Assembly: GCA_030428965.1 (NCBI GenBank)
Contig: JAUIEE010000006.1
Coordinates: forward strand, 1-32,020
Length of the DNA: 32,020 nucleotides
Reading direction: 5' to 3'
From: a bacterium
GTDB taxonomy: Bacteria > Planctomycetota > UBA1135 > GCA-002686595
The notes under the pieces are model-generated. The model worked only from the letters and a program-made list of their open reading frames with translations, did not search any database and had not been told where the DNA came from. This document shows positions 1 to 32,020 of the stretch, piece after piece. Position 1 is the first letter of the stretch. Each line of letters starts with the position of its first letter. The position numbers were made by a program, and so were the translations under genes.

Positions 1-158
1 CCGAACTCCTGGCCCAGGGCTTCGATCCGGTCCTGATCGACAGGGTGGCTTCCCGTGTCGTCGGCAACCAGTACAAGCGCCAACTTCCCCTGATCGCCAA
101 GCTGTCGGAGCGAACGATCAACCACGACTTCCGCTACCTCCGGGATTGGAAGCGGTAG
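1..158 (+). CDS. nadE: NAD+ synthetase, C-terminal end (partial)
   Basis: The reading frame is open from the left edge and stops with TAG at 156-158, so only about 51 C-terminal residues are visible. The segment NQYKRQLPLIAKLSERT followed by DFRYLRDW resembles the C-terminus of NAD+ synthetase (NadE), in which an N-x-Y/F-K-R motif precedes the last strand. NadE makes NAD+ from deamido-NAD+ using ATP and ammonia or glutamine in the cytoplasm. The catalytic P-loop domain lies outside the window, so the call rests on this tail alone. It is convergent with the next gene, and a hairpin lies between them. Confidence 0.55.
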   Translation, partial: ELLAQGFDPVLIDRVASRVVGNQYKRQLPLIAKLSERTINHDFRYLRDWKR

Positions 159-165
159 GGCACGA

Positions 166-183
166 CGGGGAGAGCTTTCCCCG
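166..183. terminator. Hairpin between convergent genes, possible bidirectional terminator
   Basis: CGGGGA and TCCCCG arms form a 6-bp stem around a GAGCTT loop. It sits 7 bp after the nadE stop and 29 bp beyond the stop of the convergent minus-strand gene. There is no T-run, so intrinsic termination is not proven. The core resembles the hairpins at 755 and 23063. Confidence 0.45.
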
Positions 184-212
184 AGCGCCCCTCTCAGCTC
201 CGGACGCAGCCC

Positions 213-662
213 TCAGCCCAAGAGCTGCCGGCAAAGTGCGTCCAGGTCCACCGAGCGGATCTCCTGGGCTTCGATCGGACCGAGCTCGGTGAACTTCTGC
301 TTTTCTTCCTCGGAACGGAGCGACGGGCGCCTGGCGCTGGTCTTGTTCTCCGCCGGTGAGAAGCCGAGCGGCTCGGCGCCGACGCTCTTCAGGTTTTCGG
401 GCAGATCCTCGGGCAGTTGCTCGCAGCGCTCGAGTGCCTTGCGCGCTCGACGGCAAACCTGCAGGGTGTCCTTCAGGTTCTTGTGGATGCGGTTCAAGCG
501 ATCGATGTCCGGATCCGGTCCTGCCAGGGAGCGCCGCACCTTGGCGCAGGCAACCTCGAGGACCGCAATGAGCGTGTTCAGCTTGCGGCGCAGGCGCTTG
601 CGATATTCGGGCGAGTCGAGGTGGGAGTCGGAGTAAGGCCTGTCCTCAAATTCTGCGCTCAT
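213..662 (-). CDS. Hypothetical helical protein (149 aa)
   Basis: I do not recognise a family. The protein starts at an ATG (662) and is strongly charged. Residues about 20-85 are rich in Arg, Lys, Leu and Glu with a pattern typical of long helices (YRKRLRRKLNTLIAVLEVAC, then LNRIHKNLKDTL), suggesting a helical bundle or coiled coil. Residues 90-125 look disordered, and the C-terminus (IRSVDLDALCRQLLG) may form another short helix. There is no signal peptide or membrane segment, so it is probably cytoplasmic. It lies 116 bp downstream of the CheC-like gene on the same strand, with a hairpin between them, so it may have its own transcript. Confidence 0.6.
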   Translation of the reverse strand: MSAEFEDRPYSDSHLDSPEYRKRLRRKLNTLIAVLEVACAKVRRSLAGPDPDIDRLNRIHKNLKDTLQVCRRARKALERCEQLPEDLPENLKSVGAEPLGFSPAENKTSARRPSLRSEEEKQKFTELGPIEAQEIRSVDLDALCRQLLG

Positions 663-754
663 AGGAAGTAGATCTCGGGCTGCGGTAGCGGAATGACTGC
701 ACCCGAAAACTATCCCAGGAATCCGGCGCGGGTCGGTTTACCCCGGAGAAACGT

Positions 755-779
755 GGATAGGGAAGAGTCTTCCCGATCC
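755..779 (-). terminator. Hairpin directly after the CheC-like gene
   Basis: Arms GGAT/ATCC and GGGAA/TTCCC, separated by one mismatch, enclose a GAGTC loop. The structure begins at the last base of the minus-strand TAG stop (779-781), the usual place for a terminator. The following minus-strand bases hold only a short T-run (GTTTC), so efficiency is uncertain. Confidence 0.5.
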
Positions 780-1363
780 TAAGCGGCGATCTCGGCGCTG
801 ATCTCGTCCGGCGTCGGAAGCAGGAGGGTCACCGGGCAGCTCGTGAAGCCCTCGACGGACATGGAGCCCTGCGCCTGGAGCAGCGGATCGCCCTCGTCGT
901 AGTCCAAGGCCGGTCGGACTCCAGCGCGCACGCCCTGACAGCCTTCGGAGTGCGCCGATGCCCCGGGCATCCAGGTCCGGATCACCGTGTCCAGGGCGCC
1001 CGCCACGAAGTTTCCCACCTCGAGCAGGGCATCTTTTTCCGCACGCTCCAGCTCGCGCGTCTTGCGCAGGTCCTCGATCTCGTGGTCCTCGAGCATCATG
1101 AGAAGCCCGGCCAGGGTCATGGCGTCCGGCAAGGGGATCAGGAAGCAGCCCGAGGAGCGACCGTGCTTCCCGTTCAACCCGACCTTGAAGGAGATGTGCA
1201 CCTGGTCCTCTCCTGCGGAGCGTGCCCGCACCTCCTCGGCGTAGGCGAGCTCCAGCTCGATCTCGCGGTCGAGGATCATCCCGAGGTCGATCGCGAGGCG
1301 ATCGAAGACCCGTCCGGCCAGGTCGGCCCCGCTCAGGGTTTGGTGTTGGAGAGTGCTTTGCAT
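779..1363 (-). CDS. CheC/CheX/FliY-like phosphatase-domain protein
   Basis: This 194-residue protein carries D111-x3-E115-x2-N118 (DALLEVGN), matching the D/S-x3-E-x2-N active-site signature of the CheC/CheX/FliY family, which dephosphorylates CheY-P. The segment before it (FLIPLPDAMTLAGLLMML) fits the family's central beta-alpha unit, and VGNFVAGAL matches the usual E-x-x-N-x-x-A-G pattern. The downstream Pro expected about 22 residues after the Asn is not at the usual spacing (WMP comes 15 after), and only one motif copy is present, so it is CheX-like rather than a two-site CheC. No chemotaxis genes flank it. The family is known; a role here, perhaps on a stress or two-component response regulator, is inference. 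Confidence 0.6.
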   Translation of the reverse strand: MQSTLQHQTLSGADLAGRVFDRLAIDLGMILDREIELELAYAEEVRARSAGEDQVHISFKVGLNGKHGRSSGCFLIPLPDAMTLAGLLMMLEDHEIEDLRKTRELERAEKDALLEVGNFVAGALDTVIRTWMPGASAHSEGCQGVRAGVRPALDYDEGDPLLQAQGSMSVEGFTSCPVTLLLPTPDEISAEIAA

Positions 1364-1428
1364 GGGAGCGCTAGATCTCTTCGAGATCCGGCGCCCGAAT
1401 ACTTAGTCCAACCGCGCGGAATCGACTT

Positions 1429-1447
1429 GTCGGAAAGCCTTTCCGAC
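1429..1447 (-). terminator. Hairpin after the sigma/anti-sigma operon
   Basis: GTCGGAAAGCCTTTCCGAC is a near-perfect inverted repeat (8-bp stem, 3-nt loop). It lies 20 bp downstream of the anti-sigma stop codon and upstream of the CheC-like gene. No T-run follows. It probably separates the two transcripts. Confidence 0.5.
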
Positions 1448-1467
1448 TCCTCCCGCCCTGGAAGGCC

Positions 1468-3240
1468 CTAGGGCTGCGCCGAATCGACCAAGCTCAGGAG
1501 CTCGGTCGTGGCGAGTTTGCCGACCGCGATCATCTCGTGGTCGCCCAGGAAGGCGTGCACCGTGTTCACGTTCCCGACCTTGCCGACCAGGACCTGGTCC
1601 GGGCCGGGCTGCCCGGAGGGGGGAGCGGGCCGACTCAGGAAGAACACCGACTGAAGGCCGTCGCCGTACACCCGCTTGAGCCAGGAGGCCCCGCCCGTAG
1701 GGCTCTCGACCTCACCCGGCTCGCCGAGCTCTTCGAACCCGCGCGGCAAGAGACGGGGACGCAGAGCGCTGCGGATTCGCTCCGGACGGGCCACGGTCTC
1801 CTGCGCGGTCGCTCGGTGGAAAGCCACCTGCTCGATCGGGGGGTTCAGGGAGAACGATTCGTACTCCATGCCCAGGAGCGGCAGTCCGTCGGCATCCAAC
1901 TCGACGTAGCGCAACACGATTCCGGTCTGGGCGTCCAGGGCGACTTCGAAGGCGTTACGCCCCGCCTCGCGCGGCTCGATGCGGTACGGCCAAGCGGCCC
2001 GTCCGGCGAGCGCCAGCCCCTCGCCCAAGGGTACGAGCTCGTAGTTCTTTCGGAACAGGCGCAGATCCCGGATGGCGAAGTCGCGATAGCGGAAGTGGAA
2101 GCCCTCGTGCAACTTCTGCCGGCGCAGGAACTCCTCGGGGCGGGCCTCGAGATCGGTCAAGACCTCGAACGGCTCCAGAGTGAAGTTGCCTAGCCCGTCG
2201 GTCACGACCAGCTCCCGGTAGGCAAGGTGCCGGGTGGTCTCTTCGCCGCGCTCGAACAGGTGCAAGCGCCGCACGCCGGCGTGTGCGACCTCGAGCGGGG
2301 CCGTGGCGCTGGACTGGTAGAGCGCTCGCGTCTCGTCCGCGCTGGACGGGGACGGAGAAGACTCGACGGAGGTGGATTGCACGGACGGCGCCCAGCTGCG
2401 CATGTGCTGCGGAAACCGGGCCGGCTCCAACCCTTCGCCCTGGACCAGGCGCGCCAGGGTCCCGGGCTCGTTCTCGACCCACTCGCGGGAGAGCTCCGCG
2501 TCGGCGCCCGATCCACGCGCCAGGACCTCGGCGAGGGGGTCGGGAGACTGGGCGCGATCGAGTCGAACGATTTCGAAGCTCCAGTCGCGCTCGCGGGTCA
2601 GGACCCCGTCGCCCGCAGGCCCGAGCACTCTCCAGGTGCCCAGGACCAGGGTCGCCGCGGCCGCGGCCAGGACCAGGGTGCGTCGCCAGGACCGGGGTGC
2701 GGGCTGTCCCCGCAGGAGGCGCCCAACCTCCCGATCGAGGGTGCGCGGGGCCTCCAGTCGCTCGAGGTCGCCCACGAAGCGCTCGCTCGTCGCGCGATCG
2801 GAAGCGCCGAGCTCCTCTTCGACCAGCCGCTCGAGGACGGCCGGAGCATCGATTTCGGGTAGTGAGGTCACGGCCTGCACGACGCGCTTCTCGAGCTCCC
2901 AGGATTCGGGCGCCGCGCGCTGCGCAAAGTCGATGGCCACCCTTTCGTCGAGCTCGCGGGGCGCGGGCAAGGGGGAGAGCTCCCGGAGCGCCCGCGTCAC
3001 CATGGAGTCTTCGGGCGCTTCGAAGAGACCTCCCTCGAACAGGGCCTGCACGCGCCGGTCGAGCTCTCGGGGAGCCCGCAACGGCTCGCTCGATGCGAGC
3101 GCCTCCCGCAGGGCTTCGTCTCGGCGCACCCAGAGGGCGCAGGCTGGGCAACCCTCGGGGTGATCGAACACGCCGGGCTTCGGCTCACCGGAGGTGAGGC
3201 CGAACCAGGCTGCTCGGAATTCGTGGCAGGAAGAAGACAC
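1468..3240 (-). CDS. Membrane anti-sigma factor with RseB/MucB-like sensor domain
   Basis: The GTG start lies 8 bp after the sigma-factor stop, so the pair is an operon. The N-terminus carries C5 and H27-x3-C31-x2-C34, a zinc-binding anti-sigma (zf-HC2/ZAS) signature. Residues about 54-176 hold degenerate repeats of the form APRELDRRV, APRELDERV, APRTLDREV. A membrane segment follows near 187-204 (LVLAAAAATLVLGTW). The remaining ~385 residues would be periplasmic and resemble RseB/MucB (LolA-like fold): LAGRAAWPYRIEPRE, FEVALDAQTGIVLRYVELD and a C-terminal VYGDGLQSVFFL...GDHEMIAVGKL, the last matching MucB_RseB_C. In Proteobacteria RseA and RseB are separate proteins; here both roles appear in one 590-residue chain. 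It probably sequesters the adjacent sigma factor until an envelope lipid or protein signal is sensed. Confidence 0.8.
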   Translation of the reverse strand: MSSSCHEFRAAWFGLTSGEPKPGVFDHPEGCPACALWVRRDEALREALASSEPLRAPRELDRRVQALFEGGLFEAPEDSMVTRALRELSPLPAPRELDERVAIDFAQRAAPESWELEKRVVQAVTSLPEIDAPAVLERLVEEELGASDRATSERFVGDLERLEAPRTLDREVGRLLRGQPAPRSWRRTLVLAAAAATLVLGTWRVLGPAGDGVLTRERDWSFEIVRLDRAQSPDPLAEVLARGSGADAELSREWVENEPGTLARLVQGEGLEPARFPQHMRSWAPSVQSTSVESSPSPSSADETRALYQSSATAPLEVAHAGVRRLHLFERGEETTRHLAYRELVVTDGLGNFTLEPFEVLTDLEARPEEFLRRQKLHEGFHFRYRDFAIRDLRLFRKNYELVPLGEGLALAGRAAWPYRIEPREAGRNAFEVALDAQTGIVLRYVELDADGLPLLGMEYESFSLNPPIEQVAFHRATAQETVARPERIRSALRPRLLPRGFEELGEPGEVESPTGGASWLKRVYGDGLQSVFFLSRPAPPSGQPGPDQVLVGKVGNVNTVHAFLGDHEMIAVGKLATTELLSLVDSAQP

Positions 3241-3248
3241 CGGTTGGC

Positions 3249-3869
3249 TCAGCCCAGGTAGTGCTTGTCGAGAACCGGCAACAGCTCTCGCTCCAAGGCC
3301 TCGTGGGCTCGTGAAAGACGGGACTTGACCGTTCCCAGGGAGATCCCGAGCACCTCGGAGATCTCCTCGTAGGAAAGTTGCTGGGGATAGCGCAGAACGG
3401 TGATCGTCCTGAGCTTGGGAGAGAGGCGGTTGATCGCCTTCTGGATCTCGGCCTCGAGCTCCTTGCGGGAAGCTGACTCGCTGGGCATCTCCATCTCCTC
3501 GTCGCGCAGCTCGAACTGACCCCCGGGACCGAACTCTTCGGAGACCGACTCGAGCGAGGCGAGCCGGCGCGTGCGCGAGCGTCGCTTGAGGTCGATGCTG
3601 GCGTTCACCGCGATGCGGTAGACCCAGCTCGAAAAGCGAGACTGGAAGCGGAACTCCCCGATTCGTCGGAAGAGAATTCCGAAGGTCTCCTGGGAGGCGT
3701 CCAGGGCATCGGTACCGTTCCCGGTGGTCCGGAAGCAGACGTTGTAGACGCGATCCTTGAAGCGGTCGTAGAGGACGCGGAAGTCCCCCTCGAGCGCGGT
3801 GGGGACCTGCCCTCCCTTCAGGGCCTTCTGGCAGGACAGAACGAGGTCGGCGTCAGGATCGGTCTTCAT
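3249..3869 (-). CDS. ECF-family RNA polymerase sigma factor
   Basis: This 206-residue protein has the two conserved ECF regions. Sigma region 2 (about 30-95) contains the family-typical DALDASQETFGILFRRI and FSSWVYRIAVN stretches. Sigma region 4 (about 140-200) contains INRLSPKLRTITVLRYPQQLSYEEISEVLGISLGTVKSRLSRA, a helix-turn-helix that reads the -35 element. A longer acidic linker (about 105-137) separates them. It directs RNA polymerase to stress promoters and is paired with the anti-sigma factor encoded 8 bp downstream. An ECF-type promoter with an internal palindrome lies 30-56 bp upstream of the ATG, suggesting autoregulation. The target regulon cannot be read from the window. Confidence 0.92.
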   Translation of the reverse strand: MKTDPDADLVLSCQKALKGGQVPTALEGDFRVLYDRFKDRVYNVCFRTTGNGTDALDASQETFGILFRRIGEFRFQSRFSSWVYRIAVNASIDLKRRSRTRRLASLESVSEEFGPGGQFELRDEEMEMPSESASRKELEAEIQKAINRLSPKLRTITVLRYPQQLSYEEISEVLGISLGTVKSRLSRAHEALERELLPVLDKHYLG

Positions 3870-3898
3870 GGTCGGGTGGCACCGGTAAGCGACCTTAG

Positions 3899-3925
3899 GA
3901 CGCCCCTTCTCGGGCCCGAGGTTCC
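3899..3925 (-). promoter_or_regulatory. Candidate ECF (autoregulatory) promoter
   Basis: On the minus strand GGAACC (3920-3925) is followed after exactly 17 bp by CGTC (3899-3902), the classic layout of ECF-sigma promoters. The spacer contains a perfect 12-bp palindrome, CTCGGGCCCGAG (3909-3920), overlapping one base of the -35 element. The predicted transcript would start about 20-25 nt before the sigma-factor ATG. Confidence 0.5.
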
Positions 3926-4036
3926 CTCCGAGCCGAATTCCTACTCCCTAGAAGGACCTCGGTCCAACCCCCCCGGGATGGCCCAGGGATTCCCGGGCGC
4001 ACCGCCTCCAGGAACGGACCTCCGCGGCCGGCACTC

Positions 4037-4053
4037 CGGGTTCGGCAAGCCCG
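4037..4053 (-). terminator. Possible terminator hairpin after the calcium-repeat protein gene
   Basis: An imperfect 6-bp stem (CGGG-TT / AA-x-CCCG, one mismatch) with a CGGCA loop starts three bases after the minus-strand stop at 4057. No T-run follows. Position is the main argument. Confidence 0.3.
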
Positions 4054-4056
4054 AAA

Positions 4057-5001
4057 TCAGCCGCCCAGGAGCAGCAGCGGGTCGACGACCTCGCGGGTGG
4101 AGCCGACGCTCGCCGAGCAGGCATCCGGCATGCAGGAGCTGTCGAGGGGCTCACAGCCGGCGGATTCCACCTCGCTGACGCTGGAGGCGCCATTGGAACC
4201 CACGCTGGAGAGGCTCTGGAAGCAGACGAAACCCTCGTCCCAGGACGACCCGAGATCACCCCGCGGAACGAGGGGTCGGTAGATCAAGCCTCGCTGCATG
4301 GGCTGGGGCCCGACGTCGTTCATGTCCGCGTGGTTGCCCGTCAGGAACTCCATCACGACCGGAACACCGCCGACTTCAGCCACGGTCAGGGCACTGGCCT
4401 GGTTCAAGACGCCGTTCTGGCGCAGGCCCGAGTAGAGGGACAGCTGGCCCAACCGGCTGACGAGCAGCACCGGAAAGGTCGTCTCCATGATCAGCAGGCG
4501 ATCCCCCTGAACGCGAACCAGGCTGTAGCGCGAAGCTCCCTGGTAGCGGCGTCGATCGAGGGCGACCGGTCGTCCATTGAGGACGACGCCGAACTCGAAG
4601 TCGATGTCCCCGATCTCGTGGTTGGACAGGTAGATGGCCGACACCACGGTGACCATGTCGTTCTCACTGCGCGCCAGCATGTTGACGGAAGGCACGTCCG
4701 CCCCGGGGTAGCTGGCGGGGTTCAGGGGCCCGGTTCCACGGGCGATCTCGGAGGTGTCCGAGAAGCCGTCGCGATCGCTATCCTGGGAGCTGGGGTTCGT
4801 CCCGAGCACGTGCTCCTGGAGGTCCACCAGCCCGTCCCGGTCCGTATCCGGCCCGGAACCGCGGGCTTCGAGGCTCGCGGGCTGGTCCACGGCGGCGTAC
4901 CAGGCCAGCGCTGCCGCTGCGCACAGGACGGCGGGAGCGAAGGTTGTCCGGAACAGGCCCAGGCGCGTCGGCGCCCCTTGAGTGCTCGGGGAGTGAGTCA
5001 T
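4057..5001 (-). CDS. Secreted or surface protein with thrombospondin type 3 calcium motifs
   Basis: I prefer the ATG at 5001 (MTHSPSTQG, 314 aa) over the longer ORF from 5100, because it puts a hydrophobic segment (APAVLCAAAALAWYAAV) close to the N-terminus as a signal peptide or anchor. Next come two DxDxDG calcium-binding motifs, DTDRDGLVDLQE and DSDRDGFSDTSE, typical of thrombospondin type 3 repeats used as rigid extracellular linkers. The following ~220 residues (IYLSNHEIGDIDFEFGVVLN onward) look beta-rich and match no family I recognise. Four cysteines cluster near the C-terminus (VCFQ, AGCEP, SCMPDAC) and may form disulfides. It is probably exported; the function is unknown. It stands alone between the sigma operon and the tRNA. 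Confidence 0.7.
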   Translation of the reverse strand: MTHSPSTQGAPTRLGLFRTTFAPAVLCAAAALAWYAAVDQPASLEARGSGPDTDRDGLVDLQEHVLGTNPSSQDSDRDGFSDTSEIARGTGPLNPASYPGADVPSVNMLARSENDMVTVVSAIYLSNHEIGDIDFEFGVVLNGRPVALDRRRYQGASRYSLVRVQGDRLLIMETTFPVLLVSRLGQLSLYSGLRQNGVLNQASALTVAEVGGVPVVMEFLTGNHADMNDVGPQPMQRGLIYRPLVPRGDLGSSWDEGFVCFQSLSSVGSNGASSVSEVESAGCEPLDSSCMPDACSASVGSTREVVDPLLLLGG

Positions 5002-5181
5002 GTTGGAGTCTCGCGGCTCCAGTGGGCGGCAACCGCCCGTCATCCGCAAGATCATCGTAAGGGATACCCCGAGAATCCGGGGAAAGAACACGAGAACCAT
5101 CAGCTTTTGATGATGAAAGCCCCCCTGGAGGTCAAGAAGCGGCTTTTGGTTCCCCGGGCCGGTTCCCGGACGGGAGCGTGG

Positions 5182-5209
5182 TTGACTCCCCCGAAAGCCA
5201 CCTCACACT
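5182..5209 (+). promoter_or_regulatory. Putative sigma-70 promoter for tRNA-Arg
   Basis: TTGACT (5182-5187) is a 5/6 match to the -35 consensus. A weak -10, CACACT (5204-5209), follows after 16 bp. The predicted start falls only a few bases before the tRNA, as expected for a short pre-tRNA leader. Confidence 0.4.
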
Positions 5210-5219
5210 ACCCAGCCGC

Positions 5220-5296
5220 GCACCCGTAGCTCAGCTGGATAGAGCGCTTGCCTCCGGAGCAAGAGGTCACAGGTTCGAATCCTGTCGGGTGCACCA
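5220..5296 (+). tRNA. tRNA-Arg (anticodon CCG)
   Basis: A complete cloverleaf can be folded by eye. Acceptor arm GCACCCG pairs with CGGGTGC, D-stem GCTC with GAGC, anticodon stem CTTGC with GCAAG and T-stem ACAGG with CCTGT around TTCGAAT. The anticodon loop CTCCGGA gives anticodon CCG at 5254-5256, reading the arginine codon CGG. The CCA end is encoded (5294-5296). It is 77 nt long. The convergent barrel gene ends 19 bp downstream, with no gene on the same strand nearby. Confidence 0.97.
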
Positions 5297-5315
5297 TCCC
5301 CCGGCCGTCGGGCTC

Positions 5316-6671
5316 CTAGAAGCAGGCGGCCAGGGTCAAGAGCACGGCGTGGCCGCCAAACTCGTCGTCTCGCAGGAGACCGGCGTTGTAGTTGTACTCG
5401 AGCTGCAGGCGACTCGAGCCCAGGAAGCCGGAGGTGACCCGGAACCCCAGGCTGACCAGGACGTCGTCCTGGCGTTCGACCCCGCCCCCGCGCAGTCGCT
5501 CGCGATCGAGCCAGGTCACCGAGGCCGTGGGACCCAGGTAGAAGAGAAAGGAAGGCTCGTAGCGATACTCCGCGCTGAGCATCGCGTAGCGCTCGGTGGC
5601 GAACTCACGCACCGTCGCCGCCGGCAGCACCGGCCGGGCGACACCGAAGAAGTCCTCCCCCGGCGGACCGCCCCCCAGCCTCGGGGACGAGAACCGATCG
5701 ACGTCGTGCCCGATGCCGCCGTACGCGCTGGCGACCAGCCGATGACGGTCGTCGTCGAGACCGGGCAACCCGCCCGCGCGACGGTAGTAGGCCGTGACCG
5801 AAGCCCACTCCCGGGTCGAAGCGCCGTTCTCCTCGGCGCCACGGCCCCAGTTCTCCCAACGGTTGCGGCGCGCCCAGACGGCATCGAGACCTGCGGCCTG
5901 GCCATGGTGCGCCAGCTCGAACAGGTTGCGTTCCAGCGCGTCCCAGCGCAGCTTCAGACGCAACCGTGTCTCCAGCGTATCCCTGGGCACGACGAAGTCA
6001 CTGGCCGTGTCCGCCCCCTCGGCGAAGTACAAGAGGCCGGGCTCGAGAAGCAGGTTCGCCAGGAACAGGTTGTCCTGAGCAGCGCCGACCGTGCGCCGGT
6101 AGCCCACCCCCATTCCCAGGTGGACGGATCCGAGCAGCAGCTCTTCCTCTTCGACGCGCTCTCCATCCACGAACTCGGCCCAGTCGATCGGCGGTGTGAA
6201 CGACTCCAGCGTCAGCACGCCTTCGAAGGCTCCCCACCCTTCGGGCGAACGCGAGTAGAACACCTCGTTGATCGCTCCGACGATCGTCGCGCTGAAGAGT
6301 TCGTCCTCCGAAGGGTGGCGCCAGAAGTAGAGCGCTCCGAAGGGCAGCAGCTCGTAGTCGGAGAGTCCGGGGTTCCACGAGGCTCCCAGGTTCCACGCGC
6401 CGACGTTGCGCCGGTCGTCGGGCCAGATCTCGAGGGGCTGCCCGAACACCGTAGCCAGGAAACCCTGGCCGGCCCGCGGCGTCTTGTAAGGCTCACCCAC
6501 CCGGATGAGCGGCTGCAACATGGCCCGGTCCCGTCGTTCGCCGCGGGTGTTGCCCTGCGCCAGTCCCGGGAGCGAGAAGGCGACGGCCAGCGCCAGGAGA
6601 GCCGCCCTTCCTCCGGTGCGGAGTCTTGGTTCGCCGTACGCCGACCGGGGGCCTGGAACTCGGAAAGCCAC
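5316..6671 (-). CDS. Outer-membrane beta-barrel protein of unknown function
   Basis: The 451-residue ORF begins with GTG at 6671. Its N-terminus has a long basic n-region followed by a signal-peptide core (ALLALAVAFSLPGLAQG), so the mature chain probably starts near residue 40. The rest alternates polar and aromatic/hydrophobic residues as in transmembrane beta strands (RLRLKLRWDAL, YAMLSAEYRYEPSFLFYLG, SRLQLEYNYNAGLL), and the last residue is Phe (VLLTLAACF), the usual C-terminal signal for outer-membrane insertion by the BAM complex. I do not recognise a specific family. It is last in a purF-glycosyltransferase-barrel run on the minus strand, 49 bp after the glycosyltransferase. A link with sugar export or modification is possible but not shown. 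Confidence 0.75.
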   Translation of the reverse strand: MAFRVPGPRSAYGEPRLRTGGRAALLALAVAFSLPGLAQGNTRGERRDRAMLQPLIRVGEPYKTPRAGQGFLATVFGQPLEIWPDDRRNVGAWNLGASWNPGLSDYELLPFGALYFWRHPSEDELFSATIVGAINEVFYSRSPEGWGAFEGVLTLESFTPPIDWAEFVDGERVEEEELLLGSVHLGMGVGYRRTVGAAQDNLFLANLLLEPGLLYFAEGADTASDFVVPRDTLETRLRLKLRWDALERNLFELAHHGQAAGLDAVWARRNRWENWGRGAEENGASTREWASVTAYYRRAGGLPGLDDDRHRLVASAYGGIGHDVDRFSSPRLGGGPPGEDFFGVARPVLPAATVREFATERYAMLSAEYRYEPSFLFYLGPTASVTWLDRERLRGGGVERQDDVLVSLGFRVTSGFLGSSRLQLEYNYNAGLLRDDEFGGHAVLLTLAACF

Positions 6672-6720
6672 GCGACGAACCTCGACCTCCCGAGGATCCG
6701 ATCTTGACGTGGAATCGAGG

Positions 6721-7986
6721 CTATTGGGAGGAAGGTTCGGAGGGCCTCGGGGCGGGCCTCAAACGGCCGAGCAGGGCCGGCAAGATGACCGCCAGGCACA
6801 GCGCGGCGTAGACCACGATGAGAGGGTTGAGCACGTGGCGGTAACGCACGGCTCCGTGGAAGAGCACGGTGATCGCCAACGAGACCGTCAGGTGCAGCCC
6901 CAGCAGAATCGAGAGCGTTCCGTCCCGGCGCCAGGCAACGAACAGGCCGAACAGGAAGAGAGGCCCCACGCCCCACCACGCCGCGGCCCACGAGAGCTTG
7001 AGGATTCGGTTGCGGGTACCGGCGTAGGGCGAGAAGAAGCGGCGCAGCTTGTGGAACGTCAGCCTCGGCAAGACCTCGGGGTTCGCCTCGAGGTAGTCGA
7101 ACCCGCGTTGCCACGCGACCGCGTTCTGCTCCAGCTCGTCCTCGGGCCAGTCCTCCCCCAACAGATCGTCCACCGGCATCCAGCTGCCGATCGTCCAAGG
7201 ATGGCCGACCACGTCTTCGTTGTGGGACCCCCAGAACAAGAGGCCCGAGATCGTGCCCATCGTCGGGCTGCCCATCACCATGGCGTTGCGCACGACCCAC
7301 GGGACGAGCACGGCCACGGCGCAGGTCGCCTGCAGCAGCGCGAGCTTCCAGATGCGAGCACGCAGGTCGCTCGGCACGAACAAGGCCACCAGGGCTCCGA
7401 ACGGAAGGATGAGAACCAGCTGGGGTCGCACGAGCATGGCGAAGCCCAGCACGAAACCCGCCGCGAGGGCCCAGGGCACCGCCCCACGGGTAGCCGTGAA
7501 CGCCTTGTACGCCAGGACGGTCCCCAGGACCGAGAACAGTCCGTAGGGCACTTCGCTCACCAGATGCTGGGCGTAGTAGAAGTGACCTGGATCGAAGACC
7601 AGGAGTGCGGCCGCTGCGATCCCCGCCAGACGCCCAAAGGCCTCGCGGGCGAGCCAGGCAGAAACCAGACACGTCAACGCCGACAGCAAGCAGATCCAGA
7701 TTCGCGCGGCCGCGAGGGAACGGCCGAAGATCAAGTACACGGGCAAGAGGGTGAGCGAGGTACCCGGTGTCCGCAGCGCCGTCGGCTTACCTTCCACGTA
7801 GCCGTAGCCCTTGCCCGCGCTCAGGGACCAGGCCAGCTTCTCGTACTCGAGTTGATCGGGAAACGCTCCCTCGTCCAGGGGGCCCGAGAGGCCCTGGTAG
7901 TGTTGGGTCACGCCGAGCCTCAGACCGAAGGCCACCAGGAAGGCGAGGAAGAGGGACCAGCGGTAGGTCCGGGCCGAGATCTGCAC
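6721..7986 (-). CDS. GT-C glycosyltransferase (ArnT/PMT-like, GT39 type), integral membrane
   Basis: The GTG start at 7986 lies 15 bp after the purF stop. The 421-residue protein has an N-terminal membrane segment and then, in the first large periplasmic loop, DQLEYEKLAWSLSAGKGYGY followed by TALRTPGTSL, the acidic D-x-x-x-Y and R-x-P-G pattern of lipid-linked-sugar glycosyltransferases of the GT39/ArnT family. About nine to ten further hydrophobic segments follow, and a basic Pro-rich C-terminal tail. Such enzymes transfer a sugar from a polyprenyl phosphate donor to a lipid or protein outside the inner membrane. Donor and acceptor cannot be told from the sequence. Its co-transcription with purF may be a matter of position only. 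Confidence 0.78.
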   Translation of the reverse strand: MQISARTYRWSLFLAFLVAFGLRLGVTQHYQGLSGPLDEGAFPDQLEYEKLAWSLSAGKGYGYVEGKPTALRTPGTSLTLLPVYLIFGRSLAAARIWICLLSALTCLVSAWLAREAFGRLAGIAAAALLVFDPGHFYYAQHLVSEVPYGLFSVLGTVLAYKAFTATRGAVPWALAAGFVLGFAMLVRPQLVLILPFGALVALFVPSDLRARIWKLALLQATCAVAVLVPWVVRNAMVMGSPTMGTISGLLFWGSHNEDVVGHPWTIGSWMPVDDLLGEDWPEDELEQNAVAWQRGFDYLEANPEVLPRLTFHKLRRFFSPYAGTRNRILKLSWAAAWWGVGPLFLFGLFVAWRRDGTLSILLGLHLTVSLAITVLFHGAVRYRHVLNPLIVVYAALCLAVILPALLGRLRPAPRPSEPSSQ

Positions 7987-8001
7987 GGGCCGACGCCAGG
8001 C

Positions 8002-9495
8002 TCAGACGACCGTGCCGTTGAAGCGGAAGGTCTTCTGCAAGCTCGACTGACGCTCGCCCTCGATCTCGTCGAGCACTTCGCGGGTGATGTCGTCCGTCGG
8101 GTACTTGCCCGTGAAGCAGGCGTTGCAGAACTGATCGAGCTGGGGGTTGCCCGCCTGGGCGCTTTGGTTCATCGCGTCCCGGTCGAGATAGAGAAGGTGG
8201 TCCGCCTCGAGCTGGGCGGCCACGTCCTCGGGCGAAAGACCGTTGGCGATGAACTCGGTCTTGGTCGCCATGTCGATCCCATAGGGGCACGGAGAGACCA
8301 GGGGCGGGCTGGTGATGCCCATGTAGACACGCCGGGCTCCGGCTTCCCTGGCCATGCGCACGATGCGCCGCGCCGTGTTGCCGCGGACGATCGAGTCGTC
8401 CACGAGCAGCACCTTCTTGTCGCGGAACTCCAGCGGGATCGCATTCAGCTTGCGCTTGACCGACGATCGGCGGGAGTCCTGGTTCGGCATGATGAAGGTG
8501 CGACCGATGTAGCGGTTCTTCACCAGCCCCTCGCGGTAGGGAATCCCGAGCTTGTTGGCCATGGCCATGGCGGCATCCCGCGACGAATCGGGAATCGGGA
8601 TCACCACGTCGGGCGTCGGGGCTCCGCTTCGAATCCACTCCTCAGCCAGCGCCTCGCCGAAGCGAATCCGCGTCTTGTAGACCGAAACCTGGTCGAGCAT
8701 CGAGTCGGTACGCGCGAAGTACACCCACTCGAAGATGCAGGGCCGGTGGGGCTTCGCGCTGAGAATGCGGCGATGGACCTTGCCTTCGGCATCGATGTAC
8801 ATCGCTTCGCCGTTGGCGAGATCCTCGATCTCGGTGTACCCGGCCACGTCGAGTACGACGCTCTCCGAAGCTACGGCGAACCAGGCCCCCTCGGCCGTCA
8901 TCTTCTTGCCGAAGACGATCGGTTTGATTCCGTAGGGATCCCGAAAGGCGACCAGCCCCCCATCGGGCAGGGCCGCGACGACCGAGTACGCCCCTTTGAC
9001 CTCCTCGTAGGTGGCACGGACCGCCGTGAAGACGTCTTCCGGTCCGACCAGCCCCTCGGCACCCACGTTGTCCGCCAACGCCTGCCCGAAGACGAACAGC
9101 AGAACCTCCAGGTCACAGGTCGAATTCAGTCGGCGTCCCGTGTGACGCCCGTGTCGTTCCCTCAGGTCCCCGAAGTTGGTCACGTTCCCGTTGTGGGCCA
9201 TGGCCACGCTGACCGGGAAGTTGACGTGGAAAGGCTGGGCGTCTTCCGCCGAACCTGCGCCGATGGTCGGGTAGCGCACGTGGCCCAGACCGAGGTTGCC
9301 GCGCAACCGCTCCATGTCCTGGACCTGGAAGACATCCCGGACCAGGCCACTGCCCTTCTTGACATGGAAGGTATCCGTGAAGGTCGTGATCCCGGCCGCG
9401 TCCTGGCCACGATGCTGGATCGCGAGAAGACCTTCGTAGATCTCCGGAGCAACGTCTACGCCCTCCGGACCAAAGACACCGATGAATCCGCACAT
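8002..9495 (-). CDS. purF: Amidophosphoribosyltransferase (first step of purine synthesis)
   Basis: The ORF extends further upstream, but the true start is the ATG at 9495, giving MCGFIGVFG, in which Cys2 becomes the N-terminal nucleophile of the glutaminase after Met removal. The protein (497 aa) joins an Ntn-type glutamine amidotransferase domain (1 to ~235) to a phosphoribosyltransferase domain with the PRPP loop VLLVDDSIVRGNTARR near 360-375. It converts PRPP and glutamine to 5-phosphoribosylamine in the cytoplasm. Four cysteines at about 253 (HRPCIFEW), 403 (SPCPYGID), 457 and 460 (FCNACF) match the [4Fe-4S] ligands of Bacillus subtilis PurF, so this is the iron-sulfur type, but with no propeptide before Cys. 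A promoter within an inverted repeat lies 67-95 bp upstream. Confidence 0.97.
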   Translation of the reverse strand: MCGFIGVFGPEGVDVAPEIYEGLLAIQHRGQDAAGITTFTDTFHVKKGSGLVRDVFQVQDMERLRGNLGLGHVRYPTIGAGSAEDAQPFHVNFPVSVAMAHNGNVTNFGDLRERHGRHTGRRLNSTCDLEVLLFVFGQALADNVGAEGLVGPEDVFTAVRATYEEVKGAYSVVAALPDGGLVAFRDPYGIKPIVFGKKMTAEGAWFAVASESVVLDVAGYTEIEDLANGEAMYIDAEGKVHRRILSAKPHRPCIFEWVYFARTDSMLDQVSVYKTRIRFGEALAEEWIRSGAPTPDVVIPIPDSSRDAAMAMANKLGIPYREGLVKNRYIGRTFIMPNQDSRRSSVKRKLNAIPLEFRDKKVLLVDDSIVRGNTARRIVRMAREAGARRVYMGITSPPLVSPCPYGIDMATKTEFIANGLSPEDVAAQLEADHLLYLDRDAMNQSAQAGNPQLDQFCNACFTGKYPTDDITREVLDEIEGERQSSLQKTFRFNGTVV

Positions 9496-9548
9496 GGCGT
9501 TAGGGGACCCGCGAACCTTGGGATGACGTCGTGGAAAGAGCCGCGAAA

Positions 9549-9585
9549 CGCAGGGGGAAAGAGAATAGACCCCCTGTCCCCTGCG
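9549..9585 (-). promoter_or_regulatory. Inverted repeats over the purF promoter
   Basis: CGCAGGGG (9549-9556) pairs with CCCCTGCG (9578-9585). An overlapping CAGGGGG (9551-9557) pairs with CCCCCTG (9570-9576). The two pairings exclude each other because they share the left arm. The element spans the predicted -10 region, so it could be an operator or, if transcription starts further up, an alternative RNA hairpin. Confidence 0.4.
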
Positions 9586-9590
9586 GACAA
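9562..9590 (-). promoter_or_regulatory. Putative sigma-70 promoter of purF
   Basis: Minus-strand TTGTCC (9585-9590) and TATTCT (9562-9567) are separated by exactly 17 bp, each matching 4 of 6 consensus bases. Transcription would begin near 9555, giving a leader of about 60 nt before the purF ATG. Confidence 0.45.
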
Positions 9591-9645
9591 GTGCGGGGGG
9601 CCCCAGAGAATCCCGAACGCCTCGCAACCCCCCGGGGGCAGGCCA

Positions 9646-9675
9646 GTCCCCTGGGTGGGTGGGGGCTAGGGATGG
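9646..9675 (+). repeat. 30-bp G-rich intergenic repeat, copy 1 (G-quadruplex type)
   Basis: This block is identical over 30 bp to 13967-13996. It contains four G-tracts in the pattern GGG-T-GGG-T-GGGGG-CTA-GGG. Here the G-richness continues to about 9708 with further runs of 3-6 G, giving roughly eight tracts in all. It lies between purF (-) and the alpha/beta hydrolase (+). Confidence 0.75.
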
Positions 9676-9726
9676 GGGGTTTGGGTTGGAATGGGTGGGG
9701 GGCGCGGGCAACATGCCGCACGAGCC

Positions 9727-10605
9727 ATGGCCACCCAACACGAGGGTTCCGGGACCGTCCCCTTGCCAGGGGGGTCGAGTCTCCACTTCGAAATTCGCGG
9801 AGAGGGCCCGCCCCTCTTGGTTCCCGCAGCGAGCTGGGTGCTCGAGGACTTGGCTCCCCTGGAGGCCCACAGCTGCCTGGTCGGCTACGACGTGCGCGGA
9901 AGGGGGCGCTCGAGTGCTGTGACGGGCGACACCCCCTTCGGGCTCGACCAGGACTTGGAAGACCTCGAGGTCCTCAGGAAAGCGAGGGGTCTGGAGCGCA
10001 TGGCGATCCTCGGCTGGTCCTACTACGGCCTGCTGGCGGCGCGCTACGCCCTGGCCTACCCCGAGCGCGTCGAGCGCTTGGTCCTGGTCGGGCCCTCGGC
10101 TCCCCGTCGGCGCCCCTTCCTCGACGACTTCATGGATCGTTTCGCAGGCCGACTCGACCTGGAACGCCTGGAAGAGGTCGAACGGCTACGTCGCCAGGGG
10201 CAGCGAGAGACCCAACCGGTGAGCTGGTGCCGAGCCGTGCACGATCTGTACTTTCGCGCCTACGTCGTGGATCCCAAGCACCTCGAGGGAATGCGCAGCT
10301 CGCCGTGCGTCGAACCCAATCTCGACCCCGAGGCGGTCAACAACCTGGGGCGCAAGGCCCTCGAGAAGATGGGCGACTACGACTGGACCGAGGAGTTCAC
10401 GCGCCTCGAAACGCCTACGCTCGTGGTTCACGGAAGCGAGGATCCGGTTCCGCTGGAGGGTTCGTTGGAGTGGGAGCGCTGCCTGTCCAACGGGCAACTG
10501 CTTGCCCTCGAAGGGGTCGGTCACATGCCCTGGCTGGAAGCGCCCGAACTCTTCTTCGAGGCGGTTCGCGAATTCCTCGGGGCAGGAGACAGCGCTCTTT
10601 CCTGA
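9727..10605 (+). CDS. Alpha/beta hydrolase fold protein (proline iminopeptidase/haloperoxidase-like)
   Basis: I take the ATG at 9727 (MATQHEGSG, 292 aa); the upstream ATG in the ORF track would add a low-complexity G-rich stretch. The chain shows the standard fold order: HFEIRGEGPPLLVP, an oxyanion-hole region, the nucleophile elbow ILGWSYYG with Ser98, the acid in VVHGSEDPVP and the histidine in LEGVGHMPW. The elbow is G-W-S-Y-Y rather than the common G-x-S-x-G, because the +2 position is Tyr. An Arg/Glu-rich helical cap sits between strand 6 and the acid. The substrate is unknown; small ester, amide or peptide substrates are usual. The last 85 bp overlap the 3' end of mnmH on the other strand. 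Confidence 0.85.
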   Translation: MATQHEGSGTVPLPGGSSLHFEIRGEGPPLLVPAASWVLEDLAPLEAHSCLVGYDVRGRGRSSAVTGDTPFGLDQDLEDLEVLRKARGLERMAILGWSYYGLLAARYALAYPERVERLVLVGPSAPRRRPFLDDFMDRFAGRLDLERLEEVERLRRQGQRETQPVSWCRAVHDLYFRAYVVDPKHLEGMRSSPCVEPNLDPEAVNNLGRKALEKMGDYDWTEEFTRLETPTLVVHGSEDPVPLEGSLEWERCLSNGQLLALEGVGHMPWLEAPELFFEAVREFLGAGDSALS

Positions 10606-11753
10606 CCCTCGATCCACTCCAGGATACGGCGGGCGTCGCGCCCTTCGTCGTCGACTTCGAAGGTCCGGGTGTAGCTTCGTTTTCCCTCTGAATGGCGGTA
10701 GAGCGGATCGTAGTAGTGCTCTAGCAGGGCCTCGACGAGCCGCTCCTCCTCTCCCCCACACAGCCAGCCCACGAGGACTCCCTTCCATTTCGTCCGCCCC
10801 ATGCGCTCCTCCAGAAAGGGCAGCTGCCGGGCCAACTCGTCGCGATTGGCCTCCGTCACCAAGTAGTCGTCCAGCAGGACCTGCACCCGTCGGGACAGGG
10901 GGGCTGCCAGCTCCAGCGCATGGCCATCGCGCAAGGCTTCCCAAACGGACTTGGGCAGGATCGCGTCACCGACCTTTCGGCTCTCCCCCTCGATCACGCA
11001 GAAGCCCGGAAAGCCCCGCTCGAGCCGGGACACGAGCCGCGACTCGAAAGTCTTCTGGGAACAAGGTCGCAGCCCGACCATGCCCAGGACGGAGCTGCGG
11101 TGCCCGGCCAGTCCTTCCAGATCGAGGGTGGAGCCCGGCCGCAGCCGCTCGATCTCACGCAGGATCAGCGTCTTGCCAACGCCCGTCAGCCCGCGCAGCA
11201 CGTAGGTCGGCGGAGCTTCCCAGGCCAGAAGGCGATCGATCACATGGCGTCGATAGGCCTTGTAGCCTCCCTGCAGGCAGGCTACGTCGAAGCCCAGCCC
11301 CTCCAGCAGGGCCACGAGGCTTTGGGACCGCAGTCCCCCACGCCAACAGGAGAAGACCACCGTGCTGGTCCCGGAGCGAAACGGGCCGGGCGTGAGCTCG
11401 CGCTCGAAGCCGGCCATTCCCGCCGCCGTCATCTCGCGTACCTTCTGGGCCAGGTCCGCTTCGGGCCGGGACCAGCCCGCCAACCGGGCGATCCGGGCGA
11501 CGAGCCCCTGGATCCTGGCCACGACCGTCTCGCGTGCGTGCTCGAAGGCCTCTTCGGGGGAACGGCGCGCGTAGAGCGTGCCGATCAACTCCCGCTCGAC
11601 GTCGTCGAACAAGGGAACGTTGCGGGCACCGGGATAGTGGTCCTGCTCGAACTCCTTCGGACTGCGCAGATCGACGACCAACGCAGGGCGCCGGCTCAGG
11701 AGCTCTTCGAGGGTCAGAAAGGGGACCTGCAGTTGCGAGGAGACGCCCGCCAT
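10521..11753 (-). CDS. mnmH: tRNA 2-selenouridine synthase
   Basis: The 410-residue protein has an N-terminal rhodanese domain (VVDLRSPKEFEQDHYPGARNVPLF) with the catalytic cysteine C136 in SCWRGGLRSQS, and a C-terminal P-loop domain with GLTGVGKT at 188-195. This is the arrangement of MnmH (SelU/YbbB), which converts 2-thiouridine at the wobble position of some tRNAs to geranylated and then selenated uridine, using selenophosphate. It is longer than the ~364-residue E. coli enzyme because of an insert before the active cysteine and a Ser/Ala-rich tail of about 30 residues, which is the part overlapping the convergent hydrolase gene. It lies 21 bp downstream of the DUF3106-like gene, at the end of the second ECF sigma operon. 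Activity would require SelD elsewhere in the genome. Confidence 0.93.
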   Translation of the reverse strand: MAGVSSQLQVPFLTLEELLSRRPALVVDLRSPKEFEQDHYPGARNVPLFDDVERELIGTLYARRSPEEAFEHARETVVARIQGLVARIARLAGWSRPEADLAQKVREMTAAGMAGFERELTPGPFRSGTSTVVFSCWRGGLRSQSLVALLEGLGFDVACLQGGYKAYRRHVIDRLLAWEAPPTYVLRGLTGVGKTLILREIERLRPGSTLDLEGLAGHRSSVLGMVGLRPCSQKTFESRLVSRLERGFPGFCVIEGESRKVGDAILPKSVWEALRDGHALELAAPLSRRVQVLLDDYLVTEANRDELARQLPFLEERMGRTKWKGVLVGWLCGGEEERLVEALLEHYYDPLYRHSEGKRSYTRTFEVDDEGRDARRILEWIEGQERALSPAPRNSRTASKKSSGASSQGM

Positions 11754-11774
11754 GGCGGGTAGTCTACACGCACT

Positions 11775-12545
11775 TCATTCCGGGGGCGGCGGCCCTTCGT
11801 CTTCCCCGTGCCGGTGCCCTTTCGGCTTCAAGGGAGGCAGCTTGCGACCGCGCATGCGCCCGAAGAAGGCCTCGTCGGAAAGGGACTCCAGTCGACTCCA
11901 CTCCGCCGGGGTCATCCCCGGAAGCCGGCCTCCCCGGGCCTCGCGCTCGAGGTGTCGGCGCCGGAGCCTCCGCAGGACCCCCATGCGCTCTTCGACGGGC
12001 ACCTCGCGCAGGCGCCGCACCTCCGCCGGCCCCATTTCCATCTCCTCCGCCAGGGCCATGATTGCCTTCAGGCTCTTGCGTCGTCGCTGCTCCTGGCGAA
12101 ACCGATCGAACATCTCCAGGCGCTCCCGGGGCGGTGCCTCTCGAAGGGCCTGTACGAACCGATCGGGCAGGGCCATGCGTACGCGCTGGCCCCATTCACG
12201 CGTGCGTTCTCGCAGGTAGCGCCGTTCCCTTCGCTCTCGCTCGTCGACTCCCAGGGAATTCAGCTCCTGGCGCAACCCGTCGGGCGCTTCCGCCAGGATC
12301 TCTTCTTGCGCCTTCCGAATGCCGCGCGCGCGCTCGCTGAGCTGGGCTCGCAAGCCGGGTTCCATGGACCGCAATTGCTCGAAACGCTCCCTGAGAAGCT
12401 CTCGTTCCGCCGCGCTCTTGCGGGACCACTTGGCGCGCAGACCCTCCAGGTCCAGCTGACGCAAGGCGAACAGGCCTTGGGTCGTCAGAAGCAAGCCCAA
12501 GGCAACCATCCAGACTCGCAAGAAACGTCGGCGGTCAGTCGTCAT
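11775..12545 (-). CDS. DUF3106-like membrane-anchored helical protein
   Basis: The ATG (12545) lies inside the 3' end of the anti-sigma gene (11-bp overlap), so the two are coupled. The 256-residue chain has one N-terminal hydrophobic segment (VWMVALGLLLTTQGLFAL) and then an almost wholly helical Arg/Glu/Leu-rich region. Units such as RKSAAERELLRERFEQLRSM and RFVQALREAPPRERLEMFDRFR recall DUF3106 and periplasmic CpxP/metal-sensor-like proteins. The C-terminus is His/Glu/Pro-rich (HRHGEDEGPPPPE) and might bind metal. It most likely projects into the periplasm and may modulate the anti-sigma factor, which is inference from gene order. Confidence 0.65.
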   Translation of the reverse strand: MTTDRRRFLRVWMVALGLLLTTQGLFALRQLDLEGLRAKWSRKSAAERELLRERFEQLRSMEPGLRAQLSERARGIRKAQEEILAEAPDGLRQELNSLGVDERERRERRYLRERTREWGQRVRMALPDRFVQALREAPPRERLEMFDRFRQEQRRRKSLKAIMALAEEMEMGPAEVRRLREVPVEERMGVLRRLRRRHLEREARGGRLPGMTPAEWSRLESLSDEAFFGRMRGRKLPPLKPKGHRHGEDEGPPPPE

Positions 12546-13269
12546 CGCCTTCCTCGGTCATTTCGAGCAGCGATTCCTCGACCGGATCGATTTCGGCCAA
12601 CAAGAGATCCAGGTCCTCGCCCACGAGAATGTCCCAGTTCTCGAGCACGTCGAGCGAGGCCAAGAGCTCTTCCTCGACGGCGAACTCGGGTGCCAACCCG
12701 AGCTCTTCACCGACAAAGCGTGGACGGTTCTCCAGGCCAAACGAGCTCCAGGCCACTGCGACGATGAACAGGAGACCGGCTGCGGCCAGAAGCTGCAGAC
12801 TGCGTCGTCCCAGGCGCTCTCGCCAGTGGGGGGACCGTTCGCCCTCGAGACCCTCCAGGATCCGCTCGGCCAAACCCGTCGGAACCTCGGGCTGGGGGAC
12901 AGCGTCGAGCAGTCGATCCAGACGCACCTGTTCGCGCTCTCCCTGCAGCCCCTGCAGCACTCGGGCCTGCAACCCCACAGGTGACGCGTGGACCGCATCC
13001 AGCTCGAGCAAGGCGTCCAAGCTCTGGTTCACAGGCTGCGACCGATCCCTCTCCAGGCGCGCCAGCACCCGGTGGGCCAGGTCGGGAGGAAGCATCGGTT
13101 CGGGCAAGGAGGCCAGGAGGGCTTCCAGGGCGTGCTCCGCTTCGAGCAGGGAGCGACAGCTGGTGCAGGCGAGAAGATGCTTGTGCCAAAACAGGTCCGG
13201 CGCCTCGTGGGACTTGCCCGAGAGGCGCTCCGAGAGCTCGGCGCGGAAGGCTTTGCAACGCTCGATCAT
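12535..13269 (-). CDS. Membrane anti-sigma factor with tandem-repeat linker
   Basis: The start codon overlaps the sigma-factor stop as ATGA. The 244-residue protein opens with C5 and H31-x3-C35-x2-C38 (HLLACTSC), a zinc-binding anti-sigma motif. Its first 20 residues (C-x-x-FRA) resemble those of the other anti-sigma factor at 1468-3240. Three clear repeats follow at 61-76, 97-112 and 130-145 (PPDLAHRVLARLERDR, PVGLQARVLQGLQGER, PTGLAERILEGLEGER), with a period of about 35 residues. A membrane segment lies near 158-174 (LQLLAAAGLLFIVAVAW), and the last 65 residues are very acidic and would face the periplasm. It probably holds the adjacent sigma factor inactive. Confidence 0.8.
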   Translation of the reverse strand: MIERCKAFRAELSERLSGKSHEAPDLFWHKHLLACTSCRSLLEAEHALEALLASLPEPMLPPDLAHRVLARLERDRSQPVNQSLDALLELDAVHASPVGLQARVLQGLQGEREQVRLDRLLDAVPQPEVPTGLAERILEGLEGERSPHWRERLGRRSLQLLAAAGLLFIVAVAWSSFGLENRPRFVGEELGLAPEFAVEEELLASLDVLENWDILVGEDLDLLLAEIDPVEESLLEMTEEGDDD

Positions 13270-13868
13270 GCCATCTCCTCCGCCAGGAAGGGGGTCAGCG
13301 CAGAGCGCAGGTTCTCGCGCGCACGATGAATGAGCGACTTGATCGCCTTCTCCGTCGAGCCGAGCACGTGGGCCACCTCTCCGTAGGGCATCTCCTCGTA
13401 CTTGGCCAGGATCAACGCCATCCTCTGGTTCTCGGGTAGGCGCAAGATGGCCTGGCGTACCGCTCGAACCACATCGGCCCTTTCGAGGCCCTCGGAAGGC
13501 AAGCCGCTCTTCGCGTCTTCAACCTCCACGGCTCCGGTCTCGGGGTCCGTTTCGAAATCGCTGGTGGTCCGGGCACGGGTGTTCAGACGTTCTCGCTCGT
13601 TGATGCTCAGGTTGTAGACGATGCGATAGAGCCAGGTAGACAGGCGGGCCGTGGGCTGGTACCGCTCGCGCGCTCGAATCAGGCGCAGAAAGACCTCCTG
13701 GACCAGGTCCTCGCGATGGGACACGGGCCCGAGGAAGCGGGTGACCAGGGAGAAGACCTGGCCGGAGTAGGCGTGCACGATGCGGTCGAAGGCGTGCTCG
13801 TCGCCCCGCTGGTAGGCGAGCATCAGCTGCACTCCGGGGTCTGAAGAAGATTCGTGCATCGGGGCCAT
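13266..13868 (-). CDS. ECF-family RNA polymerase sigma factor
   Basis: This 200-residue protein (a second ATG at 13859 is equally possible) has sigma region 2 (HAFDRIVHAYSGQVFSLVTR, DLVQEVFLRLIRARERYQP, STWLYRIVYNLSINERER) and sigma region 4 (ILRLPENQRMALILAKYEEMPYGEVAHVLGSTEKAIKSLIHRAREN). It resembles RpoE/SigW-type ECF factors. It heads a four-gene minus-strand unit with the anti-sigma factor, a DUF3106-like protein and mnmH. A GGAACC/GGTTCC inverted repeat lies 18-44 bp upstream and a sigma-70-like -10 (TAAAAT on the minus strand, 13925-13930) lies further up, so both housekeeping and auto-induced expression are possible. Confidence 0.92.
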   Translation of the reverse strand: MAPMHESSSDPGVQLMLAYQRGDEHAFDRIVHAYSGQVFSLVTRFLGPVSHREDLVQEVFLRLIRARERYQPTARLSTWLYRIVYNLSINERERLNTRARTTSDFETDPETGAVEVEDAKSGLPSEGLERADVVRAVRQAILRLPENQRMALILAKYEEMPYGEVAHVLGSTEKAIKSLIHRARENLRSALTPFLAEEMA

Positions 13869-13885
13869 GGCCGTCCGGGGGGTCT

Positions 13886-13912
13886 GGAACCGGACCTGAG
13901 CGGGCAGGTTCC
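13886..13912 (-). promoter_or_regulatory. GGAACC inverted repeat, possible ECF promoter or operator
   Basis: GGAACC and GGTTCC are separated by 15 bp. Read on the minus strand, GGAAC is followed after 17 bp by GTT, a layout seen for some ECF promoters. It ends 18 bp before the sigma-factor ATG. It could equally be an operator, and the -10 part is short. Confidence 0.35.
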
Positions 13913-13966
13913 GCCCCTGGGCTCATTTTATCTCGCCTGCCCACGAAACCGGCGCCTGCCTGGGCC

Positions 13967-13996
13967 GTCCCCTGGGTGGGTGGGGGCTAGGGATGG
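13967..13996 (+). repeat. 30-bp G-rich repeat, copy 2, overlapping the lepB stop codon
   Basis: This block is identical over 30 bp and in the same orientation to 9646-9675. It has the same four-tract G-quadruplex pattern, and another run of six G follows. Bases 13987-13989 (CTA) within the repeat are the TAG stop of lepB on the minus strand, so the repeat encodes the end of that protein. It lies 99 bp upstream of the ECF sigma gene. Confidence 0.75.
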
Positions 13997-15216
13997 TTGG
14001 GGGGAGTCAGGCCACCACGGAGCCAGCGAAAGCGTGACATGGGCCACACCACTGCCACCGGCACGCCCACGATCTCGGCCGCGCGGACGGGACCGAAGTG
14101 GCGTGAGTCGGTGCTGTCGCTCGAGTTGTCGCCCAGGAGGAAGTACTCGTCGGGGCCGAGGGTCAAGAGCGAGCTGACCGCGAAGCGGCCGTCCGAGGTG
14201 TAGTAGAGGTCGCGCAGCACGACGATCGAGCGGAAGCGTGCCCGGCAGGCCTCGCCTCCGAAAGCCACCCTCGGGCCGATGCTCCGCAGGGACGAGCCGG
14301 CGGGCGTGGGATAGGTCTCGTTCACCTTGTAGCCGACACCTACGCGGAAGTCGTCCAGCTCGAAGCTCAGGTAGTTGTCGATGTTGGCAAACAGCACGTG
14401 ATGCCACTTTCCCGCCTCGAACTGAATGGGACGATCCAGCAGGACATCGGAGCGGCGCCCGGGGTCGGTTTCCTTGAGGGTGGCCGTGTTCAGCCGTCGC
14501 AAGACCAGATGGAAGCCGTCCTCCTCCCGGGCAACGAGGGCTTGGAAAGTATCGCCGGCCTCCACGAGCTGGAAGCGCAACCGCCCTTCGTCGCTCGCCT
14601 CCGCATCCATGCGCACATCGCACTCGAGGATGCCGTCGTTGACCTGACGAAGACCGTGCACCGGGCGGTGGTCGACGCCGAGGTAGTCGTCGTTGAGCCG
14701 CTGGAAGAACATCATGCCTCCATTGGCGTCCCGGGGTACGGAGCGAGCGTCGAGCTCCCAGCTCTCTCCGTCCTGGGTCCACTGCACGGAGCTGTCGTTC
14801 TTGAAGCTGAAGTACTGACCCACTTCCAGGAGGCGGTCGTCGAACACGACCACGGGCTCAGGTCGCGCCGCATCTTCCGGCAAGCGGCGACCATCGACCA
14901 CGAGATCACCACTGGCGACCAGGACCGACTCCCCGGGCAGGGCCGCCACGCGCTTGACCAAGGGCTTGCCTCCATCCCGGGACTGCATCACCACCAGGTC
15001 GAAGCGCTCGACGTCAGGCGCGCGATCGTAGAGCACGAGCACCCGCTCGTTCAGCCCACGCTCGTCGTGGCCTTCCTTGCCGCCGAAGATCGTCGGGCGC
15101 ATCGAGCCGCTCTCGACGCGATAGACGTCCGCCACGAAGAACTTCACGACCAGCCCCAGGGACAAAACGGCGGTGAGGAGCCAGAGCCCCAGGGACCAGC
15201 GTCGGCCGCCTCTCAA
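13987..15216 (-). CDS. lepB: Signal peptidase I with large laminin-G-like insert
   Basis: The ORF track starts far too early. I place the start at TTG 15216, overlapping the mgtE stop as TTGA, which gives 409 residues with a membrane anchor immediately at the N-terminus (LGLWLLTAVLSLGLVVKFFV). Catalytic Ser38 lies in ESGSMRPT and the general base Lys88 in PLVKRVAALPGE. Box E is GDNSSDSTDSRHFGPV at 362-377. It cleaves signal peptides at the outer face of the inner membrane. About 270 residues separate Lys88 from GDN, far more than in compact signal peptidases. The insert (about 130-345) has beta-sandwich features of LamG/concanavalin-type domains (GRLRFQLVEAGDTFQALV, GKWHHVLFANIDNYLSFELDDF), so it may bind glycan or substrate. 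Confidence 0.9.
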   Translation of the reverse strand: MRGGRRWSLGLWLLTAVLSLGLVVKFFVADVYRVESGSMRPTIFGGKEGHDERGLNERVLVLYDRAPDVERFDLVVMQSRDGGKPLVKRVAALPGESVLVASGDLVVDGRRLPEDAARPEPVVVFDDRLLEVGQYFSFKNDSSVQWTQDGESWELDARSVPRDANGGMMFFQRLNDDYLGVDHRPVHGLRQVNDGILECDVRMDAEASDEGRLRFQLVEAGDTFQALVAREEDGFHLVLRRLNTATLKETDPGRRSDVLLDRPIQFEAGKWHHVLFANIDNYLSFELDDFRVGVGYKVNETYPTPAGSSLRSIGPRVAFGGEACRARFRSIVVLRDLYYTSDGRFAVSSLLTLGPDEYFLLGDNSSDSTDSRHFGPVRAAEIVGVPVAVVWPMSRFRWLRGGLTPPNHP

Positions 15217-16586
15217 CCGCTCAACCCCAGGGATGTGGCCACGAAGACGAAGATGGCCGCGCCGGAGATGTCGCTGAGGGTGATCAGGAAGGGCCCGGCC
15301 ACCACGGCCGGGTCGATGCCGATGCGTTCGCAGGTGAACGGAACCAGGCACCCCAGGAGAGCAGCCCAGGAAACGGAGACGGCGATGGCGCCGCCGATGG
15401 CGAACCCGAACGGGTAGTTCGGCGCGGACCCGCTTCCTTCCATGTACGACGCGACCAGGAAAGTCGCCGTACCGCACACCAGGCCGATCAAGCAGCCGAC
15501 CAGGATCTCCGAGGCCAAGACCGAGTTCTCCCGTTCGGCCGAAAGCTCGCCCGTCGCGTAGGCGCGAACGAGCACCGTGGACGACTGGATCCCCACGTTG
15601 CCCGCCAGACCGATGATGATCGGCAGGTACCGGAGGATGTCGGTCGTGTCACCGCCGTCAGGAAACGCGCGGCCCAGGAGGTAGGCCGTCACCAGACCGC
15701 CGACGACGGTCAAGGCCTGCAGCGGGAGGCGATGGCGGACGCGCACGAGCACCGGCAGCTTCGTCTGCTCCCGCGGTGAGGTGCCCACGATGCGCAGGAT
15801 GTCCTCCTCGGCCTCGTCCTCGAGCACGTCGTGGATGTCTTCCGAAGAGATGACGCCGATGAGGACGCCCTCGGGATCCAGGACGGGCAGAGCCGCCAGG
15901 GAGTACTTGCGGAAGAGGTGCGCGACGTCTTCCTGATCCGCGTTGGCGGGGACCGAGATCAAATCGGTCTCCATGATGTCGCGAATCGGGGTATGGATGG
16001 GCGTGGTCAGGAGCTCGCGGTCGGAGACGTACCCCACCGGCAGTCCGGCGGGGTCGATCACGAACACACCGACCTCTTCTTCTCCGGCGGGGCCCTCCTC
16101 GGACTTGATCTCCTTGATCGCGTCACTGACGTGGGCCTCTTCTCCGACCGCCACGTACTCGGAGGTCATCAGGCCGCCCGCCGTGTCGGCGTTGTAGCTC
16201 GCCAGCTCGCGCAGACCTGCCGCCCGCTCGAAGTCAACCTTGCGCAGCACCTGATTGGTGGTCTCTTCGTCCGTCAACGCCAAGAGGTCGACCACCTCGT
16301 CGGCGGGCATGCCCTCGACGATGTTCGTCAGCTCCTTGGCCGAGAGGTGGGGCAAGAGGCTCTCGCGCACGCTGTCGTCGGCGAAACTGAGCAGTTCGGT
16401 CCGGTTCTCACCGTGCAAGGCCCCCAGGACGCGCAGGGCCTCCGCCTCATCCAGCTCCTCCATCCACTCGGCCAGGTCGGCGGGGTGGACCTCCTCGAGG
16501 AAATCCGCGAGCGGGCGCTCTTCGCTGCTGCGCAAGAGAGCCTCGAGGTCCTTCAGCTCGGGGCGACGTTCCGGTTCGGTGGCCAT
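15213..16586 (-). CDS. mgtE: Magnesium transporter MgtE
   Basis: I choose the ATG at 16586 (MATEPERRPEL, 457 aa); an ATG at 16619 would add 11 residues. Domains in order: the helical MgtE N domain (about 10-125), which senses cytoplasmic Mg2+; two CBS domains (about 135-260, including TAGGLMTSEYVAV and IRDIMETDLISVPANADQED); and five membrane helices (about 285-455). The pore-helix signatures GLAGNVGIQSS and DPAVVAGPFLITLSDISG are present, the latter carrying the conserved Asp that forms the ion site. The family forms homodimeric Mg2+ channels in the inner membrane that close when internal Mg2+ is high. It is coupled to lepB downstream through a TTGA overlap and follows the aspartokinase-like gene by 83 bp. 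Confidence 0.95.
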   Translation of the reverse strand: MATEPERRPELKDLEALLRSSEERPLADFLEEVHPADLAEWMEELDEAEALRVLGALHGENRTELLSFADDSVRESLLPHLSAKELTNIVEGMPADEVVDLLALTDEETTNQVLRKVDFERAAGLRELASYNADTAGGLMTSEYVAVGEEAHVSDAIKEIKSEEGPAGEEEVGVFVIDPAGLPVGYVSDRELLTTPIHTPIRDIMETDLISVPANADQEDVAHLFRKYSLAALPVLDPEGVLIGVISSEDIHDVLEDEAEEDILRIVGTSPREQTKLPVLVRVRHRLPLQALTVVGGLVTAYLLGRAFPDGGDTTDILRYLPIIIGLAGNVGIQSSTVLVRAYATGELSAERENSVLASEILVGCLIGLVCGTATFLVASYMEGSGSAPNYPFGFAIGGAIAVSVSWAALLGCLVPFTCERIGIDPAVVAGPFLITLSDISGAAIFVFVATSLGLSG

Positions 16587-16633
16587 GGGGTACGGGGGGC
16601 CGGAGGATACCCCTCGCATCCCCGGAAACTACG

Positions 16634-16639
16634 ATTGTA
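16634..16639 (-). promoter_or_regulatory. -10-like element before mgtE
   Basis: Minus-strand TACAAT (5/6 match to TATAAT) lies about 50 bp upstream of the chosen mgtE start. No good -35 is found at 16-18 bp, so it is weak evidence for an internal promoter. Confidence 0.25.
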
Positions 16640-16669
16640 TGGGATTGCGCGGCGAACCGTGGACAAGGC

Positions 16670-17983
16670 TCAGCCGGCGGCGCCGCTCGGCTCGCTCGTA
16701 CCCATCACCAGGAGCTCCCGGTGAAGTCGCCGGGCGGACTCCATCAAGCAGCCCGCGAGGAGCGCGACCGTAATCGAGTCGTCCCCGCTCTCTGATCTGA
16801 AGAATCGCGTTCGAGCGCCTCGGGAACCTGCAAGCAGGGCCGCGCGCGCCGCCCGGTCCCGCCCCACGCCGCTGCCGACGATCGACAGCGTCGCCCACCC
16901 GGCCTCGAACCGAAGCCCGGCTCCGCGCGCGGGGCTGCACGCCAACCTCCCCTCTGGATCCTCGACGTAGAGGGCGGCTTCCTCCCGTTCGACCTGCATT
17001 CCGAGGGGCTCACAGGAGCGTGGAAGCGACTCGATCCGAGCGGCAAGCTCGTCAGCGCCGTGCAGGGCCGTCGAGATGCGCGTCACGCGGCCGCGGTGGG
17101 CGAGGGCCCGCAACCCCGCCATGGAAACCGACGGGAGTCCGATGCGTGTGCCTTCGGCCTCCGGCCGAGTGAAGCATCGAATCTCGAGCGGCAAGCCGGC
17201 CTCGCGCGCAGGCTCGAGGCACGCCGGATGCAGGATGACCGCTCCCCGAGCCGTCAGCTCGCGCACGAAGTTCCATCCGCACGAGCGGATGCTGCGCGCC
17301 TCCGGCACGAGCGCGGGATCCGCGCTGGAAAGGCCATCCACCTCCTTCCAGAACTGCACGCACTCGGCTCCCAGGGCGCTGCCGATCCCCACCGCCGTCA
17401 GGTCGGAACCATTGGGCCCCAGGGTTGCGAGATCCCCCGCTTCGTCCAGGGCCAGGAATCCGGTCACGACCGGAATGCCCGTGATCCCCGAGACCGCCTT
17501 GCCGAGGGATCTGGGCGCGGTGAGACCGCGCGGGCTGCCACGGCGCAGTCCGAGGTCGAAGGCATCGACGGGGGTAGCCGCCAATCCGCGTCGTCCCAGG
17601 GCCAGGGCCACGACCCGCGCGCTCATGCGTTCACCGAAGGAAAGCACGTGGTCCCGGAAGCGCCACCGGTCTTCGAGGGGCGCTGCCACCATCTGACGCA
17701 GGACGACCCGCAGCTCGACCAGCAGCCGATCGAGGGAATCCCCGGCGAGGCCCAGCTGTCGCAGGATCGTCCGGTGCCGGATGCGCACGGGATCCCAAAC
17801 GAAGTGCCCCTCGAGGGCAGCCTGAAAGGCCTGCTGGAGCTGGGCGGTCACGCCCCCGTGGGCGCTGACGACGAGCACGGGCCGATCGCCGCCCCAGGCC
17901 TGGACGATGGAGCCCACGCGCTCCACCGCCGCCCCGTCCCCCAGGGCGGCTCCTCCGAACTTCAGCACGCGCGGGGGACCCAT
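16670..17983 (-). CDS. Aspartokinase-family kinase, divergent
   Basis: The true start is probably ATG 17983 (MGPPRVLKFGG, 437 aa); the ORF upstream of it runs into the leuA-like promoter region. The aspartokinase hallmarks are present but altered: KFGGAALGDG instead of KFGGTSV, VVSAHGGVTAQL instead of a VSAMxGVT form, a good FGERMSARVVALAL, and TLGPNGSDLTAVGIGSALGAE where GRGGSD is usual. WKEVDGLSSADPALVPEARSI also matches. The C-terminal ~120 residues probably form ACT-type regulatory domains. Canonical enzymes phosphorylate L-aspartate at the start of lysine, threonine and methionine synthesis. The substitutions near the substrate and ATP sites leave open a different acid substrate or reduced activity. 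It is divergent from the LeuA-like gene and precedes mgtE. Confidence 0.8.
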   Translation of the reverse strand: MGPPRVLKFGGAALGDGAAVERVGSIVQAWGGDRPVLVVSAHGGVTAQLQQAFQAALEGHFVWDPVRIRHRTILRQLGLAGDSLDRLLVELRVVLRQMVAAPLEDRWRFRDHVLSFGERMSARVVALALGRRGLAATPVDAFDLGLRRGSPRGLTAPRSLGKAVSGITGIPVVTGFLALDEAGDLATLGPNGSDLTAVGIGSALGAECVQFWKEVDGLSSADPALVPEARSIRSCGWNFVRELTARGAVILHPACLEPAREAGLPLEIRCFTRPEAEGTRIGLPSVSMAGLRALAHRGRVTRISTALHGADELAARIESLPRSCEPLGMQVEREEAALYVEDPEGRLACSPARGAGLRFEAGWATLSIVGSGVGRDRAARAALLAGSRGARTRFFRSESGDDSITVALLAGCLMESARRLHRELLVMGTSEPSGAAG

Positions 17984-18073
17984 AGGGGGGTCAGAGTACC
18001 GCTCCTGGCCCTTTTGGGCCTCCCCTGGCTCTCTCCTCTGGAGCTCCAGGACCGGTCCAACGGGGGCCTGGGC

Positions 18074-18079
18074 TACAAT
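18074..18079 (+). promoter_or_regulatory. -10-like element of the LeuA-family gene
   Basis: TACAAT matches 5 of 6 bases of the -10 consensus and lies 25 bp before the ATG. No clear -35 is seen at normal spacing. Confidence 0.35.
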
Positions 18080-18091
18080 ACCGGGTCGAAC

Positions 18092-18096
18092 GGAGA
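18092..18096 (+). promoter_or_regulatory. Ribosome binding site fixing the LeuA-family start
   Basis: GGAGA lies 8 bp before the ATG at 18105. It is one of the few clear Shine-Dalgarno sequences in the window and favours this start over upstream codons in the open frame. Confidence 0.6.
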
Positions 18097-18104
18097 CCCG
18101 ATTC

Positions 18105-19328
18105 ATGCAAGACGACGAGCGCGAAACCCTGATCTTCGACTGGAACCAGGCCGGCAAGCAGAACCGACCGGCCCCGACGAACATCCAGTTCGACGACGAG
18201 ACCCTGAGGGACGGGCTCCAGAGCCCCTCCGTTCAAGATCCGGATCTGGACCAGAAGATCCGCCTCGTCCAGCTGATGGACCGGATGGGCATCGACACGG
18301 TCGACGTGGGCTTGCCCGGGGCTGGCGATCGGGCGCGCGAGCACATCACCACCCTGTGCAAGGAGATCGCGACGCTCGACATCACCCCCAACGTCGCCTG
18401 CCGCACCCTGGTCTCCGACATCGAGCCCGTCGCGGACCTGGTGCAGAAGACCGGTGAGCCGGTCGAGGTGTGCACCTTCATCGGCTCCAGTCCGATCCGC
18501 CGCTACGCGGAGGATTGGGACATGAAGAAGATGGTCGACCTCTCGCGCACAGCCGTGGAATTCTGCGTCGAGAACGGGCTGCCGAACATGTTCGTGACCG
18601 AGGACACGACCCGCGCTCGCCCGGAGGATCTGCGCGAGTTGTTCACCGCCGCCATCGAGGCCGGCGCCAAGCGCATCTGCATCTGCGATACCTGCGGACA
18701 CGCGACCCCCGACGGAGCCTTCGCGATCGTGACCCACGTGCGCGAGCTGGTCGAGGAGCTCGGCGCCGACGTGGGCATCGACTGGCACGGGCACCGCGAC
18801 CGGGGGCTGGGGCTCATCAACGCCCTGTCGGCCCTGGAAGCCGGGGCCACGCGCTTGCACGCCACCGCCCTGGGCGTCGGAGAGCGCGCCGGCAACACGG
18901 AGATGGACCTGTTGCTCGTCAACCTCAAGCTCAGCGGTTGGATCGACAACGACCTGTCGCCCCTGGCCGAGTACTGTCGACTGGCGAGTGAAGCCACCGG
19001 GGTCCCCATTCCCAAGAACTACGCCGTCTTCGGGCAGGACGCCTTCGAAACCGGAACCGGCGTGCACGCCGCAGCGGTGATCAAGGCCTACAAGAAGGGA
19101 GACTCGTGGCTCGCGGATCGGGTCTACTCCGGCGTGCCCGCGGGCATGTTCGGCCTGGAACAGATCATCAAGATCGGACCGATGAGCGGTCGCTCCAACG
19201 TGACGTGGGTGCTCGAAAAACTCGGCATCGACATCACGGAAGAGACCATCCACAACGTGCTCGAGCTGGCCAAGCGCACCCCCCGGCTCTTGACCGACGA
19301 GGAAGTCGTCGCCGCGGCGGATTCCTGA
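18105..19328 (+). CDS. LeuA-family (HMGL-like) acyl-CoA/2-oxoacid condensing enzyme
   Basis: The 407-residue protein is a single catalytic TIM barrel. DDETLRDGLQSPS (Arg35-Asp36) is the family's substrate/metal motif. DWHGHRDRGLG near residue 228 supplies the HxH metal ligands. GVGERAGNTEMDLLLVNL is the conserved signature of isopropylmalate/homocitrate/citramalate synthases. The length shows that the C-terminal LeuA regulatory (allosteric) domain of the ~500-residue enzyme is absent, as in homocitrate synthase and FrbC-like enzymes. It condenses an acyl-CoA, usually acetyl-CoA, with a 2-oxoacid. The substrate cannot be assigned: HGHRD replaces the common HxHND and leucine-pathway neighbours are absent. 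It is divergently transcribed from the aspartokinase-like gene, with which it may share control. Confidence 0.85.
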   Translation: MQDDERETLIFDWNQAGKQNRPAPTNIQFDDETLRDGLQSPSVQDPDLDQKIRLVQLMDRMGIDTVDVGLPGAGDRAREHITTLCKEIATLDITPNVACRTLVSDIEPVADLVQKTGEPVEVCTFIGSSPIRRYAEDWDMKKMVDLSRTAVEFCVENGLPNMFVTEDTTRARPEDLRELFTAAIEAGAKRICICDTCGHATPDGAFAIVTHVRELVEELGADVGIDWHGHRDRGLGLINALSALEAGATRLHATALGVGERAGNTEMDLLLVNLKLSGWIDNDLSPLAEYCRLASEATGVPIPKNYAVFGQDAFETGTGVHAAAVIKAYKKGDSWLADRVYSGVPAGMFGLEQIIKIGPMSGRSNVTWVLEKLGIDITEETIHNVLELAKRTPRLLTDEEVVAAADS

Positions 19329-19335
19329 AAGGCGG

Positions 19336-20193
19336 CTAGGCCCGCTGCAGGGCCGCCCGCAGTCTGGAGATCGCCTCCCGAGCGGCTTCGGCCCCGCGGT
19401 GGGCGTCCCGGGAGAGCTCGACGCAGCACAGCCCGTCGTAGCCGCTCGCCTGGAGGGCCGCGAGGGTTGCGGGAAGATCCAGATCCCCTTGCCCGAACAT
19501 CAGGTGTTCGTGGACACCGTCACGGATGTCGTCGAGATGCACCATGGCCAGCCTGGGCGCCCAGCGGGCGATGCTGTCTTCCACGGGCAGGTCCCCGGTG
19601 CAGAGCAAGTGCCCCACGTCCAGGCACAGGCCCAGCTCCTCTCCCTCGCTCCCCAGGCGCGCGATCAGCTGGTCGTACTGACCGGGTCGCTCGACGAACA
19701 TGCCCGGCTCCGGCTCGAAGGCCAGGCGCACGCCGCGTTCCCGGGCCTGGCGCAACACCTCTCCCAGACCCGCGCACAGCCGGTCCCAAATCGGCTCCAC
19801 GTCACCTGAGTCCGCATGGACGCCGTCGGGCGCCGAGCCGGACCAGCAGGAGACGACGCCGGCCCCGAGCTCGGTCGCCAGGTCGAGGCAGCGGACGAGG
19901 AAGTCCACCCGTCGCGCTCGATCCGAAGCCTCCGTTTCGAGCAGGGTCGGGAAGTGCTTGCGCCTCGGGTCGAGCAGGAAACGCGATCCGGTTTCGACGC
20001 ACAGTTCGAGACCCAGGTCCCGGGCGCGGAGCCGAATCTCCCGCAGCTCCGCTTCGTCGAGGTGGTAGGGATCGAGGTGCCCGGGGTCCGGAGTCAGGGC
20101 CACCGCCTGGTAGCCGAGCTCCGCCAGCAGCTCGAGCGCGTCGCCCAGGCGATGATGGGACAGGCCGTTGGTGTTGTAGCCCAGCCGGAACAT
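19336..20193 (-). CDS. Sugar phosphate isomerase/epimerase-like TIM barrel (AP-endonuclease 2 family)
   Basis: I choose the ATG at 20193 (MFRLGYNTNGLSHH, 285 aa), which begins at the first barrel strand; the longer ORF overlaps the upstream gene. The sequence fits the xylose-isomerase-like fold: LAELGYQAVALTPDPGH, LGLELCVETGSRFLLDPRRKH, a metal-ligand Glu in LAFEPEPGMFVE, the metal-site D-x-G-H in LCLDVGHLLCTGD, a His in MVHLDDIRDG and a terminal Glu in LCCVELSRDAH. These Glu/Asp/His ligands usually bind a divalent metal. Members isomerise or epimerise sugars or inositols; the substrate here is unknown. It follows the small membrane-protein gene by 11 bp and is the last gene of the fmt-rsmB unit, ending 7 bp from the convergent LeuA-like gene. 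Confidence 0.8.
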   Translation of the reverse strand: MFRLGYNTNGLSHHRLGDALELLAELGYQAVALTPDPGHLDPYHLDEAELREIRLRARDLGLELCVETGSRFLLDPRRKHFPTLLETEASDRARRVDFLVRCLDLATELGAGVVSCWSGSAPDGVHADSGDVEPIWDRLCAGLGEVLRQARERGVRLAFEPEPGMFVERPGQYDQLIARLGSEGEELGLCLDVGHLLCTGDLPVEDSIARWAPRLAMVHLDDIRDGVHEHLMFGQGDLDLPATLAALQASGYDGLCCVELSRDAHRGAEAAREAISRLRAALQRA

Positions 20194-20204
20194 GGAAGCG
20201 CGGC

Positions 20205-20717
20205 TCACAGGTTGGCGTTCTTCTTGAGCGCCATGACCGTGCGGCGCCAATGGTCGCGCTTCTTGCGGACACGCCTCACGCTGGATGCGTCTTCGCCGTA
20301 GGCCTCGACCAGCGCTTCCTCCCAGACCAGGGACGCCTCCAGGGCCTTGTCCAGGAGAGACTGGGCCGCTTTGCCCTGCTCACGTGCGGTTGCGCGGTCC
20401 CCTGCGCGCAGAGCCTCGACCGCGGACTCGATCAGAGCCTCGGCCTCCTCGGCCACCTCGACTGCTTTGTCCCACAGGTCAGGATCGAGACCCTCGACCT
20501 TCGACGTGTCGGGCTCCGCGGAGCGAGCCGTACGTTCCTCGTCCGGCCAGTCGGCGAAGGGGTCGACGTCCTCGGTCTCGACCGCCGCTTCGGCCGGTGC
20601 CCGATCCACCCTTCGATTCAGGGCCACGACCAGGTAGACCAGGCCGAACAGAACGGCCAGCGCCACGACCGGTCCGGCCAGGCTGCTCCCTCGACGCGCG
20701 CGATGGGTGGACTGCAT
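20205..20717 (-). CDS. Small single-pass membrane protein with helical C-terminal domain
   Basis: The ORF in the track starts much further up inside rsmB. The realistic start is ATG 20717 (MQSTHRARRGSS), giving 170 residues just 17 bp after the rsmB stop. A basic N-terminus precedes one membrane helix (about 14-34, LAGPVVALAVLFGLVYLVVAL). An acidic linker (35-80) leads to a helical region (about 81-160) rich in Ala, Glu and Lys (AVEVAEEAEALIESAVEALR), similar in look to TPR-like helical hairpins. I do not recognise a family. It lies between rsmB and the TIM-barrel gene in one transcription unit. Confidence 0.65.
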   Translation of the reverse strand: MQSTHRARRGSSLAGPVVALAVLFGLVYLVVALNRRVDRAPAEAAVETEDVDPFADWPDEERTARSAEPDTSKVEGLDPDLWDKAVEVAEEAEALIESAVEALRAGDRATAREQGKAAQSLLDKALEASLVWEEALVEAYGEDASSVRRVRKKRDHWRRTVMALKKNANL

Positions 20718-20734
20718 GGGAACCAGGGTAGCGT

Positions 20735-22051
20735 CTAGGAGCCGCGCCGCAGCCGCGCGGCGTAGCCCCCGTCGATCGGCCCGTCCGGACCGGGCAGGGA
20801 CTCCCGCTCCTCTTCCAGCGTCCAGGTCGAATGAGCCTCCAGGAAGGCCCGCACGCGCTGGGCGTTCTCCTCCGGCTCGAGCGAGCAGGTCGACCAGACC
20901 AGCCGTCCTCCCGGGCGAACCGCTCGGGCTCCCTCTTCCAGCAGGGTCGACTGCAACTCGGCCAGGGAAGCCAGGCTCTTGGGTCCGAAGCGCCAGCGAG
21001 CCCCGGGCCGCGCCCCCAGAACCCCCGTGTTCGAACAGGGAGCGTCGATCAGGGCCGCATCGAAGCTCGACGGACGAAAGGCGCGCGCCCCCTGGGCGCA
21101 GACCACGGAGACGTCCTCCAGCAAGCGCAGTCGTTCGAGGGTCGAACCCAGGAGCCCCAGGCGCTCGAATCCCGAATCGCTGGCGACCACCCGGGCACCT
21201 GTGCCCGCCAGAACGGAGGTCTTGCCGCCGGGCGCCGCGCACAGGTCCAGGACCGTCTCGTTGGCTTCGACCCCGAGCAGTTCGGCCGCGGACGAGGCGC
21301 TCTCGCCCTGGATCGTGATGCGCCCTTCGCGAAAGGCGTCGCAGGAGGTCAGGGCGTGGGTGCTGGCAGGATCGAGGACGAAACTCCCAGCGTGGGCCGC
21401 GTCCCGAAACTCGAGCTCGAGGGCCTCGAGTTCCGAGCGCACTTCGTCCCGGGAACGAGCGACCGCACGAACGACCAGGGGGGGCTCCGCGAGGAAGTAC
21501 GTGCCCAGCTCGCACGCCTTGTCCCAGCCGTAGCGCTTGCTCCAACGCTTCATCAGATGGGACGGAATCGAGAGGGCATCCTCGGCCCACAGGAAGGGAT
21601 GTTCCTCGGGGTCGCGGAACAAGGGTCCGCTCCAGTGCAGGTCGCGACCGGGAAAGTCCCGGCGGGGATCGCCGGTCGTACCCACCGAGCAGTTGCGCAG
21701 CGCCTCACGCAGGATGCCATTGACCACGCGCACCTTGGACTGACCGATCGTGCGGTTGACCGCCAGGAGGGTTTCGGACACGGCCGCGTGGTCCGGAATC
21801 CGATCGAAGAACAGGATCTGGGCCAGGCCCAGGTGCAGGTGAGCTCCCAGCTCCGGTTTGGGTTTGCGTCGGGCGAGATGACGCACCACGGCGCGCAGGG
21901 TACCGCGGTGGCGGGTCTCGATGCCGACGAGCCGGCGCAGGAGCCCCGCGTCGCGGGGATCGAACTCCCCCATCTTCAAGCGCCGATCGACCTCGCGCAG
22001 GGGACTCGGGACCCCCGAACGCAGGATCTGCCAGGCCACCTTGCGGATCAC
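20735..22051 (-). CDS. rsmB: 16S rRNA (cytosine-967-C5)-methyltransferase
   Basis: I place the start at GTG 22051, which overlaps the fmt stop as GTGA and yields VIRKVAWQIL (438 aa). The N-terminal ~135 residues form a NusB-like RNA-binding domain (LHLGLAQILFFDRIPDHAAVSETL, VVNGILREAL). The Rossmann methyltransferase domain has VLDLCAAPGGKTSVLA (SAM motif I), DAPCSNTGVLGARPGARWR (motif IV, PC) and WSTCSLEPEEN (motif VI, catalytic TC). It methylates C967 of 16S rRNA from S-adenosylmethionine. Coupling to fmt is common in bacteria, where the two act in translation initiation and ribosome maturation. Confidence 0.93.
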   Translation of the reverse strand: MIRKVAWQILRSGVPSPLREVDRRLKMGEFDPRDAGLLRRLVGIETRHRGTLRAVVRHLARRKPKPELGAHLHLGLAQILFFDRIPDHAAVSETLLAVNRTIGQSKVRVVNGILREALRNCSVGTTGDPRRDFPGRDLHWSGPLFRDPEEHPFLWAEDALSIPSHLMKRWSKRYGWDKACELGTYFLAEPPLVVRAVARSRDEVRSELEALELEFRDAAHAGSFVLDPASTHALTSCDAFREGRITIQGESASSAAELLGVEANETVLDLCAAPGGKTSVLAGTGARVVASDSGFERLGLLGSTLERLRLLEDVSVVCAQGARAFRPSSFDAALIDAPCSNTGVLGARPGARWRFGPKSLASLAELQSTLLEEGARAVRPGGRLVWSTCSLEPEENAQRVRAFLEAHSTWTLEEERESLPGPDGPIDGGYAARLRRGS

Positions 22052-22989
22052 GATCCGGCCCCCAAGCGCTCGCCCGCCTCCAGGCGTGCCCCGAGCAAGA
22101 AAGCCTCCGCCTGCATGCGCGCCTTGCCGGCGGCCTGGATCTCGATCAGCTCGAGGGGCCCCTGGCCGGTCGCGACCACCAGTCGCCCCTGGGTTTGCAG
22201 CAAGGTTCCCGGCTCGGAATCCAGCTCGGCTGCGGGCAAGACCTGAACGCGCCAGAGGGCCAGGGCCCGCCCGTCGGGCAGGCTCGTGCGGGCGCCGGGC
22301 CAGGGATTCATGGCCCGCACGTGACGGTCGATCTCGCGGGCACTCCTGGACCAGTCGATCCGACCGTCCTCCTTGGTCAGCTTCGTGCACATCGTGACCT
22401 GATCGGGATCTTGGGGCGTGTACACGGCCTGACCGGACTCGATCTTCTCGAGGGACTCGAGCACCGCTTCCCCCGACAGCTCGGCCAGGCGCACGCCGAG
22501 CTCGCCCGTGGTCTCCCCCGGCAGGATGCGCAGGGTCTTCTGCACCAGAATGTCGCCGGCGTCGAGCTTCAGCACGACGCGCTGGATCGACACGCCGGTC
22601 TCCTCGTCTCCGGCCAGGAGAGCGGCGGGAATCGGCGTGGCGCCGCGATGACGCGGTAGGAGCGAGGGATGGACGTTCAAGCAAACGTCCCTGGGGAGGT
22701 CGAGGAACTCCTGGCGCAGGAACTCCCCATAGCTCGCCACGACGAAGACGTCGGCCTCTTCCCGGGCCAGACGTTCGATCACCTCCGGGTCGCGCACCGT
22801 GTGCGGCTGCAGCACAGGCACTCCCGCACCTTCAGCCAGGGCCGCGATGGCGGAACGCTGGACCGTTCGTCCGCGACCCTTGGCGCGATCCGGCGGCGTG
22901 ATCACCAGGCTCGGCATGAAGCGCGAGCCCAGGAGACGCTCGAGGATCGGGGTCGCGAAGGGAGGCGACCCCAGGAAACAGAAGCGCAC
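22048..22989 (-). CDS. fmt: Methionyl-tRNA formyltransferase
   Basis: A standard-length protein (313 aa). The N-terminus MRFCFLGSPPFATPIL begins the formyltransferase Rossmann domain. The active-site segment LNVHPSLLPRHRGATPIPAALLAG supplies the catalytic Asn and His, with the Asp in KLDAGDILVQ. The C-terminal ~100 residues form the OB-fold tRNA-binding domain (INPWPGAR-type segment AMNPWPGARTSL). It formylates Met-tRNAfMet with 10-formyl-tetrahydrofolate for translation initiation. A def gene is not adjacent. The gene is first in the fmt-rsmB unit and is separated from trxA by 113 bp containing a hairpin. Confidence 0.96.
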   Translation of the reverse strand: MRFCFLGSPPFATPILERLLGSRFMPSLVITPPDRAKGRGRTVQRSAIAALAEGAGVPVLQPHTVRDPEVIERLAREEADVFVVASYGEFLRQEFLDLPRDVCLNVHPSLLPRHRGATPIPAALLAGDEETGVSIQRVVLKLDAGDILVQKTLRILPGETTGELGVRLAELSGEAVLESLEKIESGQAVYTPQDPDQVTMCTKLTKEDGRIDWSRSAREIDRHVRAMNPWPGARTSLPDGRALALWRVQVLPAAELDSEPGTLLQTQGRLVVATGQGPLELIEIQAAGKARMQAEAFLLGARLEAGERLGAGS

Positions 22990-23062
22990 GTCAGCTGCCC
23001 TTGGAGGAGTCCGTGGAGCTCACACCACGGCGCGGCCCGTGCACAGGCGCGGGGGAAGACTC

Positions 23063-23078
23063 CGGGAAGAGCTTCCCG
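23063..23078 (-). terminator. Hairpin between trxA and fmt
   Basis: CGGGAAGAGCTTCCCG is a perfect 6-bp stem with a GAGC tetraloop, 25 bp after the trxA stop. It shares the GGGAAGAG...TTCCC core with the hairpin at 755. There is no T-run. Confidence 0.5.
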
Positions 23079-23102
23079 AACGCCACGGTGTTCGACAACG
23101 CC

Positions 23103-23429
23103 CTAGTCGATGTGCTCTTCGACCGTCTTCTTCAGGTCGTCGTAGGTGCGGCTGCCGACCATCTGGTTGACGACCTCGCCGTTCTTGATCAGTAGGAAGG
23201 TGGGGATGGCGTTGATCCCGTAGCGCGCGGGCACCTCAGGGTTGTCCTGGGTGTTGATCTTGACCACCTTCAGCTTGCCTTCGTAGTCCTCGGCCAGCTT
23301 GTCGACGTAGGGGCCCATGGCGCGGCACGGGGCGCACCACTCCGCCCAAAAATCGACCAGAACGGGGGCGTCGCTTTGGAGCACGATGTCCTCCCACTGG
23401 CTGTCGGTCACTTCGGCTGCTTGGCTCAT
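23103..23429 (-). CDS. trxA: Thioredoxin
   Basis: A 108-residue classical thioredoxin. The active site is WAEWCAPCRAMGP, i.e. WCAPC, a known variant of WCGPC. The cis-proline segment INAIPTFLLIKNGEVV and the conserved Asp in PVLVDFWA are present. It reduces disulfides in cytoplasmic proteins with electrons from thioredoxin reductase. A good ribosome binding site (GGAAAGAG, 7 nt before the ATG) marks the start. It lies 112 bp downstream of scpA with a strong hairpin in between, so it may have its own promoter. Confidence 0.96.
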   Translation of the reverse strand: MSQAAEVTDSQWEDIVLQSDAPVLVDFWAEWCAPCRAMGPYVDKLAEDYEGKLKVVKINTQDNPEVPARYGINAIPTFLLIKNGEVVNQMVGSRTYDDLKKTVEEHID

Positions 23430-23436
23430 GATTGTT

Positions 23437-23444
23437 CTCTTTCC
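23437..23444 (-). promoter_or_regulatory. Ribosome binding site of trxA
   Basis: Minus-strand GGAAAGAG lies 7 nt before the ATG at 23429. Such a purine-rich site is rare in this window, where most starts have none. Confidence 0.55.
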
Positions 23445-23453
23445 AGGGTACGG

Positions 23454-23485
23454 GGCCAGGCCGGGCGAGCCCGGCTGTTCTGGCC
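23454..23485 (-). promoter_or_regulatory. Long hairpin between scpA and trxA
   Basis: An outer stem GGCCAG/CTGGCC encloses an inner perfect hairpin CCGGGCGAGCCCGG, with a 1-nt and a 5-nt internal loop between them. It lies 25-56 bp upstream of the trxA start and 57 bp after the scpA stop. It may terminate the scpA transcript or structure the trxA leader. Confidence 0.4.
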
Positions 23486-23541
23486 CGAAGGGCGAGGATC
23501 ATGGGACAGGATCCTGGAGGAGTAAAGCCCCTGGGGGTCGA

Positions 23542-24429
23542 TTAGCCCTGGGGAGCCTCTCCAGAGCCGTTTTCGCCCGGATGGGGCTCCGAAGATGCGC
23601 TGGAGCCCGATTCTTCTCCCGGAGCCGGGATCGGCTCCTCCACCTGCTCCTCGTCGAGCACGACCTCCCCGACGCGCGCCCGGATGTCGTCCCCCACCTC
23701 GCTGCGGACCGCGATCTCGATGTCGCTGTCGCCCTCGCCCTGGTTCACGTGCACCAGCTCCATGCGCACGAGCTCGAGCAGAGCACAGAAGGAGCCCACC
23801 ACTGCCTCGCGGTGGGGCACGCCCTCGAGTCCGCGAATCAGGGACGAGAGGGTCGATGCCTTCTGCTCGTGGAGCTGGTCCACGACCCGGTTCACGTAGA
23901 AGCGCAGCGGCCTGGGATCGGTGACGACCTCGTGGGGCCGGTCCGCCAGGGTCTCGCGCATCAGGCGCGAGTAGGTCGCGAGCAGATCCCAGGGGGTCAG
24001 CTCCCCCAGGTCGAACTCGCGCTCGGGCTCGTCGTCCTCGGCGTCCCCGAACCAACCCCGCGGCTGGCGGCTGGCGCGCTCGACGTAGCTGGCGGCCAGG
24101 TAGTCCGCGGCGTCGCGGAACTTGCGGTACTCGAGCAGGCGCTGGATCAACTCGTCGCGCGGGTCGAGCTCTTCCTCGAGGTCGAGCTCCTCGTAGGGCA
24201 ACAGGGAACGGCTCTTGATCGCGATCAGGCTGGCCGCCATGACCAGGAAGTCCCCGGCGATCTCGAGGTCGAGCTTCTCCATGCCCTCGAGGTAGGCCAG
24301 GTAGCCGTCGACGACCTTGGAGATCTCGATCTCGTGGATCTCCATCTCGTGCTCGCGCACGAGGTGCAGGAGCAGGTCCATCGGTCCCTGGAAGACCTGG
24401 TCGAGATGGACGGTGTACTCCTTGGTCAC
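23542..24429 (-). CDS. scpA: Segregation and condensation protein A
   Basis: The start is GTG 24429, overlapping the protease stop as GTGA, giving VTKEYTVHLDQVFQGPMDLLLHLV (295 aa). The N-terminal FxGPxDLLLxL motif is the SMC-contacting helix of the ScpA kleisin. Next comes EISKVVDGYLAYLEGMEKLDLEIAGDFLVMAASLIAIKSR, equally characteristic. The C-terminal winged helix (FCALLELVRMELVHVNQGEG) is followed by a disordered acidic tail of about 45 residues. ScpA bridges the SMC heads in chromosome condensation. Its partner scpB, often next door, is not in the window; the next gene is trxA. Confidence 0.94.
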   Translation of the reverse strand: MTKEYTVHLDQVFQGPMDLLLHLVREHEMEIHEIEISKVVDGYLAYLEGMEKLDLEIAGDFLVMAASLIAIKSRSLLPYEELDLEEELDPRDELIQRLLEYRKFRDAADYLAASYVERASRQPRGWFGDAEDDEPEREFDLGELTPWDLLATYSRLMRETLADRPHEVVTDPRPLRFYVNRVVDQLHEQKASTLSSLIRGLEGVPHREAVVGSFCALLELVRMELVHVNQGEGDSDIEIAVRSEVGDDIRARVGEVVLDEEQVEEPIPAPGEESGSSASSEPHPGENGSGEAPQG

Positions 24430-25097
24430 CACAGGCCCCCCAGGGTGACGGTCGCCTTGATGGCTTGCAGCATGGCCCCCATGGTTCCGTAGAGGAGCCT
24501 GTCGAAACCGGGCACGACGAAGACCAACAGGATGACCAGGATCATCCCGAAGGGCTCGAGGCGGATGTAGGGCTGCCTGAGATCTTTCGGCAAGAGCCAG
24601 GCCATGACCCGCGAACCGTCCAGGGGGGGGATGGGAACCAGATTGAAGGCCGCCAGGAGCAGGTTGAGGTAGACCCCTCCCTGCAAGACCTTGGGACCCA
24701 GCATGTTCTCTTCCCAGAAGCCGAGGGTCGGGTCCAGCGACACCTTTTGGATGGTCCAGAGCAGCGCGGCGATGAGGAAGTTCGAGACGGGGCCCGCCAA
24801 GGCCACCAGCGCCATGTCGAAGTGCGACCTGCGCAGGTTGTAGAAGTTGACCGGAACCGGCTTGGCGCCTCCGAACACGAAGCCTGAGCTCAGGTAGAGA
24901 ACCAGAGGCAGCACGATCGTCATGAACGGGTCGATGTGAACGACCGGATTCAGGGTGATGCGGCCCAGATCGCGGGCCGTCGTGTCCCCGCACTTGTAGG
25001 CCACCCAGGCGTGGGCGGCCTCGTGGATGCCCAGGGAAATCACCAGGAGGGCGATGACCAGGGCGATTCCGAGGGGAGGGAGGTTGGGGTCGAACAT
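24426..25097 (-). CDS. Site-2 protease family metalloprotease (M50, SpoIVFB/YwhC-like)
   Basis: I choose ATG 25097 (MFDPNLPPLG, 223 aa) over the TTG at 25118, because a -10-like TATAAC at 25121-25126 would place the transcript start close to 25114. The zinc motif H25-E-A-A-H29 lies in the first membrane helix, and the third ligand Asp in NLVPIPPLDGSRV, the N-x-x-P-x-x-x-L-D-G signature of intramembrane metalloproteases. GAKPVPVNFYNLRR matches the conserved G-x-x-x-P-V loop. Five or six membrane helices are visible and there is no PDZ domain, as in the compact YwhC-like group. It cleaves transmembrane substrates; a role in releasing sigma factors from anti-sigma proteins is conceivable but not shown. 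Coupled to scpA. Confidence 0.9.
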   Translation of the reverse strand: MFDPNLPPLGIALVIALLVISLGIHEAAHAWVAYKCGDTTARDLGRITLNPVVHIDPFMTIVLPLVLYLSSGFVFGGAKPVPVNFYNLRRSHFDMALVALAGPVSNFLIAALLWTIQKVSLDPTLGFWEENMLGPKVLQGGVYLNLLLAAFNLVPIPPLDGSRVMAWLLPKDLRQPYIRLEPFGMILVILLVFVVPGFDRLLYGTMGAMLQAIKATVTLGGLW

Positions 25098-25120
25098 GGC
25101 TCGGCGGTCGATTCGCAAGG

Positions 25121-25126
25121 GTTATA
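25121..25126 (-). promoter_or_regulatory. -10-like element before the site-2 protease gene
   Basis: Minus-strand TATAAC (5/6 match) lies 24 bp before the chosen ATG. No convincing -35 is seen at 17-18 bp in the G-rich upstream sequence. Confidence 0.3.
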
Positions 25127-25171
25127 GCACAGGCCTGAAGGCGCCCCCACCGGGCGGGGGCGTCGGGTTGC

Positions 25172-25201
25172 TTGCTACCCGAGTTTGGGCGCGAATAGAA
25201 T
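25172..25201 (+). promoter_or_regulatory. Putative sigma-70 promoter of the kdsD-kdsC-lpt operon
   Basis: TTGCTA (25172-25177, 4/6) and TAGAAT (25196-25201, 5/6) are separated by 18 bp. Transcription would start near 25208, only about 3 nt before the kdsD ATG, so the mRNA would be leaderless or nearly so. Confidence 0.45.
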
Positions 25202-25210
25202 CGGCGCCCG

Positions 25211-26182
25211 ATGGCCAAGGACGACCGTCTCGAACACGCGCGGGAGGTGATCCGCCTCGAAGCGCGCACGATCGCCCAGCTCGAGGCGCAGCTGGACGGT
25301 GGCTTCACCCGGGCGGTGGACCTGATCCTGGCCTGCGAGGGGTTCTTGATCGTGACCGGCATGGGCAAGGCCGGCCTGATCGGAGCCAAGCTGTCGGCCA
25401 CCCTGGCCTCGACCGGCACCCCTTCCCTGGCCCTGCACCCGGCCGAGGCCCTGCACGGGGACCTGGGCCGCATCCGCCCCATGGACGTGGTCCTGGCCAT
25501 GTCCAACTCGGGCGAGACGGCCGAGATCAACCAGCTCGTGCCCCGGGCCAAGCGCATCGGAGCGCCCGTGATCGCCATGACGGGGGCCCCCGGTTCGACC
25601 CTGGGGCGCCTGGCCGACTGCGTGCTCGACATCGGTCAGGTGGACGAGGCCTGCCCCCTGGGCCTGGCCCCGACCGCCAGCACGTCCGCCATGCTCGCCC
25701 TCGGGGACGCCCTGGCCATGGTCGTGCTCAAGGAGCGCGGCTTCAGCCGCGAGGACTACGCCAAGGTCCACCCGGCCGGAGCCCTGGGGCGGGGACTGAT
25801 GCGGGTCGAGGAGGTCATGCGCCAGGGGGAAGAGCTACCCCTCGTGGCCCCGACCGACAAGGTGGCCGAGGTCATCCTCACCATGTCCCGCACCCCGGGG
25901 CGACCGGGGGCCGCCTTGGTGGTCGATGGGCGCGGCCGCCTGGCCGGCATCTTCACGGACGGGGACCTGCGCCGGCTCCTGGAGCAGGGGGACCCCACGC
26001 GGCTCGAGGATCCCGTCCAGGAGTACATGGGTCAGAATCCCAAGACCGTCGCCCCCGATGCCCTGGTGGTCGAGGCCGAACGACTCCTGCGGGAGCACAA
26101 GATCGACCAGATCCCCGTCGTCCAGGGGGAGAAGACCCTGGGCCTCATCGACGTCCAAGACCTCCTTCACACGCGGCTCTAA
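25211..26182 (+). CDS. kdsD: D-arabinose 5-phosphate isomerase (KpsF/GutQ family)
   Basis: The 323-residue protein matches the ~328-residue E. coli KdsD in length and domain order. The N-terminal SIS domain (about 30-180) carries GMGKAGLIGAKLSATLASTGTPS, the catalytic-site HPAEALHGDLGRI and the phosphate-binding MSNSGETAEI. Two CBS domains follow (about 205-323, LMRVEEVMRQGEELPLVAP and VQEYMGQNPKTVAPDALVVE). It interconverts D-ribulose 5-phosphate and D-arabinose 5-phosphate, the first step toward Kdo for lipopolysaccharide. It heads the operon with kdsC, whose GTG start follows the stop directly. Confidence 0.95.
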   Translation: MAKDDRLEHAREVIRLEARTIAQLEAQLDGGFTRAVDLILACEGFLIVTGMGKAGLIGAKLSATLASTGTPSLALHPAEALHGDLGRIRPMDVVLAMSNSGETAEINQLVPRAKRIGAPVIAMTGAPGSTLGRLADCVLDIGQVDEACPLGLAPTASTSAMLALGDALAMVVLKERGFSREDYAKVHPAGALGRGLMRVEEVMRQGEELPLVAPTDKVAEVILTMSRTPGRPGAALVVDGRGRLAGIFTDGDLRRLLEQGDPTRLEDPVQEYMGQNPKTVAPDALVVEAERLLREHKIDQIPVVQGEKTLGLIDVQDLLHTRL

Positions 26183-26722
26183 GTGCATTCGGCCGAAGAA
26201 CTGCTCCACTCCCTTTCCCGCGTGCGCCTGGTGGCCTTCGACGTGGACGGTGTGCTCACCGATGGCCGCGTCCAGTACCTGGGCGGCGAGGAGCTGATGA
26301 GCTTCGACGTGCAGGACGGACTGGGGCTCAAGCTGCTGCGGGAAGCCGAGGTGCAGCTGGCCTGGATCAGCGGCCGGGGCAGCGTGGCCACGCGCCGCCG
26401 GGCCCAGGAGCTCGGGATCGAAGAGCTGCACCTCTTCGAATCGGCCAAGGCCGAGCGCCTGGAGGACGTGCAAGACCGCCTCGACATCCCCGTGGAGGAG
26501 ACGGCGGCCATCGGGGACGATTTGCCTGACCTGGGCCTGGCCCAGCGTGCCCAGGTCTTCGTGGCGCCCCGCAACGCCCGCTCCGAGGTCCGTAGCCGCG
26601 CCCACTGGGTCACCCGGGCCGCGGGCGGCAACGGCGCCGTACGCGAGCTGGCCGAGGCCATTCTTACCGCCAAAGGTCTCTGGATGGACACCGTCGCTCG
26701 GTACGCTCGGCGTTCCGATTGA
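26183..26722 (+). CDS. kdsC: 3-deoxy-D-manno-octulosonate 8-phosphate phosphatase
   Basis: The start is GTG 26183, immediately after the kdsD TAA. The 179-residue HAD-family protein carries the nucleophile motif AFDVDGVLTDG (Asp20, Asp22), the KdsC-type MSFDVQDGLGLKLLREA and WISGRGSVATRRRAQELGI (motif II Ser/Thr region), and the metal-binding GDDLPDLGL (motif III/IV). It has no cap domain, as expected for the tetrameric C0 KdsC. It hydrolyses Kdo 8-phosphate to Kdo. The final TGA overlaps the TTG start of the giant Lpt gene, so the two are probably coupled. Confidence 0.95.
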   Translation: MHSAEELLHSLSRVRLVAFDVDGVLTDGRVQYLGGEELMSFDVQDGLGLKLLREAEVQLAWISGRGSVATRRRAQELGIEELHLFESAKAERLEDVQDRLDIPVEETAAIGDDLPDLGLAQRAQVFVAPRNARSEVRSRAHWVTRAAGGNGAVRELAEAILTAKGLWMDTVARYARRSD

Positions 26723-29700
26723 AGCGGCTCCTCGTCTTTCTCGTGCTCTTCGGGTGCGGGCTCCTGGCCCTGCGCTGGGTGGAGGGTCCAACCTCGGCAC
26801 GTGAAGTGCCGCCGGACCTCCCCTCGCAGCCCCTCGAACGCCCGACCGTGGAACCTCCGGCCGACGAGTCCCCCCTGGGCCTCTCGATCGGCGGGCGCTT
26901 CGAGACCACCCTCTTCGACCCGGCTACCGGCCGGGCCACCCTGCGCTTCGAGAGCCTCGACAGCCGCACCGTCAACGAGCGGGACGAGTTCTACGGCGTC
27001 CAGGCACGGGTCGTCGATCCGAAGGCGGACTCCTTCGCTCCCCAGGCCACGATCCGCTCCGAGCGCGCCACCATGCGGCGCATCGGCCAAGGTGAGAGCT
27101 ACCAACCCGAGTTCGAGAACCGCATCGAGCTGGAGGGGGTCGAAGCCGAGATCCACGAGGCCTCGGGCAGCCCCCTCGCGCCCATGGACCTCGAGGCCGA
27201 AAGCGCGTCCGTGGACGCTCGCGACGCCGGATCTCGGATCCTCGAGTCCCCCGACGAGGTCGCCATCACCTCGGAGCAGCTGAACGCGGCGGGGGTCGGC
27301 CTGTCGCTGCACTTCGACGAGGGTCTCCTGGCCTTCGAACGGGACGGTCGGATCGAGTTCCTGGATCAGGGGGTCGCGCGCGCGGCTCTGACCTCGGCGG
27401 GCGCCACCCGCATCCTCAAGCGGCTCGAGCCTTCGCCTTCGCTGACGATCGAAGCCGAGGACGATGCGCGGCTGGAGTTCTTCGGTGAACAGGCCTGGGT
27501 CCTGGCCGCGGACCGCATTCGGATTCGCGGATTCCTGGGCGAGTCCGGCGAGGAGGACCTGCGCATCGAGCGGGTCGACGCCACGGGCAAGGTGACCTGG
27601 ACCAAGGGCGAGGAGTTGACCTTCGAGGGAGGCCGAGCCGCGGTGAGCTTCGACGAGGCGGGCAACCCGCTCAGCGCCCGGCTGTCCGAGCTTCCGGTAG
27701 CGCGCATCCTCGTACCCGCCGAGGCCTCCCCCCTGCCCGACTCCGAGGCCCAGGGTGTCCAGCCCCTGCGCCTTTCCGGGCGGGGCCCTCTGGATGTGAC
27801 CTGGAGCTCGGGCAGTCGCTTCGAGATGAGCGGGCCCGCCACGGCGGAGTCCCAGAACGCGACCTTGCGTTCCCTGGGGCCGATCGAGGGCTGGTCCCAG
27901 GGCCCCACCAGCGCCGGCTTCTCGGCGGCAGGCGGCGTCGTGCTCGAGAGCGGTACCACGCTGCTGGAAACCGCCAGCGTGGACTGGAGCTTCGCCCAGG
28001 ACGCCGACGGCAGGAACCTGCAGACCGCGCGCGCCGAGGGCGGACCGCGCCTGGCGGGCGAGCTCTCCGATGGCCGGCGCTTCACGGTGACGAGCCCGAC
28101 CCACATGGCTGTGCGCGCCCGTCAAGACGAGTGGCGCGTCGTGGATGCGAAGGACGTGGTTCTGTCCATCGATGGGGACGAGGGTTTCCGTGCGCGCGCC
28201 GAGGAAATCACCCTGTTCGACCCGACCTACATGAACCTCGAAGCCGAGGGGAGCGTGAGCTTCGAAGGTGAGCTCGGAGACGGAAGGGCCCAGCGGCTCT
28301 CGCTGAAGAACGGCGCGGACCTGGCCCTGTTCGGCAGCGACGGCCAGCTCGCTGAACTGCGCTCCGGTGAGATGGAGGTTCGCGCCCAGGAGATCGAAGG
28401 AGAAGAAGGTAGCTTCTCCGCCCGGCGCGACGTCTGGGCACGCCTGTCCCCGGCCCATGGGGAGAGTTCCTACGAGATCGACTGCGATGCGCTGGACGTT
28501 CGGGGATCGCGCGAGCCCGAACCGGAGAGGACCCGCCTCGAGGCCCGGGGCGACGTCGATGCGCGCATCACGACCGCCTCGGACAGCTCGCGCATCCAGT
28601 GCCTCGAGCTCGACATCGACATGGACGGCTCGCCCCAGGACGAACAGAGCGTGGGATCCTCCCGGCTGAACGCTCGGGGTGAGGTGCGGGCCACCCTCGA
28701 ACGGGAGGACTCGCGCCTGTTCGTCGAGAGCGACGAGATGTTCCTGAACCGCGTGAGCACGGACCTCGAGCCCCAGGCCTACGACGCCAGGGCCCTGGGC
28801 CAGGTCGAGTTCGCCCTCGACGTGACCGACGAAGCTCCCTGGAACGTCGAAGGCCGTGGTGAGGAGCTCGTCCTGGACGCACAGCGCAGGGGCCGCCTCA
28901 TGCCGGCGCCGGGCGAGCGAGCCCAGATCCAGGGAGAGCGCGGCGCCGAAGGCCATCCGTTCGAGGTCGAGGGAGATGAGTTCCGCTTCCTGGGCGAGGG
29001 TCAGCTCGAGGTCGTCGAGCCCCTGGTCCGCATCGAGCGCATGCTGCCCCCTGGCGAGGAGCCGGTTACGGATCGAACCGAAGGCGTCGAGGCCACCGGA
29101 CGCAAGCTCCTCCTGTCCGAAGGCGTGTTCGAGATGATCGACGGCGTGCGCATCCGATCGGTCACCGACAGCGGCGTTCCCTGGCTCTTGTCCTGTGGCA
29201 GCGTGCGCTTCGAGGGTCAGGCCGGCGACGAGTCCTCGGCGCCCGAGCTGAGCGGACTGCATGCGGCGGGAGGAGTCGACTTCCTGCTCGGCTCACGCGG
29301 CATCCCCGTCGAAGAACAGCACGTCGCCCGCGCCACAGGAGACGAGCTCCTGAGCGAGTCCCTGTTCGGCGAGCTGCGCCTCGTCGGCCGCCCGGCTCGC
29401 ATCGAGTCCCCCGCCTTCGTCTCGGAGGCTTCCTGGATCGCCTTCGATCCGGACCTGCAAATCGTGGTCGCCACCGGGCACGGTCAGCTGTTGCCGGTCG
29501 ACTCCGGACCCCCCCAGAGCGAGGAAGAAAAGACCCAGGTCGAGGGCTCGGGGACCAACGGTCAGGCGAACGAAGCCCGCGAAGAGCAGCCCGAGGTGCC
29601 CGGGTGGAGTCTCTCCTACCTTTCCTCGAAGACCCTGGTCGAACCGGATTCGCTCATCTACATCCTGCAGGAGCCCGTCTTCGAGGACCCGGCCAACCAG

Positions 29701-32020
29701 GGCAGCCTGCGCGCATCCTGGGCCGTTTTCTGGATCGATCGACACAAGTGGATGGACGTTCCCGGACGTGTCGCCAGCGGAGAACACGAAGCCGAGCGCC
29801 TCAAGGCCTTCGCGCAGAAGGCGGGTGAAAGGGAGCCGGAGAACGCCTACCAGGCCCGACTGTTCGGCTTCCTCGAAAACTTCGGTTTCGAAGGCCTCTT
29901 GCGGGAGTCCTACTTCGAGGGGCCGGTCGAGGTCTTGCGCCAGGGTGACCTGCTCGCCCGCGCCGACGCCATCTACCTCGACCCGATCCAGGGCCACGGC
30001 TGGCTCGCCAACGCGACCGTCAACGTGTGGGGGCGCCTGGTTGGCCAGGACTTCGAGAAGCTCATCTGCAAGACCGATTGGCTACGCCACTCCAAGGACG
30101 GCTCGCTGCGCGCCAACAGCGCCACCGTGACACCCTGCGACTTCGAGGACCCCCACATGCGCATCGTCACGGGGGACCTGCGCATCACGCCGCTCAAAGC
30201 CGACGAGTACGAGGTCGAGCTCAAGAACAACCGCATCGAGCTCTACGATCTGTTCACCCTGCCCCTGCCCACCTTCGCCGTCTCCACCAACGAGAAGGGC
30301 AAGCCCCTGTGGGAATCCCTCAAGTTCGGGGATTCCGCCCGCTTCGGGAGCTTCGTATCCGCCGGGGTCCGCCGACCGGCGGGCGGTCTCGGCGAGAAGG
30401 TCAACGACGTGCTCGGGGGCGATCCGGTCAACTACGACGCGGAGTATTCGATCGATGCTTCCTGGCTGGGGTCCCGGGGCATCCTGCTCGACCTCGGCCT
30501 GTCCCTCGAGTCCAAGGAAGACTACTGGCTCCAGATGAACCTGGGCGGGCTTCCGGACGATGGAGACGACCGCGGCTACATCCGCGTCAACGATCTCCCC
30601 ATCGGCGTGGACCCGATACGTCCCAGTCCGGCCAACCCGACGCCGCCGCCCCTCGTCTTGCTCGACGACGACGGCAACCCGCACGAGGTCGAAGGCCGTG
30701 ACAACCTGCGCCTCTGGTACCGGGCCCGGGGCCGCTACGTGCTGGGGGACGACCACTGGATCAACCTGCGCGCGGCCTTCCAAACCGACCCCGGCGTGCA
30801 GTCGGAGTTCTGGGAACGGGAGTTCGAGCGCTACGAGGAAAACCAGACCTTCGTCCAGTGGCGCCGGGCGAAGGACGGCCACTACTACGACGCGAGCGCC
30901 AAGACGCGGCTGAACGACTTTCAGAGCGAGATCGAAGAGCTGCCTTCGGTGGGCGCCTTCACAGGTCGCGAGCCCTGGTTCCAGCTCGCCTCCGTGCCGG
31001 TGCTGCACTCGAGCAACTCCCGGGCGGAGTACCTGCGCCGCCGCGAAGGTGAGCTGGCCCTCGCTTCCCCCTTCGCTTTCCCCTCGCGCTTTCCCGACGG
31101 CCTGGGTGAGCGCGAAGTGCTGCGCTTCGACAGTGAACAGCGCCTCGAGGCGCCGGTAAGCCTCGGTGTCGCAGGTGCCAAGGCCATCCCCTTCGTCGAC
31201 GCGCGTTTCTCCGCCTGGGACGAGGGCATCGACCGTCAGGACTCGCCGACGCGCCTGTTCGTGGCCGCGGGCCTGCGGCTGGCCACGACCTTCTGGAAGG
31301 AAACGGCCCGGGGCACGGTCCATCAACTCGCGCCCTACGTCGAGGTACGGGCGGACGTGGCCCAGGAGGACCACGGTGGCGACCCTGTTCCCTTCGATCG
31401 GGTCGAGAACGACATCGACGGGGACGTGATCGACGTCGGACTGCGGGGCCGGATCCACGTGAACCGCGAGGGACAGAGCCTGATCGACTTCCTCGTGAAC
31501 GGCACGCGCGTCAACGATCGAGACGACGCCCCGGACGAATGGTTGCCGATCGGCGTGTACGCGCGCATGGACCTCGAAGCCTGGGACACCCCGGTGCAAC
31601 TGTTCCACGACGCGCGCTACAACACCGAGAACGGCGAGACGGTCTACTCCTGGACGCGTGCGGCCGTGCGCTTCAACGACCGCTTTCGCATCGAGGGGGC
31701 TCACCGGAGGGGCACGGCCCTGACCGAGCGCTTCCTCGAGGACCCCGGCTCTCCCAACACCTTTCGTTTCGCCCAGGGACCGGAGCTGTTCGAGGCCGCC
31801 TCGATCGCCGGCCTTCTGCGCTGGACCGAGAAGTGGGAGTTCGAGGGGCGCCAGACCGTCTCCCTGGCTTCCGACAGCCGACTCGACACGCGCTTGATCG
31901 TGCGCCGTTTCGGCCACGACATCATCTTCGAGACCGAGCTGTCGGTACGGGAGGGAGAGGGCACGTCCCTGGGCTTCACCGTGCGGCCGTTCTTCGGCTA
32001 CAACCCTTCGAGGCTGGGCT
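26719..32020 (+). CDS. Giant LptD-like protein with LptC/LptA-like N-terminal region (partial at the right edge)
   Basis: The frame from TTG 26719 (overlapping the kdsC stop as TTGA) stays open to the window end: at least 1767 residues, against ~784 for E. coli LptD. The ORF track omits it because no stop is seen. Residues 1-20 are a membrane anchor or signal (KRLLVFLVLFGCGLLALRW); the Cys could be a lipobox, so anchoring is ambiguous. Residues about 45-220 resemble LptC (GRFETTLFDPATGRATLRFE, ITSEQLNAAGVGLSLHFDEG). About 220-1000 is a long series of beta-rich OstA/LptA-like units (EVRAQEIEGEEGSFSARRDVW and many similar). Residues about 1100-1170 match the LptD plug/junction: LRANSATVTPCDFEDPHMRI with Cys1140, then LRITPLKADEYEVELKNNRI. 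The rest is barrel-like, ending in VRPFFGYNPSRLG. It would carry lipopolysaccharide to the outer membrane. The LptD call is firm; the LptC/LptA parts rest on position and pattern. Confidence 0.8.
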   Translation, partial: MKRLLVFLVLFGCGLLALRWVEGPTSAREVPPDLPSQPLERPTVEPPADESPLGLSIGGRFETTLFDPATGRATLRFESLDSRTVNERDEFYGVQARVVDPKADSFAPQATIRSERATMRRIGQGESYQPEFENRIELEGVEAEIHEASGSPLAPMDLEAESASVDARDAGSRILESPDEVAITSEQLNAAGVGLSLHFDEGLLAFERDGRIEFLDQGVARAALTSAGATRILKRLEPSPSLTIEAEDDARLEFFGEQAWVLAADRIRIRGFLGESGEEDLRIERVDATGKVTWTKGEELTFEGGRAAVSFDEAGNPLSARLSELPVARILVPAEASPLPDSEAQGVQPLRLSGRGPLDVTWSSGSRFEMSGPATAESQNATLRSLGPIEGWSQGPTSAGFSAAGGVVLESGTTLLETASVDWSFAQDADGRNLQTARAEGGPRLAGELSDGRRFTVTSPTHMAVRARQDEWRVVDAKDVVLSIDGDEGFRARAEEITLFDPTYMNLEAEGSVSFEGELGDGRAQRLSLKNGADLALFGSDGQLAELRSGEMEVRAQEIEGEEGSFSARRDVWARLSPAHGESSYEIDCDALDVRGSREPEPERTRLEARGDVDARITTASDSSRIQCLELDIDMDGSPQDEQSVGSSRLNARGEVRATLEREDSRLFVESDEMFLNRVSTDLEPQAYDARALGQVEFALDVTDEAPWNVEGRGEELVLDAQRRGRLMPAPGERAQIQGERGAEGHPFEVEGDEFRFLGEGQLEVVEPLVRIERMLPPGEEPVTDRTEGVEATGRKLLLSEGVFEMIDGVRIRSVTDSGVPWLLSCGSVRFEGQAGDESSAPELSGLHAAGGVDFLLGSRGIPVEEQHVARATGDELLSESLFGELRLVGRPARIESPAFVSEASWIAFDPDLQIVVATGHGQLLPVDSGPPQSEEEKTQVEGSGTNGQANEAREEQPEVPGWSLSYLSSKTLVEPDSLIYILQEPVFEDPANQGSLRASWAVFWIDRHKWMDVPGRVASGEHEAERLKAFAQKAGEREPENAYQARLFGFLENFGFEGLLRESYFEGPVEVLRQGDLLARADAIYLDPIQGHGWLANATVNVWGRLVGQDFEKLICKTDWLRHSKDGSLRANSATVTPCDFEDPHMRIVTGDLRITPLKADEYEVELKNNRIELYDLFTLPLPTFAVSTNEKGKPLWESLKFGDSARFGSFVSAGVRRPAGGLGEKVNDVLGGDPVNYDAEYSIDASWLGSRGILLDLGLSLESKEDYWLQMNLGGLPDDGDDRGYIRVNDLPIGVDPIRPSPANPTPPPLVLLDDDGNPHEVEGRDNLRLWYRARGRYVLGDDHWINLRAAFQTDPGVQSEFWEREFERYEENQTFVQWRRAKDGHYYDASAKTRLNDFQSEIEELPSVGAFTGREPWFQLASVPVLHSSNSRAEYLRRREGELALASPFAFPSRFPDGLGEREVLRFDSEQRLEAPVSLGVAGAKAIPFVDARFSAWDEGIDRQDSPTRLFVAAGLRLATTFWKETARGTVHQLAPYVEVRADVAQEDHGGDPVPFDRVENDIDGDVIDVGLRGRIHVNREGQSLIDFLVNGTRVNDRDDAPDEWLPIGVYARMDLEAWDTPVQLFHDARYNTENGETVYSWTRAAVRFNDRFRIEGAHRRGTALTERFLEDPGSPNTFRFAQGPELFEAASIAGLLRWTEKWEFEGRQTVSLASDSRLDTRLIVRRFGHDIIFETELSVREGEGTSLGFTVRPFFGYNPSRLG

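Follow-up and report, generated by a model that had tools for sequence, protein, structure and literature searches.

An exact 30-bp repeat that begins inside two putative promoters

Why should one and the same G-rich sequence be present twice on a single planctomycete contig? The window, that is, the whole stretch of 32,020 bases that was analyzed, is an entire contig (C124) of a Planctomycetota MAG (5.12 Mb, 643 contigs, 84.5% complete). The 30-mer GTCCCCTGGGTGGGTGGGGGCTAGGGATGG is located in it at 9646-9675 and again at 13967-13996, both times on the + strand, which confirms the exact, same-orientation repeat reported in the initial annotation; 100 shuffles predict no chance match, even when up to three mismatches are allowed. 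The flanks had been described as diverging at once, but they do not: an AACC box lies equally far upstream of both copies, and a wider alignment of the two extends over 56 nt at 79%. As AACC is followed in both copies by a -10-like box, AGTC or CGTC, the noted repeat in fact begins within the -10 box (Table 1).

Table 1. Putative promoter boxes, repeat cores and neighboring genes in the window.
Feature	Position	Strand	Remarks
purF-like amidophosphoribosyltransferase	8002..9495	-	Pfam PF13522 + PF00156; copy 1 promoter points away
Copy 1, -35-like box AACC	9626..9629	+	ECF-type promoter; AACC-N15-AGTC
Copy 1, -10-like box AGTC	9645..9648	+	final C is the first C of the CCCC run
Copy 1, CCCC run and one spacer base (T)	9648..9652	+	precedes the G-rich core
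Copy 1, 23-nt G-rich core GGGTGGGTGGGGGCTAGGGATGG	9653..9675	+	four G3 tracts; RNA-like strand
Alpha/beta hydrolase	9727..10605	+	Pfam PF00561, E 1.5e-18; sense gene downstream of copy 1
ECF-type sigma factor, sigma-70 regions 2 and 4	13266..13868	-	Pfam PF04542 + PF08281
Copy 2, -35-like box AACC	13947..13950	+	AACC-N15-CGTC
Copy 2, -10-like box CGTC	13966..13969	+	final C is the first C of the CCCC run
Copy 2, CCCC run and one spacer base (T)	13969..13973	+	
Copy 2, 23-nt G-rich core	13974..13996	+	identical to the copy 1 core
Signal-peptidase (S26)	13987..15216	-	Pfam PF10502; 3′ end antisense to the predicted copy 2 transcript

Both copies had been considered intergenic. This holds for copy 1, which is located between the divergently oriented purF and alpha/beta hydrolase genes (the ATG of the latter, at 9727, is 51 bp past the core), and fails for copy 2, the CTA of which is the stop codon (13987-13989) of the minus-strand signal-peptidase gene. 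The proposed tie to the minus-strand purF and ECF-sigma operons does not stand either, since the associated promoter is on the + strand and points away from both genes. Elsewhere in the window, a tRNA gene is found at 5220-5293 on the + strand (Rfam RF00005, 72 bits).

The core is widespread in one planctomycete family and recurs in distant lineages

Genomes were examined by sequence-pattern searches. With up to three mismatches, the core GGGYGGGTGGGGGCTAGGGATGG has seven copies in its own MAG, and the reversed-pattern control has none. Within the planctomycete family to which the window belongs, 30 of 81 genomes, representing 21 of 42 genera, carry the element, with up to 15 copies each; the other genera of the family have zero copies. 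When a half-motif was searched for, GGGYGGGYGGGGG was often followed by YTWGGGATGG in most carriers, and never in the carrier-free genomes searched. At an orthologous rhodanese/proS site in two genera (L136, L137, and L138), the core is kept while the flanks are unrecognizable. The dispersed repeat family that the initial annotation had considered is thus real, and the genome search that it had proposed yields further copies; their absence from the genome and from relatives, which would have pointed to a chance or local event, does not apply, because there are seven own copies and many in relatives.

An exact 23-nt pattern was then scanned against 84,980 species, and at least 118 stretches were retrieved. 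For all counts given here, copies of related MAGs are non-independent, and some of the sampling started from the type A pattern described below. The matches listed come mostly from Glycomyces, Actinoplanes (Paractinoplanes), Streptomyces, Thermoleophilia, other Actinomycetota, Chloroflexi, termite-gut Holosporales and one Patescibacteria genome. The exact core is present in five or more other lineages, among them low-GC carriers such as the termite-gut Holosporales (~45% GC) and the Patescibacteria genome (28-32% GC); a rough estimate from base composition predicts one or two chance matches over all high-GC genomes, and none in low-GC ones. No exact match was found among 2.9 million viral contigs (IMG/VR), nor any full-length match in plasmids or phages (PLSDB, INPHARED), the records in which a phage- or plasmid-borne mobile element should be carried.

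Four G-tracts are kept, even when the fourth one changes

The element can be written CCCC-N0-6-GGGYGGGYGGGGG-NYN-(GGGA or GNGG)-YGG, a single, fixed, non-tandem unit of 28-34 nt. The C-run belongs to it: although CCCC was absent from the search pattern, C4 occurs no more than 10 nt upstream of the core in 116 of the 128 copies listed in other records, as against 12 downstream. Two types of ending exist, CTA/TTA-GGGATGG (type A) and CCC/ACC-GCGGTGG (type B), the latter chiefly in Pla86 (CP036296.1) and G085.

The variation between them was followed by a search of the family in which positions 14-16, 18, 20, and 21 were left free; the 94 distinct places obtained were tallied by hand. The fourth tract reads GGGA in 73 and GNGG in 21 (N being C in 18, T in 2, and A in 1). 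Three Gs are present within positions 17-20 in all 94 places, never fewer, and wherever position 18 is not G, position 20 is G. When the middle G is lost and position 20 becomes G, the fourth tract still has three Gs, interrupted by a one-base bulge; as type B is confined to few genera, this tract-restoring change represents few independent events. Position 15 co-varies, T occurring with A20 and C with G20. Outside the G-tracts, T15, A20, T21, G22, and G23 are near-invariant.

The four G-tracts with short loops noted in the initial annotation are accordingly contiguous in 73/94 places and carry a one-base bulge in tract 4 in 21/94, tracts 1-3 having been set by the search pattern. The mean G4Hunter score is 2.14. 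In an RNA energy model, the G4 of copy 1 (type A) is predicted at -19.9 kcal/mol and the competing hairpin at -9.8 kcal/mol; for type B the predicted G4 is only modestly favored over the hairpin. Retention of four tracts, even in the variant with a bulged fourth tract (94/94), supports, at the level of sequence, the formation of a quadruplex.

Other structures were considered and rejected. The copies gave no Rfam covariance-model match. Folding scores for a general upstream hairpin equal those of controls, save weakly in mixed soil bacteria, and an outer AACC/GGTT stem is clear in Pla86 only, being elsewhere confounded by lineage. A small ORF that would open with the conserved ATG, the preceding GGGGG run resembling a Shine-Dalgarno sequence, displays neither codon periodicity nor an excess of open frames, and in some copies ACG or GCG replaces the ATG; at L113, L098, and L115 the core ATG resembles the real start of the downstream gene (e.g., a GluQ-type tRNA-Asp synthetase or a lipoprotein). 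The core is not palindromic, unlike a TGTTTCACGTGAAACA-like parS site, and TGTTCCACGTGGAACA sites occur separately.

A putative ECF-type promoter points into the core

On the G-rich strand, NACC-N15/16-NRTC is located upstream of the core and points into it in 84 of 91 family copies (shuffled control: mean 4.3, maximum 11). The spacing has a sharp peak, with 46 at N15 and 39 at N16, and a narrower box set is found in 76 copies on the true strand, as against 1 and 3 in the opposite-strand controls. In the commonest layout GTC abuts CCCC, the first G following 3-10 nt after the end of the -10 box; in other copies, mainly those of G013 and G078, the -10 box lies 12-36 nt upstream. If boxes clear of the C-run alone are considered, the spacing is still kept (12 at N16 vs. 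0.7 expected). Judged by sequence, these boxes have what defines an ECF promoter, namely AAC/ACC at -35, GTC at -10 and a fixed spacing of ~15-17 bp. The geometry of the putative promoter, its direction, the core family and the retention of four G3 tracts are all strongly supported as sequence features.

The published ECF41 promoter, TGTCACA-n16-CGTC (PMC3426412), shares with the element the -10 CGTC and a spacer of 15-16 bp, and some copies have TGTCACC at -35; most copies, unlike ECF41, have AACC there. Furthermore, a conserved transcribed G-rich segment is no known part of ECF promoters.

In other phyla the same core follows different upstream sequences. In about half of the Glycomyces copies the C-run is preceded by TGTC at ~34 nt and TAnnnT at 6 nt, while TTGACA is found upstream of the core in Actinoplanes and TTAA-N7-TTAA boxes in Holosporales. 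Outside the planctomycete family, evidence of a promoter is lineage-specific and weaker. A transcript read off the C-rich strand from CCATCCC looked promising in Patescibacteria and Holosporales, yet a general -10 signal for it was not found.

Genes around the copies have no common orientation or function

Using gene calls from our own codon-usage model, 71 family copies could be classified as divergent (23), tandem (40) or convergent (8), the next downstream gene being sense in 41/71 and antisense in 30/71. Gene orientation around the copies is mixed, so the element is no ordinary class of gene promoter. In Pla86 the copies are clustered, with five gaps between neighbors below 10 kb vs. 0.30 expected, and the two window copies, 4.3 kb apart, are clustered in the same manner. 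No specific evidence was found for the replication-pausing element that had been suggested: the 15 Pla86 copies are biased toward dnaA (p = 0.002), but the bias fades when clusters are collapsed to one point each (p = 0.075), and the corresponding value for G085 is 0.43. No recurrent protein family was found among the neighbors of the copies. Purine genes adjoin some of them (purD, purB, and purF in Glycomyces, at L150, L163, L192, and L201, with purD and purB identified by eye from the sequence, and purF at window copy 1), but a purine regulon was discarded because orientation is inconsistent and most neighbors are unrelated.

A promoter-linked G-quadruplex as a candidate cis-acting element

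Since each copy in this genome is located where a stress-type promoter appears to begin RNA synthesis, transcription itself may fold it into a four-stranded G-quadruplex. The interpretation that we favor, with moderate confidence, is that of a G-quadruplex/R-loop element that is linked to a promoter, transcribed and active in cis, with an architecture like that of the gonococcal pilE G4/sRNA locus. It would consist of an ECF-sigma-type promoter (NACC, 15-16 bp, NRTC) and a conserved initially transcribed segment, CCCC-N0-6-GGGYGGGYGGGGG-NYN-GGGAYGG, the G-rich strand of which would be the RNA-like (non-template) strand. With the sigma factor active, RNA polymerase would make a G-rich RNA that stays hybridized to the C-rich template strand, and the freed non-template strand, the 5′ end of the RNA, or both, could then fold into a very stable parallel G-quadruplex. 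Such a G4/R-loop may set, in cis, promoter escape and the output of a leader or antisense transcript, and may keep the local DNA open. Because the working part would be the transcribed G4 and not the sigma factor, a lineage could replace its promoter by another. That the element is transcribed, folds and has a function is what we infer, and a regulatory element, as already suggested in the initial annotation, is its probable role. The strict conservation of T15 and of the ATGG tail does speak against this interpretation, as it exceeds what G4 folding needs. More tentatively, the copies of all phyla might represent an undescribed phylum-crossing class, in which a fixed C4/G-rich transcription-start G-quadruplex segment, attached to any promoter, would switch on local G4/R-loops at many chromosomal sites.

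That T15, A20, T21, G22, and G23 are near-invariant beyond the G-tracts would be explained if the element were a double-stranded binding site for a conserved regulator or nucleoid protein, situated between or beside promoters; the intergenic location of the copies and their lack of strand preference would fit as well. We consider such a protein site improbable, because the distance between CCCC and the core varies from 0 to 6 nt, the core, with a length of at least 23 nt, lacks symmetry, no recurrent protein family was found next to it, and the change from type A to type B preserves the G-tracts and not the bases; of the roles initially proposed, a protein-binding site thus keeps some plausibility and fits poorly with the freedom of CCCC and the restoration of the fourth tract. 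A family of trans-acting small RNAs would agree with the promoter on the G-rich strand and with several copies per genome; in it, the conserved G-rich 5′ end, acting as a G4 or as a seed that recognizes C-rich targets, would shield the RNA or base-pair with its targets, and the 3′ portions would vary. The downstream gene is often antisense, and many transcripts would therefore be non-coding. Nevertheless, no sequence is conserved past the core, Rfam gives no match, and in some copies the -10 box lies only a few bases ahead of the core, which would leave part of CCCC, and perhaps the first G-tract, untranscribed; on balance we regard small RNAs of this kind as unlikely. Most doubtful of all is a dispersed repeat of the REP or MITE kind, selfish or neutral, which would spread and have its promoter by accident. 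Local clustering as in Pla86, Holosporales copies that are paralogous repeats of 100+ nt, Streptomyces copies within repeat arrays and tandem expansions at three loci would all suit a spreading repeat, but family copies have only promoter boxes and core in common, the core outlasts its flanks at the orthologous site, and plasmid or phage carriers of the full-length element were not found.

In Neisseria gonorrhoeae, an sRNA initiates inside the G4-forming sequence at pilE and acts in cis, and it was proposed to free the G-rich strand by means of an RNA:DNA hybrid (PMC3547852). By sequence geometry, the predicted promoter start of the present element likewise falls at or in a G4-forming sequence that the promoter adjoins; the G-rich RNA would hybridize to the C-rich strand, and the promoter is often not aimed at a neighboring gene. 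Unlike the pilE G4, the element has another sequence, several copies per genome, a CCCC prefix, an occurrence in many phyla and, in the planctomycete family, an ECF-type promoter; antigenic variation or gene conversion is not in evidence here.

The TMECO/PIT motif of enterobacteria, CCCTCNCCC-N3-6-GGGNGAGGG-N3-GGGNGAGGG, has self-complementary C and G tracts and is without promoter or terminator activity (PMC4666352). Both motif and element are dispersed and intergenic, lack strand bias, are not tied to mobile elements, and present a C-tract, then a G-tract, a three-base loop (TTA) and a second G-tract. In contrast to the motif, the element has a 4-nt C-tract that cannot pair along the G-tract, its core lacks a complementary one, mirror symmetry is missing and a promoter is attached; the predicted fold is a long hairpin for the Escherichia coli TMECO motif and a G4 for the present core. 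Another report (PMC4692102) describes quadruplex-forming intergenic short tandem repeats in Xanthomonas and Nostoc; these are also G4-type repeats of bacterial genomes, whereas the present element is single, fixed, non-tandem and 28-34 nt long. Literature searches with the exact sequence returned only synthetic G4s, aptamers, and other unrelated papers, and those on ECF-dependent G-rich small RNAs of Planctomycetes nothing relevant.

Bacterial G4s are known mostly from counts, and conserved cases that can be tested are few. The present sequence of 28-34 nt is conserved in several phyla, even in genomes with a GC content of 28-45%, where such G-runs seldom occur; in one family, exact spacing ties it to a promoter. 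If the interpretation as a transcribed G-quadruplex/R-loop element is true, both selection on co-transcriptional G4s in bacteria and the pilE arrangement as one case of a general device would become directly testable.

Lineage-specific sequences surrounding the core

Several lineages present additional features close to the core. At L125, L127, and L143 (2001-2119), degenerate tandem expansions with units of 26-32 nt are found downstream, as if the core were slippage-prone. In the termite-gut Holosporales (L153, L154, L178, L187, and others; genome Cd354_bin23 has many copies), the TTAA-N7-TTAA boxes are CtrA-site-like, lie on both sides within the paralogous repeats that include the core, and form an inverted repeat. 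In Streptomyces (L223, L232, L147, and L257) the core is embedded in intergenic repeat arrays of the GCCGGACGGGCTG type, with a spacing of ~94-110 nt in two of the four loci. In Paractinoplanes, a DnaA-box-like TGTGGATAAC or its complement is found ~45 nt upstream of the core at L166, L185, L206, L209, L243, and L254, and four copies have TTGACA upstream. Finally, at the Glycomyces loci L161, L150, L160, and L163, the core is preceded at ~40-75 nt by an inverted repeat of variable sequence, GGGTGACA...TGTCGTACCC, with apparent compensatory changes.
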